Source: Alteromonas sp. LMIT006 (GTDB lineage Bacteria > Pseudomonadota > Gammaproteobacteria > Enterobacterales > Alteromonadaceae). Taken from it: 64,000 nt of DNA. The translations under genes were made by a program, and so were the position numbers. The stretch covers positions 1,798,001 through 1,862,000 of the forward strand of contig NZ_CP101291.1 in NCBI RefSeq assembly GCF_024300645.1, in the 5' to 3' direction. The notes under the pieces were generated by a model. It ran no database searches. It saw only the letters and a list, made by a program, of their open reading frames with translations, and was not told where the DNA came from. This document shows positions 1-64,000 of this stretch, piece after piece (within the stretch, counting starts at the first letter, position 1; each line of letters opens with the position of its first letter).

Positions 1-318
1 CGTTCTGCGCCAATGATTGCCGCTTACTCAGCCACCAAACATGCGGTGATTGGGATCACCAAATCTGCAGCGGTTGAATATGCTCGCCAAAATATCCGCA
101 TTAATGCCGTGTGTCCGAGTTTCATCGATACGGATATGGTGCGTCGGACTCTGTCCATAATGGATGAAAAAGGGCAACGCTCGATTGTGGGAGCAAATCC
201 AATGAAGCGTTTGGGTGATGTCGACGAAATTGCCAATGCGATAGTCTGGTTAGCATCGGATGAGTCAAGCTTCATGACAGGGCATGCCATGACGTTGGAT
301 GGGGGGATGACGGCTTAA
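1..318 (+). CDS. SDR family oxidoreductase, C-terminal part (5' truncated by window edge)
   Basis: This is the C-terminal ~105 residues of a classical short-chain dehydrogenase/reductase. The reading frame is open from base 1, so the ATG at 13 is an internal Met. The catalytic Tyr-x-x-x-Lys motif (YSATK) is present near the start. It is followed by the usual N-x-V-x-P segment (INAVCPSFIDT) and the SDR ending in which an S/T-rich loop leads into GHAMTLDGGMTA. These enzymes reduce or oxidise carbonyl/hydroxyl groups with NAD(P)H. The cofactor-binding Gly motif lies outside the window, so substrate and cofactor preference cannot be judged. A hairpin terminator follows 18 bp downstream. Confidence 0.85.
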   Translation, partial: RSAPMIAAYSATKHAVIGITKSAAVEYARQNIRINAVCPSFIDTDMVRRTLSIMDEKGQRSIVGANPMKRLGDVDEIANAIVWLASDESSFMTGHAMTLDGGMTA

Positions 319-335
319 TTTACAGAAGAGCAAAA

Positions 336-367
336 AAAGCCGAATGTCTCAATAAACACTCGGCTTT
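336..367 (-). terminator. Intrinsic terminator between convergent genes
   Basis: A 12-bp stem (aaagccgaatgt / acactcggcttt, one G-U pair) with a 9-base loop. Read on the minus strand it is followed by a run of seven T, so it best serves the aminotransferase gene ending at 387. On the plus strand only three T follow, so it may be weakly bidirectional. Confidence 0.75.
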
Positions 368-386
368 ATAAATGACTTAGTGTAGG

Positions 387-1577
387 TTACAGCACACTCA
401 CCAAGGCCTTGGCCAGTGTATCCACGTTAGATTGGTTGATACCCGCAATATTCACACGCGAAGAATCAACAAAATACACGCTGTGCTCAGCACGGACTTT
501 TTGTACTTGCTCTGGTGTGATACACAAGAAAGAGAACATGCCTTTTTGCTCGTTGACGAAGCTAAAGTCTTTGTTGGCACCGTATTCAGCCATCTTGCTG
601 ACTAACATGGCACGAAGCTGTTTCATGCGCTCACGCATTTCATCGACTTCATTAACCCACATTAGCTTCAATTCTGCATCGTGCAAAATAATATCAACCA
701 GTGCACCGCCGTACGATGGAGGCATAGAGTAAATGCCACGCGCAACGCTTTGAATTTGCGATTGTGCAATGGATTTTGTTGCGCTGTCATTCGTAATAAT
801 CGCTGCCATGCCGACGCGCTCACGATATAAACCAAAGTTCTTAGAACAAGACGCGGCAATCATGACTTCTGGTAAGTGCTCGGTCATATAACGCATACCG
901 TAAGCATCTGTTTCTAAATCATCGCCAAAACCTAAATACGCACTGTCTATAAACGGCACCCAACCTTGTTGTTGCGCAACGGCTGTGATCTCACGCCATT
1001 GGGCTTGTGTCAAATCCGCACCAGTAGGGTTGTGACAGCATGCGTGTAATAATACTACATCGCCTTTAGGAATGGTTTTTAATTGCTCTAGCATGGCATC
1101 AAAACGTATCGATGCGTTTGCTTTGTCAAAATATGGATAGGTTTTTAATTCAAGTCCCGCATTGCCAATCAATGGAATATGATTGGCCCACGTTGGGTCA
1201 GATACCCAAACCGTGGTGTCTTTGTTACAACGAGTGAGTAATTCAGCCAAAATGCGCAATGCACCACAACCACCGGGTGCTTGTACTGCCGCGACACGGT
1301 CTGCAATCAGCGCAGGGTGGGCTGAGCCCAATAAAAGTCCTAGCATGCCATCAATAAAGCCTTGTACACCTTGTGGTGTGATATAGGTTTTGGAATCTTC
1401 AATGGCTAATAATCGTGTTTGAGCTTCAGCAACTGCTTTGACAATCGGGGTCTTGCCATCTTCATCTTTATAAACACCCACGCCTAAATCGATTTTGTTG
1501 GGGTTGGTATCCGCTTTAAATGCGGCAGATAATCCAAGAATGGGATCGGGAGCAAGGGCAGGGAGAACTTCAAACAC
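387..1577 (-). CDS. Aromatic/aspartate aminotransferase (class I PLP enzyme)
   Basis: 396-residue cytosolic PLP-dependent aminotransferase of the AspC/TyrB family, about the standard length (396-397). It transfers amino groups between aspartate or aromatic amino acids and 2-oxoglutarate. Visible family features are the N-terminal FEVLPALAPDPILGL, the CHNPTGAD loop contacting substrate and PLP, and the Schiff-base lysine in SCSKNFGLYRERVG (Lys246). The Arg that binds the substrate carboxylate is expected near the C-terminus. The gene stands alone between a convergent SDR gene and the NRDE gene. I cannot separate aspC from tyrB activity by eye, so no symbol is given. Confidence 0.9.
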   Translation of the reverse strand: MFEVLPALAPDPILGLSAAFKADTNPNKIDLGVGVYKDEDGKTPIVKAVAEAQTRLLAIEDSKTYITPQGVQGFIDGMLGLLLGSAHPALIADRVAAVQAPGGCGALRILAELLTRCNKDTTVWVSDPTWANHIPLIGNAGLELKTYPYFDKANASIRFDAMLEQLKTIPKGDVVLLHACCHNPTGADLTQAQWREITAVAQQQGWVPFIDSAYLGFGDDLETDAYGMRYMTEHLPEVMIAASCSKNFGLYRERVGMAAIITNDSATKSIAQSQIQSVARGIYSMPPSYGGALVDIILHDAELKLMWVNEVDEMRERMKQLRAMLVSKMAEYGANKDFSFVNEQKGMFSFLCITPEQVQKVRAEHSVYFVDSSRVNIAGINQSNVDTLAKALVSVL

Positions 1578-1668
1578 GGTAAATTCCTAATGTGACATTA
1601 CAATAAAAGGGTATTATGCCAGTTTTTTGGGTTCTGTGAACTGAAAATGTGCATATACGACCACTTGT

Positions 1669-2424
1669 TTAACCGCGGTGATGCACACGTCCTGTTTCAA
1701 TCCCATTGGCATCGTAACTGCGTTCCTGCCAATCCATTTTGCCGATATTATCGACGGTTAATATGGTCGAACTACGCGTCCCGTAATCAGGCGAGCAGAT
1801 GAAGATGGATGAGAGCATTTTTTCCCATGGTTTGGCAATGCCAGTATCCGGTAAATGCTCATCAGACGCGGTCTCACGATTGTGTAAAATCGCAAATAAA
1901 TCTTCTATATCCAATTCTCCCGATTTCTGGCAAGCTTTATTTAATGAATCGACACCCAGTTGTACTTTTGGCCATGGGGTGTTTAAGGAAGCATTGGATA
2001 AGCCGTAAACGCCTTGGCTAAGTTGATGATGTTCCAACGAATGACTATTGAACACAGACAACGAATCTGTACTGCCATAGACTAAATTATAACCATTGTA
2101 CTCATCAGCCGTTTTGCGCAAGGTCTCCAAAAATATATTGTCATCACTCGTTTCGAGGGCATTGACGACGAGTTCGCCACGGGTTTTGGCGTCCATTCGT
2201 TCGCGCTGTGGGGCTCGGATATTGGTCAATGCCGCAATACGTCCGGAAGCGTGGATCCCCATCCATGTGCCACCCGCTTGCTCATCTCGTCCAGCAAACA
2301 ACTGAGGATTATCACTCCAACTGTGTGAGGGCGAGGTCATGCGCGCGTGAAATTCGTCTCGGTTTGCAGCAATGATTAAGGGGAAATCTGGGTGTTGTTT
2401 GACAGCAATAAACAAAATACACAT
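1669..2424 (-). CDS. NRDE family protein (TANGO2-like)
   Basis: 251-residue member of the NRDE/TANGO2 family, named for the Asn-Arg-Asp-Glu motif, seen here at residues ~21-24 (AANRDEFHAR). The protein begins Met-Cys-Ile-Leu. Cys2 would be exposed after Met removal, as in N-terminal-nucleophile hydrolase folds to which this family is related. Other family blocks are GGTWMGI, the NIRAP segment and the SSTILTVD stretch near the C-terminus. The biochemical role is not settled; the eukaryotic homologue TANGO2 is linked to haem or lipid handling. It is transcribed divergently from the trans-sulfuration enzyme gene. Confidence 0.85.
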   Translation of the reverse strand: MCILFIAVKQHPDFPLIIAANRDEFHARMTSPSHSWSDNPQLFAGRDEQAGGTWMGIHASGRIAALTNIRAPQRERMDAKTRGELVVNALETSDDNIFLETLRKTADEYNGYNLVYGSTDSLSVFNSHSLEHHQLSQGVYGLSNASLNTPWPKVQLGVDSLNKACQKSGELDIEDLFAILHNRETASDEHLPDTGIAKPWEKMLSSIFICSPDYGTRSSTILTVDNIGKMDWQERSYDANGIETGRVHHRG

Positions 2425-2573
2425 AACAATCCGTGTGCGTTAGGTAGGGTTTGATAATAAATCGAGTATACCTAATTCCAAATAATTCACAATCTAGAAC
2501 CTATGTCTGCCTAATTTGTCGATTATTTGTGGTACATTATGCGCAAAAGTAAGTTTGTTTTAAGTATAGACTC

Positions 2574-3815
2574 GTGAAAAACATTGGTTCAACTACTCAA
2601 CTAGTCCATCAAGACCGCTTGGTCAATCCACAGCAAGATGGCGCCGTCCATACACCCATCAATACTGGTGTCTTGTATCATTTTGCAGATGCGCAAGGTA
2701 TTGTCGATGCCTTTCAAGGCAAAAAAGTCGCGCATGTGTATGGCCGTTCCTCATCACCAACCACCAGTGCTTTACAACAAGTGCTAACACAGCAACACAA
2801 CGCTTTGGGCTGTGTGACGTTCAGTACCGGTATGGCGGCTATCAGCTCAACATTGCTCGCTTTACTCAAAGCCGGTGATCATATTGTGGTCAGTCAGTTT
2901 TTATTCGGTAACACTCGAAGCTTTTTTCATCAGTTATCAGGTTTTGGTATTGATGTGACGTTTGTGGATGTCACGGATTTGGATACGGTAACAAACAGCC
3001 TTAAAGACAATACACGCATGCTGTTTTGTGAGAGTCTGGCCAATCCTTTGACGCAATTGCCCAATTTAGATGAGATTGGCCAGTTGTGCCAAGCGCGTCA
3101 TATTGTGTTTGCCGTCGATACCACAATGACTCCCCACGTGATGTGCGACGTATCCCGCTTCCCAATCAGCTTAGTGTTTACCTCTTTAACCAAATACATC
3201 GCTGGGCACGGACAAGCCATGGGGGGGGCTGTAATGGATATGGGTATCTTTGATTGGACCCACTTTCCACACATTGATGTCATCTATCAAGTGCCTGATA
3301 CACGCATGTGGGGGTTGACGCAAATTCGCAAAAAAGGCCTGCGTGATATCGGCGCAACCCTTGACCCGACTTCGGCTAGTCAAGTGATGCTAGGTCAAGA
3401 AACGTTGGCGCTGCGTTACGCCAAAGCCTGTGAAAATGCGGCGACTATCGCCCGTTTTTTATCGAACCATACTGGCATCACACAGGTCTATCATCCCTCG
3501 CTTGAGACGCATCCTCAGCATGCATTAGTGCGTTCACAATTTGAAACAACAGGGGCGATTTTGGCCTTTGATTTGGCTAATGGAGTGGCGCCAGTCGCGT
3601 TTATCAATGCACTGAATACCATTTTATGTGCGACGCATTTAGGTGATACGCGAACGCTTGCTTTACCGGTAGCGCAAACCATCTTTTTTGAATTTGCTCA
3701 GGCAGAGCGAGATGCGATGGGGATTACAGATGCTTGTGTGAGATTGTCAGTGGGGATTGAAGATATCGATGATTTACTTGCTGACTTAACTCAAGCATTA
3801 GACTCGGTTAAGTGA
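2574..3815 (+). CDS. Cys/Met metabolism PLP-dependent enzyme (trans-sulfuration family)
   Basis: 413-residue PLP enzyme of the cystathionine gamma-synthase / methionine gamma-lyase / O-acetylhomoserine sulfhydrylase superfamily. The PLP-binding lysine is in SLTKYIAGHGQAMGG. Upstream landmarks are YGRSSSPTTSALQ, FSTGMAAISSTLLALLKAGDH (typical SSGMAAI/GDH block) and AVDTTMTP. It starts with GTG; the frame has no better ATG before the conserved N-terminus. The HVYGRSSSPTT block is usual for this family, but substrate choice (cystathionine, homocysteine or methionine) cannot be fixed from sequence. It is a single gene and no MetJ-like box was evident in the 149-bp upstream gap. Confidence 0.88.
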   Translation: MKNIGSTTQLVHQDRLVNPQQDGAVHTPINTGVLYHFADAQGIVDAFQGKKVAHVYGRSSSPTTSALQQVLTQQHNALGCVTFSTGMAAISSTLLALLKAGDHIVVSQFLFGNTRSFFHQLSGFGIDVTFVDVTDLDTVTNSLKDNTRMLFCESLANPLTQLPNLDEIGQLCQARHIVFAVDTTMTPHVMCDVSRFPISLVFTSLTKYIAGHGQAMGGAVMDMGIFDWTHFPHIDVIYQVPDTRMWGLTQIRKKGLRDIGATLDPTSASQVMLGQETLALRYAKACENAATIARFLSNHTGITQVYHPSLETHPQHALVRSQFETTGAILAFDLANGVAPVAFINALNTILCATHLGDTRTLALPVAQTIFFEFAQAERDAMGITDACVRLSVGIEDIDDLLADLTQALDSVK

Positions 3816-3823
3816 ACAAAAAA

Positions 3824-3853
3824 CGGCCTCAATCCAATAGACAATTGAGGCCG
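3824..3853 (-). terminator. Intrinsic terminator for the DUF4397 lipoprotein gene
   Basis: Perfect 10-bp stem (cggcctcaat / attgaggccg) with a 10-base loop. On the minus strand it is followed by six T, placing it 21 bp after the lipoprotein stop codon. The plus-strand side has no T run. Confidence 0.85.
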
Positions 3854-3873
3854 CATTCCATTCAAGAGATGAA

Positions 3874-5241
3874 TTAATTCACAAAATCATCCGCTAAAAT
3901 GAGTTGTACTGGAGCACCACCAGTCCCATCCACTGCAAGGGCGGTATAGATCATGCCACCCATCAAAGATAGCGTACCAGTTTGCAAGGCAACGTCTGTT
4001 GTACCAGTAGGTGTTACAGTTACGACATAGTCTCCAGGGGCTAGGCTGACGTAACCAGTTTCCGCCAAATCAGGAGAAGCAAAGGGCACACTGGTAAATG
4101 CAGGACTCGCTCCCGTTAAATCGTTAGTTGCAGTCACATAAATATCCACCGCGCCTGCTGCAGGTGAGGCGTGAAAAATACGCACCTTTGCTTCGGTCGC
4201 AACACGACGGGGCATATCCATCGGCAAATCAACCGCAATGTTTGCTAAATCATTGTGTGCAATCGCAGTGTAAAATTTACCTGCTTCAAGCGTGATACTG
4301 GCATCATCTACTACCACGACACTGTTATCCGCATCGGCAGCAATATCAACTAAATAAGTACCTGCATCAACATTGGCGTAATCGGTTACCCCTAAGAAAG
4401 GCGCACCATCAAATAACGTTAAAGCGTTATTAGCAATGATATCCACCACAGGAGCATCGGCAACAGCATGAATAGCTCTGAGTGCAGCTTCTGTATTTGT
4501 ATCATTGATTACAAAACTTGCACCAGTTGTTGCAACGAGAAGCTGGACGGGCGCATCGCCTGGTACGATTGATGGTACTGCAGTAATGAATAAATTTTCA
4601 CCACCAGGAAGGGAGACGGTTCCAGAGTCAAACGCAACAGTTTGCGTGCCCGCAAGCGTAATACGGACTTGGTAATCACCTGAGGCAACTTCAACCAGAC
4701 CCGTACTGTCAAGATAGCTTGCTGTAGCGAGAGGTTGAGCCGCTGCTAAATCCGTGCCGGGCGCAGTGACATAAATGTCTACCATAGGAACATCTGGTGC
4801 GCCATGCAGGATTTGAACGGCAACCATATCATCTGCAACGGCTGGATCAGAGGCCGGCACAATGGCCATGTCCAGAGTACCAGCAGCGACACTGCCTAAT
4901 GCGACGACATTGTAATTCATGTCTGTATCAATAGAGGCGATCCGAGATAACACATCTACATTACCAGCAGGGGTAATAGCTTCAACACCCAAAGTGTAAG
5001 TCCCACGGTTGACCTCTATTAATCCAGAGGCGACTTGATAATCTACGTTAGTGAGATTATTAAAAACGGTTCCGTTTACCTTTATATTTACCATTGGAGC
5101 GTCTGCAGAGGCATGAACAACACGAACCTGCCCCGTCGTCACTACCGTTTCAGGAAACGGAGGAGAATCATTGTCAGAATCTAAACACGCACTGAGAGAT
5201 AAAGCTGCGACTCCCGCAGCTAAGAATTTTAGGTAACGCAT
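3874..5241 (-). CDS. Lipoprotein with four DUF4397 repeats
   Basis: 455-residue predicted lipoprotein. The N-terminus is a lipoprotein signal peptide with lipobox LSAC (Cys19), followed by an acidic CLDSDNDS spacer whose Asp at +3 rather than +2 favours outer-membrane sorting. The rest is four tandem beta-rich DUF4397 units starting at about residues 41, 140, 250 and 350. Each opens with a variant of V-R-x-x-H-A-x-x-x-A-x-x-V-D-I and ends in a G-x-Y-x-V strand. DUF4397 proteins are extracellular or surface-exposed with no proven function; an adhesive or polymer-binding role is only a guess. A ribosome site AAGGA lies 7 bases before the ATG. Monocistronic, with its own terminator. Confidence 0.88.
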   Translation of the reverse strand: MRYLKFLAAGVAALSLSACLDSDNDSPPFPETVVTTGQVRVVHASADAPMVNIKVNGTVFNNLTNVDYQVASGLIEVNRGTYTLGVEAITPAGNVDVLSRIASIDTDMNYNVVALGSVAAGTLDMAIVPASDPAVADDMVAVQILHGAPDVPMVDIYVTAPGTDLAAAQPLATASYLDSTGLVEVASGDYQVRITLAGTQTVAFDSGTVSLPGGENLFITAVPSIVPGDAPVQLLVATTGASFVINDTNTEAALRAIHAVADAPVVDIIANNALTLFDGAPFLGVTDYANVDAGTYLVDIAADADNSVVVVDDASITLEAGKFYTAIAHNDLANIAVDLPMDMPRRVATEAKVRIFHASPAAGAVDIYVTATNDLTGASPAFTSVPFASPDLAETGYVSLAPGDYVVTVTPTGTTDVALQTGTLSLMGGMIYTALAVDGTGGAPVQLILADDFVN

Positions 5242-5289
5242 AGTATATCCTTGTTTTATTATTGATAAGGGTCAAGTCTCGTTACGCAA

Positions 5290-5431
5290 ACTAAAAATTT
5301 TTAAATCAGGGGTGGCGAAATTTTGAACTTATGAGTGTTTCGATACTCATACATAAAGCAAGTAGTGATGACTTGTGTTCCTATGTTTAGTTGAGTGTGT
5401 TAGAGCCCCAGTGAAAGCTGGGGCTTTTTTT
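5290..5431 (+). ncRNA. Candidate small RNA ending in an orphan terminator
   Basis: The 212-bp gap between two minus-strand genes contains a strong plus-strand intrinsic terminator (5404-5431) but no plus-strand reading frame before it. Upstream is a second hairpin (tatgagt / actcata, 5330-5351, 8-base loop). A hairpin plus a rho-independent terminator is the usual architecture of Hfq-type small RNAs. No convincing -35/-10 pair was found, so the 5' end is arbitrary. It could instead be a decayed gene remnant. Confidence 0.3.
5404..5431 (+). terminator. Strong intrinsic terminator on the plus strand
   Basis: 8-bp GC-rich stem (agccccag / ctggggct) with a 6-base loop, followed by seven T on the plus strand. 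On the minus strand no T run follows, so it does not fit as the terminator of the glutathione peroxidase gene ending at 5454. Confidence 0.8.
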
Positions 5432-5453
5432 GTGGAGAAAGTTCAGTGGCGAG

Positions 5454-5999
5454 TTAAGGCTGAATAGCCTTTTGAATGTCCGCAAGCAAATCTGCATCAT
5501 CGGGCTTAGTAAAAGACGAATACGAGTCAACGAGGTTGCCTTTGCGATCCACTAGGTATTTATAAAAATTCCATTTTGGTGATTTATCCGCCATTTCTGT
5601 GAGTTTGCGATACAGTGGGTCGGCATCGTCTCCACGTACAGAAATCGGCTCAAACATCGGAAAGTTCACGCCATAAGTGAGCTCGCATACTTCTGCTGTT
5701 TTGCCTTCATCTGCATATTCTTGGTTAAAACTCGCAGAGGGAAAACCCAAGATAACAAAATTTTGATCTTTGTACTGATCGTAGAGTTTTTCTAGCCCTT
5801 CAAATTGAGGGGTAAAGCCACATTTACTTGCAGTATTCACAAATAATATCGCTTTATCTTGATACGCTTCGCAAAAATTTACGGTTTCTTGTGAATTCAA
5901 TTTACGCTTCATAAACTTCAGTACATCAGGACAAGTCTCTGCACTCGCTGATGAGGTACCGCCAATGACAAGTAACAGGCCAAGAATAAGTCTTTTCAT
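5454..5999 (-). CDS. Glutathione peroxidase family protein, exported, Cys type
   Basis: 181-residue peroxidase with an N-terminal signal peptide ending near SSASA (residue ~20), so probably periplasmic. It would reduce hydrogen or lipid peroxides with thioredoxin-like or glutathione donors. The catalytic tetrad is intact: peroxidatic Cys60 in NTASKCGFTP (Cys, not selenocysteine), Gln93, Trp143 and Asn144 (PKWNFYKY). Cys105 (AEVCELTYG) sits where 2-Cys members have their resolving Cys. The usual GFPCNQF block is changed to GFPSASFNQE, losing the middle Cys. Monocistronic and divergent from the S9 peptidase gene, with a 99-bp gap that must carry both promoters. Confidence 0.9.
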   Translation of the reverse strand: MKRLILGLLLVIGGTSSASAETCPDVLKFMKRKLNSQETVNFCEAYQDKAILFVNTASKCGFTPQFEGLEKLYDQYKDQNFVILGFPSASFNQEYADEGKTAEVCELTYGVNFPMFEPISVRGDDADPLYRKLTEMADKSPKWNFYKYLVDRKGNLVDSYSSFTKPDDADLLADIQKAIQP

Positions 6000-6098
6000 G
6001 TTGATTTCCTTTGTGTGGTAAATACACTGTAAATGTGATGGAATAGTTTGAGTAAATACCCGTTATAATACGTAAAAATAATAAAGAGTGTTCATAAA

Positions 6099-8591
6099 AT
6101 GAAACAATTTTCTCATCTTCTACTCGTTTCAAGTGTGTGTTTGATTACCGCTTGTACCGCAACGTCAGAACCTGATCTAAGCTCCAGTTCATCGCTCTCA
6201 CCAGTACCGTCGGCTTCGCCAGTGGCGCAAACATTACCGTTAACGCTGAGCAAGACACCACAAGGTATCACTCTAAACAAAATCATGTCAGATCCCGATT
6301 GGTTGGGTCGTCAACCTGAAAATCCGCGCTGGCATCCATTCGCAGATAATGTCATGTACAGTCGTAAGCGAGAGGGTTCTCCTGTGCGAGATGTCTGGTA
6401 TGGCGCATCTTCAGATAATGTTAATGGTGCACAACTACCACTTGAAAAGCATTTTTTAGCTGAAATCAATGATCGCATTGTCAGTCGTGATAAACGCTGG
6501 ACGGCGTGGTTGTATCGTGGCTATGTGTTCGCTCATGATGCGCAAACGGGGCAAGTGAAACAATTGACTGCACACAAAGACGGTGTGAGTGTGATTCGCT
6601 TTATGCAAGATAATCGCATCAGTTTTGTATTAGACAACGCGATGTATGCGGTGGATCCGGATACACTGCAACAGGTACATTTGTTCACTTGGCACTTTGC
6701 GCATCCGCCTCAAGCGGTTCAGCCTGCGCCAGATTATATTGCGCAAGAGCAGATTAAACTCATTGATTATATTGCGAATAAACGCAATGACCGACAAGCA
6801 CAAGCTGATTACACACAACGCATCCAAGCCGCTCAACCAAGTGTGTATGCGCCTGAGTTTTATTTTGCACCCGGGCATCGCTTGAGCGCAGTGAGTGTGT
6901 CACCCAATGGTGAATGGGCGGTTGTAGCTACACGCGAACAACAATCCATGCGTGAAGAGACGGATATCATGCCGCACTACATTCAAGAAGATGGACGCAT
7001 TGCATCAAAACCTGTGCGTCAACGTGTGGCGGATGCGAAACCGCAAAATGATGAGTTGTACTTGCTCAATCTATCCGATGGTTCGCGTCATGCTTTGAGT
7101 TATCAAGCACTCCCAGGGTACAACGACGATGTGCTGGCTTCGGTGAAAACCGAAAATGCGGCTCGCAATAACGAGACCTATGAAGTCAATCGCTTACCTC
7201 GAGATATTACGTTGTTCAGTAGTTGGTATTGGCGTGAATCACCGATTTATTGGCATTCTAAGGGCAATGAGGTAGGGATTATGCTTGAAGCTTGGGATAA
7301 TAAAGATCGCTGGATAGTGACGGTGGATTTTGCCGAGAAAAAACTCGTTACCCAGCATCGCCTTTCTGATGAGGCTTGGATTAATTATGCCTTTAATCGC
7401 TTTGGTTGGTTGCATGATGAGGTGGCCTTGTACTATCTTTCCGAAGAAGACGGCTACTCTCATTTGTATGTAAAGCCGCTTGATGGCGGTGCACGACAGC
7501 TAACTAAGGGGCAATATGAAGTCGATCAGATCACATTGAGCCCAGATGGACAAGATATTTTTTATAAGGCCAATAAAAAGCACCCAGGGATCTATGAAAT
7601 TTACAAAGTCCCAGTAGCAGGTGGCGCCTCTACAGCACTAACTGATCTGAATGGCATGACAGACTATGCGCTAAGTCCATCCGGTGAGCAGTTGTTGTTA
7701 ACGCATTCGTCGATGACTCGACCACCTGAATTATTTGTGACTTCTGCGAATGAGAAAACCGCCGCACAAGCTGTGACAAATACTATTTCAGAGGAATACT
7801 TGGCGCTGGGCTTTATAGCGCCTAGTATCATTGAGGTGCCTTCCTCGCACGTCGATCGACCGATTTATTCTCGTTTATATGTGGCAGATGATGCCTTGTT
7901 AGGAGAGCCTAAGCGCGCGGTGATTTTTAACCACGGGGCAGGGTATTTACAGAATTCGCATATGGGTTGGTCAGGCTATTTTCGAGAGTACATGTTTCAT
8001 AACTTCCTCGTTGAGCAAGGCTATGTGGTGTTAGATATGGATTACAGAGCCTCCAAAGGATATGGACGCGATTGGCGCACGGCGATTTATCGTCAAATGG
8101 GCACACCGGAAGTGCAAGATCTCCGAGATGGTGTGAATTGGTTAGTTGCCAATGCCAATGTGGATCGTCAGCGTATCGGCACCTACGGCGGTTCTTACGG
8201 TGGCTTTATGACCTTTATGGCATTATTTACTGCGCCTGATTTGTTTCAAGCCGGGGCGGCGTTACGTCCAGTATCGGATTGGGCGCATTACAATACACCG
8301 TACACGTCGAATATCCTCAATCATCCTGATATCGATCCTATAGCGTATGAGCGTTCTTCGCCGATTTATTTTGCGGAAGGTTTGCAAAAGCCTTTATTGA
8401 TCAACGCACCTATGGTCGATGACAATGTGTTCTTTGTCGATGTCGTGAGACTTGTACAGCGTTTGATTGAATTAGAAAAGGAAGATTTTGAAACGGCAAT
8501 TTATCCAGTTGAGCCACACGGCTTTGTCCAGCCAAGTTCGTGGTTAGATGAATATCGCCGCATTTTTAAATTGTTCGAACAAAACTTGTAA
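6099..8591 (+). CDS. S9 family prolyl oligopeptidase, lipoprotein
   Basis: 830-residue serine peptidase of the DPP IV / acylaminoacyl peptidase type (family S9). The N-terminus is a lipoprotein signal (lipobox ITAC, Cys19) followed by a Ser/Pro-rich linker, so it is likely membrane-anchored in the periplasm. Residues ~50-580 form the beta-propeller-like DPPIV_N region. The C-terminal alpha/beta hydrolase carries the nucleophile Ser699 in GGSYGG, an Asp in APMVDDNV and the His in EPHGF near the end. These enzymes cut small peptides, often after Pro or Ala. The stop lies 2 bp from the convergent rhombosortase stop. Confidence 0.9.
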   Translation: MKQFSHLLLVSSVCLITACTATSEPDLSSSSSLSPVPSASPVAQTLPLTLSKTPQGITLNKIMSDPDWLGRQPENPRWHPFADNVMYSRKREGSPVRDVWYGASSDNVNGAQLPLEKHFLAEINDRIVSRDKRWTAWLYRGYVFAHDAQTGQVKQLTAHKDGVSVIRFMQDNRISFVLDNAMYAVDPDTLQQVHLFTWHFAHPPQAVQPAPDYIAQEQIKLIDYIANKRNDRQAQADYTQRIQAAQPSVYAPEFYFAPGHRLSAVSVSPNGEWAVVATREQQSMREETDIMPHYIQEDGRIASKPVRQRVADAKPQNDELYLLNLSDGSRHALSYQALPGYNDDVLASVKTENAARNNETYEVNRLPRDITLFSSWYWRESPIYWHSKGNEVGIMLEAWDNKDRWIVTVDFAEKKLVTQHRLSDEAWINYAFNRFGWLHDEVALYYLSEEDGYSHLYVKPLDGGARQLTKGQYEVDQITLSPDGQDIFYKANKKHPGIYEIYKVPVAGGASTALTDLNGMTDYALSPSGEQLLLTHSSMTRPPELFVTSANEKTAAQAVTNTISEEYLALGFIAPSIIEVPSSHVDRPIYSRLYVADDALLGEPKRAVIFNHGAGYLQNSHMGWSGYFREYMFHNFLVEQGYVVLDMDYRASKGYGRDWRTAIYRQMGTPEVQDLRDGVNWLVANANVDRQRIGTYGGSYGGFMTFMALFTAPDLFQAGAALRPVSDWAHYNTPYTSNILNHPDIDPIAYERSSPIYFAEGLQKPLLINAPMVDDNVFFVDVVRLVQRLIELEKEDFETAIYPVEPHGFVQPSSWLDEYRRIFKLFEQNL

Positions 8592-8592
8592 A

Positions 8593-9201
8593 TTACGGCT
8601 TTGAAATCTGGTCACGATGAGCATGTCGCGACCAGATTTTTTCAAGTATGAAATAACATCCGCCAGCAAACGCACCATATACATGGGCCATTGTTGCGAC
8701 AGACGCATTGATGAGTTCTGCCGTAGTTGGGTCTTCAAACAACTGCTCTTGTATCAATTTGATACAAAGGCCAATGAGAAGTAGCCAGCCCGAACGACGG
8801 TGTTTGTAAATATCATGACACGCCCCCCAGACAAATAATCCGTGTAGAGAAGCAGATAAACCGACGTATTGGTCTATATCTGGGCTAAAGCACCATACCA
8901 AGATGCCACTCAGCAGTATGCCAAAACCGATCACACCTAATACATTGCGTTGGTTGTAGTACTCACCATGCAATGCCCACAACAACAATACTCCTGCACT
9001 ATTGAGTAAAAAGTGATTGGTATTGGTATGCCAAAAGGCATGTGTCATTAACCGATACCATTGTCCTTGATTCACGGCATCATGTTGAAAATTGAACGTA
9101 TCAATATTATAAGCAAATGGTACTGAACATATAAAAACAGTAACTATCAGCAAAAGGGGGCTTAGGAGGTGTTGACGATCAATGGGTAGGTGCTTTAACA
9201 T
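8593..9201 (-). CDS. Rhombosortase (rhomboid-like intramembrane serine protease)
   Basis: 202-residue multi-pass membrane protein of the rhomboid superfamily, short as in rhombosortases. Predicted membrane segments lie at about 15-32, 62-78, 88-105, 113-130, 138-152 and 165-188. The Ser/His dyad is Ser116 in GLSASLHGLF and His173 in MAHVYGAFAGG. The HGL after the Ser motif is characteristic of rhombosortases, which process proteins carrying a GlyGly-CTERM tail. The Ser motif reads G-L-S-A rather than the common G-L-S-G. No GlyGly-CTERM substrate is encoded in this window. It is convergent with the S9 peptidase gene. Confidence 0.8.
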   Translation of the reverse strand: MLKHLPIDRQHLLSPLLLIVTVFICSVPFAYNIDTFNFQHDAVNQGQWYRLMTHAFWHTNTNHFLLNSAGVLLLWALHGEYYNQRNVLGVIGFGILLSGILVWCFSPDIDQYVGLSASLHGLFVWGACHDIYKHRRSGWLLLIGLCIKLIQEQLFEDPTTAELINASVATMAHVYGAFAGGCYFILEKIWSRHAHRDQISKP

Positions 9202-9281
9202 TTAGATAACATATTGATGTTTTTGGTATATGATACGCATTGTAATTACATGCGACAAATAATAAAAATTAGGATCCCTAC

Positions 9282-10028
9282 ATGCAACACATCGCCATTG
9301 AACAATATGGGCATATTCTAACGCTTACCATCAATCGCCCAGACAAAAAAAACGCACTCACCAGAGACATGTATTTGAGTCTGGCCAATGCCATCAATTA
9401 CGCCGGACACGATGAGGACGCTAGGGTCATTATTATAAAAGGGACTGATGGTGTATTCACTGCGGGCAATGATATGCATGATTTTATTTCTGCGACTCAG
9501 CAAACCGATGCCGATGTCAATGAAACCGAGCAGTTCATGCGTGCGTTGATGGAATGCGAATTACCAATTATTGCGCAAGTAGAGGGCCTTGCGATTGGAA
9601 TCGGGGCAACGTTATTGCTCCATTGTGATTTTGTTTATTGTTCGCGTAACACTATCTTGAAAACCCCCTTTATCAATTTAGGCCTGGTCCCAGAATATGC
9701 ATCAAGCTACATCATGCCGCGCTTGATGGGACATGTAAAAGCATCTGAGTGGTTGTTGTTAGGGGAATCTGTCACTGCTGAATCCGCGAAAGACATGGGC
9801 ATGGTGAACGAAGTACTAGAAACAGAAGCGCTACAAGCAAAAGTCATGCAAACGGCGCAAAAACTCGCAGACCTGCCACAAGCGGCACTCAGACAATCTA
9901 AGCGATTAATGAAAGCGAATACCATCGCGGTGAAAGATCATATGTACGCTGAGCTCAAAATTTTTATTGCGGCAATGCAGTCCGAAGAGGCTAAACAGGC
10001 ATTTGACGCATTTGTACAACGAAGTTAG
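9282..10028 (+). CDS. Enoyl-CoA hydratase/isomerase family protein
   Basis: 248-residue crotonase-fold enzyme. It shows the N-terminal INRPDKKNALT block, the oxyanion-hole segment FTAGNDMHDF (with N-D instead of the more common A-D), and GLAIGIGATLLLHCDFVY. The segment after LGLVPEYASSYIMPRLMG holds the acid/base region of the ECI/PaaG-like subgroup (usual PE-x-x-S-S). It probably acts on CoA thioesters in fatty-acid or aromatic degradation as hydratase or delta3-delta2 isomerase; the exact reaction is not determined. Its last 4 bases overlap a small minus-strand lipoprotein gene. Confidence 0.88.
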   Translation: MQHIAIEQYGHILTLTINRPDKKNALTRDMYLSLANAINYAGHDEDARVIIIKGTDGVFTAGNDMHDFISATQQTDADVNETEQFMRALMECELPIIAQVEGLAIGIGATLLLHCDFVYCSRNTILKTPFINLGLVPEYASSYIMPRLMGHVKASEWLLLGESVTAESAKDMGMVNEVLETEALQAKVMQTAQKLADLPQAALRQSKRLMKANTIAVKDHMYAELKIFIAAMQSEEAKQAFDAFVQRS

Positions 10029-10120
10029 AAATATGATTTAAAGCTACCGCCTTCGTTGTCACCGCAACCAACAGCCAACACCAATACCGCACAAGCAGCC
10101 CATAATTTAATTAATTTCAT
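10025..10120 (-). CDS. Very small lipoprotein (31 residues)
   Basis: An open frame on the minus strand encoding MKLIKLWAACAVLVLAVGC followed by GDNEGGSFKSYF and TAA. Lys-rich start, hydrophobic core and an LAVGC lipobox (Cys19) make a complete lipoprotein signal, leaving a 13-residue mature peptide. An in-frame ATG five codons upstream (10135) would give 36 residues. An AAGG lies directly against the 10120 ATG. The frame begins just after the cysK terminator T tract, so it may be expressed by readthrough from cysK. Function unknown; too small for homology by eye. Confidence 0.6.
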   Translation of the reverse strand: MKLIKLWAACAVLVLAVGCGDNEGGSFKSYF

Positions 10121-10137
10121 CCTTGTTTTATCCATAA

Positions 10138-10165
10138 AAAAAGGGAAGTAAATACTTCCCTTTTT
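10138..10165. terminator. Bidirectional intrinsic terminator downstream of cysK
   Basis: 12-bp stem (aaaaagggaagt / acttcccttttt) around a 4-base loop, A-rich on one side and T-rich on the other, so it can work on both strands. On the minus strand seven T follow cysK. Confidence 0.8.
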
Positions 10166-10182
10166 ATCGACAGAAATATAAA

Positions 10183-11148
10183 TTACTGAACTTCTTCTAG
10201 GTCGCTGAACTCACCCGCAAACATTGGGCTAGATAAATAACGCTCGGTACCAGAAGCCAAAATAACAACAACAACTTTGTCTTTATTTTCTGGTCGTTCT
10301 GCATAACGCTTCGCCGCAACAACGGCTGCTCCAGAAGAAATACCCGCTAGAATACCTTCTTCTTTCATTAGGCGCTTGGCCATTTCCATACATTCTTCGT
10401 TTGAAACTTGCTCCACTTCATCGACCAAATCCAAATCTAGGTTTCCAGGAATAAAGCCTGCACCAATACCTTGGATTTTGTGTGGGCCTGGAGTAAGCTC
10501 TTCACCCGCTTTGGCTTGAGTAATCACTGGTGAGTCAGTTGGTTCTACGGCAACGGTAGTAATCGCTTTACCTTGCACTTCTTTGATGTAGCGAGAAACA
10601 CCAGAGATCGTACCGCCAGTCCCTACACCAGCAACAAATGCATCAATAGTACCGTCAGTGTCATTCCAAATTTCAGGCCCTGTAGTCTTCAAGTGAATTT
10701 CAGGGTTCGCTGGATTATCGAACTGTTGCAATAACACGAATTTTTCTGGATCCGTTGCAACAATTTCTTGAGCAGCAGCAACTGCACCTTTCATGCCTTT
10801 AGCTGGTTCAGTTAATACGAGCTTCGCGCCAAGTGATTTGAGTAGTTTACGACGCTCTAAAGACATCGAGCTAGGCATAGTCAAGGTAAGAGGGTAACCC
10901 TTGGCTGCAGCAACAAACGCTAAAGCAATACCAGTGTTACCTGAAGTTGGCTCAACCAGCTCTTTTCCTTCAGTTAACACGCCACGTTTCTCTGCATCCC
11001 AAATCATATTTGCGCCAATACGACATTTGACAGAGAAAGAAGGATTTCGTGATTCGATTTTTGCATAAACGTTACCGCTGGTTACGCGGTTTAGTTTTAC
11101 AAGTGGAGTATTACCAATGGCCAAAGCGTTATCGTCAAATACGCGCAT
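10183..11148 (-). CDS. cysK: Cysteine synthase A (O-acetylserine sulfhydrylase)
   Basis: 321-residue PLP enzyme making L-cysteine from O-acetylserine and sulfide in the cytosol, close to E. coli CysK length (323). The PLP lysine is Lys41 in [11 protein letters not shown]. The Asn/Ser loop PTSGNTG contacts substrate and phosphate-binding GTGGT is at the expected place ([11 protein letters not shown]). The C-terminal segment [11 protein letters not shown] is typical of the A-type enzyme. It is transcribed alone, divergent from the MoxR gene. The upstream gap contains strong inverted repeats at 11176-11221 that may be an operator. Confidence 0.95.
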
Positions 11149-11175
11149 AATGATTCCTTTTGTGGTTTGTGTCGG

Positions 11176-11221
11176 CCTAAATGCTCATTGGCTATTTAGG
11201 TATATTATTCAGTTATACCTA
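11176..11221. promoter_or_regulatory. Nested inverted repeats upstream of cysK, candidate operator
   Basis: An 8-bp perfect inverted repeat TAGGTATA (11197-11204) / TATACCTA (11214-11221) with a 9-base spacer. It is overlapped by a second one, CCTAAAT (11176-11182) / ATTTAGG (11194-11200). It lies 28-73 bp before the cysK ATG among AT-rich -10-like hexamers. The layout suggests a dimeric repressor site controlling cysK; which regulator is unknown. An RNA hairpin in the cysK leader is the alternative. Confidence 0.45.
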
Positions 11222-11309
11222 TATAATTTATCACAGCGTTGTTTTTTTAAAGTACTCTTTCGTTATAAGATAGACGCATTAACAATAAAATTACAATCTT
11301 GAGGCGGAT

Positions 11310-12146
11310 ATGAAGTTTACTGGAACAGATAATTACATTGCGAGTGACGAATTACAACTTGCGGTTAACGCTGCCATGCTCTTGGAAAAACCGTTATTAG
11401 TAAAAGGCGAACCGGGAACAGGGAAAACCATGCTCGCGGAACAATTAGCTCAAGCGATGGATGCAGAGTTGTTTCAATGGCATATCAAATCTACGACTAA
11501 GGCTGTACAAGGCTTATATGAATACGATGCGGTGTCTCGCTTACGCGATTCACAGCTCGGTGATGACAAGGTGCATGATATTGCTAACTACATCAAAAAA
11601 GGCCCATTGTGGTGTGCATTCACAAGTAGCAAGCGCAGTATTTTATTGATTGATGAGATAGATAAAGCGGATATCGAGTTTCCCAATGACTTGTTGTTAG
11701 AACTGGATAAAATGTCTTTTTATGTGCCTGAGACGCAAGAATGGGTGAGTGCGCAGCAACGTCCGATAGTTATTATTACCTCTAATAACGAAAAAGAGCT
11801 GCCTGATGCGTTTTTGAGGCGCTGCTTTTTTCATTACATCAAATTTCCAACTGCAGATGAGCTTAAACGCATTGTCGATGTGCATTTTCCGAATCTCAAG
11901 CCACGCTTATTAGAAACCGCCTTGGAACGTTTTTTTGCGGTTCGAGACGTACCGGGCATCAAGAAAAAACCTTCCACTTCAGAGCTGATTGATTGGCTAA
12001 AACTTCTCGTAGCAGAAGACATTCCTTTGGAGGTGTTACAAAACAAAGATAACGCAAATGCAATGCCCCCATTATACGGGGCGTTACTCAAAAACGAACA
12101 GGATATGCATTTGTTTGAAAAGCTCTTATTTATGGCCCGTCGCTAA
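11310..12146 (+). CDS. MoxR family AAA+ ATPase
   Basis: 278-residue AAA+ ATPase of the MoxR group, chaperone-like factors that act with VWA-domain proteins to mature or activate other enzymes. Walker A is residues 33-40 (GEPGTGKT) and Walker B 111-116 (ILLIDEID). The sensor-1 Asn is in VIITSNNEKELPDAFLRRC, which also supplies the Arg finger. A GAGGCGG ribosome site precedes the ATG. The next gene, 14 bp downstream, encodes the VWA partner. The pair is of the kind found with carbon-monoxide dehydrogenase (CoxD/CoxE-like), but no dehydrogenase lies nearby, so the client is unknown. Confidence 0.88.
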   Translation: MKFTGTDNYIASDELQLAVNAAMLLEKPLLVKGEPGTGKTMLAEQLAQAMDAELFQWHIKSTTKAVQGLYEYDAVSRLRDSQLGDDKVHDIANYIKKGPLWCAFTSSKRSILLIDEIDKADIEFPNDLLLELDKMSFYVPETQEWVSAQQRPIVIITSNNEKELPDAFLRRCFFHYIKFPTADELKRIVDVHFPNLKPRLLETALERFFAVRDVPGIKKKPSTSELIDWLKLLVAEDIPLEVLQNKDNANAMPPLYGALLKNEQDMHLFEKLLFMARR

Positions 12147-12160
12147 ATGGAGTTTTCGGC

Positions 12161-13336
12161 ATGTTGATTGAGTTTTTTCTCACCTTAAAACAATATCAAG
12201 TACCGGTGTCACTGCGAGAGCATTTGGATTTGCTGGATGCGCTCGACAAGGAGGTTGTCTATGCTGATTGGGAAGCTTTTTATCAGGTTTCGCGTTTGAT
12301 TTTGGTTAAGGACGAAGCGCATTTTGACAAGTTTGATCGAGCTTTTGCACATTATTTTGAGGGAGTCAGTCAGCTCGAACTCTTTAGTGATGAATTACCT
12401 GCTGACTGGCTGCGCAAAGAGATTGAAAAGCGTTTATCACAAGAAGAACGAGACAAAATCGAAAAGCTAGGCGGTTTAGATAAGTTGATGGAAACCCTTA
12501 AAGAGCGTCTTGCCGAGCAACAAAAGCGCCATCAAGGTGGCAATAAATGGGTTGGTACGGGAGGGATGTCTCCGTTCGGTGCGTATGGAGATAATCCAGA
12601 AGGGATCCGAATCGGACAAGATAAAAATCGCAATTTCTCAGCAGTAAAAGTGTGGGATAAACGCGAATTCAAAAACCTCTCCAATGATGAACGCCTTTCA
12701 TCTCGGAATATGCAAGTGGCGTTGCGTAAGTTGCGCCGGTTTGCACGAACTGGCGCTGCCGAAGAACTCGATATTGATGATACCATTGGCGCGACAGCAA
12801 AAAGCGCTGGTCTATTGGACTTGAAGATGCGTCCTGAAAGACATAACGCGGTAAAAGTGATTATGTTCTTTGACGTGGGTGGTTCGATGGATATGCATAT
12901 TCAGCAGATTGAAGAACTGTTTTCGGCAGTGCATGCAGAGTTCAAACATCTGCGATATTTTTATTTTCACAATTGCGTCTATGAAGGAGTATGGGAAGAC
13001 AACTCTCGTCGGCGTAATGTCTTATCAATATATGAAATTTTGCGAACGTATGGTAAGGATTACAAATGTATTTTCGTTGGTGATGCGACCATGGGACCTT
13101 ATGAAATCACTTATCCTGGTGGCAGCGTTGAGCATTGGAATGAGCAAACCGGTGAATTCTGGTTACGATTGTTATTAAATCACTTTACCCATAGCATTTG
13201 GTTAAATCCACAACCTCACACGTATTGGGAATATCATCATTCAATAGATATTATTCGCGATATTATTGATGACAAAATGTATCCGTTAACGCTGGACGGT
13301 CTGGGGCAGGGGATTGCAAAGCTGTTACAAAAGTGA
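12161..13336 (+). CDS. VWA domain-containing CoxE-like protein
   Basis: 391-residue protein, partner of the adjacent MoxR ATPase. The N-terminal ~130 residues are helical with a charged stretch (residues ~88-125). The C-terminal von Willebrand A domain starts near 230. The metal-ion site reads D238-V-G-G-S242 rather than the canonical D-x-S-x-S; this DxGGS form is recurrent in CoxE-like proteins. A later Thr or Asp ligand is plausible around VGDATMGPYE. No signal peptide or membrane segment is seen, so it is cytosolic. The VWA protein likely bridges the ATPase and its client. A hairpin follows 22 bp after the stop. Confidence 0.82.
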   Translation: MLIEFFLTLKQYQVPVSLREHLDLLDALDKEVVYADWEAFYQVSRLILVKDEAHFDKFDRAFAHYFEGVSQLELFSDELPADWLRKEIEKRLSQEERDKIEKLGGLDKLMETLKERLAEQQKRHQGGNKWVGTGGMSPFGAYGDNPEGIRIGQDKNRNFSAVKVWDKREFKNLSNDERLSSRNMQVALRKLRRFARTGAAEELDIDDTIGATAKSAGLLDLKMRPERHNAVKVIMFFDVGGSMDMHIQQIEELFSAVHAEFKHLRYFYFHNCVYEGVWEDNSRRRNVLSIYEILRTYGKDYKCIFVGDATMGPYEITYPGGSVEHWNEQTGEFWLRLLLNHFTHSIWLNPQPHTYWEYHHSIDIIRDIIDDKMYPLTLDGLGQGIAKLLQK

Positions 13337-13358
13337 GCTATTTTTCGCTTACATTGAT

Positions 13359-13404
13359 GCGTTTTCCAGTAGCGTTTATGGATACTTTGATACCTGTAAA
13401 ACGC
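13359..13404 (+). terminator. Hairpin after the VWA gene, possible weak terminator
   Basis: Inverted repeat GCGTTTTCCAG / CTGTAAAACGC (10 of 11 pair) with a 24-base loop, 22 bp after the VWA stop codon. No T run follows, so termination is doubtful. The rest of the AT-rich gap 13405-13560 shows no clear promoter for the downstream peptide gene. Confidence 0.35.
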
Positions 13405-13576
13405 TCTACTCTTAAATAAAATCTAATACATTCAATTGCATGTGAAAACTGTACTGTTTAGTTTTTTATACATGTTGTATTTTTGCTCCTGAGTTACCTG
13501 TTTTCATTCTTTGCTAAGTACATCGTTAAATGGGTGACTCTTTTTGTCTATTAAACAGTAAACTTTGGAGATAATT

Positions 13577-13843
13577 ATGATTCAAATCTCACTAGAACAA
13601 TCTCGGAATGTTGTTGGTGGTTCAAATCCTGGAACAAGACGGAGAAATGCTAGAGGGTCTATAGGCAATGATCCTATTTCAAACACTACAGCTATGAATA
13701 TAGGTGCTGGGCTGGGTGCATTTGGTACGATTATTGGTGTTATCCCAACTCCAATTACCTTTGGGATCGGCAGAGTACTGCAAATTGCGGGGGCAGCCGT
13801 TACAGCAGGTGCGTTAGGCGATGGGCTAAAAGATAGTCAGTAA
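13577..13843 (+). CDS. Candidate double-glycine-leader bacteriocin/microcin precursor
   Basis: 88 residues from the ATG at 13577, chosen because GGAG sits 6 bases upstream; the longer frame from a TTG at 13565 lacks this. Residues 1-15 (MIQISLEQSRNVVGG) resemble leaders cut by C39-type ABC exporters: Ile at -12, Ser at -11, Val at -4, Gly-Gly at -2/-1, but Ser instead of a hydrophobic residue at -7. The mature 73 residues would start with a cationic segment containing an RRR run. They then have a Gly/Ala-rich hydrophobic stretch (residues ~45-83) with small-residue spacing (GAGLGAFG, GIGRVLQIAGAAV), typical of pore-forming class II bacteriocins. Family not recognised; no exporter is nearby. 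Confidence 0.55.
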   Translation: MIQISLEQSRNVVGGSNPGTRRRNARGSIGNDPISNTTAMNIGAGLGAFGTIIGVIPTPITFGIGRVLQIAGAAVTAGALGDGLKDSQ

Positions 13844-13849
13844 TTTATG

Positions 13850-13886
13850 TCACTCTGTGTCTACACTTAGTAGAGTGAGGCACTCT
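13850..13886 (+). other. Alternating hairpin elements between the peptide gene and its partner
   Basis: CACTCT (13851-13856), AGAGTG (13872-13877) and CACTCT (13881-13886) follow one another. The middle element can pair with either neighbour, giving two mutually exclusive hairpins, the second followed by TTAATTT. This could tune expression of the downstream gene, or be chance in a short AT-rich gap. Confidence 0.3.
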
Positions 13887-13908
13887 TAATTTATAGAGGA
13901 ATTAAAGT

Positions 13909-14142
13909 ATGTATATTGCACTTACTGTTGTTGCTTACATATCAATTGCTTATGGCATTAGTTTAAATGAAACAATCATGGGTATAAACAATAATGTATT
14001 TAAACTTGTGCTACTGATAGTTGCGCCGATGGATGTGTATTTTAGAGTACAACGAGAAGTTAGAAATATTGAAGCTAAATATCAAGCGTCAAATCCGACA
14101 GAGCCACAGTACAACAAGGTAAAATCTCGTCATCATCAATAA
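13909..14142 (+). CDS. Small membrane protein, candidate immunity partner
   Basis: 77 residues with a clear AGAGGA ribosome site 8 bases before the ATG. Two hydrophobic segments (about 2-19 and 30-42) are followed by a charged, soluble tail (VQREVRNIEAKYQ). Its size, position 65 bp after the candidate bacteriocin gene and membrane character fit a bacteriocin immunity protein, but no family was recognised. The last ~22 codons run antisense into the 3' end of yfaE, so the present C-terminus may be a recent extension. If the upstream gene is not a bacteriocin, this is simply a hypothetical small membrane protein. Confidence 0.5.
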   Translation: MYIALTVVAYISIAYGISLNETIMGINNNVFKLVLLIVAPMDVYFRVQREVRNIEAKYQASNPTEPQYNKVKSRHHQ

Positions 14143-14338
14143 AAGCAAGGGGGTCAGTTGTGTAGTCGACCTCTCCAGAAATGATCTTACAACGACAGGC
14201 ACCACAAAATCCTTCTCGACAATGATATTCAATCGCGATGTTATGCGCTTCAAGGTCGTCTAGTAATGTGTCTTTAGAAGTAGAAAAGGCTGTGCCGTCA
14301 CGCAATGTCACAACACAACCTTTTGTCGAATTACTCAT
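14075..14338 (-). CDS. yfaE: Class I ribonucleotide reductase maintenance ferredoxin YfaE
   Basis: 87-residue plant-type [2Fe-2S] ferredoxin that helps assemble and maintain the diferric-tyrosyl cofactor of NrdB. Cluster cysteines are in HCREGFCGACRC (C-x4-C-x2-C) and the fourth in ILPCCTV. The length and the end shortly after DEILPCC match YfaE. It is the third gene of nrdA-nrdB-yfaE, 6 bp after nrdB. Its final 68 bp overlap the convergent small membrane protein gene. Confidence 0.9.
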   Translation of the reverse strand: MSNSTKGCVVTLRDGTAFSTSKDTLLDDLEAHNIAIEYHCREGFCGACRCKIISGEVDYTTDPLAFIDDDEILPCCTVALSDLTLDI

Positions 14339-14344
14339 AAAGGA

Positions 14345-15475
14345 TCAGAGTTCAAACTCGTCGAAGTCTTCTGCCGATACTTCTGAATCGATTTGACCAA
14401 CCAGATAAGAGCTTATTTCTGCTTCTTGTGGAGCAACTTGCACATTATCGGAATGTAGATAGTTGTTCATCCAAGGCAAAGGATTAGAGCTGATGTCGAA
14501 AGGCTGGCCTAGACCAATCGCAGCCATACGCTGATTCGCAATATATTCTACGTATTGGCATAAAATCTCTTCGTTTAAGCCAATCATCGAGCCGTTCGCG
14601 AACAGATAGGCTGCCCATTGCTTTTCTTGCTCAACCGCTTTTAAAAATATTGCGCGAGCTTCTGCTTCACATTCTTTGGCAATTTCAGCCATTTCTGGAT
14701 CATCTTTACCTTTGGCCCATAAGTTCAAAATGTGCTGAGTAGAGGTGAGATGTAAGTTCTCATCGCGCGCAATTAGGCGAATGATTTTGGAGTTACCTTC
14801 CATGAGTTCACGTTCTGCGAACGCAAAGGTACAAGCAAAGGACACATAAAAACGAATCGCTTCTAAGGCATTCACCGAGTTCATGCACAAATAAAGTTTT
14901 TTCTTTAGTTCACGCATGTTGATGGTAATTGACTCACCATTGATATCATGTGTGCCTTCACCGTGCGTTTGCCAAACTTGTGTGGCAAAAATCAAGTCAT
15001 CATAATATCTTGAAATGTCCGTCGCACGCTGTTTGATTTGTTCATTATCCACGATGTCGCCGAACACAGAAGATGGATCAGTAAACAAATTACGCAAAAT
15101 ATGGGTGTATGAGCGCGAATGAATGGTCTCAAAGAACGACCAGGTTTCGACCCAGGTTTCCAATTCAGGAATAGAAATAATCGGTAAGAACGCAATGTTT
15201 GGGCTGCGACCTTGTACCGAATCTAATAGTGTTTGGTACTTTAGGTTCGAGATGAAGATATGCTTTTCAGCTTCACTCAGCGCTTGGAAATCCGCTCTGT
15301 CCTTGCTGACATCAACTTCTTCTGGTCGCCAGAAAAACGAAATCTGCTTTTCGATCAGCTTTTCAAAGATTGCGTGTTTTTGTTGATCATAACGCGCCAC
15401 GTTGACTGGATTACCAAAAAACATGGGCTCGGCCATAAAATCGTTATTTTCTTGATTAAATGTTGTGTATCTCAT
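14345..15475 (-). CDS. nrdB: Ribonucleoside-diphosphate reductase class Ia beta subunit
   Basis: 376-residue R2 subunit, the same length class as E. coli NrdB (376). It carries the diiron centre and the stable tyrosyl radical. Radical-site block [14 protein letters not shown] gives E-x-x-H and the radical Tyr. Other diiron ligands lie in the RELMEGN and RDENLHLT helices (E and ExxH). The C-terminal tail [12 protein letters not shown] ends in acidic and hydrophobic residues used to bind NrdA. It lies 50 bp after nrdA and 6 bp before yfaE. Confidence 0.96.
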
Positions 15476-15525
15476 GTGATAGTACTTCTTAGTTTATCGT
15501 TATCGTTGAAGCATGCAGACGCGTG

Positions 15526-17850
15526 TTAAATTTTACACGCGCCGCCAGCACATCCATCATCGTCATCTTGCTCAACAACAGCTTGGGCTTGTGTACCTTG
15601 AGTTGCGGCTTTGACTTCTAAATCATCACTGTTGCCAGCACCGTCACGGGTATTGTGGTAATACAGCGTTTTAATCCCAAGCTTATAGGTAGTTAATAAG
15701 TCTTTGATGAGCAATTTCATCGGGACTTTACCGCCTTCAAATTTGCTTGGGTCGTAATTAGTGTTTGCAGAGATAGTTTGGTCGATAAACTTTTGCATAA
15801 TGCCGACCAGTTGTAGGTAGCCATCATTAGATGGAATATCCCACAGTAACTCGTAAGCGTCTTTGAGGTTTTCGTAATCCGGAACAACCTGCTTTAGCAC
15901 ACCATCCTTACTCGATTTTATACTAATGTGACCGCGTGGTGGTTCAATACCATTGGTCGCATTTGAAATCTGTGATGAGGTTTCTGAAGGCATCAACGCA
16001 GAAAGTGTTGAGTTGCGTAAACCATGTTTCACAATGCTTTCGCGCAATCCATCCCAGTCAAGGTGTAATGGCTCATCACAGATTTTATCTAGGTCTTTCT
16101 TGTAGGTATCAGTCGGCATCAAACCTTGTGAGTAAGTGGTCTCATTAAACTTAGGGCACGCCCCTTGTTCTTTGGCCAGCTCGTTAGATGCTTTTAATAG
16201 ATAATATTGAATCGCCTCGAACGTACGATGGACTAATCCGTTTGCTGAGTGATCAGAATACTTGACGCCATTTTTGGCAAGATAATAAGCAAAATTAATG
16301 ACACCTATGCCCAAAGTACGGCGACCCATAGTCGCGTTTAATGCTGCAGGTACTGGGTAGTCTTGGTAATCTAATAGACTGTCTAACGCACGCACGGCTA
16401 GCTCCGCAAGCTCTTCCAGTTCGTCTAATGACTCGATAGCACCCAAGTTAAATGCCGATAGAGTACATAACGCAATTTCACCATTTTCGTCATTGACATG
16501 CTCTAATGGTTTGGTTGGTAAGGCAATCTCAAGACACAAGTTGGATTGGCGCACTGGTGCCACTTCGGGGTTAAACGGTGAGTGGGTATTACAGTGGTCG
16601 ACGTTTTGTAGGTAGATGCGACCGGTTGAAGCACGTTCTTGCATAAACAAGCTGACAAGCTCCATGGCTTTGATGGTTTTTTTGCGGATAGAGTCGTCTT
16701 GCTCGTATTGGGCATAAAGTGCTTCGAATTTCTCTTGATCTGCGAAAAACGCATCATACAGTCCGGGTACATCAGACGGGCTAAATAAGGTGATGTCTTG
16801 ACCTTTGATCAAACGTGTGTACATGAGTTTATTGAACTGCACACCATAGTCAAGGTGGCGAACACGGTTTTCTTCAACACCTCGGTTATTTTTTAAGACA
16901 AGTAATGATTCAACTTCCAAATGCCAAATCGGATAAAAGAGGGTCGCAGCACCGCCACGCACACCGCCTTGTGAACAGCTTTTAACCGCGGTTTGGAAAT
17001 ACTTGTAAAAAGGAATACAGCCTGTGTGGAAAGCTTCACCGCCACGGATTTCAGAACCCAATGCACGGATGCGACCTGCGTTCACACCTATACCAGCACG
17101 TTGCGATACGTATTTAACGATCGCTGATGCAGTGGCATTGATTGAATCTAAGCTGTCGCCAGTTTCAATTAATACGCAACTACTAAACTGACGAGTAGGG
17201 GTGCGCACACCTGCCATGATTGGCGTCGGTAACGAGATCTTAAACTGTGACACCGCATCATAGAAACGTTTAACATAGTCTAGGCGAGTTTCTTTGGGGT
17301 AATTCGCAAACAAACAGGCTGCCACCAAAACGTACAAGAATTGTGCTGATTCATAAATCTCGCCCGTCACTCGATTTTGTACCAGGTATTTCCCTTCAAG
17401 CTGTTTGACCGCGGCATATGAGAAGTTCATATCACGCCAGTGATCTAAAAACTCTTCCATTTGTTCGAATTCTTCGGTGCTGTAGTCAGCGAGAAGATGC
17501 TCATCATATTTACCCATTTCAACCATACGTTTAACGTGGTCGAACAATTTTGGTGGTTCAAACTGACCATAGGCTTTTTTGCGCAGATGGAAAATAGCTA
17601 GACGAGCGGCGAGATATTGATAATCTGGCGCATCAGTAGAGATCAAATCGGCAGCGGATTTGATCAACGTTTCATGAATGTCTTCGGTCTTGATGCCATC
17701 ATAAAACTGAATATGGGCTTTGATTTCGACTTGTGAGACGGAGACATTGTTGAGTCCTTTGGCGGCCCAAGTAATGACTTTGTGGATTTTGTCTAGATCG
17801 ATCTGCTCGAGTTCACCGTTGCGCTTGGTGACTTGTAATTGTTTGTTCAT
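15526..17850 (-). CDS. nrdA: Ribonucleoside-diphosphate reductase class Ia alpha subunit
   Basis: 774-residue catalytic subunit reducing NDPs to dNDPs. The N-terminal ATP-cone begins with KRNGELEQIDLDKIHKVI. The barrel carries the redox cysteines (SSCVLIETGDS near residue ~225 and NLCLEIALPT), the finger loop and the radical-transfer Tyr pair near LYYHNTRDG. The C-terminal GCAGGACKI has the swinging Cys pair that exchanges disulfides with thioredoxin or glutaredoxin. Two NrdR-like boxes lie ~165 bp upstream. The operon continues with nrdB and yfaE. Confidence 0.96.
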   Translation of the reverse strand: MNKQLQVTKRNGELEQIDLDKIHKVITWAAKGLNNVSVSQVEIKAHIQFYDGIKTEDIHETLIKSAADLISTDAPDYQYLAARLAIFHLRKKAYGQFEPPKLFDHVKRMVEMGKYDEHLLADYSTEEFEQMEEFLDHWRDMNFSYAAVKQLEGKYLVQNRVTGEIYESAQFLYVLVAACLFANYPKETRLDYVKRFYDAVSQFKISLPTPIMAGVRTPTRQFSSCVLIETGDSLDSINATASAIVKYVSQRAGIGVNAGRIRALGSEIRGGEAFHTGCIPFYKYFQTAVKSCSQGGVRGGAATLFYPIWHLEVESLLVLKNNRGVEENRVRHLDYGVQFNKLMYTRLIKGQDITLFSPSDVPGLYDAFFADQEKFEALYAQYEQDDSIRKKTIKAMELVSLFMQERASTGRIYLQNVDHCNTHSPFNPEVAPVRQSNLCLEIALPTKPLEHVNDENGEIALCTLSAFNLGAIESLDELEELAELAVRALDSLLDYQDYPVPAALNATMGRRTLGIGVINFAYYLAKNGVKYSDHSANGLVHRTFEAIQYYLLKASNELAKEQGACPKFNETTYSQGLMPTDTYKKDLDKICDEPLHLDWDGLRESIVKHGLRNSTLSALMPSETSSQISNATNGIEPPRGHISIKSSKDGVLKQVVPDYENLKDAYELLWDIPSNDGYLQLVGIMQKFIDQTISANTNYDPSKFEGGKVPMKLLIKDLLTTYKLGIKTLYYHNTRDGAGNSDDLEVKAATQGTQAQAVVEQDDDDGCAGGACKI

Positions 17851-18276
17851 AATGAGAGATGCCGTTTATTATAATTAGTGCAAATAGCTTTTGCATCCAT
17901 TGCAAGGGCTAACAACAGGCCTTCTATGCCGAACTGAGATGTATTCACCGAACTATCATCCTTAAATGCCCAAATAAATGTTCCGTTCTCAATAGTGCCT
18001 CACAGAAAGTTAAGCACAAGATAATGTGGTTTGGTAGTGAATGCAACCACAAGATGATGTGTTTTAATGGTTAAAAACTGTACATTCTTTAAAACACTGT
18101 GCTGTAGGCCTTGCTACGACTTGCTTGTAGGCGATCGCAAATGTCATATGTGACGCAAAATGGGGATAAATTTTTTTATGAAAAATTTGAATGAGATTAT
18201 GCAAACACGATATATGGAAGGGCTTGATGTTTTTAGATACTACATCTTGTGCTTGCTATTAACGTTTACGCACAAA
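17851..18276. other. 426-bp intergenic region between ubiG and nrdA
   Basis: Control region of nrdA, also receiving the 3' end of ubiG. It holds the paired NrdR-type boxes at 18015-18061. A plus-strand frame starting at 18160 runs into ubiG but has no ribosome site and looks fortuitous. I see no clear ubiG terminator, no tRNA and no other convincing element. Confidence 0.5.
18015..18061 (-). promoter_or_regulatory. Tandem NrdR boxes upstream of nrdA
   Basis: Two near-identical palindromic boxes, CACAAGATAATGTG (18015-18028) and CACAAGATGATGTG (18048-18061), 33 bp apart, about three helical turns. NrdR is the repressor of ribonucleotide reductase operons and binds pairs of such CACA-N6-TGTG boxes spaced by whole turns. 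Their position upstream of nrdA supports this. nrdR itself is not in the window. Confidence 0.75.
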
Positions 18277-18978
18277 CTACCCAGGCATGGAGCAGCTCAC
18301 AATGTAATTGACATCAATATTGCGATTGGACAAAAAATAGTCATTGCTGAGCGGGTTGAAATGTAGCCCAGTGGTGTTTTCAATCACCAGGTCAGTGTCA
18401 TCAATCATACGCATCAGTTCAGAAGGCTTGATGAACTTTTTGTAGTCATGAGTCCCTTTGGGCACCAAGTTCAAAATATACTCCGCACCAAGAATCGCCA
18501 TTAAGTACGATTTTGGGTTGCGATTGAGAGTCGAGAAAAACACCTTACCTCCGGGTTTGACGCATTGCGCAGCTGCCCGCACGACACTGGCAGGATCGGG
18601 GACGTGCTCAAGCATTTCAAGACAGGTCACTACATCGTATTGCTGTGGTTGTTGCTCTGCCTTATCCTCTGCTGAAACACATTCATAAACGACTTTAACA
18701 CCGGATTCTAAACCATGCAGTTTGGCTATTTGAAGTGATTCTTCTGCTAAGTCAATGCCGGTGACAGTCGCGCCACCTTTAGCTAGTGCTTCGGATAAAA
18801 TGCCACCACCGCAACCAATATCTAATATATTTTTAGCCTGTATCCCACCAGCTTGTTCAATGATATAGCCGACGCGCAGAGGGTTTATCTGATGCAGTGG
18901 TTTAAATTCACCATCGTGGTCCCACCAGCGTTCGGCAATGGCTGAAAATTTTGCGATTTCATTGTGGTCCACATTCAT
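18277..18978 (-). CDS. ubiG: Ubiquinone biosynthesis O-methyltransferase UbiG
   Basis: 233-residue SAM-dependent methyltransferase doing both O-methylations in ubiquinone synthesis. Features: N-terminal [25 protein letters not shown] (WWD and LH-x-INP are UbiG signatures), SAM motif [15 protein letters not shown], acidic residue in VTGIDLAEE, and [11 protein letters not shown]. The length is near E. coli UbiG (240). It is divergent from gyrA, the same ubiG/gyrA neighbourhood as in enterobacteria. Confidence 0.94.
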
Positions 18979-19237
18979 TGTGCTGTCTCTTAATTGGCTT
19001 GGTGATGATTCTGATCAATTAATAATACCAGAGGTCGAGATGGCTGCACAACGTTACAATATATGGGCATGAATATGACCTTGGTTATCTTTTGTGCAAA
19101 TGATGCTTTTCACAAGGCTTTTAGTATATATTGCAGATTGAAAGTGATACTATCATGAGTCATCAACAACCCATATAAGAAAGAGAACGCGCTTCTAAGC
19201 GATTTTCTAAAACAACAAGTAGGGGACTAGGCAGTTT

Positions 19238-21877
19238 ATGAGCGAGCGCGCCAAAGAAATATTACCGATTAATATCGAAGAAGAGCTAAAGAATTCCTAT
19301 CTCGATTATGCTATGAGCGTTATCGTAGGACGCGCCTTACCCGATGTTAGAGATGGTCTAAAACCTGTTCATCGCCGAGTGTTGTTTGCGATGAATGAAC
19401 TCAAGAACGATTTTAACAAACCGTACAAAAAATCTGCACGTGTTGTGGGTGACGTTATCGGTAAATACCATCCACATGGTGATTCTGCTGTGTACGATAC
19501 CATTGTTCGTATGGCCCAGCCGTTTTCATTGCGTTACATGTTAGTGGATGGACAAGGTAACTTTGGTTCAGTGGATGGTGATTCTGCGGCGGCTATGCGT
19601 TATACCGAAGTGCGTATGGCTAAAATCGCGCATGAGCTACTAGCCGATTTGGACAAAGAAACGGTTAATTTTGTCCCGAACTATGACGGTACCGAAAAAA
19701 TCCCCGAGGTACTACCAACCAAAGTACCTAATTTATTGGTAAACGGTTCATCTGGTATTGCTGTTGGTATGGCGACGAACATTCCACCGCATAATTTAAC
19801 CGAAGTCATCAATGGTTGTGTCGCACTAATTGAAAACCCCGAAATTGAAGTGGATGAGCTAATGACGCACATCCCGGGTCCTGATTTCCCAACTGCAGCC
19901 TTAATTAGCGGCCGTAAAGGTATCGAGGAAGCGTATCGAACTGGTCGTGGTAAGATTTATTTGCGAGCTAAAGCAAATATCGAAACCGAAGATAATGGGA
20001 AAGAAACCATCATCATTAATGAGATCCCATATCAGGTTAATAAAGCCAGGTTGATTGAGAAGATTGCAGAACTGGTCAAAGAAAAGCGCGTTGAAGGGAT
20101 TTCAGCGTTACGCGATGAGTCTGACAAAGACGGTATGCGCATTGTTATTGAAGTCAAACGTAACGAATCCGCAGAAGTATTACTTAATCATCTCTATGCC
20201 AATACGCAACTCCAAACGGTATTTGGTATCAACATGGTTGCTTTGGATAACAATCAACCAAAAGTTTTCAATCTCAAGCAAACGCTTGAAGCCTTCATTT
20301 TACATCGTCGTGAGGTCGTTACACGTCGTACTGTGTTTGAGCTGCGCAAAGCTCGCGATCGCGCTCACATTTTAGAAGGTTTGGCAGTTGCACTGGCAAA
20401 CATCGACCCAATTATTGAACTTATTAAGGCGTCTCCCTCACCAGCGGAAGCTAAACAAGCGCTTGTTGCTCAAGGCTGGGCGCTTGGCCACGTTCAAGAA
20501 ATGCTCGAACGCGCAGGCGATGATGCTGCACGACCAGATTGGTTATCACCGGAATTTGGTATTCGTGAAGGTCAGTACTATTTGACTGAACAGCAGGCAC
20601 AAGCGATTCTGGATCTTCGTTTACACAAATTGACAGGTTTAGAATCAGATAAAATCATTGCGGAATACAAAGAACTACTTGAAGTCATTGCTGAATTACT
20701 ACACATATTAAGTAGTTCTGAGCGTTTAATGGAAGTGATTCGTGAAGAGCTTGAGGCTATTCGCGAAGAGTTCGGCGATGAGCGTCGCACCGAAATCACT
20801 GCGGCAAGTCATGACATTGATATTGAAGACTTAATTGAACGTGAAGATGTAGTGGTCACTTTGTCTCATGAAGGGTATGTCAAATATCAAAAACTATCAG
20901 ACTATGAGGCACAGCGTCGCGGTGGTAAGGGTAAGTCAGCCACCAAGATGAAGGATGAAGATTTCATTGAAAAGCTTCTTGTGGCCAATACGCATGACCA
21001 TATCTTGTGTTTCTCAACTAGAGGACGCATGTATTGGTTGAAGGTCTATCAATTGCCATTGGCATCGCGTAATGCGCGAGGACGTCCAATTGTGAATATC
21101 TTACCGTTAGAAGAAAATGAGCGCATCACGGCCATCCTGCCTATCCAAGAGTTTATCGAAGGCAAGTACGTCTTTATGGCGACGGCGAACGGTACCGTTA
21201 AGAAGACTGAATTAACACAGTACTCACGTCCTCGAGCAAGTGGTATTATTGCTGTCAATCTTAACGAAGGGGATAGCCTTGTCGGTGTGGACTTAACGGA
21301 TGGAAATAGCGAAATCATGTTGTTCTCGGATGAAGGTAAAGTGGTTCGTTTTAATGAAGACCAAGTTCGTCCAATGGGGCGCACAGCCACCGGTGTACGC
21401 GGTATTCGACTTGAAGAACAACAAAAAGTGGTTTCTTTAATTGTACCACATGGCAACGGTGCGATTTTAACTGCGACCGAAAACGGTTACGGTAAGCGCA
21501 CTGTATTAGAAGAATACCCAGCCAAATCTCGTGCGACCAAAGGGGTGGTTTCGATTAAGGTGTCTGAACGAAACGGCAAGGTTGTCGGAGCGGTACAGGT
21601 TGCCGAAGAAGACGAAATCATGCTGATCTCTGATGCGGGTACCTTGGTGCGTACACGAGCGGCTGAAGTATCGACAGTGGGTAGAAATACTCAAGGTGTT
21701 ACCCTTATTCGTACCGCACAAAACGAACATGTGGTAGGATTACAGCGCATCGATGAAATCGAAGGCGTTGCTGAACTGGATGAGGAATCTGGTGATGCTC
21801 AAAACGATACATCTGATAATAATAACAATACAATGACAGAGCCAGAAAACACCACGGATAATAATAGCGAGGAGTAA
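19238..21877 (+). CDS. gyrA: DNA gyrase subunit A
   Basis: 879-residue type II topoisomerase subunit that breaks and rejoins DNA and, with GyrB, introduces negative supercoils. Catalytic Tyr122 is in [11 protein letters not shown]. The quinolone-determining region [13 protein letters not shown] has the sensitive-type Ser83 and Asp87 with E. coli numbering. The C-terminal beta-pinwheel carries the GyrA box QRRGGKG needed for DNA wrapping. The protein ends in an acidic, Asn/Thr-rich low-complexity tail of ~40 residues. No convincing promoter was picked in the 259-bp ubiG/gyrA gap. A terminator follows. Confidence 0.98.
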
Positions 21878-21908
21878 TCGTAAGTTATCCAGATGTTTGA
21901 TAAAAATA

Positions 21909-21944
21909 AACAGCGATGCCTAGATTATTGGCGTCGCTGTTTTT
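21909..21944 (+). terminator. Intrinsic terminator of gyrA
   Basis: 12-bp stem (aacagcgatgcc / ggcgtcgctgtt, one G-U pair), a short loop, then a T-rich tail (tttttgttttt) on the plus strand, 31 bp after the gyrA stop. Confidence 0.85.
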
Positions 21945-22004
21945 GTTTTTCCATACACACGTTTGTAGTGGAATATTGTTTAGCCCATGTTTTAGGAAAA
22001 AATC

Positions 22005-23102
22005 GTGCAACATTTTAATTTTTGCGCCGGTCCGGCCATGCTACCAGCTGAAGTAATGCAACAAGCCCAAGCAGAAATGCTAGATTGGCAAGGCTGTGGT
22101 TCATCCGTAATGGAAATTTCACATCGCTCAGCGCCTTTTATCGAGGTTGCCCAACAAGCAGAGCAAGATTTGCGTGAATTACTCAATGTACCAAAGAATT
22201 ACAAAGTGTTGTTTTTACAAGGTGGCGGTCGTGGGCAATTTGCCGCAGCGCCGTTAAATATTGCCTCACCGGAACAGACGTCTTTACATTTAGTGACGGG
22301 CTCTTGGTCTAAAGGTGCAGTGAGTGAAGCAGCTAAATATACTCAGACGCATGTGGTCGCCAAAGACGCTATCAACGCAGAAAACAAACGTTATGTTCCA
22401 GAAGTATCAACGTGGGATGCAGCGGATGAAGTGTTAAACAATGCGGCGTATTTGCATTATTGCCCAAATGAAACGGTCGATGGCGTTGCGTTACATACAC
22501 CACCACGATTTCACGACATTGATCTGGTCGCAGATATGTCGTCGAATATTTTGTCAGTGCCAATCAATGTGCAAGATTACGGAGTAATTTATGCAGGGGC
22601 GCAAAAAAACATTGGCCCTTCTGGTTTAGCCGTGGTGATAGTTCGAGAAGATTTGCTAGGTAAAGCGCAACCAGCGACTCCGTCATTTATTGACTATACT
22701 CTTGCTGCCGAGCACGACTCTATGTATAACACGCCTCCAACTTATTCTTGGTACCTTGCTGGGTTGGTTTTTAAATGGCTAAAGAATCGCGGCGGTGTTG
22801 CCGAGATTGCTAAGCTAAATCACGCTAAAGCACAGACCTTGTATCAGGCCATTGATAGTGATGATTTTTATCATAATAACGTTGCAGATGCGCATCGCTC
22901 TATTATGAATGTACCATTCACGCTTGCCGATGCATCATTAGATAGCCTATTTTTGGCTGAAGCCGAAAAAGCCGGTCTCCACGCGCTAAAAGGGCACCGC
23001 AGTGTCGGTGGCATGCGCGCGAGTATTTACAACGCCATGCCGTTACAAGGCGTTATGACGTTGGTAGAATTTATGCGTGAATTTTCACGCAAGTACGGCT
23101 AA
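22005..23102 (+). CDS. serC: Phosphoserine aminotransferase
   Basis: 365-residue class V PLP aminotransferase for serine and pyridoxine synthesis (3-phosphohydroxypyruvate to phosphoserine). It starts with GTG, directly followed by [13 protein letters not shown], the usual SerC N-terminus. Other family blocks: [22 protein letters not shown], and the PLP lysine in [16 protein letters not shown]. The end [16 protein letters not shown] is conserved. The stop codon is 10 bp before aroA, whose ribosome site overlaps it; this serC-aroA-cmk-rpsA-ihfB order is widespread in Gammaproteobacteria. Confidence 0.96.
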
Positions 23103-23112
23103 GGACGTAGTC

Positions 23113-24399
23113 ATGGAACAGCTTACATTATCTCCCATTGCTAAGGTTTCAGGTACAGTCAATGTGCCAGGCTCTAAATCGCTATCTAATCGAGCTCTGT
23201 TGCTAGCAGCGCTTGCCAAAGGTACCACGACATTAACGAACTTATTAGACAGTGATGATATTCGGTATATGCTCGGCGCCTTGGAGCAACTGGGTGTTCA
23301 GTATCGCCTGTCACAGAACAACACGGTATGTGAAGTCGAAGGTTTAGGTGATGTGTTTACTCAATCACCAGCAGCTGAACTATTTCTTGGTAATGCCGGG
23401 ACGGCAATGCGTCCTTTGTGCGCAGTGCTTGCGGTGTCTCCTGTTACCTCGATTTTGACCGGAGAGCCACGCATGAAAGAGCGCCCCATTGGCGACTTAG
23501 TGGATGCACTAAATGATATTCATGCGGATATTTCTTACCTAGATGAGCCGGGTTACCCTGCACTTGAGATCAAAGGGCAGCGTCTCAAAGGAGGGGATAT
23601 GAGCGTTGATGGTTCAGTATCTTCTCAGTTTTTGACTGCACTTTTGATGGCTGCGCCTTTGCTTACTACAGATAGTACTATTGCAATCAAAGGTGAGTTG
23701 GTCTCCAAACCATACATTGATATCACCCTGGATATCATGAAAAAATTCGGTGTTAAAGTTACGCATGACCAGTATCAGATATTTACTATCAAAGGCAATC
23801 AATCATACACAAGTCCGGGAGAGTACATGGTGGAAGGGGATGCATCCTCCGCATCTTATTTTCTAGCGGCCGGGGCAATTAAAGGTGGCAGGGTCACCGT
23901 AACTGGCGTGGGTTCTGACTCCATACAAGGTGATGTCAAATTTGCTGAAGTACTTAAAGCAATGGGCGCACAAGTTGAATATACCTCTGGTTCTATTACG
24001 GTTACCGGAGCGCCGTTAAAAGCTGTGCAGATGGACATGAATCACATTCCAGATGCCGCCATGACGATTGCTACGACAGCGTTGTTCGCAGAAGGTACCA
24101 CAGTGATGACCAATATTTATAATTGGCGAGTCAAAGAAACGGATCGCTTGGCAGCCATGGCTACCGAACTTCGCAAAGTAGGAGCAGTGGTTGAAGAAGG
24201 GCATGATTACATCAAAGTTACGCCTCCTGAGCAGATGCAACACGCTCAGATTGATACGTATAATGACCATCGTGTAGCAATGTGTTTTAGTCTTGTTGCT
24301 CTAAGTGATACTCCGGTAACTATCAACGATCCGGGTTGTACAGCGAAAACATTTCCTGATTATTTCACCCGTTTTGCAACTATTTGTGGAAATGAGTGA
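23113..24399 (+). CDS. aroA: 3-phosphoshikimate 1-carboxyvinyltransferase (EPSP synthase)
   Basis: 428-residue enzyme of the shikimate pathway joining shikimate-3-phosphate and PEP. The start is the ATG at 23113, since AAGGA lies 7 bases upstream and [14 protein letters not shown] matches the AroA N-terminus; the frame continues upstream to 23077 inside serC without support. Motifs: [28 protein letters not shown] (class I, glyphosate-sensitive type), [14 protein letters not shown], and the C-terminal [13 protein letters not shown]. Part of the serC-aroA pair; cmk downstream has its own promoter. Confidence 0.97.
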
Positions 24400-24426
24400 A
24401 ATTTTTGTGACAAATAGTCGATAACT

Positions 24427-24464
24427 TTGTCAATTATCAATAAGGGGCGTATAATTCGCCCCTT
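24427..24464 (+). promoter_or_regulatory. Sigma-70 promoter of cmk-rpsA with -10 in a hairpin loop
   Basis: TTGTCA (24427-24432) and TATAAT (24450-24455) are separated by exactly 17 bp. The -10 hexamer is the loop of a perfect 8-bp hairpin (aaggggcg / cgcccctt, 24442-24464) followed by AAATTTT. In RNA from upstream the hairpin could terminate aroA transcripts; in DNA the same bases form a strong promoter. Confidence 0.85.
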
Positions 24465-24511
24465 AAATTTTAGCGAAATTCAAATATTGAAATCAAAGGC
24501 GAATTAAATTA

Positions 24512-25198
24512 ATGCAACAAGAGATCCCAATTGTCACAGTGGACGGTCCAAGCGGAGCAGGCAAGGGTACCTTGAGTCACTTGATCGCAGAATACTTAGG
24601 ATGGCATTTCCTAGATTCAGGTGCTATCTATCGCGTACTGGCAGTGGCGTGTTTACATCATGGTATTGAAGTCAACGATGAGGTGTCTATTGCACCGTTG
24701 GCTTCAAGCTTAGACGTCACTTTTCCTAATGAAGACGGGCATGTTCGTATTATGTTAGAAGGCGAAGATGTTACAGATACCATTCGAACTGAAGTGGTAG
24801 GGGCTGCTGCTTCTAAGGTCGCAGCCTTTCCCAGTGTTCGTGAAGCGCTATTAAGACGTCAAAGAGGATTTGCTCAGGCCCCTGGATTGGTTGCTGATGG
24901 ACGTGATATGGGAACCGTTGTATTTCCCAGCGCAATGGTTAAGATTTTTCTAACCGCTTCAGCAGAAGCAAGGGCTGAGCGTCGCTTTTTGCAGTTGCAA
25001 GCAAAGGGGCATGATGTTAATATTGCGCACCTTTTGAGCGATATACAAGCACGTGATGAACGTGATTCTAATCGCAGTGCGGCACCTTTAGTGCCTGCGA
25101 CTGATGCACACATTCTTGATTCGACCACCATGTCTATAGAGGAAGTGTTTGCTCAAGCAAAAGCTATTTTAACTAGCGCGGAAATTTTTCCGGGCTAG
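24512..25198 (+). CDS. cmk: Cytidylate kinase
   Basis: 228-residue P-loop kinase phosphorylating CMP/dCMP. The nucleotide loop is GPSGAGKGT near the N-terminus, followed by the substrate region [12 protein letters not shown] and [13 protein letters not shown]. The lid contains the Arg-rich [14 protein letters not shown] block, and [11 protein letters not shown] is near the end. Length and motifs match E. coli Cmk (227). A near-consensus promoter lies 57 bp upstream and rpsA follows after 96 bp. Confidence 0.97.
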
Positions 25199-25224
25199 TT
25201 TTTAGTATGTTCAAATAAGGATGT

Positions 25225-25253
25225 TTGGACGTTGAACCATAACCCCATAATAC
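25225..25253 (+). promoter_or_regulatory. Probable rpsA promoter
   Basis: TTGGAC (25225-25230), 17-bp spacer, TAATAC (25248-25253), giving a leader of about 35 nt to the rpsA ATG. It would supplement readthrough from the cmk promoter, as known for rpsA in enterobacteria. Confidence 0.6.
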
Positions 25254-25294
25254 TCGGATGCATTGTGGATATAACTTAAATAGAAAACATTTAT

Positions 25295-26962
25295 ATGTCT
25301 GAAAATTTTGCACAGCTTTTTGAAGAAAGCTTACAACAACTTGAAACCCGTCCTGGTGCCATCGTTCGCGGCGAGATCGTTGCTATTGAGAAAGACATCG
25401 TTCTTGTCGATGCTGGCCTAAAATCTGAAAGCGCAATTCCTGCTGATCAATTCAAAGCTGCTGATGGTAGCCTTGAAGTAGCAGTTGGTGATTTTGTTGA
25501 TGTGGCGCTTGACGCCGTTGAAGACGGTTTCGGTGAAACTATCCTATCTCGTGAAAAAGCAAAACGTCACGAAGCATGGGTTGAGCTTGAGAAAGCTTAC
25601 GAAGAAAAAGAGACCATCAAAGGTCTAATCAATGGCAAAGTAAAAGGCGGCTTCACAGTTGAAATTAATACTGTCCGCGCGTTCCTACCTGGTTCATTGG
25701 TTGATGTACGCCCTGTGCGCGAAACGGCGCATCTTGAAGGCAAAGAATTAGAATTTAAAGTTATCAAGCTTGATGCGAAACGCAACAACGTGGTCGTTTC
25801 TCGCCGTGCCGTTATTGAAGCAGAAAGCAGTGCTGAGCGCGATGAATTGCTTGCTAACCTTGATGAAGGCCATGAAGTTAAAGGTATCGTTAAGAACCTT
25901 ACCGATTATGGTGCGTTCGTTGATTTGGGCGGCGTAGACGGTCTTCTTCACATCACTGACATGGCTTGGAAACGCGTTAAGCATCCAAGTGAAGTAGTGA
26001 ATGTTGGTGACGAAATCAATGTTAAAGTATTGAAGTTCGACAAAGAGAAATCTCGCGTTTCTCTTGGTATGAAGCAAATGGGTAACGATCCATGGGCTGA
26101 AATCGCTGAGCGTTTCCCAGAAGGCCAAAAACTTTCTGGTGCCGTTACTAACCTGACTGACTACGGTTGTTTCGTTGAAATTGAAGACGGTGTTGAAGGT
26201 CTAGTACACGTTTCTGAAATGGATTGGACGAACAAGAACATCCACCCATCTAAGGTCGTTAACTTAGGTGACGTTGTGGAAGTCATGGTCCTTGAAATTG
26301 ACGAGGAACGTCGTCGTATTTCTCTTGGTCTTAAGCAATGTAAAGCCAATCCATGGGAAGAGTTTGCTAAGTCTTACAACAAAGGCGACAAAGTATCTGG
26401 TAAGATCAAATCAATTACCGACTTTGGTATCTTTATCGGTCTTGACGGTGGTATCGACGGCTTGGTTCACTTATCTGACATTTCTTGGAACAAGACTGGC
26501 GAAGAAGCGGTTCGTGAATTCAAGAAAGGCGATGAAATCTCTGCAGTGGTATTACAAGTTGATCCAGAGCGTGAGCGTATTTCACTTGGCGTTAAGCAAA
26601 TCGACGAAGACCCATTCACTTCATACACCACTTCAACGCCTAAAGGCAGCATCGTAAATGGTACTGTTGTTGCTGTTGATGCTAAGGGTGTTACTGTTAA
26701 CTTAGCAGAAGAAGTTGAAGGTTATATCCGTGTTGCAGACTTATCACGTGATCGCATCGAAGACGCTTCAGAAGAAGTTTCTGTAGGTGATGTTATCGAA
26801 GCTAAGTTTACCGGTGTCGATCGCAAGAATCGCGTTGTTAGCTTATCAGTTAAGGCTAAAGATCAAGCAGAAGAGAAAGAAGCGCTTGATAAAGTCAATC
26901 AACAAGAAGAGGTTAGCACTAACGCTATGGCAGAAGCATTTAAGGCTGCTAAAGGCGAGTAA
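25295..26962 (+). CDS. rpsA: 30S ribosomal protein S1
   Basis: 555-residue S1 protein with six S1 (OB-fold) repeats starting at about residues 20, 105, 190, 275, 362 and 449. The first two bind the ribosome; the others bind mRNA and unfold leaders during initiation. Repeats 3-5 carry the strongest motif ([53 protein letters not shown]). Length matches E. coli S1 (557). Codon use is strongly biased, as in highly expressed genes. A terminator follows 22 bp after the stop. Confidence 0.98.
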
Positions 26963-26984
26963 TACTAATTTCTTGTAAAAAAAC

Positions 26985-27025
26985 AAAGGTGTAACGTCAA
27001 CTAAACTTGCGTTACACCTTTTTTT
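26985..27025 (+). terminator. Intrinsic terminator of rpsA
   Basis: 12-bp perfect stem (aaaggtgtaacg / cgttacaccttt) with a 13-base loop, continuing into a seven-T run on the plus strand. Confidence 0.9.
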
Positions 27026-27065
27026 CTGCAACGCTTAGACATGGCCAATGTGCGAGAGACGGTAT

Positions 27066-27344
27066 ATGACTAAATCTGAGTTAATTGAACGTTTAATGGA
27101 TGTATCTTCATCTATGCAGAGTCGTGATGTTGAAGTAGCAGTAAAAGAGTTACTTGAATATATGGCGCAAACCCTTCAGCGTGGAGAACGCATTGAGATC
27201 CGTGGGTTTGGTAGCTTTTCATTACACTATCGAGAGCCTCGAGTCGGACGCAACCCCAAAACGGGACAGTCGGTACAACTTGAAGGTAAATACGTACCGC
27301 ATTTTAAGCCGGGCAAAGAATTACGCGATCGGGTTGATCTGTAA
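27066..27344 (+). CDS. ihfB: Integration host factor subunit beta
   Basis: 92-residue DNA-bending protein forming the IHF heterodimer with IhfA. The start is the ATG at 27066: [10 protein letters not shown] is the universal IhfB N-terminus and a GAGA site precedes it; the frame upstream to 27048 is not homologous. It contains [26 protein letters not shown], the beta-arm with the intercalating Pro in GRNPKTG, and ends [12 protein letters not shown]. It lies between rpsA and lapA as in E. coli. Confidence 0.97.
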
Positions 27345-27393
27345 ACTCACTAAAATAGAGTTTAATGTGTTCAATTCAGCAAAGGAGATTTAA

Positions 27394-27651
27394 GTGAAGG
27401 GATTGTTGACCTTTTTGTTATTAGTGTTGGTTTTGGTGTTTGCTATTGTAATGGGCTCACGTAACCAAGACGTTATTACCATCAACTATTTGATTGCGCA
27501 ATCTGAGATGCGTGAATCCACCTTGATGGCAATTACATTAGGGGCGGGTGTTGTCATTGGGATGCTGACAATGTTCTTTAATTGGTTGAAATTATCATGG
27601 CAAGTGAGTAGCCTTAAAAGCCAAGTCAAAAGATTACAAAAAGAAGACTAA
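27394..27651 (+). CDS. lapA: Lipopolysaccharide assembly protein A
   Basis: 85-residue inner-membrane protein (DUF1049, formerly YciS). It starts with GTG preceded by AAAGGAGA at a good distance. Two membrane segments (about 1-21 and 43-64) are followed by a short coiled-coil tail (SSLKSQVKRLQKED). The NQDVITINYLIA segment between them is typical. It works with LapB in controlling LpxC proteolysis by FtsH. Its stop is 3 bp before lapB. Confidence 0.92.
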   Translation: MKGLLTFLLLVLVLVFAIVMGSRNQDVITINYLIAQSEMRESTLMAITLGAGVVIGMLTMFFNWLKLSWQVSSLKSQVKRLQKED

Positions 27652-27654
27652 TTA

Positions 27655-28824
27655 ATGCCTGAATTGGTGTTTTTATTGCTACCTGTGACCGTTTGGTATG
27701 GATGGATTATGGGGCGCAACAGCGTGCGCAAAGCACAACGAAAACAATCCACTATTCTCTCACGTCATTATTATAAAGGTTTGAACTTTTTGCTGTCTGA
27801 TCAACCAGATAAGGCAGTTGATACCTTTATTAAAATGATCTCACTCAATAATGATACCGTGGAAACCCATATTGCTATGGGGAATTTTTTTCGGCATCGC
27901 GGGGAGTTAGACCGTGCAATTCGCATCCATCAAAACTTAGTATCAAGGGATGAGCTACAGGGCACTCCAAGAGAAAATGCTTTAGCCGAGTTAGGCCGTG
28001 ATTATATGTTAGCTGGTTTTTTGGAGCGGGCTGAAAACGCCTTCATCAAATTGCTCGACAGTGATAAGCATCGATCACAAGCACAAGAGTATCTCTTTGA
28101 GATCTATCAGACGACCAAAGAATGGGACAAAGCCATTGAGCTGGCTCAGAATATGTTAGAAATTCAATCTGAGAATGAGCTTGTACGTACTCAATTAGCA
28201 CATTTTTATTGTGAAATGGCCAATCAATGCATTAAATTATCTGATTTTTCTGAAGCTTATCCGTATTTACGTAAAGCCGTAGACGTCGATAAAACTGCGG
28301 TAAGGCCATGGTTAATGTTAGGACGCGTTTACATTGAACAAGAGCAATATCGGGATGCCGTTAAGGCGCTCAATGAAGTGCCAGGTCGAGATATGTCCTG
28401 GTTTTCTGAAGCGGTGCCATTGTTAGAGCAGTGTGCTAAAGCCTTGTCTGATGATGAGGTGTTGAGACAAAGCATTGAGCCACATTGGGATGTGTGTGCG
28501 ACCTCCTATCTAGCCAAAGTGACATTGTTGGCGAAAGAAGTTGGCGATGAAGCTGCGTCTGAAACGTTATTAAAACAACTACAAAAACGTCCAACTATGC
28601 GCGGTTTTAATACCTTGCTAGGGTTATTTGTTGAGCGTCAGCAAGACAATAATGTCAAAGAAAGTTTAAATCTTTTACAACAACTGGTTTCTGAGCAAAT
28701 TAAAGCTCGTCCAAAATATCGCTGCACACGATGTGGGTTCTCAGGCCGTCAAGTCTACTGGTTGTGTCCATCATGCAAACACTGGAGTGTTGTTAAACCC
28801 ATCAAAGGATTGGACGGGGAGTAA
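27655..28824 (+). CDS. lapB: Lipopolysaccharide assembly protein B
   Basis: 389-residue membrane-anchored TPR protein (YciM). An N-terminal membrane helix (residues ~1-18) is followed by about nine tetratricopeptide repeats. At the C-terminus is a rubredoxin-like zinc site with two C-x2-C pairs (CTRCGFSG and CPSCKHW), then KPIKGLDGE. It links LpxC to FtsH to set LPS amounts. Length equals E. coli LapB (389). Operon with lapA upstream; pyrF follows after 16 bp. Confidence 0.96.
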   Translation: MPELVFLLLPVTVWYGWIMGRNSVRKAQRKQSTILSRHYYKGLNFLLSDQPDKAVDTFIKMISLNNDTVETHIAMGNFFRHRGELDRAIRIHQNLVSRDELQGTPRENALAELGRDYMLAGFLERAENAFIKLLDSDKHRSQAQEYLFEIYQTTKEWDKAIELAQNMLEIQSENELVRTQLAHFYCEMANQCIKLSDFSEAYPYLRKAVDVDKTAVRPWLMLGRVYIEQEQYRDAVKALNEVPGRDMSWFSEAVPLLEQCAKALSDDEVLRQSIEPHWDVCATSYLAKVTLLAKEVGDEAASETLLKQLQKRPTMRGFNTLLGLFVERQQDNNVKESLNLLQQLVSEQIKARPKYRCTRCGFSGRQVYWLCPSCKHWSVVKPIKGLDGE

Positions 28825-28840
28825 ATAAGAAGAAATTAAT

Positions 28841-29548
28841 ATGTCTCAATCCAATATCGATTCTAAAGTCATCGTAGCGTGTGATTTCAACAATTTACCC
28901 GATTTACATAATTTTGTTGACCAAGTAGATCCTTCACTGTGTAAGTTAAAGATCGGCAAAGAAATGTTCACGTATTTTGGACCTGATGTGGTAAAGCCAT
29001 TAGTTGCAAAAGGCTTTTCTGTATTTTTGGATCTCAAATTTCACGATATCCCCAACACGGTTGCCAAGGCCTGTCTTGCTGCGGCTGATTTGGGCGTGTG
29101 GATGGTCAATGTGCATGCCAGTGGTGGTGGTAAGATGATGAGCCATACCCGAGAATTACTTGAACCTCTGGGTAATGATAGACCCTTATTGATCGCGGTG
29201 ACGGTTCTAACCTCAATGGATGAAGCTCAACTTCAAGGTGTTGTGCCGGATACCAGTATTCCCACCCAAGTAGGGCGACTGGCCAAGTTAACAGCAGAAT
29301 CTGGTTTTGATGGTGTGGTGAGTTCTGCGCATGAAGTGAAGCGCATTAAAGCGCTTTGTGGCAGTGATTTTACTGTCGTCACGCCTGGTATTCGTCCAGT
29401 TGGCTCGGAAGTGGGAGATCAAGTGAGAATAATGACCCCACCGGATGCCATCCAAGCTGGGGTCGATTACATGGTGATTGGGCGTCCAATTACTCAAGCA
29501 AACGACCCTCTATCAGTCCTTGAGCAAATTAACGCCTCGATTGCTTAA
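28841..29548 (+). CDS. pyrF: Orotidine 5'-phosphate decarboxylase
   Basis: 235-residue enzyme of the last UMP biosynthesis step. The catalytic Lys-Asp array is in FLDLKFHDIPNTVAKA (D-x-K-x-x-D), with CDFNNLPD near the N-terminus. The phosphate-binding end contains TPGIRPVG and the VIGRPITQA block. It lies downstream of lapB as in E. coli. The stop abuts the ald stop on the other strand, leaving no room for a separate terminator. Confidence 0.96.
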   Translation: MSQSNIDSKVIVACDFNNLPDLHNFVDQVDPSLCKLKIGKEMFTYFGPDVVKPLVAKGFSVFLDLKFHDIPNTVAKACLAAADLGVWMVNVHASGGGKMMSHTRELLEPLGNDRPLLIAVTVLTSMDEAQLQGVVPDTSIPTQVGRLAKLTAESGFDGVVSSAHEVKRIKALCGSDFTVVTPGIRPVGSEVGDQVRIMTPPDAIQAGVDYMVIGRPITQANDPLSVLEQINASIA

Positions 29549-30676
29549 TTACGTTAATGCATCCAAAGCTGGGGTATAGGTTAATCTCAGCTCTTCGCCT
29601 AGTGCATCTACAACGGCTTTATAAGTCACCATGCCACGATGTACATTTAAACCGTTTAATAGATGCAAGTCTTCCATCATAGCTTGTTTTGCCCCTTTAT
29701 TTGCGATGGCTAAACCAAATGGCAGGGTCGCATTGTTCAATGCAATCGTAGAGGTCCTTGCTACACCACCTGGCATATTTGCAACACAATAGTGTACAAC
29801 ATCATCAACAATGTAAACTGGCTCTTGATGCGTGGTTGCCTTTGAGGTAGCAAAACAGCCTCCTTGGTCAATGGCGACATCCACAACTACGGCGCCTTTT
29901 TTCATATTCGCAATGTGTTCATGGGTAAGCAATTTTGGAGCTGCTGCGCCTGGAATCAACACCGCACCTACCACCAAATCAGCCGTTGAGGAATACTCAG
30001 CAATCGCATCAGCAGTAGAATAGACAGTTTTAACGCGACCTTGAAAGATGTCATCGAGTTGTCGTAAGCGGGGTAAAGAACGGTCCATGATGGTGACTTC
30101 CGCGCCTAAACCAACGGCCATCTTGGCTGAATTGATGCCTACGACACCGCCACCGACAATAAGTACTCTGCCGGGGGCTACGCCGGGGACGCCACCTAAT
30201 AAAGTGCCATTACCTCCTTGGGCTTTTTCAAGATAATGTGCTCCCGCTTGTACGGCCATGCGTCCGGCGACTTCGCTCATCGGAGCAAGCAAAGGCAAAC
30301 TACCGAACTTATCCGTCACGGTTTCATAGGCAATACAAGTGGCTTTTGATTCGACTAGCAATTGGGTTTGGGCTGGGTCAGGCGCCAAGTGCAAATAGGT
30401 ATAGAGAATCTGTCCTTCGCGAAGCATTTTGCATTCGTTTGGCTGAGGCTCTTTGACTTTGACGATCATATCGGCTTTTTCAAACACCATCGCAGCAGAT
30501 TGTTCAATGTACGCACCCGCTTGTACATAATCTTCATCGCCAAAACCAATACCAGCTCCAGCCTGGGTTTGAACAAAGACTGTGTGTCCATGATTGATAT
30601 ATTCCAATACCGCAGCGGGCGTTAGTCCAACGCGATATTCGTGGTTTTTTATTTCTTTTGGTACACCTATTATCAT
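29549..30676 (-). CDS. ald: Alanine dehydrogenase
   Basis: 375-residue NAD-dependent enzyme interconverting alanine and pyruvate plus ammonia. The N-terminal [17 protein letters not shown] carries the substrate Arg; Lys in VKVKEPQP and the catalytic His (LHLAPDP) follow. The nucleotide fold shows [20 protein letters not shown]. The segment [18 protein letters not shown] is a hallmark of the family. It is divergent from lrp across 108 bp, so Lrp control is likely. Convergent with pyrF. Confidence 0.95.
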
Positions 30677-30784
30677 GATGTTTATCCATTGTGTTCTGTC
30701 TTATTGCAAATTATAGCGCAATGATTTAGTGATTAAATTTCTTATTTTGTTAATTTGCGGTATATTATTTGGCGAAATAACCAG

Positions 30785-31291
30785 ATGGCGATATCTTATA
30801 TGCTTATAAAAACCCCAAAACACTTAGACAGTATCGACCGAAATATTTTAAATACATTGCAACATCAAGGTCGGATCGCCAACGTTGAGTTGGCTAAACA
30901 GGTCGGATTAAGCCCAAGCCCTTGTCTTGAAAGAGTTAAACGGCTCGAAGAGCAGGGTTATATCACAGGGTATTTTGCCCAACTTGATCCGAATAAACTC
31001 GGGGCCAGCATGTTGGTGTTTGTCGAAATATCATTGAGCAAAACATCACCTGATATTTTTGCTGATTTTTCAGCCGCCGTGCAACAGCAAGATGATATTC
31101 AAGAGTGTCACTTGGTCTCTGGAAATTTCGATTTTTTACTCAAAACACGAGTGGCAGATATGGCCAGTTATCGCAAATTACTGGGCGATACTTTGCTGCG
31201 GTTACCCGGTGTGCGCGAATCGCGCAGCTATGTGGTGATGGAAGAAGTCAAACACAGTCACCGTATTAAAATAGATTTAAAGCGTCGATAG
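30785..31291 (+). CDS. lrp: Leucine-responsive regulatory protein Lrp
   Basis: 168-residue Lrp/AsnC family regulator closely resembling E. coli Lrp (164). The N-terminal helix-turn-helix (LDSIDRNILNTLQ to LSPSPCLERVKRLEEQGYI) and C-terminal RAM domain (DDIQECHLVSGNFDFLLKTRV, SYVVMEEVKHSHRI) are intact. The start is uncertain: a TTG frame opens at 30755, ATG codons are at 30785 and 30800, and none has a strong ribosome site. A global regulator of amino-acid genes; divergent ald is the obvious local target. ftsK follows, as in E. coli. Confidence 0.93.
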   Translation: MAISYMLIKTPKHLDSIDRNILNTLQHQGRIANVELAKQVGLSPSPCLERVKRLEEQGYITGYFAQLDPNKLGASMLVFVEISLSKTSPDIFADFSAAVQQQDDIQECHLVSGNFDFLLKTRVADMASYRKLLGDTLLRLPGVRESRSYVVMEEVKHSHRIKIDLKRR

Positions 31292-31365
31292 GTGTCGCAA
31301 GTGACGCATCTTGAGTATTGCTGTGATAAGATATTGAAAAAAACTCCAAAGACGAGAGATAAGAG

Positions 31366-33816
31366 GTGAAAATGGGGAAAATGACCGGTTTACAGCGGAT
31401 CTATGAAACACTCATGATTGTGTTTTGTATGTTGGCTCTGTTCATTTTTTTGGCGCTGATGTCTTTTCACCAAGCTGACCCAGGTTGGACTCAAACGGGT
31501 TTGCAACCCAATATCCAAAACTGGATGGGACCGATTGGCGCCCACGTTGCTGATCTGTTATTTTTTAGTTTTGGCTATCTCGCGTATCTCATACCCTTTG
31601 GTTGTGCTTTCCTTGGCTGGTTTAGCTTCAAACAAATAAAAAATATACTGCAATTAGATTACTTAAATATTGCTTTGCGTCTCGTTGGTTTGGTCTTTTT
31701 AATTATTGCGTGTACGGGCATTGCGAGCATCAATTTTAATGATATGTATTATTTTTCTGCAGGTGGGTTGTTCGGTGATATCATCGCGAGTGCGTTAACA
31801 CCTCAGTTTAACTTTATCGGTACGAGTTTATTATTGCTCTGTTTTTTTGCGACGGGGTTTACGTTACTTACCGGCATATCTTGGCTCAATATTATTGATA
31901 AGATAGGCGAGGGGGCATTGTGGTCAGGTCAACAAGTATTGCTTTTACCGGAACATGTTCAGCGCGTTTCTCTTCCAAAATTACCTCGCATACCGATTAA
32001 ATCAGATGGGGAAGATAGCAACACTGAGCTAGAAATAACTAGAATCAAACCCGCTTCCCCCTCAGCAAAAGACCGACCGTTTAACATTAAACACGAGACG
32101 CTTTATAAGGTTGATGATGCAGAGGATGAGCCATCTCTCGTAATTAATACTGATACGGCTGCGGAGCTTACTATTGATGATGTGTCAGGTGAGTCTGAAA
32201 TTAGCTCGGCTCCTCAACCACCTAAAAAAATCTACGAGTCCCCCGTTTCTCAGCCAAAGGGTGCTGTCAACTCGCCCTTAGTAAAAAGTAAAATCATCGA
32301 TCCGAATGCGCCGAAACCTGAAGGCGAATTACCCTCATTCGACTTGTTAGATCGCCCAGATAAAATCAAAAATCCGATCACCCAAGAAGAGCTCGAAGGC
32401 ATTGCGCGATTGGTTGAAGCAAAACTGGCGGACTTCAATATCGAAGCCAAAGTTGTAGGTGTGTATCCGGGTCCTGTCATTACCCGTTTTGAACTAGATT
32501 TGGCACCTGGTGTGAAAGTTAGCAAAATCACCACCTTATCAAAAGATTTAGCGCGTGCAATGTCTGCCATCAGCGTGCGCGTGGTTGAAGTCATCCCAGG
32601 AAAATCCGTCATTGGTTTAGAACTGCCAAACAAGAACCGTGAAATGGTGCGTTTGAGTGAAGTGATCAGCTCAGATGCGTTCCAAGCGAACGCCAGTCCA
32701 CTCACTATGGTATTGGGCTCGGATATTTCAGGTAAACCTGTGGTGGTTGATTTGGCTAAAATGCCCCATTTGTTAGTCGCGGGTACCACGGGCTCGGGTA
32801 AGTCAGTTGGGGTTAATGTCATGATCCTATCCTTACTGTACAAGTCCGCACCAGAAGATGTACGCATGATCATGATTGATCCTAAAATGCTTGAGTTATC
32901 GGTCTATGAGGGAATTCCTCATCTATTAGCCGAAGTGGTGACGGACATGAAAGACGCGGCCAATGCACTGCGCTGGTGTGTCGGTGAGATGGAGCGTCGA
33001 TATCGGTTGATGGCCATGTTGGGCGTGCGTAACTTAAAAGGTTACAACGCCAAAGTCACCGAAGCGATTAAGGCGGGTGAGCCCATTCCAGATCCACTGT
33101 GGCAACCCGGTGATAGTATGGATGAAACAGCACCTACGCTGACCAAGTTACCGGCCATTGTCGTGGTGGTGGATGAATTTGCTGACATGATGATGATTGT
33201 CGGTAAGAAAGTGGAAGAACTCATTGCTCGAATCGCTCAAAAAGCCCGTGCTGCAGGTATTCACTTAATTCTTGCGACGCAAAGGCCGTCGGTTGATGTG
33301 ATTACCGGTCTGATCAAAGCCAATATTCCCACGCGGATTGCGTTTCAGGTATCGGGCAAGATTGACTCTAGAACGATTCTTGATCAACAGGGCGCAGAAA
33401 CCTTACTAGGAATGGGTGACATGCTATATTTACCACCAGGTACAGGCGTACCAACGCGTGTGCACGGTGCCTTTGTGGACGATCATGAAGTGCATGCAGT
33501 GGTCGCGGATTGGAAGCTTCGAGGTGAGCCTGAGTACATTGATGAGATATTAAATGGTGAGCCCAGCTCAGATACATTGCTACCTGGGGAGCAGCCAGAA
33601 GGCGGTGATCAAGAACTCGATGTGTTTTTTGATGAGGCGGTAGCCTTTGTCACTGAAACACGTAAAGCGTCAGTTTCCAGTGTGCAACGGAAGTTCCGCA
33701 TCGGCTATAACCGAGCCGCACGTTTAGTTGAGCAGATGGAAGCTAACGGTGTGGTATCCGCCCCGGGACATAATGGCAATCGTGAAGTATTGGCAGCACC
33801 TGCGCCAAAAGACTAA
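31366..33816 (+). CDS. ftsK: DNA translocase FtsK
   Basis: 816-residue septal DNA pump. Four N-terminal membrane helices (about 14-37, 60-85, 98-118 and 140-165) are followed by a linker of only ~140 residues with Pro/Ser-rich acidic stretches. The RecA-like motor has Walker A GTTGSGKS and Walker [13 protein letters not shown]. The C-terminal winged-helix gamma domain ([18 protein letters not shown]) reads polar KOPS sites and activates XerCD. GTG at 31366 and ATG at 31372 are both possible starts. The next gene is lolA, 10 bp on. Confidence 0.96.
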
Positions 33817-33826
33817 GGATAATTGC

Positions 33827-34501
33827 ATGCGACATATTATGGGTCAAATTATTTTCATATCAATGTTTGTTACTGTGTTTGGGGCATTTGCAAGTCCGAC
33901 AGCACAGCATACTTCCAAACAAAGTGTAGTAGATGCAAAAGTACAACTACAAGCGGTACTAAACCGTTTTAAAACATATCAAGCTGACTTTAACCAGGAG
34001 GTCAGAAACTCTGAAGACAGCTTAGTCCAGCAAAGCACAGGGACTATTAAAATGGCCAGACCTGAGCTATTACGTTGGCATGCGATGACTCCAGATGAAA
34101 CGATTTTGGTTGCCAATGGTTCTAAAATCACTTATGCCGATATGTTTTTAGAACAAGTCTCTATTTATAATCAAGCCAACTTAGTCGATGATCATCCAAT
34201 GATGTTGCTAAGCACCAATGACCCAGAGGTGTGGGCACAATTTGCAGTGACCGTCGAGTATGAACCACACATTGCAACACGTACCTTCATTGTAAAAAAC
34301 CGCGACCAGGGCAGTGCAAATGAGGTAGTCACATTGATGTTTATCAATGACCAACTCAAAGAGGTACAGGTTTTTGATGGGCAAGGAAATAGGACTCAGT
34401 TTGTTTTTGATAACATAAAAGAAGACCAGCCGTTGCCATTTGATACCTTTGTTTTTTCAACACCTGAACATTTTGTCGTAGACGACCAAAGCGGTATCTA
34501 G
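33827..34501 (+). CDS. lolA: Outer-membrane lipoprotein carrier protein LolA
   Basis: 224-residue periplasmic chaperone carrying lipoproteins from LolCDE to LolB. The start is ATG 33827 with AAGGA 7 bases before; a longer frame within ftsK is not supported. Signal peptide ends near AFAS (residue ~24). The folded domain shows FKTYQADFNQEV, TGTIKMARPELLRW and the late VQVFDGQGNRTQFVF strands typical of LolA. In the ftsK-lolA-rarA-serS block conserved in Gammaproteobacteria. Fits with the many lipoproteins in this window. Confidence 0.92.
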   Translation: MRHIMGQIIFISMFVTVFGAFASPTAQHTSKQSVVDAKVQLQAVLNRFKTYQADFNQEVRNSEDSLVQQSTGTIKMARPELLRWHAMTPDETILVANGSKITYADMFLEQVSIYNQANLVDDHPMMLLSTNDPEVWAQFAVTVEYEPHIATRTFIVKNRDQGSANEVVTLMFINDQLKEVQVFDGQGNRTQFVFDNIKEDQPLPFDTFVFSTPEHFVVDDQSGI

Positions 34502-34504
34502 GAT

Positions 34505-35781
34505 ATGACTACTGCACCTGTGGCGCCACTTGCGGAACGCATGCGCCCGCATACATTAGATACCTATGTCGGACAACAGCATATTCTTGGCAAAGACCAA
34601 CCTTTGTTCAAAGCGATTAAACAAGGTGAATTGCACTCGTGTATATTATGGGGGCCGCCAGGTACAGGTAAAACGACCTTAGCCGATATCATTGCGCAAC
34701 ACGCTAACGCACAACTTATTAAATTGTCGGCTATTGATGCTGGAGTGAAAGACATTCGTCAAGCCCTTGTGCAAGCTCAGCAATACGCAACCGTGGTGTT
34801 TGTTGATGAAGTACATCGTTTTAATAAAGCACAGCAAGATGCGTTCTTACCTGCGATTGAATCAGGATTGATCACTTTTATTGGTGCAACGACAGAAAAC
34901 CCGTCTTTTTCTTGCAACAATGCATTGCTATCGAGAACTCGAGTCTACGTCTTAGAAGCGTTAACAGAACAGGATATTCGCTCTTTATTGAGCCGAGCGT
35001 TACAGCAAGATGCCGTTTTATCTGAGCAATCATTAGCGATAGCTGATAGCGCGTTAGCCGCCATTGTCCACGTTGCCAATGGCGATGCGCGAAAAGCATT
35101 ACTGTGTTTGGAGCTTGCGTCTGTGGGCAAGGCAAATGGGACCGTCATTGAACTTGTTGATGTGCAAGCGGCTGCCGGAGCCGCTATTCCGCATTTTGAT
35201 AAAGACGGTGACCATTATTACGATTTGTTGTCTGCGTTTCACAAATCGGTTCGAGGTTCTTCGAGCGACGGAGCTTTGTATTGGTTCGCTCGGTTTTTAC
35301 AAGCTAGTACGGATCCGACGCCCATCATGCGACGCTTACTGGCTATTGCTTCAGAAGATATTGGCTTAGCCGATCCAAAAGCGCTTTCATTGTGTTTAGA
35401 TGCATGGGATACCTACCATCGAGTGGGTGCGGCAGAAGGGGAGCGAGCCATTGCACAGGCCTGTGTATACTGCGCCCTAGCACCAAAAAGTAATGCACTC
35501 TATACTGCTTTTAAGCTGGCAAAACGCAGCGCTGCAGATTCGGTTAACGATCCGGTACCTATCCATCTTCGCAATGCTCCAACCGCACTTGCAAAGCGAC
35601 AAGGTCATGGTGTGGAATATCGCTATGCGCATAATGAGCCGAATGCTTACTCGCCAGGGCAGATGTATTTGCCTGATGGGGTGCAAGGTGATTTTTATCA
35701 ACCAAATGATCGCGGATTAGAAAAAAAACTATTGGAAAAAATAGCATATCTTAAGCATTTAGAAACACAGGTTAAATCGTC

Positions 35782-35785
<4 letters not shown>
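34505..35785 (+). CDS. rarA: Replication-associated recombination protein RarA
   Basis: 426-residue AAA+ ATPase (MgsA/WRNIP1 family) acting at stalled replication forks. Walker A GPPGTGKTT near residue ~50, Walker B VVFVDEVHRFN, sensor GATTENPSF and the Arg finger region SRTRVYVL. The C-terminal tetramer domain contains SDGALYWFARFL and MRRLLAIASEDIGLADP. It begins 3 bp after lolA and its last 4 bases overlap crcB. Confidence 0.96.
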
Positions 35786-37459
<1,674 letters not shown>

Positions 37460-37463
37460 TCGT

Positions 37464-37799
37464 CTACAGACACTTGGCGGGTTTAGGTAAACCTGCCAGT
37501 TTGCTTGCCAATTTGGCAGGACCCTTTGGAAGCAATCGTTGTAAGTGTCTACTGTTCCCAACTTCTGGACCAAATTCATTAGCCAGAGCTTTGACTAACG
37601 CTCTAATGGCTGGGCTTGTATCGTACTGCTCATAAAACGCTCGCACAAAGCGAATGATCTGCCAATGAGCATCGGTGAGTTCAATGTTCTCAGACTGCGC
37701 AATGATTTCGGCTAATGTTTCACTCCATTGAGTGTGATTGAGCAAGTACCCGTGCTCATCGGTAGCAATATACTGGTCACCACACTGATAACCCATCAA
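37464..37799 (-). CDS. tusE: Sulfur relay protein TusE (DsrC family)
   Basis: 111-residue DsrC/TusE protein carrying persulfide on the penultimate Cys (C-terminus PKPAKCL) to MnmA for 2-thiouridine formation in tRNA wobble positions. Typical features: [40 protein letters not shown] and [10 protein letters not shown]. It starts by ATGA overlap with tusC. The other relay genes tusC and tusD lie directly upstream, and yccA is next, recalling the yccA-tusE neighbourhood in E. coli. Confidence 0.93.
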
Positions 37800-38107
37800 A
37801 ACTTCACCTCATAATCAAATTTTAAGTCTTTTGGAATACCTACCTTTATCCATTGAGGCTTGTCTAGCAAAGACTCGCTAAGATAAATATTTTCAACGTC
37901 GTATAAGGGTAAGCTACTGAGTATTTTACGTGTGGATTTACCGGAGACGTCATCCACATAATCCACTGAAAGATATTGCAGTGCCTCACCTGAAATCACC
38001 AGTATTACTTCATGTCCAACATTGCCAGCTGCCGCAACAAATTCAAATACGTCCATACAGTGGGCAAAACCGTTTTCCTGATGCCATCTAACTAATACAA
38101 CTGCCAT
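37796..38107 (-). CDS. tusC: Sulfur relay protein TusC (DsrF family)
   Basis: 103 residues from the ATG at 38107, whose codon overlaps the tusD stop (TAATG). The frame continues upstream inside tusD without support. The C-terminal half, [19 protein letters not shown] ... YEVKF, matches the TusC pattern (LYDIE and an ending in VILRF-like residues). The N-terminal [28 protein letters not shown] replaces the usual TusC start with modest similarity. Part of the TusBCD complex that passes sulfur to TusE; the expected tusB gene is absent here. Confidence 0.75.
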
Positions 38108-38424
38108 TAGAACTGCTCCAATGCGTTGGCATCGTGTAATTTGGCGTAAAACTCGGTCAAACCATATTCTTGCCAATGATGTAATTGGATATCATGGCAA
38201 TCATAGCGAGCCACCACCGATCCACAATAACCAACTGTATCCGCTTGTTGTGCCCATTGATGTAATTGGATCTTATGACCTAAGGACAAATGCTGAATAG
38301 AAGCCAGAGCTTGACCATAAAAAAAGATCTGATTCACATCATGTAAGGTGAGTTTTAATAACTCTAAAATATTTTGACGGGTTAACTCAGTGGTGATGAG
38401 CAAGCTTTTGCGATTCATTGTCAT
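38107..38424 (-). CDS. tusD: Sulfur relay protein TusD (DsrE family)
   Basis: 105 residues from ATG 38424 (TTG 38430 and ATG 38418 are alternatives; no strong ribosome site decides). The segment VNQIFFYGQALASIQ matches the FFYxxGV block of TusD. A Cys in VGYCGSVVARYDC lies where the active persulfide Cys of TusD is expected, and it ends NALEQF like TusD. It heads the tusD-tusC-tusE set and overlaps tusC by one base. Shorter than E. coli TusD (128). Confidence 0.75.
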   Translation of the reverse strand: MTMNRKSLLITTELTRQNILELLKLTLHDVNQIFFYGQALASIQHLSLGHKIQLHQWAQQADTVGYCGSVVARYDCHDIQLHHWQEYGLTEFYAKLHDANALEQF

Positions 38425-38451
38425 ACTCAATGTAACTCAATACAAATAAAA

Positions 38452-38472
38452 ACGCCCCAAATAATGGGGCGT
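38452..38472 (-). terminator. Intrinsic terminator of yccA
   Basis: 7-bp GC-rich stem (acgcccc / ggggcgt), 7-base loop, followed on the minus strand by five T. It separates yccA from the tusD start 28 bp further. Confidence 0.8.
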
Positions 38473-38493
38473 AGTATACGTTAGTTATGCTGA

Positions 38494-39159
38494 TTAATCA
38501 TCACTACCAAAGACGCCAAGTAAGTGCAAAATTGATGTAAACAAGTTGTAAATGTTCAAATACATGCTTACTGTTGCACGGATGTAGTTGGTTTCACCGC
38601 CGTGAATGATGCGACTGGTATCAAATAAGATTAAACCGGACATGATAAATACGATAGCAGAGCTGATTGCCATGCTGACAGCTGGTACTGCAAAGAAAAT
38701 GTTTGCTAGGGCTGCAACTATCACAACTACCAAACCAACCATTAAGAAACCGCCAAGGAAGCTAAAATCTTTCTTAGTAGTCAGAACATAAGCTGATAAA
38801 GCAAAGAAAACTAACGCTGTTGCACCAAGCGCTTGCATAATGATGAAAGGACCACCTGCAAGACCAACGTAAAAGTTTAAGATGTAACCTAGTGAGCCAC
38901 CCATTAAACCAGTGAAAGCAAATATCCAAAATAGGCCAGAAGCTTTGTCTGCTTTGCTGTTTACGACAAACAACATGACAAATGCGCCAATCGTCATGGC
39001 AATACTCGCGATAGGACCGATACCTACCATCATTGCTACACCAGCACAGACTGCACTGAATAGCATGGTCATGGCTAATAACATATAGGTATTGCGTAAT
39101 ACCTTGTTTGTTTCTAAAACAGACGGATGCGAAGCACTATATACCGTATCTCTGTTCAT
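38494..39159 (-). CDS. yccA: Bax inhibitor-1 family protein YccA
   Basis: 221-residue inner-membrane protein with seven predicted helices, a modulator of FtsH-dependent proteolysis. The start is ATG 39159 with GGAGG just upstream; the frame to 39255 has no homology. Close to E. coli YccA: ETNKVLRNTYMLLAMT, ALVFFALSAYVLTTKKDFSFLGG and IIHGGETNYIRATVSMYLNIYNLF. The conserved acidic residue near the C-terminus (GSDD ending) is present. Own terminator downstream. Confidence 0.94.
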   Translation of the reverse strand: MNRDTVYSASHPSVLETNKVLRNTYMLLAMTMLFSAVCAGVAMMVGIGPIASIAMTIGAFVMLFVVNSKADKASGLFWIFAFTGLMGGSLGYILNFYVGLAGGPFIIMQALGATALVFFALSAYVLTTKKDFSFLGGFLMVGLVVVIVAALANIFFAVPAVSMAISSAIVFIMSGLILFDTSRIIHGGETNYIRATVSMYLNIYNLFTSILHLLGVFGSDD

Positions 39160-39329
39160 GTTTTCCTCCAATGGATTAAAGCGAACGTTTTCTATTGCTA
39201 AATTTATAGACTTTTGTTCATTTTTCAAGGTTTTTCGATGGTAAAAAAGTCGCAAAGCCCCAGTCTAGTGGAAATTTTGCGCAACATGCACATTTCTTCG
39301 GCAAACAATTAAAAAAAATGAATTTTTCC

Positions 39330-39358
39330 TTTACAAACCCTCGGTCTCTCTTTAATAT
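39330..39358 (+). promoter_or_regulatory. Promoter of tRNA-Ser
   Basis: TTTACA (39330-39335), exact 17-bp spacer, TAATAT (39353-39358) and a GC-rich discriminator (GCGC), 13 bp before the tRNA. The GC-rich discriminator is typical of stable-RNA promoters under stringent control. Confidence 0.8.
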
Positions 39359-39371
39359 GCGCATCTCTTAC

Positions 39372-39463
39372 GGAGAGGTGGCAGAGTCCGGCTGAATGCA
39401 CCTGACTTGAAATCAGGCGAAGGGTCAAACCTTCCGGGGGTTCGAATCCCTCCCTCTCCGCCA
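39372..39463 (+). tRNA. tRNA-Ser (anticodon TGA)
   Basis: 92 nt including encoded CCA. Acceptor stem GGAGAGG / CCTCTCC, anticodon stem CCTGA / TCAGG around CT-TGA-AA, long variable arm typical of class II tRNAs, and T loop TTCGAATC. Reads UCA and related Ser codons. Confidence 0.97.
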
Positions 39464-39468
39464 AATAC

Positions 39469-39498
39469 AAAAAAACCCGCGCTTGTCGCGGGTTTTTT
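39469..39498 (+). terminator. Intrinsic terminator of tRNA-Ser
   Basis: Stem aaaaaacccgcg / cgcgggtttttt with a 5-base loop, starting six bases after the tRNA CCA, ending in six T. Confidence 0.9.
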
Positions 39499-39542
39499 GT
39501 ATTTAAGGTTTGAGGGATGAGATGAGAACCAGTGGGTTCGAC

Positions 39543-39582
39543 AAACACAAAAAAAGCAACTGAAGTTGCTTTTTTTGTGTTT
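39543..39582. terminator. Long perfect hairpin, bidirectional terminator
   Basis: A perfect 19-bp inverted repeat (39543-39561 / 39564-39582) with only two bases between arms, A-rich then T-rich. It lies 14 bp after the stop of the minus-strand HTH gene and backs up the tRNA terminator on the plus strand. Confidence 0.75.
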
Positions 39583-39595
39583 ATAAATATTAGCT

Positions 39596-39877
39596 CTAGC
39601 AATCCTCTTCCAAGATGGTTTCAACAATCTTGGCAACTTCTTTTGGTATACTTTTGCGGTTAATCGCCCTGTCAGCATCTTGAACTTGTCGCTCTACTAT
39701 TACAATACACCGCACCCAGTTCTCTATAGTCAGTCGGGTACTGCCTGTTTCATAATTCTGTATTGTACGCTCAGTGACACCTAAAATGTCAGACATCCGC
39801 TCGCGTGTGAAACCCAAAGAATGGCGTATGTTTCTGAGCAAATGCCCCAGATGTTGAGGTTCTGATATGTATTTCAC
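39596..39877 (-). CDS. XRE family helix-turn-helix protein
   Basis: 93 residues. An XRE-type HTH occupies residues ~11-52 (LRNIRHSLGFTRERMSDILGVTERTIQNYETGSTRLT), with the recognition helix VTERTIQNYE. The C-terminal helical part (IENWVRCIVIVERQVQDADR) may dimerise. It is a solitary regulator divergent from uvrY with no toxin partner next to it, so an antitoxin role is unsupported. Target unknown. Confidence 0.8.
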   Translation of the reverse strand: MKYISEPQHLGHLLRNIRHSLGFTRERMSDILGVTERTIQNYETGSTRLTIENWVRCIVIVERQVQDADRAINRKSIPKEVAKIVETILEEDC

Positions 39878-40084
39878 GAAAAATTAGCCTTGTTATTTTA
39901 ATAATTAGTATGTTCTAAGATTATTACTTTATTAGATTTATCTGTAAGAAAACTCGCATAACATACACTCGCTGTCATTATTTTGAAACGAAAACTTTTT
40001 TCGATAACCATATTTATTTACAAAAAACTGTATTTAGGCGATAACAAGTTGTATATTCTATTTGTCAAAACAAGGAACATGGAC

Positions 40085-40729
40085 ATGGTCAAAATTTTAT
40101 TGGTAGACGATCACGAATTAGTGCGTGCTGGATTACGTTTAATTTTGCAAGAAGTACCTGATTTTAAGGTGGTTGCTGAAGCCAAATCTGGCGAGGAAGC
40201 CATACGTATATGTCGTAAAGATGCACCGGATATTGTATTGATGGATGTCAATATGCCAGGCATCGGTGGTTTAGAAGCAACGAAACAAATCGCGCGATTG
40301 CCAGAAAATACGCGCGTCATTTGTTTGTCAATGCATACTGAAAACCCCATTCCGAGCAAAGTTATGCATATGGGCGCATTCGGCTTCATAACCAAAGATG
40401 CTGAACCGGAAGAAATGATCCGCTGCATACAAAAGGTTCATGCTGGACAAAAGTATGTTGCTCCTGATATTGCTCAACAAATAGCTATTGGCAAATTGGA
40501 CTTTGACGATGCGAATCCTTTTGAGCAATTATCCGACCGTGAGCTCGAAATTACATTGATGTTAGTAAAAGGACAGCGTGTCCCCGAGATTGCTAAATCG
40601 CTCAATATTTCAGCAAAAACTGTAAATACTTACCGTTATCGCATGTTCGATAAGCTGGATATCAACACGGATGTAGAATTAACTCACTTGGCCTTGCGCT
40701 ATAAGTTGATTTCTTCCGAATTCGTGTAA
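40085..40729 (+). CDS. uvrY: Response regulator UvrY (GacA family)
   Basis: 214-residue LuxR-type response regulator of the BarA/UvrY (GacS/GacA) system, which activates Csr small RNAs. The start is ATG 40085: AAGGA is 8 bases upstream, whereas ATG 40079 would be too close. The receiver has LVDDHELVRAG, phospho-Asp in IVLMDVNMPG and the Lys in FITKDAE. The C-terminal HTH is LSDRELEITLMLVKGQRVPEIAKSLNIS with KTVNTYRYRMFDKL. It overlaps uvrC by TAATG. The barA kinase is not in this window. Confidence 0.95.
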   Translation: MVKILLVDDHELVRAGLRLILQEVPDFKVVAEAKSGEEAIRICRKDAPDIVLMDVNMPGIGGLEATKQIARLPENTRVICLSMHTENPIPSKVMHMGAFGFITKDAEPEEMIRCIQKVHAGQKYVAPDIAQQIAIGKLDFDDANPFEQLSDRELEITLMLVKGQRVPEIAKSLNISAKTVNTYRYRMFDKLDINTDVELTHLALRYKLISSEFV

Positions 40730-42555
40730 TGCCATCGACTGAATTTGATTATCAATCCTTCTTAGACAACCTTACTCATCACCCCGGCGTTTATCGAATG
40801 TATAATGCTGAGGATGCGGTTATTTATGTTGGTAAAGCCAAAAACCTACATAAACGCGTCTCAAGTTATTTTCGAAAACGCTACGACAACAAAAAAACCG
40901 CAGCCCTCGTTGCCAATATTGCAAAAATCGAAATTGTGGTTGTGCAAAGTGAAACTGAAGCGCTGATTCTTGAAAATAACCTCATTAAGCAATACAAACC
41001 AAAATACAACGTCTTACTTAAAGACGATAAATCTTATCCGTTTATTCATATCTCAGCACATAAGCACCCGAAGATAGGCATGCATCGTGGTCCACAAAAG
41101 GCTGCAGGGGAATATTATGGTCCATACCCCAGTGCGTGGTCAGTCAAAGAAAGCTTAAGATCGTTTCAAAAAATCTTCCAAGTACGTCAATGTGAAGACG
41201 CTTATTATCGAGCTCGTTCTCGTCCGTGTTTGCAGTATCAAATGCAAAGGTGTTCGGCACCATGCGTGGAAGGCCATGTATCGGATGAGGAATATACAGA
41301 GCAAGTGTTAATGGCGAAGTTATTTTTGAAAGGAAAAGACCAGCAAGTCATCAGTAATTTTGTAAAACGCATGGAAGATGCGAGCCACAATCTTAATTTT
41401 GAAGCCGCTGCGCGCTATCGCGATCGCATCAGTGCTTTACGTAGAGTGCAAGAACAGCAATGGGTGAGTGGTTCAGACACCGAGATGGATGTGTTTGGTT
41501 ACGCTTATATTGCGGGCAATGCTTGTGTGCAGGTCTTATTCATTCGCGATGGTAAATTATTGGGCTCAAAATCCTATTTTCCCAAAGTCCCCAGCATTTT
41601 GGATAGTGAAGAAGTGTTCCGTTCGTTTGTGGTTCAGTTCTATTTGTCGGGTAATAAAGGTATACCCAAACACATAGTGTTACCAATGAAGTTGGATGAA
41701 TTAGATACCATTGCCGATGCGTTGAGAAGTAAAGCGGGACATGTTGTGAAGTTCTACACTGGCGCTCGTGAGGAAAAACGCAAATATCTCGAGCTTGCCA
41801 ACAAAAATGCAGAAAACGCCTTGGTCAGTAAACAAGCCGCACAAAAGTCCGTACATGCGCGGGTTTTATCTCTTGAGGAAACCCTTGAGCTTGATGAACC
41901 CATTCAGCGCATGGAGTGCTTCGACATATCTCACACATCAGGGCAACAAACGGTCGCTTCATGTGTGGTGTTTAATCGCGATGGCCCTACAACCTCCGAT
42001 TACAGACGATACAATATTGAGGGGATTACGCCCGGAGATGATTATGCTGCCATGGCTCAAGTGCTGAGTCGTCGCTACAAATACAAACAGCAAGATGAAA
42101 CAAAGATTCCTGATATTGTTTTTATAGACGGTGGCAAAGGGCAGTTGAGCCAAGCAGAAGCCCATTTTGCGCAATGGCCTTATGCAAAGAAACCGCTGTT
42201 AATTGGCGTGGCTAAGGGCACCAGTCGCAAAGCGGGTCTAGAAACGTTGATAATGGCCTATAGTCGAGAAACCATTCCAATGTCTCCTGATGATCCTGGT
42301 TTGCATCTTATTCAACATATACGTGATGAATCACATCGCTTTGCTATAACAGGTCACAGAGCGCGAAGACAAAAAGTCAAAACCACATCGACATTAGAGT
42401 CCATACCGGGAGTAGGGCCGAAAAAACGACAAAGCCTACTCAAATATACCGGCGGTCTGCAAGGCTTGAAAAAGGCAAGTCGCAGTGAATTAGAAAAAGT
42501 CCCAGGAATTAGTGCGGAACTCGCCGAAATTATATATGATCACCTACATAATTAA
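40729..42555 (+). CDS. uvrC: Excinuclease ABC subunit C
   Basis: 608-residue nucleotide-excision repair nuclease making both incisions with UvrB. The GIY-YIG domain is at residues ~15-95 (GVYRMYNAEDAVIYVGKAKNL). A UVR/UvrB-binding motif lies near 205-240, the RNase-H-like 5'-incision domain near 380-540 (CFDISHTSGQQ, FIDGGKGQL), and tandem HhH motifs at the C-terminus (SIPGVGPKKRQSLL, KVPGISAELAEII). Translationally coupled to uvrY; pgsA follows after 19 bp. Confidence 0.97.
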   Translation: MPSTEFDYQSFLDNLTHHPGVYRMYNAEDAVIYVGKAKNLHKRVSSYFRKRYDNKKTAALVANIAKIEIVVVQSETEALILENNLIKQYKPKYNVLLKDDKSYPFIHISAHKHPKIGMHRGPQKAAGEYYGPYPSAWSVKESLRSFQKIFQVRQCEDAYYRARSRPCLQYQMQRCSAPCVEGHVSDEEYTEQVLMAKLFLKGKDQQVISNFVKRMEDASHNLNFEAAARYRDRISALRRVQEQQWVSGSDTEMDVFGYAYIAGNACVQVLFIRDGKLLGSKSYFPKVPSILDSEEVFRSFVVQFYLSGNKGIPKHIVLPMKLDELDTIADALRSKAGHVVKFYTGAREEKRKYLELANKNAENALVSKQAAQKSVHARVLSLEETLELDEPIQRMECFDISHTSGQQTVASCVVFNRDGPTTSDYRRYNIEGITPGDDYAAMAQVLSRRYKYKQQDETKIPDIVFIDGGKGQLSQAEAHFAQWPYAKKPLLIGVAKGTSRKAGLETLIMAYSRETIPMSPDDPGLHLIQHIRDESHRFAITGHRARRQKVKTTSTLESIPGVGPKKRQSLLKYTGGLQGLKKASRSELEKVPGISAELAEIIYDHLHN

Positions 42556-42574
42556 GTAATACGCAGTAACCGTC

Positions 42575-43135
42575 ATGATGACAATCCCTAACATGTTGAC
42601 TCTCTTTCGAGTAGCTTTGATCCCAATCTTTGTGACGATTTATTTTTTGGATATCCAATATGCACATGAACTCGCGGCGTTTGTATTTTGGTTGGCTGCG
42701 ATCACTGATTGGTTCGATGGATATTTGGCCAGAAAGCTTCAGCAAAGTTCGCCTTTTGGTGCATTCTTAGATCCCGTCGCTGATAAACTCATAGTGACCG
42801 TTGCGTTAATCATGATAACTCATACCTATGCCACTTTGTGGATCACTATTCCTGCAATGATCATTTTGGCTCGAGAGATATTTGTCTCTGCATTACGCGA
42901 TTGGATGAGTCAAAAAGGTGCAACCGATAAAGTCAAAGTCAGTATGTTAGGTAAACTAAAAACCACTGCGCAAATGTTAGCGCTGATTGGTTTATTGTCC
43001 GGATTAGAATCTTTCATGGGTTTCCCCCTGTATTGGGTGACACTGGGTTATGGTCTTTTATATATAGCTGCGATATTGTCTGTATGGTCGATGTGGGAAT
43101 ACGCACGGGCGGGTTGGTCAACATTAACACAGTAA
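42575..43135 (+). CDS. pgsA: CDP-diacylglycerol-glycerol-3-phosphate 3-phosphatidyltransferase
   Basis: 186-residue membrane enzyme making phosphatidylglycerophosphate, the first step to phosphatidylglycerol. The CDP-alcohol phosphotransferase motif D-G-x2-A-R-x8-G-x3-D-x3-D is complete (DWFDGYLARKL ... FGAFLDPVADK). About five membrane segments follow. It starts with two ATGs in a row (42575 and 42578). The uvrY-uvrC-pgsA-glyW/cysT/leuZ order is the same as in E. coli. Confidence 0.96.
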   Translation: MMTIPNMLTLFRVALIPIFVTIYFLDIQYAHELAAFVFWLAAITDWFDGYLARKLQQSSPFGAFLDPVADKLIVTVALIMITHTYATLWITIPAMIILAREIFVSALRDWMSQKGATDKVKVSMLGKLKTTAQMLALIGLLSGLESFMGFPLYWVTLGYGLLYIAAILSVWSMWEYARAGWSTLTQ

Positions 43136-43230
43136 AAGAGGGTGATTGATGCATAAATCAACGTTTTGGCTAAAATACCCTCATTCGCTTCATTTTTTTA
43201 GCCAAACTGCAAAAAAATCACGTTTTCTTG

Positions 43231-43258
43231 TTGACAGTTTTGCTGTGAAAGGTAGAAT
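43231..43258 (+). promoter_or_regulatory. Promoter of the tRNA cluster
   Basis: TTGACA (43231-43236), 16-bp spacer, TAGAAT (43253-43258), followed by a GC-containing discriminator (GCACGC), 40 bp before the first tRNA-Gly. Confidence 0.8.
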
Positions 43259-43298
43259 GCACGCACTCAATTGATGAGTCACATGATTCGACATTGAT

Positions 43299-43374
43299 GC
43301 GGGTGTAGCTCAGTTGGTAGAGCGCAACCTTGCCAAGGTTGAGGTCACGAGTTCGAGCCTCGTTACCCGCTCCA
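43299..43374 (+). tRNA. tRNA-Gly (anticodon GCC), copy 1
   Basis: 76 nt with encoded CCA. Acceptor GCGGGTG, anticodon arm CAACC-TT-GCC-AA-GGTTG, T loop GTTCGAGCC. Identical to the copy at 43598-43673. Confidence 0.97.
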
Positions 43375-43395
43375 AATTAACGTTTGGTACAATAT

Positions 43396-43470
43396 GGCGC
43401 TGTGGCAGAATGGCGATGCAGCGGATTGCAAATCCGTACTATTCCGGTTCGAATCCGGTCGGCGCCTCCA
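43396..43470 (+). tRNA. tRNA-Cys (anticodon GCA)
   Basis: 75 nt with encoded CCA. Acceptor GGCGCTG, anticodon arm GGATT-GCA-AATCC, T arm CCGGTTCGAATCCGG. Confidence 0.96.
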
Positions 43471-43493
43471 TTCTATAAAGCGTTTTAAGATAC

Positions 43494-43580
43494 GCCCGGG
43501 TGGTGAAATTGGTAGACACAAGGGATTTAAAATCCCTCGCTCGTAAGAGCGTGGCGGTTCAAGTCCGCCCCCGGGCACCA
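43494..43580 (+). tRNA. tRNA-Leu (anticodon TAA)
   Basis: 87 nt with encoded CCA. Acceptor GCCCGGG, anticodon loop TT-TAA-AA on stem AGGGA/TCCCT, long variable arm (CTCGTAAGAG) as in class II tRNAs, T arm GCGGTTCAAGTCCGC. Confidence 0.96.
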
Positions 43581-43597
43581 TTATTTAGATTTTGTAT

Positions 43598-43673
43598 GCG
43601 GGTGTAGCTCAGTTGGTAGAGCGCAACCTTGCCAAGGTTGAGGTCACGAGTTCGAGCCTCGTTACCCGCTCCA
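43598..43673 (+). tRNA. tRNA-Gly (anticodon GCC), copy 2
   Basis: 76 nt, base-for-base identical to copy 1 at 43299-43374. It ends the Gly-Cys-Leu-Gly cluster. No strong terminator follows; a T-rich stretch (ttttttctcttttttt) lies about 30 bp downstream. Confidence 0.97.
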
Positions 43674-43763
43674 AAATTCTTCCTAAACCCATCCAAAAAT
43701 AATCTTTTTTCTCTTTTTTTAGTATATAGTTACATCATATTTATACGGAACACGTATCTTATT

Positions 43764-44831
43764 ATGCAAATCAGAAAATGGCTGATTACTTTGGTTGTTG
43801 CAGCCGGTATATTCGCATTATTAGGTTTTATTAAATTTTCACAAATTCAAACTGCTATCGCTTTTGGTGAGTCGTTTCCTGAGCCGAGTGAGACGGTTAC
43901 GCGGTTTACTCTTCAGCCAACTCAGTATGCACAGCAATATACGGTATCTGGTACTATTCTCGCGCCACAACAGGTTATTTTGACAGCTGAAGTTGGCGGG
44001 TTAATTGAGCGAGTTAATTTTTCAAGTAATGCTCAGGTGCAAAGTGGCGATGTATTCTTGCAAATTAATGCCGCCCAAGAAATCGCAGAGCTCAATGCCA
44101 TTAAAGCACAAATCCAGTTAGCAAATTTAGACGTCAAGCGCACGCAACAATTAGTTGAACAACGCGCAACCGGTCAACAACAACTTGATCGCGTGAAAGC
44201 AGAACTGGCTGTGGCACAAGCCCAAGCGCAAGCAATTGAAGCCCGTATTGCCAAAAAACAAATCAAAATCCCATTTAACGGTCGTTTAGGTTTGCACTCA
44301 TTAGAAATAGGGCAATTTGTGGATGCTAACACCGCCTTAGTTGAACTGGTGAATGTGGAGCAGGGGCTGTGGGTAGATTTTGCAATCCCGCTTAACAAGC
44401 GCGATTGGCTAAAGGACACGATCGCCGTGACTAATGGTAGTATCTCGTTGCCTGCCAGCGTTTTTTCACAAAGCACCAGTATCAATAATATCTCGCGTAA
44501 TTTATCCATTCGAGCACAGCTACAAAACATCAACGAATGGGTGCCTGGCATGATTGTTCAAGTCAAGTTGCAATCTCCCAATGTGATAGATGCGTATGAC
44601 ATTCCGAATACCGCCTTGCGCTATGATGCATTAGGCAGTTATGTGTTTGTGCTTGATACAGATGAAGACGGTAAATTAAGAGCTAAACGTGAAGACGTTG
44701 TCGTGTTATCTCAAGGTGATGGTCACAGCTTCATTGAACTGTCTTTGCCCGCGGGGACTCAGATTGCCAATATCGGTGCGTTTAAATTGCGCAATGGCAT
44801 ATTAGTAAACCTTGCTCAACAAGGTCAGTAA
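43764..44831 (+). CDS. RND efflux periplasmic adaptor subunit
   Basis: 355-residue membrane-fusion protein of an RND pump. The start is ATG 43764 (MQIRKWLITLVVAAGIF); the frame extends upstream through tRNA-Gly, which is fortuitous. A single N-terminal membrane helix, no lipobox. The lipoyl halves (SGTILAPQQVILTAEVGGLIERV and QIKIPFNGRLGLHSLEIGQFV) flank an alpha-hairpin of ~50 residues (QIQLANLDVKRTQQLVEQRA). The beta-barrel follows. Inner-membrane partner is the next gene, 2 bp on. No outer-membrane TolC gene is here. Confidence 0.92.
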   Translation: MQIRKWLITLVVAAGIFALLGFIKFSQIQTAIAFGESFPEPSETVTRFTLQPTQYAQQYTVSGTILAPQQVILTAEVGGLIERVNFSSNAQVQSGDVFLQINAAQEIAELNAIKAQIQLANLDVKRTQQLVEQRATGQQQLDRVKAELAVAQAQAQAIEARIAKKQIKIPFNGRLGLHSLEIGQFVDANTALVELVNVEQGLWVDFAIPLNKRDWLKDTIAVTNGSISLPASVFSQSTSINNISRNLSIRAQLQNINEWVPGMIVQVKLQSPNVIDAYDIPNTALRYDALGSYVFVLDTDEDGKLRAKREDVVVLSQGDGHSFIELSLPAGTQIANIGAFKLRNGILVNLAQQGQ

Positions 44832-44833
44832 CC

Positions 44834-47800
44834 ATGAACCAGAGAGAGTTACAGCCGTTTTTACAAAAACGTTGGTTGGATATTTTTTCTACCAAACCGA
44901 TTTTAGCCATCGTGATCTCATTGACTATTTTCTTGGTTGGCTTAAGAGCGTATTCCAATATACCCGTGTTGCAATTTCCTCAAATTGCCAGTGCTTCCAT
45001 TCAGATCACCACACCATACATCGGTGCTTCGGCAGAAGTGGTGCAGGGGTTTGTTACCGATCCTATTGAACGCGCAGCCTCAACTGTGCCTGGTGTGGAT
45101 TATGTGGACAGTGCGACAACTCCAGGTTTGAGCCGGGTAACCGTCTGGCTCAATCTCAATGTTGATAGCGCCAAAGCGTTAGCCGAATTATCGGCCCGAA
45201 TTGATCAAATTCGTTTTGAACTGCCTGCTGGAGCAGAAGACCCTGCTATACAAGTCGTTCGAGCGGATCGGCCATTTGCAGTGTTTTATTTGACGGTGGA
45301 TTTTAGCGATGCAGATGATCGCATCACTCGTACCGAAGCGACGGATTATCTAACTCGACAAGTAGTACCCGAACTATCAACGATTCCTGGTGTACAAAGA
45401 GTGGGTATTGAAGGCGCTCGTGCACCAGCCATGCGCATATGGTTAAACCTGAATCAGTTACAGGCACTTAACATTAGTGCAGCACAAGTTGCCCAAGCTT
45501 TACGTGCCAATAATTTACTTGCCACCTTAGGGCAGACTGAAAACAATGAACAGCGCCTATCACTCGTTACAGCTACCAATCTCGCGGATACTTTTGAATT
45601 CGAACAATTGGTAGTGGCTCAGCGCAATGATTCTATCATTCGTTTAACAGACATTGCTCGAGTTGAGCTAGGTGAGGATGAAGGGCAAGATGCAGCGCGT
45701 CTTGATTACGATACGGTGTTGTATCTGTCGATCTGGCCTGTACCTGGGGCAAATGAAATTCAAATTGGCGATGAAGTGTATCAACGTGTTGCCAAAATTA
45801 ATCAAGTTTTACCACAGGGTATGCAAATTAAAGACGGCTATGATGGTACCTTGTATATGCGCAGTGCCCTCTCAGAAATCTTTGGTACTCTGGCTGAAAC
45901 CATTCTGATTGTTGGTTTAGTCGTGTTATTTATGATGGGATCTTTGCGTACGGCATTAGTGCCGTTAGTTACGATCCCAATTTCCATTTTGGGCGCTTTA
46001 GCAGCCATTCATTGGATGGGATTCAGTCTTAACCTGTTAACGGTTCTTGCCATTGTCTTATCGGTAGGTCTAGTTGTTGATGATGCTATCGTTGTGGTTG
46101 AAAACGTCGGTCGTCACATGCGCAATGGCATGGGGCGCATTGACGCGGCTTTAATTAGCTCACGACAGCTTTTTGCACCTGTTGTGGTCACCACTGTGGT
46201 CTTGGCCGCAGTCTATGCGCCGATTGGTATTTTGGGTGGGTTGACGGGGGCTCTGTTCAAAGAATTTGCGTTCACTCTTGCCATTGCCGTCATTCTCTCT
46301 TGCGTCGTCGCGGTTACCTTATCTCCTATTATGAGCGCCTACAGCAATCCTGAACAAGGCCGTGAAGGACGACTGACAAACTGGGTGAACCTGCGCTTTG
46401 ATTGGTTGCAACGAGTATATGGTGGCTATTTGCAATGGTCTTTGACATGGCGGAACCAAATTATTTTTATGGTGGTGTTTATCTCTTTATTAAGCGTACC
46501 CTTTTATTTGGTCTCGCTTAAAGAACTCGCTCCAACCGAAGATCAGGCCAGTATTTCTGTTATCGTTGAAGCGCCGCCTGATGCATCTCTCGCATACAGT
46601 GTTGAGCACATGGACACCATAGTCGATACCTTATCCACCATTGAAGGCTCGACTTTCATGTGGCAACTGGTGAATCCTGGCGCCACCTTTGGCGGTATGG
46701 AGTTTGTAGAGCCAGACAAACGCGAACGCAAAATTCAAGATATATACTGGGATGCATTTTTTTTACTCAACACTGTACCTGGTTTAAAAGCGTTTCCGGT
46801 ATTGGATTCGGCCTTACCTACGGCAGGTAATTTTGCCGTAGAGCTAGTGGTGCAAAGCACCGATTCGCATGCAGATATGCAACGATATGTGGATGAAATC
46901 CTTGCTAAAGCGAACGCGACCGGTGAGTTTTTATTTGTCGATTCCGATTTGAAAATTGATTTGCCGTTGGCTCGGATCCGCTTTGACAAAAACAAAATCG
47001 CTCAGTACGGTTTAACCGTCGCAGAGGTAACCGAGCAATTGAGTACTTTGTTATCCGGTAATTTTGTGAATCGATTTGATCAATTAGGTAAGGCATATCG
47101 CGTTATTCCAATGGTGGAAGAGCAATCACAGCGCTCTTTAGAACAAGTGTTGCAATTGCCTGTCGATATTGGTCAAGGGCAAACTGTGACGTTCTCTGAT
47201 TTTGCGCATATTGAGATGGAAGTAGGGCCTCGTGTCCTGTCTAAGTTCCAACAAAAAAATGCTTTTAGGATCTTTGCTGGCACCCGACCAGACATTACCA
47301 AAGAAGCGGGCCTTTCTCGCTTAGAAGAGATTGCCAGTCGTATCATTCCGTCAGATTACAGTCTAGACTACGCAGGTGAATCGAGAGAAATTCGTCGTGA
47401 CGGTAATCAACTTGAAGATGTGCTGCTGTTAGCTATTGTCTTTGTCTTTTTGGTGTTAGCCATTCAATTTAATTCATTTCGCGACCCGCTTGTGGTCTTA
47501 CTCGGTTCAGTACCCGTGGCGTTATCCGCTGCGTTGATGTTCACGTTTTTGGATTTTACTACCATTAATATTTACTCTCAGGTCGGCTTTATTACGTTAG
47601 TGGGTTTGGTGGCCAAAAATGGGATCTTGATTGTAGAGTTTGCGAAACATATGCAGAGGCAAGGTGCGGCCAAGCTTGAAGCAATTACCGAAGCGGCTCA
47701 AACCCGACTGCGTCCGGTAATAATGACGACCGCCGCTACTGTACTGGGTCATCTTCCTTTATTACTAGTTACTGGGGCGGGAGCGGAGGCTCGTAACAGT

Positions 47801-47926
47801 ATAGGTATTGTATTAGTCGCGGGAATGTTTGTAGGTACACTATTGACCTTATTGTCTTTACCCACCTTATATATGCTCCTTGCCAAGGAGCACAATAAGA
47901 CAGTAACAGAGACCAACGATGTCTGA
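44834..47926 (+). CDS. RND efflux transporter permease (AcrB/MexB-type)
   Basis: 1030-residue proton-driven inner-membrane pump of the HAE1 group. Twelve membrane helices: one near residues 25-43, then clusters at ~340-500 and ~860-1015 flanking two large periplasmic domains. The proton-relay Asp pair is in SVGLVVDDAIVVVENVG (helix 4), with a Lys in VGLVAKNGILIVEFAKH (helix 10). The N-terminus (KPILAIVISLTIFLVGLRAYSNIPVLQFPQI) is typical. It follows the adaptor and its end overlaps the LysE-type gene by 8 bp. Substrate range is unknown. Confidence 0.95.
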   Translation: MNQRELQPFLQKRWLDIFSTKPILAIVISLTIFLVGLRAYSNIPVLQFPQIASASIQITTPYIGASAEVVQGFVTDPIERAASTVPGVDYVDSATTPGLSRVTVWLNLNVDSAKALAELSARIDQIRFELPAGAEDPAIQVVRADRPFAVFYLTVDFSDADDRITRTEATDYLTRQVVPELSTIPGVQRVGIEGARAPAMRIWLNLNQLQALNISAAQVAQALRANNLLATLGQTENNEQRLSLVTATNLADTFEFEQLVVAQRNDSIIRLTDIARVELGEDEGQDAARLDYDTVLYLSIWPVPGANEIQIGDEVYQRVAKINQVLPQGMQIKDGYDGTLYMRSALSEIFGTLAETILIVGLVVLFMMGSLRTALVPLVTIPISILGALAAIHWMGFSLNLLTVLAIVLSVGLVVDDAIVVVENVGRHMRNGMGRIDAALISSRQLFAPVVVTTVVLAAVYAPIGILGGLTGALFKEFAFTLAIAVILSCVVAVTLSPIMSAYSNPEQGREGRLTNWVNLRFDWLQRVYGGYLQWSLTWRNQIIFMVVFISLLSVPFYLVSLKELAPTEDQASISVIVEAPPDASLAYSVEHMDTIVDTLSTIEGSTFMWQLVNPGATFGGMEFVEPDKRERKIQDIYWDAFFLLNTVPGLKAFPVLDSALPTAGNFAVELVVQSTDSHADMQRYVDEILAKANATGEFLFVDSDLKIDLPLARIRFDKNKIAQYGLTVAEVTEQLSTLLSGNFVNRFDQLGKAYRVIPMVEEQSQRSLEQVLQLPVDIGQGQTVTFSDFAHIEMEVGPRVLSKFQQKNAFRIFAGTRPDITKEAGLSRLEEIASRIIPSDYSLDYAGESREIRRDGNQLEDVLLLAIVFVFLVLAIQFNSFRDPLVVLLGSVPVALSAALMFTFLDFTTINIYSQVGFITLVGLVAKNGILIVEFAKHMQRQGAAKLEAITEAAQTRLRPVIMTTAATVLGHLPLLLVTGAGAEARNSIGIVLVAGMFVGTLLTLLSLPTLYMLLAKEHNKTVTETNDV

Positions 47927-48572
47927 GTATTGGATGGAATTTTTCACACTCGCTGGCGTACATCTCATTGCTGTGGCCAGTCCAGGGCCTGATTTTGCAG
48001 TCGTTGTGCGACATGCCATTTCACATGGTCGAAAAATTGCTATTTGGTGCAGTATTGGCATTGGTTTCGGCATTTTATTGCACGTCGCCTATAGCCTGTT
48101 AGGTATTGGACTACTGATCAAAACCACGCCGTGGTTATATCAAAGCTTGATATTTATTGCGGCAGGGTACTTTGTTTTTATTGGTATTGGGGCTTTGCGT
48201 GCTTCTGCTCAAGAAACATCAGCTGAGTCTGAAGAAGTAAACAAGGAAGTGACCAAGCAATTGCCTATTATCCAGGCTTTTCGCGTTGGCTTTATTACCA
48301 ACGGATTAAATCCCAAAGCCACTTTGTTTTTCTTATCCTTGTTCTCTGTGGTGGTGTCATTTGAGACACCATTATCGATAAAAATGATGTACGGCATATA
48401 CTTAGCGATTGCGACGGGATTATGGTTTATCGTTTTGAGTATGTTATTATCAAATGCAAAAATTGACGTTTGGTTACAGCGTTATCGACAGCAAATTGAT
48501 CGAGTGATGGGGGCAGTCCTGATTTTTATGGGAGCGTCTCTGTTGTATCAAGAACTGCTATCGTTATTTTAG
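47919..48572 (+). CDS. LysE/RhtB family amino-acid exporter
   Basis: 217-residue membrane protein with six predicted helices. The family signature VASPGPDFAVVVRHAISHGRKIA is at residues ~18-40, and FITNGLNPKATLFFLSLFS marks the second half. RhtB-type proteins export homoserine, threonine or related amino acids. The 8-bp overlap with the RND pump suggests co-transcription, though a joint function is not obvious. Confidence 0.9.
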   Translation: MSEYWMEFFTLAGVHLIAVASPGPDFAVVVRHAISHGRKIAIWCSIGIGFGILLHVAYSLLGIGLLIKTTPWLYQSLIFIAAGYFVFIGIGALRASAQETSAESEEVNKEVTKQLPIIQAFRVGFITNGLNPKATLFFLSLFSVVVSFETPLSIKMMYGIYLAIATGLWFIVLSMLLSNAKIDVWLQRYRQQIDRVMGAVLIFMGASLLYQELLSLF

Positions 48573-48606
48573 GCGACTGTTACTCCAGGCTATATTAAGA
48601 AGAATC

Positions 48607-49344
48607 ATGCAATACAACGAACCCTCACTTATTCAAAAAAATCTGAGTGGCGAATACGCGTTTGACATCAGAGCGTTGCTGCAATTTGCCCATCAAACAA
48701 CAATACGTAATTGGCTACCTATCCTCGGTGGAGCGACTATTGCATTAGTCTTGTTGATGGTCTTTGCCATGATTCTACTGAGCGTATTTGAGGTCACAGA
48801 CCCGTTCAATGTCCCAGATCATACGATGATGCAAATTGAGGTGTTAGCCACAGTGTTTGCTGCCCCTTTATCGGTTGGTCTATTACTTATGGGATTGCGC
48901 ACTGCTGCTAAAAAATCGATTAAACCGGTCGATGTTTTGTCATATTATCCACGAATATTTTCTTTGGGACTGATTGGCTTACTGATTTCTTTGCTGACCA
49001 GTATTGGCCTGATGCTGTTAATCATTCCAGGATTGTATCTCTACCTTGCGACGGGATTTGTACTCCCATTGATGGCAGAAAAACATATGCGTCCCATTGC
49101 GGCTATTCAGTTATCGGTGCAGATGGTGAATCGTTATCTCAGTCAGTTTATAATCTTATTTGGCGTCATGTTCCTGTCAATGCTTGTAAGCGTATTGAGT
49201 TTTGGTATTTTGCTACTGTACTTTGTGCCGTTTTTTTATGTATTAAAAGGAAAAATATACATGGATTTGTTTAGTTACGGTGAGATTTCCGATCCCATTG
49301 ATCGAATAGAAGAGCATAAAGATGACGAAACCTTTGTGGCATAA
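48607..49344 (+). CDS. Conserved multi-pass membrane protein of unknown function
   Basis: 245 residues. After a ~35-residue soluble start come about five to six membrane helices (near 37-62, 78-98, 113-150 as two, 170-200 and 203-218) and a charged C-terminal tail ending KDDETFVA. It resembles the BPSS1780/DUF-type uncharacterised membrane proteins common in marine Gammaproteobacteria; no catalytic motif is visible. The last 23 bp overlap the next gene, so the two are probably co-translated. Confidence 0.75.
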   Translation: MQYNEPSLIQKNLSGEYAFDIRALLQFAHQTTIRNWLPILGGATIALVLLMVFAMILLSVFEVTDPFNVPDHTMMQIEVLATVFAAPLSVGLLLMGLRTAAKKSIKPVDVLSYYPRIFSLGLIGLLISLLTSIGLMLLIIPGLYLYLATGFVLPLMAEKHMRPIAAIQLSVQMVNRYLSQFIILFGVMFLSMLVSVLSFGILLLYFVPFFYVLKGKIYMDLFSYGEISDPIDRIEEHKDDETFVA

Positions 49345-50200
49345 AATCGCCCTTGTTATATTCTGGGCAATATTGCTTTGGTGTGTGCTTTACCCGTTCA
49401 TTAATCTTACAAAAACTAGCCAAACACCAATTAAAACGATTGAGACTGGCTACCTAGATACTACAAACGCAATACTCAAAGCGGGAAATGAGGCTACTTT
49501 TGGTGTCGTATTCAATGACCATGAGATTCAATTAGTTCCTAATTTTAGTCAAGGTAAGCCCATTCCTCAATTTGGACAAATCTCAGATGTTAAAAGCAAG
49601 AAATCGACTTATTTCGAATACATTGGGCAGATGTCTAAACGCATTAATCAAATTATTATTATCCAGCGCCAATTCTTGATATCTATTCAAAACAAGCCAT
49701 CACTGAGTACCGCTGAACAACTTGCATTTAATTATTTGAGTCACACCTATCGAGTAAAAAATGCACCACAACCTGAGATGATTAAGCGCCTTCTGCATCG
49801 TGTTGCACCTATTCCAACTCCGTTAGTGCAAGTACAAACCGCAAACGAATCGGGGTGGGGTACTTCGCGTTTTGCTCGTAAAGGGTACAATTTTTTTGGA
49901 TTATGGTGCTATCAAACAGGATGCGGTTTTATTCCCAATCAACGTATTGAAGGTATGAACCACGAAGTGGCACGTTTTGATTCATTGGCGAAAGCCATGT
50001 ATCGCTATAAATTGAATTTAAATCGCAACAGAGCATATCGTGAGATGCGAGATATTCGCGCCCGACAAATGTCGGATGATAGTTTTGCTTTGTCTTATGC
50101 TATGATTGACGGATTAAAAGCGTATTCAGAACGTGGCGATGCATACATTGATGAGTTAAGAAATATGCTTGAATTTAACCGTGAGTTTCTACATGAGTAA
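49322..50200 (+). CDS. Bax-like glucosaminidase domain protein
   Basis: 292-residue protein with an N-terminal membrane anchor or signal (residues ~5-27) and a C-terminal glucosaminidase domain from ~165. The catalytic Glu is in QTANESGWGTSRFARKGYNFFG, followed by the WCYQTGCG loop. This is the family of E. coli Bax, thought to cut peptidoglycan glycan strands in the periplasm. Length is close to Bax (274). It sits between two envelope genes with overlaps on both sides. Confidence 0.85.
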   Translation: MTKPLWHKIALVIFWAILLWCVLYPFINLTKTSQTPIKTIETGYLDTTNAILKAGNEATFGVVFNDHEIQLVPNFSQGKPIPQFGQISDVKSKKSTYFEYIGQMSKRINQIIIIQRQFLISIQNKPSLSTAEQLAFNYLSHTYRVKNAPQPEMIKRLLHRVAPIPTPLVQVQTANESGWGTSRFARKGYNFFGLWCYQTGCGFIPNQRIEGMNHEVARFDSLAKAMYRYKLNLNRNRAYREMRDIRARQMSDDSFALSYAMIDGLKAYSERGDAYIDELRNMLEFNREFLHE

Positions 50201-50834
50201 AAATGTTTTTATACCATTCATCTTGGTGTTAATGTCTCCTTGGCTATATGCCGATACTATCGAAATTGCATACAAAGATCTCTATAGTCATTTGCGCAAA
50301 CTTGATAATGAGGATACGCAGCATTTGCAGTTTGCTTTTGGCTTTTTGAAGGTGCCAAAGAAGCAATCTCTTTGCACGATTACGAAAGGCGAGGTCATCA
50401 CGGATAAGCAAGTCCTTCCTGTAGCGATTACACCAGAACAACGTTTTACCGTCCCTTTTGAGAAAGCCTTAAAAATGGCTGATGCGTTGGTCCGTATTGA
50501 GGTGGATGCACCCAAAAATCAATGTGATATGTCGGTACAGCTTGAAACGACTGCACAGTGGTTAAAATACAATTATTCTAGGGCTGACTTAGACATCATT
50601 CTCTCGCAATATCGTAATTTCTTTAATGAAATGGGAGGCTTTATGTCGTTTATGATGCCTCAAGTGACCGGTTTACAAATACACTTTAGCGATGAGTCGT
50701 TATCGCAACCAATCGCTGATGACGTTTCTATTGTTGCGGGTGTATTACGCATAGACTCTCAGCAAATCAAAGGTTTAACGGAATTATCACTCCCTGAAAA
50801 ACCGTTACGCATAACCGCATTGACACAACGATAA
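50193..50834 (+). CDS. DUF2987 domain-containing exported protein
   Basis: 213 residues from ATG 50193, which overlaps the preceding stop (ATGAGTAA); the frame opens earlier at 50169. The signal peptide ends near WLYA (residue ~20), so it is periplasmic. The rest matches the DUF2987 pattern seen in Shewanella and Alteromonas relatives: IEIAYKDLYSHLRKL, a Cys in KQSLCTITKG and YSRADLDIILSQYRNFF. Function unknown. Its end is 13 bp from the convergent rssA stop. Confidence 0.78.
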   Translation: MSKNVFIPFILVLMSPWLYADTIEIAYKDLYSHLRKLDNEDTQHLQFAFGFLKVPKKQSLCTITKGEVITDKQVLPVAITPEQRFTVPFEKALKMADALVRIEVDAPKNQCDMSVQLETTAQWLKYNYSRADLDIILSQYRNFFNEMGGFMSFMMPQVTGLQIHFSDESLSQPIADDVSIVAGVLRIDSQQIKGLTELSLPEKPLRITALTQR

Positions 50835-50847
50835 CGAATCGTGTTCG

Positions 50848-51747
50848 TCAACGAACGTAACTTAACTGATAGTCAATTTGTTCTGACAGACGTTCGACCG
50901 CTTCTCGACCATTTTGTATCAGTTCTTCAGCACGATTAAATTCTAATATTCCCACATTGCGCAAATGAGGCTCAATTAAAATATGAGGTGGATCACCTGC
51001 GAGTCTTGAGCGTGTTACTCGTGCTTGCATAATATCCAATGCGCTGGACATTACACTCATTATCCCTGGTGGAGAGTCTTGTTCTTTACTCTTATCGGGT
51101 GAAAACCAAGAACGGAGTAGTGAGGTGTTTCGCGCTAAAAACTCATCAGTTTTTCGCTGACTCTCGGTGTGCTCAACGCTAAATTTTTCAATCATCTCTG
51201 GGCGGAAATCGGCAGCAAGATTGACCGCAATGACCACATCTGCACCTAATTGACGACATAAGTTAACTGGCACAGGATTGACCACAGCGCCATCAATTAA
51301 CCAACGACCTTGGTATTTGACCGGTGCAAATAAGCCAGGGATCGCACAAGAAGCTCGAATACTTTCACCAATTTCACCTTCTTTAAAAACCACCTCTCGA
51401 CCGGTGTGCATATCCGTGGCAGTGACGGCAAACGGCTTTTGCATTTGTGCAAAATTGGGTACACTGAATTCATCCATTAGCTTTTCAAACACTCGTTTAC
51501 CTGAGGCAATACCTCCGGTATTAATCCCCACGCCGAGTAATGTTAAAATTTGCCATTCATTGAGGCTACAGGCCCATTCTTTCAGGTCTGCTAGATGACC
51601 ACTTGCATAGGCTGAACCAACGTATGCACCAATAGAACACCCGGCGACGACATCAATTTGCACACCCATTTCTTCTAGTGCTTCAATGATCCCTATATGC
51701 GCCCAGCCACGAGCTGCACCAGCGCCTAATGCTAATCCGATTTTCAT
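50848..51747 (-). CDS. Patatin-like phospholipase family protein (RssA-like)
   Basis: 299 residues from ATG 51747, chosen for AAGGA just upstream and the MKIGLALGAGAARGWAHIG start; the frame to 51882 runs into ttcA. Patatin features: oxyanion Gly loop GAGAARGWAHIG, nucleophile elbow GCSIGA and catalytic Asp in DGAVVNPVPV. E. coli RssA is close in length (301). Predicted cytosolic or membrane-associated hydrolase, substrate unknown. Eight bp follow the ttcA stop, so both share a transcript. Confidence 0.9.
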   Translation of the reverse strand: MKIGLALGAGAARGWAHIGIIEALEEMGVQIDVVAGCSIGAYVGSAYASGHLADLKEWACSLNEWQILTLLGVGINTGGIASGKRVFEKLMDEFSVPNFAQMQKPFAVTATDMHTGREVVFKEGEIGESIRASCAIPGLFAPVKYQGRWLIDGAVVNPVPVNLCRQLGADVVIAVNLAADFRPEMIEKFSVEHTESQRKTDEFLARNTSLLRSWFSPDKSKEQDSPPGIMSVMSSALDIMQARVTRSRLAGDPPHILIEPHLRNVGILEFNRAEELIQNGREAVERLSEQIDYQLSYVR

Positions 51748-51754
51748 AAATTCC

Positions 51755-52648
51755 TTAAAGTGTAATAATGTGTACGTTTTCGTCACTATGCATTTGCGTT
51801 GGGGCTTCATCAAATGCAGTATCTCCCATAGCAACCGGTCCAGGTTGTGTGGAAACGCCGGCAAAGTCATATAATTGCCCATCAGCTAAATGCGAAGGTA
51901 CCACGTTTTGCATTGCTTTGAACATAGACTCAATTCGACCAGGAAAACGCTGTTCCCATTCATTAAGCATAGCTTTGATTTGTTTTCTTTGGAGGTTTTC
52001 TTGTGAACCGCACAAATTACAAGGAATGATAGGGAACGCCATGTATTGGGCAAATTTTTCTATATCTCGTTCTTTGTTATAAGCAAGCGGACGAATAACA
52101 ATATGCTCACCATTATCACTGACTAATTTTGGGGGCATACTTTTGAGGCGACCCCCGTGAAACATATTCAAAAATAATGTCTCCAGCATATCATCGCGAT
52201 GATGGCCTAATGCTATTTTGGTTGCGCCAAGCTCTTTGGCCGTGCGATACAAAATGCCACGGCGCAAACGAGAACACAAAGAGCAAGTTGTTTTACCCTC
52301 AGGGATCTTGTCTTTAACAATACTATAGGTATCTTCGGTGACTATTTGAAAATCGACGCCAAGATTTTTTAAATACTCGGGTAAAATATGTTCAGGAAAT
52401 CCAGGTTGTTTTTGATCTAAGTTGACTGCAACAAGTGAAAACTGAATCGGGGCTACTCGTTGTAAATACAACAGTGTATCAAGTAATGTGTAGGAATCTT
52501 TGCCTCCAGAGAGGCAAACCATCACTTTATCGCCGTCTTCAATCATATTGTAATCGATAACCGCTTTACCGGTTTCGCGACGAATGCGTTTAATCAGTTT
52601 GTTGATGGAAGTGGATGGTTTTGTTGCGGTGGCTAATGTATCAGACAT
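51755..52648 (-). CDS. ttcA: tRNA 2-thiocytidine biosynthesis protein TtcA
   Basis: 297-residue ATP-dependent enzyme adding sulfur to C32 of certain tRNAs. The PP-loop is [10 protein letters not shown]. The iron-sulfur cysteines are the pair in [10 protein letters not shown] and the later Cys in [15 protein letters not shown]. The length is usual for TtcA (about 310). ttcA lying next to uspE and fnr is a known arrangement in Gammaproteobacteria. Confidence 0.95.
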
Positions 52649-52694
52649 GCATGCGCCTTAATGCCTAGTGATTGAATCGACGCGATTATATCAG

Positions 52695-53618
52695 TTAATG
52701 TAAGGGTGGAACAAATCCATCCGGTTTGACTGCTAAAACATCACATTTAATACTATCAATTATAAATTCTGCAGATTGACCTAATGTTTTGGAAGCCATT
52801 CCCATATCGCCAATACTGCCAATGACTAACAAAGATGCACTTAATGATGAAATAACGGAAGGGATCACCTCGTGCGGTTCTCCTTCAACAACATGTCGGT
52901 TTGTCTTAGCAACAGAGAAGCGATCACCAAACATATCTAGTGCTTGGAAGTGATGGTTTTGAATCGCTCTCGCCAATACTGAATAAGTAAAACTTTGTGT
53001 CGATTTACTCATTGGTTGGGGCACGGATGGATAGGCATTTACTAAGTGCACTTGGCTAGAGTAAATACTGGCAATTTCATCTGCGCATTCAGTGAGTTTT
53101 TCATTTAGCAGTGAGTGAGAACGATCTTCAAAGCCGGTATTCACCGCTGTGACAATATGTTCATAGTGCGTTTCTTGAGTTTGACTGACGAGCAACACCG
53201 GAAACGGAGATTTGCGTATCAAGTGCCAATCTAAAGGCGTAAAGACCGGAGAAGTCACTACCGGATCATGCTTCATTGACTTAATGATGAGATCCGCCTT
53301 TTCTTCGCGAGCAGTTTCTATAACAGACTCATAAACACGCGGATGCCAATGTACCGCTGTGAGCGTGGTTCGTGGGAGTTCATATTTCTCGAGTAGGTCT
53401 TCTAGCCAGCTGTATCTATCTGCAATGTACTCAGCCCTAAACTCTTCTCTCTCTTTCTCGCTGAGCATGTGTTTAAGCTCGTAACCAGCGTGATATACAG
53501 AAAGCATCACCATTAATTTGGCATTGATTTTGTTGGCTAATGATAAACCTCGAATTAGCGCCGGTTGTTGCGTCTGATTCGGCTCAATAACGACTAAAAT
53601 GGACTCTAAATTAATCAT
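52695..53618 (-). CDS. uspE: Universal stress protein E
   Basis: 307 residues made of two fused Usp domains (about 1-150 and 160-300), the hallmark of UspE. The first ends in RKSPFPVLLVS; the second contains the LLVIGSIGDMGMASKTLGQSAE nucleotide-type loop. Cytosolic stress protein. The start overlaps the fnr stop by ATGA-type spacing, giving the conserved fnr-uspE pair. Confidence 0.93.
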   Translation of the reverse strand: MINLESILVVIEPNQTQQPALIRGLSLANKINAKLMVMLSVYHAGYELKHMLSEKEREEFRAEYIADRYSWLEDLLEKYELPRTTLTAVHWHPRVYESVIETAREEKADLIIKSMKHDPVVTSPVFTPLDWHLIRKSPFPVLLVSQTQETHYEHIVTAVNTGFEDRSHSLLNEKLTECADEIASIYSSQVHLVNAYPSVPQPMSKSTQSFTYSVLARAIQNHHFQALDMFGDRFSVAKTNRHVVEGEPHEVIPSVISSLSASLLVIGSIGDMGMASKTLGQSAEFIIDSIKCDVLAVKPDGFVPPLH

Positions 53619-54361
53619 ACTAGCATGCGTTGTGTAGGATTATCTTGCTCTAATTTTCCTTGTGAACGCATCACCATCGCATCAAAATCTAAAATTGAAA
53701 TTAACTTACCATCGACTTTAATGAGCTGTTCTTTTTGAAAGCGTGTTAATAATCGACTGATCGTTTCTACCGTTAACCCTAAATAGTTACCGATTTCATT
53801 ACGGGTCATTGTCAGGTTAAATTCTTTGCTTGAGTAACCACGCTCAGTAAAACGCTTGGCTAAATGTGTCAAAAAATGAAGTAGACGTTCTTGTGCCGTG
53901 CGTTTATTTAAAAGCATCATCATTTGATGGTTTTGCTCGATTTCTGCACTCATGTGCGACATGATTTGATTGCGCAGTTTAGGAAAGCGCTCTGCCACTT
54001 CATTGAGTGTTTGATAGGGCAACTCACAAACCATAGCCGTTTCTAAAGCAACGGTATTACTGGTATAACTATTACCGGATAATGCATCAAAACCAATCAA
54101 ATCACCTGGTAAGTGAAAAGCAACAATTTGCTCTTGGCCATCAGCCGTGGCCACGTAGGATTTGAATGAACCAGTACGCACGGCATAAAGCGAACGGAAA
54201 GGCGTATTCGCTCTAAGCAGATAATCATGCTTATGTAACGGTCGCTTGCGTTCAATGATATCATCTAATGAATCAAGTTCGTCAGAGTTTAAGGAAACCG
54301 GCAAACATAAATGACTAAAACTGCATGATTGGCAGTGTATAGAAAGTTCCGAATTTTTCAT
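53615..54361 (-). CDS. fnr: Oxygen-responsive transcription regulator Fnr
   Basis: 248-residue CRP/FNR family regulator (EtrA/Anr type) sensing O2 through a [4Fe-4S] cluster. Cysteines 10, 13, 19 and 112 match the E. coli cluster ligands (HCQSCSFSHLCLP and MVCELPY). The DNA-binding helix is TMTRNEIGNYLGLTVETISRLLTRFQ, with E-x-x-S-R as needed for TTGAT sites. ATG 54361 was chosen over GTG 54370. It lies inside the cbb3 oxidase region whose ccoN promoter carries an FNR box. Confidence 0.95.
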   Translation of the reverse strand: MKNSELSIHCQSCSFSHLCLPVSLNSDELDSLDDIIERKRPLHKHDYLLRANTPFRSLYAVRTGSFKSYVATADGQEQIVAFHLPGDLIGFDALSGNSYTSNTVALETAMVCELPYQTLNEVAERFPKLRNQIMSHMSAEIEQNHQMMMLLNKRTAQERLLHFLTHLAKRFTERGYSSKEFNLTMTRNEIGNYLGLTVETISRLLTRFQKEQLIKVDGKLISILDFDAMVMRSQGKLEQDNPTQRMLV

Positions 54362-54425
54362 AAATACCACGCGCTCTTAAGTGTTGTAAATTTTTATTAT
54401 CGTTATCTAATAATAGAATTTACAT

Positions 54426-55079
54426 CTATATTGTTAAGTATAGCAATGAAATTGAATAGATAATAATCACACCACCCATAATTTTTCGTGATGTTGGGTG
54501 GGATAATATTTGCTGTAAACGGTCAGAACTCAACGCGACAGCTACGATGGCGGGTGCAGTGCCGAGCCCAAAAAACATCATGAAAAGGGCACCATGCCAA
54601 GGCTCAGAAACGGTTAAAGTCCAAGTTAATGTTGTATAGACTAAACCACAAGGCAACCAACCCCAGATCACTCCATAAGGTATTGCTTTTAAAGCATTAT
54701 CTAAAGGTAAAAAATATTTCGAAAGGGGTTTTAATAAGCTGAATATTGGCGTAAAAAAGCGTTCAATATGTCGAATTAGCAACCACCAACCCGCAACATA
54801 AAGTCCCAATAAGCACATCAAAATGGCAGATAAAATTTGCAAAAAATTAAGTGGAATTAATCCAGAATTACCAATATGTGTGCCAAACCAAGCAACGCCA
54901 AACCCAGCTAAAGTATAACTAAAAATACGACCAAAGTTGTATCCTGCGATCAGCATCCATTTCCCTACATCGGGTTTTGCACTGAATAATAAACTGCTCG
55001 CAATACCGCCACACATTCCTAAACAATGAGTACTACCTGCGATACCGAGTAAAAATGCGGTAAAAAGTAATTCAATCAC
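54426..55079 (-). CDS. Sulfite exporter TauE/SafE-type (UreH/DsbD_2-like) membrane protein
   Basis: 217-residue protein with about six membrane helices. It starts with FLLGIAGSTHCLGMCGGIASSLLF; the H-C-x3-C-GG motif is typical of the UreH-like/DsbD_2 family that sits in cbb3 oxidase assembly clusters and may handle copper or thiols. It overlaps ccoS by 8 bp and lies before fnr, so co-expression with the oxidase maturation set is likely. The exact role is not established. Confidence 0.85.
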   Translation of the reverse strand: MIELLFTAFLLGIAGSTHCLGMCGGIASSLLFSAKPDVGKWMLIAGYNFGRIFSYTLAGFGVAWFGTHIGNSGLIPLNFLQILSAILMCLLGLYVAGWWLLIRHIERFFTPIFSLLKPLSKYFLPLDNALKAIPYGVIWGWLPCGLVYTTLTWTLTVSEPWHGALFMMFFGLGTAPAIVAVALSSDRLQQILSHPTSRKIMGGVIIIYSISLLYLTI

Positions 55080-55251
55080 GTTTATGTTGTTCAGATTTAG
55101 GGGAGGGAGTCACATCATCATCGAACAAGATACTGTGCCCCTGGCGTTCTAAATCTTCGAATTGGTTGTTTTTAACTGCCCAAAAAAAAGCAACAATGGC
55201 GACCGCAACGATAATGATGGCAATGGGAATCAATACATATATTATGTTCAT
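55072..55251 (-). CDS. ccoS: cbb3-type cytochrome oxidase assembly protein CcoS
   Basis: 59 residues from ATG 55251; the frame upstream belongs to ccoI. One membrane helix (residues ~2-24) is followed by FFWAVKNNQFEDLERQGHSILFDDD, the conserved CcoS segment. CcoS is needed to insert cofactors (haem b and CuB) into CcoN. 13 bp after ccoI. Confidence 0.93.
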   Translation of the reverse strand: MNIIYVLIPIAIIIVAVAIVAFFWAVKNNQFEDLERQGHSILFDDDVTPSPKSEQHKRD

Positions 55252-55264
55252 AAAGTGACATCCA

Positions 55265-57670
55265 TTAGTTAAGTTGTCTAAATCGCAATAAACGCGCTGA
55301 GTTGTAGACAACGATTAAAGAGCTCAGAGACATTCCAAGCGCAGCTTGCCAAGGTGTCAGGACACCCATAATTGCAAATGGCAATACCACGACATTATAT
55401 CCTAATGCCCACATAAAATTTTGTTTAATTGTGCGTTTGGTTTTTGCTGCCAGAGCGGTCAATAGTGGTAATTGAGCAAGGTGTTCTTGCAACAAAATAA
55501 CATCCGTACTGTGTTTGGTGAAATCCGAGGCATTGCCAACCGTCACTGCGACATCAGCTTGTGCCAAAACCGGCGCATCGTTAATGCCATCACCAAGCAT
55601 CATGATGACTTTTTTACTGGATTGTAATTCGGTTAAGATAGACAGCTTATCTTCAGGTCGACAACCGTGGTGGGCTTCTTTGACATTGAGAGTTTCTGCA
55701 ACCTCGGATACATGTTTCGCAGCGTCACCACTGATAATCGAAAGTGAGTAGGCGTCAGCCAGTGCTGAGACAACTTCTGTTGTGTGTGGCTTTAATGCGT
55801 CAGTGAGCCAATATGCAGCAATGATTTGTTCGTTTTTACTTACGAAAACGGTTGCATTGAGAATGTGATTGGAGATAGCGCATGGCATAAATTTAGCGTT
55901 TCCAATACGGTACAAGGCCCCTTCATATTCACCACAAATACCTTGATTGATCACAACTTTAACGTCTTTTACGCTAATTGGATTACTACATTCAAAGGCT
56001 CGTGCTATGGGGTGTTCAGAAAATTGCTCAATACTAGCAACAATTGAATCAATAAGATTTTTTTGCGTTTCATCTGCATACCATGTTTGGGCAATACTAA
56101 ATGCTCCAGTAGTAAGAGTGCCTGTTTTGTCAAAGACGATATGATTGACTTTGGTAATGCGTTCAAGTGTATCAGCTCGTTTAATTAAAACACCGGCTTT
56201 TTGTAACCTAGCCATAGCGGTTGTTAAAGCACTTGGGGTAGCTAAACCCAATGCGCAAGGACAAGTTGCAATCAATATTGATACGGTGATCCAAAACGCA
56301 TTGTCGTTACCTAAATAAGACCAAGTAAAGAATGTTACGGTTGAAATGAATAGTACCGCGAAGACAAAATACTGCGATAGTCGGTCTGCCATTTGTGCTA
56401 CTTTCGGTTTATGCGACATTGCACTCTCTTGCAAGCGTGCTATTTTATTGACCAAAGATTCTTCAAGTGTCTGCGTAACCATCATTTGCAAAGGTTGAGC
56501 TTGATTCAGTGTGCCGCCAAAGACCTTATCGCCAGGCGCTTTACTGACGGGAACAAACTCTCCTGTCAACATCGATTCTTCGATGAAACTAGTGCCTTCT
56601 ATGATGACCCCATCAACGGGGATCGTATCTCCAGCTTTGACTAACACTGTTTGGTTTGGTTTAAGTTGTTTGGCTAAAACGATCTCTGTGTTCTGGTTGT
56701 CTTGAATAAGATGCGCGGATAAAGGGATATATTGCATCGAGTTAGATGCGATCTCAGTGGCTTGATAACGAGCTCGATGTTCTAAAAAGCGGGAACTGAG
56801 CAAAAAGAAAATAAACATGCAGATGGATTCAAAATACACATCGCCATCTCCTAAGATGACTGCTTTTATTCCTGCAAAATAAGTCCCTAGGATAGCAATG
56901 GAAACTGGGAGATCCATATTGACACCACGAGCGAGTAGGGCACGAATGGCACCTAGATAAAACGTAGATCCAGAATAAAAGACGACTGGAGTCGTTAATA
57001 CCAAGGAGATCCAATGAAAATACTCAGCCATGGTCTCGTCGATGTTACCCAACCAGTCAAAGTAGAAGCCAAACGATAGCATCATAACTTGCATCGTCAT
57101 CAAACCCGCCAAACCAAGTTGCTTGATAAAGCGTTTATGCTGTTCTTGATACATCTGCTCGTGTTCTTCTGCCGAGAACGGTCTTGCGGTATAGCCAATG
57201 GCCGCAAATTGTTTGAGTATTTCCGACAAGCTTATGTGTGCCGGATCCCATTTGACCATTGCTCGCGATGTTGAGACATTCACTGAGTTTTGGCTGATCC
57301 CAGCAACTTTACTCAGGTGCCTTTCAATCAGCCAGCCACATGCAGCACAAGTGATGCCTTCCAAAGTTAACTGAACCGATTTTAATTGACCTTCATCGGT
57401 CACAAAGTCAGCTTGTAATTCAGCAGCATCAAAAATCGATAGTTGTTCTAATATCGCTTGTTCTTCTAAACCGTTTTCTGCTTTGGCGGCTGGTGCCGTG
57501 CGGAATTTGTAATAGTCAGTGAGACCATGTTCAACGATAGCTTCGGTCACTGCCAGACAGCCCGGACAACACATAGTTTCTATGTTATCAAATACTGCCG
57601 TTTGATAGTTGGTATCAGGTGGGTTTGGAAGCCCACAGTGAAAGCAATCCGAGGCGCTCACATTCATCAC
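55265..57670 (-). CDS. ccoI: Copper-transporting P-type ATPase CcoI (FixI)
   Basis: 801-residue P1B ATPase delivering Cu to cbb3 oxidase. N-terminal Cys-rich zone (FHCGLP ... MCCPGCLAVTEAI) then an HMA domain with ITCAACGWLIERHL. Eight membrane helices with the CPC copper site (IATCPCALGLATPSALT), phosphorylation motif DKTGTLT and hinge GDGINDAPVLAQADV. The ATP domain His-Pro pair (SEHPIARA) is present. It starts by overlap with ccoH (ATGATGAATG). Confidence 0.95.
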   Translation of the reverse strand: MMNVSASDCFHCGLPNPPDTNYQTAVFDNIETMCCPGCLAVTEAIVEHGLTDYYKFRTAPAAKAENGLEEQAILEQLSIFDAAELQADFVTDEGQLKSVQLTLEGITCAACGWLIERHLSKVAGISQNSVNVSTSRAMVKWDPAHISLSEILKQFAAIGYTARPFSAEEHEQMYQEQHKRFIKQLGLAGLMTMQVMMLSFGFYFDWLGNIDETMAEYFHWISLVLTTPVVFYSGSTFYLGAIRALLARGVNMDLPVSIAILGTYFAGIKAVILGDGDVYFESICMFIFFLLSSRFLEHRARYQATEIASNSMQYIPLSAHLIQDNQNTEIVLAKQLKPNQTVLVKAGDTIPVDGVIIEGTSFIEESMLTGEFVPVSKAPGDKVFGGTLNQAQPLQMMVTQTLEESLVNKIARLQESAMSHKPKVAQMADRLSQYFVFAVLFISTVTFFTWSYLGNDNAFWITVSILIATCPCALGLATPSALTTAMARLQKAGVLIKRADTLERITKVNHIVFDKTGTLTTGAFSIAQTWYADETQKNLIDSIVASIEQFSEHPIARAFECSNPISVKDVKVVINQGICGEYEGALYRIGNAKFMPCAISNHILNATVFVSKNEQIIAAYWLTDALKPHTTEVVSALADAYSLSIISGDAAKHVSEVAETLNVKEAHHGCRPEDKLSILTELQSSKKVIMMLGDGINDAPVLAQADVAVTVGNASDFTKHSTDVILLQEHLAQLPLLTALAAKTKRTIKQNFMWALGYNVVVLPFAIMGVLTPWQAALGMSLSSLIVVYNSARLLRFRQLN

Positions 57671-58173
57671 TCAGGTACAAAAAGAAAGGGCTTAGCTTGG
57701 GGTAAAAAGCGTATTTGCTGGATTTTCCAAGTCTGGTCCAATGGCATAAGCGTAATTTTCCATTTACTCGTGATGTCTTGCTCGAAATTACCACGATACA
57801 CACCGCTAGCATCTCGACTTAACATGATACTAAAATCCTTGGCGGCCAGAGTTGTGTGATAAAAGGTTAAGGATAGTGCTTCGCCAGATTCTGGGGCTCC
57901 TTGGAGAAAGGTCAACGCCACAGTACCATTTTCAATTTCAAGTTGTGTTTCGATCCCAAGTTGTCTAGCTGCTTCTACTTTATCAAGACGGGCATTAATC
58001 ACACGTCCTTCCTTATAGTAATCATCAACCACAAGACTGTTTTCAGTCGACACAGCAAGGTGAAAATAATTGATGGAAAAAATCATCGACGCGAGCGGCA
58101 CACAAATCAAAAACCAAGGCCAAAAATGTTTATACCAAGGTTTTGTATCTTCAATAGGGGATGGGGGTGCCAT
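57667..58173 (-). CDS. ccoH: cbb3 oxidase assembly protein CcoH (FixH)
   Basis: 168-residue single-pass membrane protein. A proline-rich cytosolic start leads to KPWYKHFWPWFLICVPLASMIFSINYF (the FixH signature WYK-x-WPW) and a periplasmic beta-rich domain. The NSLVVDDYYKEGRVINARLDK segment is typical. It supports assembly of the CcoNOP complex. Located after ccoP beyond a hairpin, and coupled to ccoI. Confidence 0.93.
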   Translation of the reverse strand: MAPPSPIEDTKPWYKHFWPWFLICVPLASMIFSINYFHLAVSTENSLVVDDYYKEGRVINARLDKVEAARQLGIETQLEIENGTVALTFLQGAPESGEALSLTFYHTTLAAKDFSIMLSRDASGVYRGNFEQDITSKWKITLMPLDQTWKIQQIRFLPQAKPFLFVPE

Positions 58174-58201
58174 CGTTATTCTCCGCGGTTCATAGAATAA
58201 A

Positions 58202-58223
58202 AAGCCCCGTAAAAACGAGGCTT
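58202..58223 (-). terminator. Intrinsic terminator or attenuator after ccoP
   Basis: 9-bp stem (aagcctcgt / acggggctt read on the minus strand, one G-U pair) with a 4-base loop followed by TTTATTC. It would separate ccoNOQP from ccoHIS transcripts, with some readthrough expected. Confidence 0.65.
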
Positions 58224-58244
58224 AATCTTACTTAATAATGATGT

Positions 58245-59210
58245 TTAGTTCTCGTTAGACAAGCTGTATACATATGCAGCAACCACGTGAATTTTATCAT
58301 CACCTAAGGTTTTATTAAATGCTGGCATGACACCATTGCGACCATACTTGAGCGTTTCTGTCACGGCGCGTTTACTGCCACCGTATAACCAGACGTTGTC
58401 AGTCAGGTTAGGAGCGCCAAGCATTTGATTGCCTTTGCCGTCCATTCCATGACATGCTGCGCACACCACGTAACGCGCTTTGCCTTTACCTGCTAAAACT
58501 GGGTCAACATCACGGCCAGAGAGGCTCAATGTGTATTCGACAATTTCTTCAATGCCAGATTCGCCAAATGACTCTAACCATGCTGGCATCATACCACTGC
58601 GACCATTTTGCAATGTTTGTACGATTTTGTCACCAGAACCACCATACAACCAATCTTTATCAGTTAGATTAGGGAAGCCACCGTTTTGGCCACGCGCATC
58701 CGAGCCATGACATTGAGCACAGTTTTGTAAAAATAAACGTTGCCCAACTTTCACCGCATCAGCATGCTCTGGGTTTGTGGCAAGAGTTTCAACCGGTATT
58801 TCTGCATAAGCAGCAAAGATTGGATCAAAACGCTCGTTAGCAAACTTAATCTCGCGATCGTACTGAATCAAATCACCATTTTCGATAGAGGCTTTTAAAG
58901 AGGCTTCTGACTCTTCCAAACTCAATACTGTTTGATTAGAGCTCTGCCATCCCAATAAACCTTTGAAGCTGCCAAGACCCGGATAAAGTGCAAGGTATAT
59001 AAAGCCCCAAACGATACAAATATAAAAAAGTATCGTCCACCAGCGTGGAAGGCCATTGTTAATTTCTACAATGCCATCGAACTCATGTCCCATGTTCTCG
59101 CCTTCTTTTACGCCAGTCTTGTTAGCAAGTGTCCAGCGCAATAATAAATAGCAACCAATAATCGATCCGAGCGTGATTACTGATATCCATATTGTCCAAA
59201 ATAAAGTCAT
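58245..59210 (-). CDS. ccoP: cbb3-type cytochrome c oxidase subunit III (CcoP)
   Basis: 321-residue membrane-anchored dihaem cytochrome c. Two N-terminal membrane helices (about 3-24 and 56-76). Two c-type haem sites: CAQCH and CAACH, each with its distal Met in SGMMPAW and NGVMPAF. It passes electrons from periplasmic cytochromes to CcoO/CcoN. Its start overlaps ccoQ by 4 bp. Confidence 0.96.
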   Translation of the reverse strand: MTLFWTIWISVITLGSIIGCYLLLRWTLANKTGVKEGENMGHEFDGIVEINNGLPRWWTILFYICIVWGFIYLALYPGLGSFKGLLGWQSSNQTVLSLEESEASLKASIENGDLIQYDREIKFANERFDPIFAAYAEIPVETLATNPEHADAVKVGQRLFLQNCAQCHGSDARGQNGGFPNLTDKDWLYGGSGDKIVQTLQNGRSGMMPAWLESFGESGIEEIVEYTLSLSGRDVDPVLAGKGKARYVVCAACHGMDGKGNQMLGAPNLTDNVWLYGGSKRAVTETLKYGRNGVMPAFNKTLGDDKIHVVAAYVYSLSNEN

Positions 59211-59383
59211 TTGTTTGACTCCTGATTATCTCGATTCTGTTTAGGCTCTTCATCGTCAAACACTAGATTTGCAGCCTCTTCAAAGCGGTCTTTATTGCGC
59301 TTACTAAATGCCCAATACACAACCCCAATGAAAGCGATGAAGACGATGACAGTAAAAATACTGCCGATAATTCCTTGATCCAT
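59207..59383 (-). CDS. ccoQ: cbb3-type oxidase small subunit CcoQ
   Basis: 58-residue protein on the minus strand, read directly from the bases between ccoO and cco[21 protein letters not shown] is a membrane helix, followed by VVYWAFSKRNKDRFEEAANL, the CcoQ signature, and an acidic tail ending QESNK. Start overlaps the ccoO stop (TAATG) and its stop overlaps ccoP (ATGA). CcoQ stabilises the complex. Confidence 0.92.
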   Translation of the reverse strand: MDQGIIGSIFTVIVFIAFIGVVYWAFSKRNKDRFEEAANLVFDDEEPKQNRDNQESNK

Positions 59384-59988
59384 TATTTTAAATGAGTTCC
59401 AAGTTGTTGAAGGTACGCTATAAGAGCTTCTATTTCAGTTTTACCTGCGACTTCAGCTTGTGCATTAGCGATGTCTTCATCGGTGTAAGGGACCCCAAAA
59501 CCACGGAACACTTCCATTTTTTTAGCCGTCAAGTTACCGTCTAATACCGTATCTTCTAACCAAGGATAACCAGGCATATTGGATTCTGGAACCACATCAC
59601 GCGGGTTGATTAAATGCACGCGATGCCATTCATCGGAATAACGACCGCCAACGCGAGCCAAGTCAGGACCGGTACGTTTTGAGCCCCATAAGAAAGGGTG
59701 CTCCCAAACCGACTCACCGGCAACAGAATAATGACCATAGCGCTCTGTTTCAGCACGGAATGGGCGGATCATCTGTGAGTGACAGCCAACACAACCTTCG
59801 CGAATATAGATATCTCTACCTTCTAATTCTAACGCAGTGTAAGGGCGCAGTCCTTTCACTGGTTCCATGGTTTGTTGCTGAAACATCAAAGGAGTGATTT
59901 GAGCCATTGCGCCTAAGGCAATAGCGAACAAAATCAAGACGGTTAGCAGACCAACATTTTTTTCAATTAACTCATGTGGATTTTTCAT
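59383..59988 (-). CDS. ccoO: cbb3-type cytochrome c oxidase subunit II (CcoO)
   Basis: 201-residue monohaem cytochrome c with an N-terminal membrane helix (residues ~12-32). The haem site is [14 protein letters not shown], and the distal Met is probably in [11 protein letters not shown]. Typical CcoO blocks: [39 protein letters not shown]. Second gene of ccoNOQP, 11 bp after ccoN. Confidence 0.96.
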
Positions 59989-59999
59989 TATCTGTCTCC

Positions 60000-61433
60000 T
60001 TACGCGGTTGCTACGGCACTGTCAGTAGCCACTGCTACTTTAGGCGCTCGGATGGTCTTGTAACAGTTATAAGCCATAACAAGCATACCCGTTACCACAA
60101 AAGCACCACCGATGAAACGCATGACGTAGAATGGATAAGAAGCTTCTAGAGACTCAACAAAGCTATAAGTAAGCGTGCCATCTGAATTCACTGCGCGCCA
60201 CATTAATCCTTGTAAAACACCCGACATCCACATTGCAACGATATAAATGACTACACCAATAGTCGCTAACCAGAAATGCACATTAACGAGTGAGGTGCTA
60301 TACATTTTGGGTTGACCAAACAAAATTGGCACTAGGTGGTAGATTGATCCTATGGATACCATAGCAACCCAGCCTAACGCACCAGAGTGAACATGACCAA
60401 TGGTCCAATCAGTATAATGTGATAATGCGTTTACGGTTTTGATTGCCATCATTGGGCCTTCGAATGTAGACATACCGTAAAATGACAAAGAAACGATCAA
60501 GAAGCGTAAAATAGGGTCAGTACGAAGTTTATGCCACGCACCTGATAGCGTCATGATACCGTTGATCATACCACCCCAGGAAGGTACGAATAAGATAATT
60601 GACATCACCATGCCTAAAGACTGTGTCCAGTCAGGTAAAGCAGTGTAGTGCAAGTGGTGAGGGCCAGCCCATATGTATAACGAAATTAATGCCCAAAAGT
60701 GGACGATAGAAAGGCGGTAAGAATATACCGGGCGACCAGCTTGTTTCGGGATAAAGTAATACATCATACCCAAGAAACCAGCAGTCAAGAAAAAACCTAC
60801 AGCATTATGTCCGTACCACCATTGCATCATTGCATCCACAGCACCAGCATAAAGTGAATATGACTTGGTAAATGATACTGGGATAGACATTGAGTTACCA
60901 ATATGCAATACGGCAACGGTTAACATAAACGCGCCCAAGAACCAGTTAGCAACGTAGATATGAGAGGTTTTGCGAATGATCATCGTACCGAAGAAATTAA
61001 TGATATAAGCAATCCATACTAGAGCAATCAGAATATCAATCGGCCACTCAAGCTCGGCATATTCTTTAGACGATGTTAAACCCATAGGTAATGTGATCGC
61101 AGCTAAGACGATAACAGCTTGCCAACCCCAGAAGGTGAACGCTGCGAGTTTGTCAGAAAATAAGCGAACCTGACACGTACGTTGCACAATGTAATAGGAG
61201 GTAGCGAACAATGCACAACCGCCAAATGCAAAAATAACCGCATTGGTGTGCAATGGACGTAATCGTGAATAGGTGAGGTAAGGGATATCAAAGTTCAAAG
61301 CCGGAGCAAACAATTGCGCTGCAATTAATAAGCCCACAGACATGCCCACGATCCCCCAAATCACAGTCATCACTGTGAATTGCCGTACAACTTTGTAGTT
61401 GTAATCCGGCTGTACTTGAGTATTAGCGCTCAT
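60000..61433 (-). CDS. ccoN: cbb3-type cytochrome c oxidase subunit I (CcoN)
   Basis: 477-residue catalytic subunit of the high-affinity terminal oxidase, with 12 or more membrane helices. Haem and CuB ligands: the low-spin His in [25 protein letters not shown] (CuB His and the Tyr region), [13 protein letters not shown] (His-His) and the His pair in [11 protein letters not shown]. First gene of the operon; an FNR box is upstream at 61581-61594, fitting microaerobic induction. Confidence 0.97.
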
Positions 61434-61580
61434 AGGGTTTCTTCCATTAGTAATAAAAATTTGTGCAGTAGAAAATAATAATGTGCTGCTTCATTGCTAC
61501 ATTCCACATCTACATAAAACATCTCAACATTACGATCTTAAATCTTTTATAATGAAAATGGTAGGTTATTACGACTACTG

Positions 61581-61594
61581 TTGATCAAGGTCAA
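61581..61594 (-). promoter_or_regulatory. FNR box upstream of ccoN
   Basis: TTGATCAAGGTCAA matches the FNR consensus TTGAT-N4-ATCAA at 9 of 10 positions. It lies about 150 bp before ccoN. A CATTAT -10-like hexamer on the minus strand (61549-61554) is placed so the box centre is near -41 to -46 from transcription start, the class II activator position. The palindrome could also act on the divergent lipoprotein gene. Confidence 0.82.
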
Positions 61595-61649
61595 CTGAAT
61601 TTACTTTTATTTAACAAAATCAGCACGAATTTATTACTCGAGGTAGCCT

Positions 61650-62087
61650 TTGTATTTACAAAAAAGCGTTAATATTTATATTCTTATCGTTCTATTTATG
61701 TTTATCAATGGGTGTTCGCAGCAAAATACACCTGAAGACGCTATTTCTTGCATTCTTATCGAGCAAAAATGCACCATAAACGGCAGGAATAGTCAGACTT
61801 TGGTCGAGTTTATGTCTCCGGTAGAGATAGAAGAGCTCATAAGTGTAAAAATTGATTTACCTGTTGGGCAAAAATTTATCAAAGGTTATGTAGAAGGCAT
61901 CAATATGAACATGGGCAAAAGCCCGTTTATGCTAAAAGCGGAGTCTAACAACCTGATACGTGGTGAGATTTTCCTCGGTAGTTGTACTGAACCCAACATG
62001 CAATGGCAATTGATTATTTTGAGTGAGGATATAAACGAAAAACAGAATACATTGGAACAACGTATCCTGTTTAACACGAATAATTGA
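61650..62087 (+). CDS. Hypothetical lipoprotein divergent from ccoN
   Basis: 145 residues starting with TTG at 61650, preceded by GAGGT at 6 bases. Lipobox INGC (Cys22) after a hydrophobic stretch; mature part begins CSQQNTPED. Three further Cys (residues ~34, 41 and ~111) could form disulfides. The beta-rich C-terminal half resembles none I can name. It shares the FNR-box region with ccoN and abuts the bfr stop. Role unknown, possibly periplasmic redox or copper work by context only. Confidence 0.7.
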   Translation: MYLQKSVNIYILIVLFMFINGCSQQNTPEDAISCILIEQKCTINGRNSQTLVEFMSPVEIEELISVKIDLPVGQKFIKGYVEGINMNMGKSPFMLKAESNNLIRGEIFLGSCTEPNMQWQLIILSEDINEKQNTLEQRILFNTNN

Positions 62088-62089
62088 AC

Positions 62090-62557
62090 TTAAAGTTGGC
62101 TTTGCAAATAGTTTTCAAGGCCAAGCGTCTTAATTAGGTTGAGTTGCTGCTCTAACCAATGAGCATGATCCATTTCGGTATCTTCTAGCAAGGTCATGAG
62201 CATGTCTCGAGTCACATAATCACGTTCTTTTTCGCATAATGCAACGGTTTCACGAAGCTTTTCTGCAACTTCATACTCAACACGCAAGTCACTTTCGAGC
62301 ATTTCGGGTACAGTGTGGCCTAATTGATAGCCAGTCCGAGTCACCATGTCCGGTTGACCTTCTAAAAACAGCATGCGCTGAATTAATAACGTAGCGTGTC
62401 CTTTTTCATCGTCAAATTCATGATTAATTCGCTCATAGAGTTTGGTATAGCCCCAATCTTCGTACATTTGTGAATGAATAAAATACTGATCCATTGCAGC
62501 CAATTCATACGATAACAATGTGTTTAGTGCATCAATAATTACTTGTTTGCCCTGCAT
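62090..62557 (-). CDS. bfr: Bacterioferritin, ferroxidase-type subunit (lacks haem Met)
   Basis: 155 residues from the second of two ATGs (GGAG 6 bases upstream); 62560 is the alternative. Numbered like E. coli Bfr, ferroxidase ligands Glu18, Glu51, His54, Glu94, Glu128 and His131 are all present (one inserted residue in the last helix). Position 52 is Lys, not the haem-ligand Met. So it should oxidise iron but not bind the inter-subunit haem. It lies 6 bp after the second bfr gene in one operon; together they probably form a mixed 24-mer. Confidence 0.93.
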   Translation of the reverse strand: MQGKQVIIDALNTLLSYELAAMDQYFIHSQMYEDWGYTKLYERINHEFDDEKGHATLLIQRMLFLEGQPDMVTRTGYQLGHTVPEMLESDLRVEYEVAEKLRETVALCEKERDYVTRDMLMTLLEDTEMDHAHWLEQQLNLIKTLGLENYLQSQL

Positions 62558-62566
62558 CATGGTCTC

Positions 62567-63031
62567 CTATATTTGTGCTTGTAGATATAGGGCCAGTCCC
62601 ATATCGTCAATTTGTTGCGCTTGCGTGTCTAAGTAGTCAAGATACTCTTCTTCATATTCAAGATTTTCTACTAACAAATCTCGTGAAACAAAATCTTGCA
62701 CATTTTCACATTGTTCAATAGCCTCTCTGACTAGTGCGATATGCTCGCTTTGAAAACGCTTATCACAGCTGAGCATCTCTTCTGGTTGTTCACCAATATA
62801 AAGCTTGCCTAAGGCTTGTAAGTTTGGCAATCCTTCCAGAAACAGGATACGCTCGATCAGCGCATCTGCTTGCTTCATGTCTTTAATCGACTTTTTGTAT
62901 TCAGCATCATTTAATTGATTAAAGCCCCAGTTCTTATACATACGAGCATGCAAAAAGTACTGGTTGATAGAGGTGAGTTCTGATGTGAGTACTTTGTTCA
63001 ATATGGCGTTGATGCCATTTGCTGCTTTCAT
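62567..63031 (-). CDS. bfr: Bacterioferritin, haem-type subunit (ferroxidase centre degraded)
   Basis: 154-residue bacterioferritin colinear with E. coli Bfr to the end (LALYLQAQI). The haem ligand Met52 is kept (IKDMKQAD). Of the ferroxidase ligands only Glu18 and Glu127 remain; Glu51 is Asp, His54 is Gln, Glu94 is Gln and His130 is Tyr. It should bind haem, used for iron release, but not oxidise iron efficiently. First gene of the bfr pair, with a promoter at 63057-63086. Confidence 0.93.
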
Positions 63032-63056
63032 TGGTCTCTCCGATTGACTTTATTAA

Positions 63057-63086
63057 AGTATATCTTATGTCTCTGTGAAACGCCAA
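63057..63086 (-). promoter_or_regulatory. Promoter of the bfr operon
   Basis: On the minus strand TTGGCG, 18-bp spacer, TATACT, about 26 bp before the first bfr ATG. About 45 bp further upstream an AT-rich imperfect dyad (TTGATAATAATTTGTA) weakly resembles a Fur box and overlaps the Kef-like stop codon; this is only suggestive. Confidence 0.6.
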
Positions 63087-63140
63087 GTGATTTCGTGCAA
63101 AAATCCAATAAAAACAATGACTTGCTAATACAAATTATTA

Positions 63141-64000
63141 TCAATTAGATTGCTCATTTAATCCAGCCCAAGACATACTTTCTTCAGCAAAGCCCAAGCC
63201 AGCCTCAGTGAAGAAATTAAAAACTTTATCCACTCCGTGCTCGATGAGTGGCTCTACCTCATCTTCATAGCGTGCAATTGCAGCAATTTTGCCAGTATAT
63301 TGAATGCGTTTGAGTTGCGCTGTCACATTAGCGGTATCTTCAATAGAGGGAAGCGCGATCAAGACTAATTCGAGTTGACGCACGTCTAAATTCTCCCATA
63401 AGTCGATGTCTTCACCGTCACCGACCATGACATTTTTACCTAGTTTGGCTAGCGATTTGGTTTTTTGCGGGTCAGAGTCCATCCCCCATACCGCGTTGCC
63501 CATTTGGGAGTGTAATGATTTAAACGCCCCTTTACCAACTCGACCCATACCAACGATTAATACTTTGCCACAAGACAGTTGCGGGTAAATATCTTGAGCC
63601 AGAGGCGTTGGATGCTCAAAGCGTTTCAATAACTCTTTATAAGAAGTATAAAAACGATGTGATTGCTTGTACAACAAACTACTGAAAACAAAGCTTAACG
63701 ATGCTGCAATGGCAATAATAACAAGCCAATCCGGTTCGAGTAATGCTGAAGAAACCGCTACAGCCCCCACAATGAGTCCAAATTCAGAGAAATTAGACAA
63801 TAACAAGGACGTTAAGAATGCCGTTCTAGCACGCAGACGCATCGCGATGAATAAACCAAAAAACAGCGCAAATTTAACCAATAAGAACACACACAAAAAC
63901 AGCGCTATGGCCAGCATGTCGAACGTTGGCATTGCACTTAACCCTATGGTTAAGAAGAACCCAACCAAAAATAGATCTTTAAATCCGTAAAGCGCTTTGG
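63141..64000 (-). CDS. Kef-type K+/H+ antiporter with RCK domain (5' end outside window)
   Basis: The last ~286 residues of a monovalent cation:proton antiporter-2 family protein; the frame is open through base 64000. Membrane helices with VGFFLTIGLSAMPTFDML and SNFSEFGLIVGAVAVSSALL are followed from about residue 145 by an RCK/TrkA-N domain: Rossmann loop KVLIVGMGRVGKGAF, acidic end of strand 2 in WGMDSDPQKT, and VGDGEDIDLW. No TrkA-C domain follows, as in YbaL-like or KefB/C variants. Probably potassium or proton homeostasis. Confidence 0.88.
   Translation of the reverse strand, partial: KALYGFKDLFLVGFFLTIGLSAMPTFDMLAIALFLCVFLLVKFALFFGLFIAMRLRARTAFLTSLLLSNFSEFGLIVGAVAVSSALLEPDWLVIIAIAASLSFVFSSLLYKQSHRFYTSYKELLKRFEHPTPLAQDIYPQLSCGKVLIVGMGRVGKGAFKSLHSQMGNAVWGMDSDPQKTKSLAKLGKNVMVGDGEDIDLWENLDVRQLELVLIALPSIEDTANVTAQLKRIQYTGKIAAIARYEDEVEPLIEHGVDKVFNFFTEAGLGFAEESMSWAGLNEQSN

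Follow-up and report, generated by a model that had tools for sequence, protein, structure and literature searches.

The window, a stretch of 64,000 nucleotides that sits in a single 2.53-Mb contig of Alteromonas sp. LMIT006, contains two small open reading frames, ORF1 and ORF2, within the spacer between a vWA (CoxE-like) gene and a ferredoxin gene that is yfaE by position (Table 1). An AAA (MoxR-like) gene and the vWA gene are located upstream of the pair, and two further downstream genes, on the other strand, are read as ribonucleotide reductase subunits. The G+C content of the spacer is 0.364, compared to 0.433 for the window. In accordance with the sequence-only reading that drew attention to this locus, ORF1 has a ribosome-site-like motif and a 15-residue leader ending VVGG, and a second small gene with two hydrophobic stretches, ORF2, begins 65 nt downstream behind a GAGGA motif. 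A terminator-like stem-loop lies between the two frames and could set the ratio of peptide to immunity protein.

Table 1. Features of the ORF1–ORF2 locus (window positions) and of the C39 exporter locus of the same genome (positions in stretch L002).
Feature	Position	Strand	Description
Spacer between vWA gene and yfaE	13337..14074	.	738 bases; contains the pair
GGAG of ORF1	13567..13570	+	Ribosome-site-like, from sequence
ORF1	13577-13843	+	88 aa; leader 15 residues MIQISLEQSRNVVGG
Double-glycine leader of ORF1	13577..13621	+	Ends VVGG
ORF1 mature part and stop	13622..13843	+	73 aa; cationic stretch, then two predicted helices
Terminator-like stem-loop	13872..13886	+	Between ORF1 and ORF2; 1 vs shuffle mean 0.3 (sd 0.5); consensus match only
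GAGGA of ORF2	13896..13900	+	Ribosome-site-like, from sequence
ORF2	13909-14142	+	77 aa, two hydrophobic stretches
ORF2 first 55 codons	13909..14073	+	Putative immunity protein; relation to exporter-locus ORF spans residues 3-49
ORF2 last 22 codons and stop	14074..14142	+	Antisense to yfaE end; no counterpart in relatives; low model confidence
2Fe-2S ferredoxin gene (yfaE by position)	14075-14338	-	Downstream of the pair
HlyD gene	L002 6790-8046		Own exporter locus
57-aa peptide	L002 8087-8260		Own exporter locus; 15-residue GG leader MKELTFEEVKEVNGG
Rce1-like/CPBP protein	L002 8328-9011		Own exporter locus
C39-ABC protein	L002 9055-11115		Own exporter locus

The mature part of ORF1 has a net charge of +3 and contains, besides the cationic stretch, a Gly/Ala-rich hydrophobic half. 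The G+C content at codon positions 1, 2, and 3 was, respectively, 0.55, 0.55, and 0.27 (a value without control). A single-sequence AlphaFold2 model of the precursor placed helices at residues 33-54 and 59-85, with a block of confidence 82-88 (residues 41-80) and a mean of 70.5, the remaining four models reaching 46-67; the leader was modeled with low confidence. A hydrophobic residue at -7 is a consensus position of GG leaders, not a defining one. The sequence-only reading had remarked on the lack of such a residue in ORF1, which carries Ser there, and L, I, V, M or F is likewise absent from 6 of the 39 distinct comparison leaders (counted by eye). In length and ending, the leader falls within the range of class II microcins, which is 15-18 residues ending GG or GA in the accessible text of PMC10233263.

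The leader was then scored against those of peptides at exporter loci of the family. An exporter relative was found at E ≤ 1e-80 in 156 of 295 family genomes, and 20 stretches of 17 genomes taken from the best exporter matches made up, together with the own locus, a set of 21 loci. From 18 of these, 39 GG peptides whose leaders have 15 residues (32 distinct leaders) were picked by eye; false matches inside exporter genes, other leader lengths and some further candidates were left out. With the 32-leader profile, the ORF1 start ranked first among the 4114 starts of the window, and 40 random sequences of 64 kb, with 143,723 starts between them, contained a single start that reached its score. 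A second, weighted profile of 39 leaders (seven more, from further unlinked GG-peptide loci) gave, with G required at -2, no start with the ORF1 score in 200 random windows. In a control set of 59 real loci, with 9978 starts in 184,324 bases, this score was reached only by the window's own copy, L007. These statistics, together with the codon-position composition, the ribosome site and the exporter-locus relative of ORF2 (see below), argue against ORF1 being a chance frame with an accidental GG, in which case ORF2 alone, or neither, would be a gene; such an explanation, in whose favor stands the lack of a convincing ORF1 relative in the searched collections, is very improbable. Leave-one-out scoring placed the ORF1 leader below 31 of 32 and 38 of 39 real leaders, which counts against a microcin cassette and marks ORF1 as divergent within its kind.

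Searches of 60 relatives, 395 family genomes and 375 order genomes (overlapping sets, the own genome among them) detected no convincing relative of ORF1, which counts against the cassette reading. For the same reason, an ORF1 orthologue without the downstream gene, named beforehand as a finding that would speak against a bacteriocin, was not encountered; ORF1 may yet have a conserved non-bacteriocin fold, another such finding. Weak matches were judged to be chance: three had 18.8-19.4 bits, and those in L004, L027, and L028 fell in a lengthy repetitive frame that belongs to a different gene or in frames with an internal stop. Among the exporter-locus frames, the best match was a GG peptide of the genus relative G002 (E 0.22). 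ORF1 had no match in Pfam, PHROG or PDB sequences and two far-sub-threshold matches in NCBIfam, both to models of pore-forming cytotoxins, the better of them with E 0.04 and 12.9 bits, compared to a cut-off of 320. Scans of species genomes, viral contigs, plasmids and phages confirmed no ORF1 relative, the first two of these reaching close relatives only.

Alternatively, no bacteriocin may be involved, and the pair could encode a secreted GG peptide with another function (in signaling, biofilm formation or autolysis, for example) together with its small membrane partner. GG-motif secreted proteins do serve biofilm formation in Synechococcus elongatus, according to the available part of PMC4997328, but the absence of relatives from the other genomes searched fits a conserved signal poorly, and the combination of a Gly/Ala-rich hydrophobic core with a small hydrophobic partner recurs in an unlinked peptide family of the genus and in 14 of 39 exporter-locus cassettes, defined by a hydrophobic small non-GG ORF within 400 nt downstream of the peptide (11 distinct ORFs, counted by eye and without control). 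We therefore consider this alternative improbable. Under this strict filter, which also asks for an ATG and a ribosome-site motif, the other 25 of the 39 exporter-locus peptides failed, which counts against reading the window pair as a microcin cassette.

The key connection between the pair and a peptide exporter came from ORF2. When ORF2 was compared with 6964 small frames from the 21 exporter loci, its best match was a frame in L072, an exporter locus of genome G273, which belongs to another genus (BLAST E 2e-7, phmmer E 2e-6, over the 6964 frames). This relative, of 61 aa from a hand-chosen ATG (L072:9699-9884, minus strand), has the C39 exporter on one side, and two GG peptides and another small ORF on the other; it is not immediately behind a GG peptide in G273, which counts against the cassette reading. 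Shuffling ORF2 as a whole (300 versions) or by segment (300 versions, of which 298 gave a match) yielded at best 26.9 bits, compared to 38.7 for the real sequence. A weaker match was located directly beside a second G273 exporter (BLAST E 0.007, phmmer 0.03), and all six invariant columns of the three-row alignment of ORF2 and these relatives are present in ORF2. We take this relation to an exporter-locus ORF as the key evidence for the pair, and it supports the bacteriocin-immunity module proposed by the sequence-only reading, for which the word candidate is kept. In the accessible portion of PMC9746304, the neighboring immunity proteins of class II microcins measure 51-216 aa and many contain transmembrane helices, a description that ORF2 fits in size and in its two hydrophobic stretches. 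In Acinetobacter, immunity is attributed to a cupin-like protein and not to a small membrane protein in the available part of PMC10333792, which counts against such a role for ORF2.

Further searches confirmed no additional relative of ORF2 among the matches inspected. A profile of the ORF2 alignment matched 80 of the 395 family genomes at E ≤ 0.1; its strong matches were the alignment rows themselves (own genome and G273 twice), which it finds by construction. Over the 375 order genomes, the own genome alone had a match at E ≤ 0.001. The next match after the rows, in G399 (E 1.2e-4), was set aside as a 109-aa ORF read as an MnhG-type antiporter subunit. Matches of ORF2 in G007 (L006) and in L012 were antisense of the yfaE end, and L069_6409 was antisense within or beside HlyD, judged from coordinates. 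Pfam, PHROG and plasmid searches with ORF2 gave no match and NCBIfam gave sub-threshold matches only; neither the species genomes nor the viral contigs yielded a confirmed ORF2 relative, and the 61-aa L072 relative had no match in the plasmid search.

ORF2 runs with its final 68 bases into the 3' end of yfaE, which is encoded on the other strand, a feature that goes beyond the sequence-only reading. The single-sequence model of ORF2, like that of ORF1 of modest confidence, was helical up to residue 61, followed by a low-confidence tail. Since codons 56 onward are yfaE antisense without counterpart in the relatives, the simplest reading is that the right edge of an insert would lie near codon 55 and that the frame ends by accident inside yfaE; ORF2 would have lost, or never had, a stop codon of its own. 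Comparison of the raw vWA-yfaE gap, with stop codons counted, gave 744 bases in the own genome and 71, 10, 5, 5, 107, 223, 248, and 910 in G007, G009, G008, G006, G005, G004, G001, and G002, respectively; the ninth genus relative, G003, has an incomplete locus with no vWA match and its gap was left out of the count. Because the gap is shorter in seven of the eight measurable relatives (the exception being G002), the pair appears to have been added in this species or lost in the other genus genomes compared, with insertion into the spacer as the more economical, though presumptive, direction. As to its presumed mechanism, no mobile-element gene, convincing flanking repeat or plasmid match was found at the spacer, and the spacer DNA gave nothing clear against the compared loci (best E 0.13) or elsewhere in the window, where the lowest E was 0.038. 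The G002 spacer (L010, 910 bases) contains an unrelated-looking ORF whose start resembles a signal peptide, read by eye, so this spacer may be a repeated insertion spot.

The divergence of the leader, its lack of a hydrophobic residue at -7 and the antisense tail of ORF2 could also mean that the cassette is decaying, i.e., that a former microcin-immunity pair has drifted since its insertion, with a leader too divergent for processing and an ORF2 extended by read-through. Another such peptide in the own genome is 30 residues short (59 vs 89 aa), as decay would have it. Both frames are nevertheless intact and have ribosome sites, third-position G+C is low in ORF1, and ORF2 keeps the six invariant alignment columns. 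Decay has a small but appreciable probability.

The sequence-only reading had noted the lack of a C39 exporter in the window and had advised a search for one, with HlyD, elsewhere in the genome. The absence of such an exporter from the genome, which that reading had named as a refutation, did not come about, since one full locus was found approximately 470 kb from ORF1, outside the window: Peptidase_C39 had a single match in the own genome (E ≤ 0.001, over the curated cut-off), in the exporter at G000:C1:1341054-1343111. Cys10, His83, and Asp99 of this protein have a spacing identical to that of the CvaB triad, given as Cys32, His105, and Asp121 in the accessible text of PMC9746304. OEP/TolC-type models had seven matches in the own genome, six of them over the cut-off, in three frames, and a C39 ABC exporter, a fusion protein and TolC-like proteins are thus all encoded. 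A C39 match was present in 10 of 10 genus genomes, own included, and the own exporter protein shares 97% identity with those of G007 and G009 but 91% with that of G002.

The window pair is not the only candidate located away from this exporter. When the 10 genus genomes were scanned with a 27-leader profile, 18 places reached E ≤ 10; those in the own genome were the exporter-linked peptide (E 4e-7) and loci at 627 kb (E 0.011) and 863 kb (E 0.52). ORF1 was absent at this threshold, which counts against the cassette reading. At 627 kb, a 59-aa peptide is followed by a 92-aa hydrophobic frame with an 8-nt overlap, and at 863 kb, a 71-aa peptide is followed by a 100-aa frame. The 627-kb peptide (L136, G000:C1:627020, minus strand) is a member of an 89-aa genus family (L131, L132, L135, L143), whose members in G009, G001, G006, and G002 lie on contigs other than those with the C39 match; in L136, about 30 middle residues are missing in frame. 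Both peptides have relatives at exporter loci in other genomes, the 627-kb peptide at L080, L079, and L071, where the E values of 5e-12 to 5e-6 include sizeable corrections for composition, and the 863-kb peptide at L083 (E 7e-8). By the relation of ORF2 and the leader statistics, and not by the 27-leader profile, the window pair would count as a third unlinked cassette.

The pair is probably an exporter-unlinked class II microcin-like cassette that uses the distant exporter, because leaders scoring as high are seldom met in control DNA, random or real, the sole C39 match sits with HlyD, CPBP and a GG peptide whose leader also has 15 residues, ORF2 is related to an ORF at the L072 exporter locus, and two more unlinked GG-peptide genes (627 and 863 kb) match exporter-locus peptides elsewhere. 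By analogy with the class II microcin model (C39 cut, export channel, inner-membrane immunity), as set out in the accessible parts of PMC9746304 and PMC10233263, ORF1 would be a precursor that the own exporter cuts after GG with its C39 domain, the secreted product would have 73 residues, and export would proceed through an ABC-HlyD-TolC-type channel. Since the AlphaFold2 model gives two helices in ORF1, the peptide might enter the inner membrane of related competitors as a helical hairpin, a guess from the model, and might kill them in this way. ORF2 would act as an inner-membrane immunity protein that protects the maker.

Like MccV and other class II microcins, so far as PMC9746304 and PMC10233263 could be consulted, the pair combines a 15-residue GG leader, a small core and a neighboring membrane protein of immunity size, and the own genome encodes a C39 ABC exporter, an HlyD-type fusion protein and TolC-like proteins. 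It differs in that the exporter lies ~470 kb off and that neither protein has a Pfam or PHROG match, with NCBIfam matches far sub-threshold only. With the GG peptides of the C39 loci of the family (L002, L069-L088) it shares leader length and pattern, the Gly/Ala-rich core found in many of them, and the ORF2 relative in L072, but the ORF1 core is not detectably related to theirs and the pair stands away from the exporter. The 89-aa genus family likewise pairs a GG peptide with a small hydrophobic protein unlinked to the exporter in the own genome, and in four other genomes it lies on a contig without C39 match; it is a separate peptide family, whose genes overlap by 8 nt instead of being 65 nt apart. 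The pair is thus best described as a divergent candidate of a known microcin-like kind.

The main interest for specialists lies in the layout of one exporter with several scattered cassettes. We put at even chances the wider proposal that one chromosomal C39 exporter serves scattered microcin-immunity cassettes (three unlinked and one linked), which would move as two-gene units between exporter loci and spacers. The layout makes a testable claim, namely one exporter for several peptides with variable leaders. As described in the available part of PMC9746304, one screen for Gram-negative GG peptides searched the surroundings of C39 transporters; the cinful pipeline seeks BLAST likeness to ten verified microcins. 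Cassettes like ORF1-ORF2 may be undercounted, because the pair is far from a C39 transporter and its core matched none of the family models to which the comparison extended. Among the titles and abstract openings of the literature consulted, none described unlinked cassettes of this kind.

Large genes were also seen beside the exporters. Directly after the own exporter and on the other strand, L002:11147-14540 contains two large membrane proteins read as histidine kinases, which are possible regulators. In two G273 loci, large genes with a GGSYGGY motif (L072:10896-12944 and L073:10153-12249), read by eye as prolyl-oligopeptidase-like, sit among the GG peptides beside the exporter.
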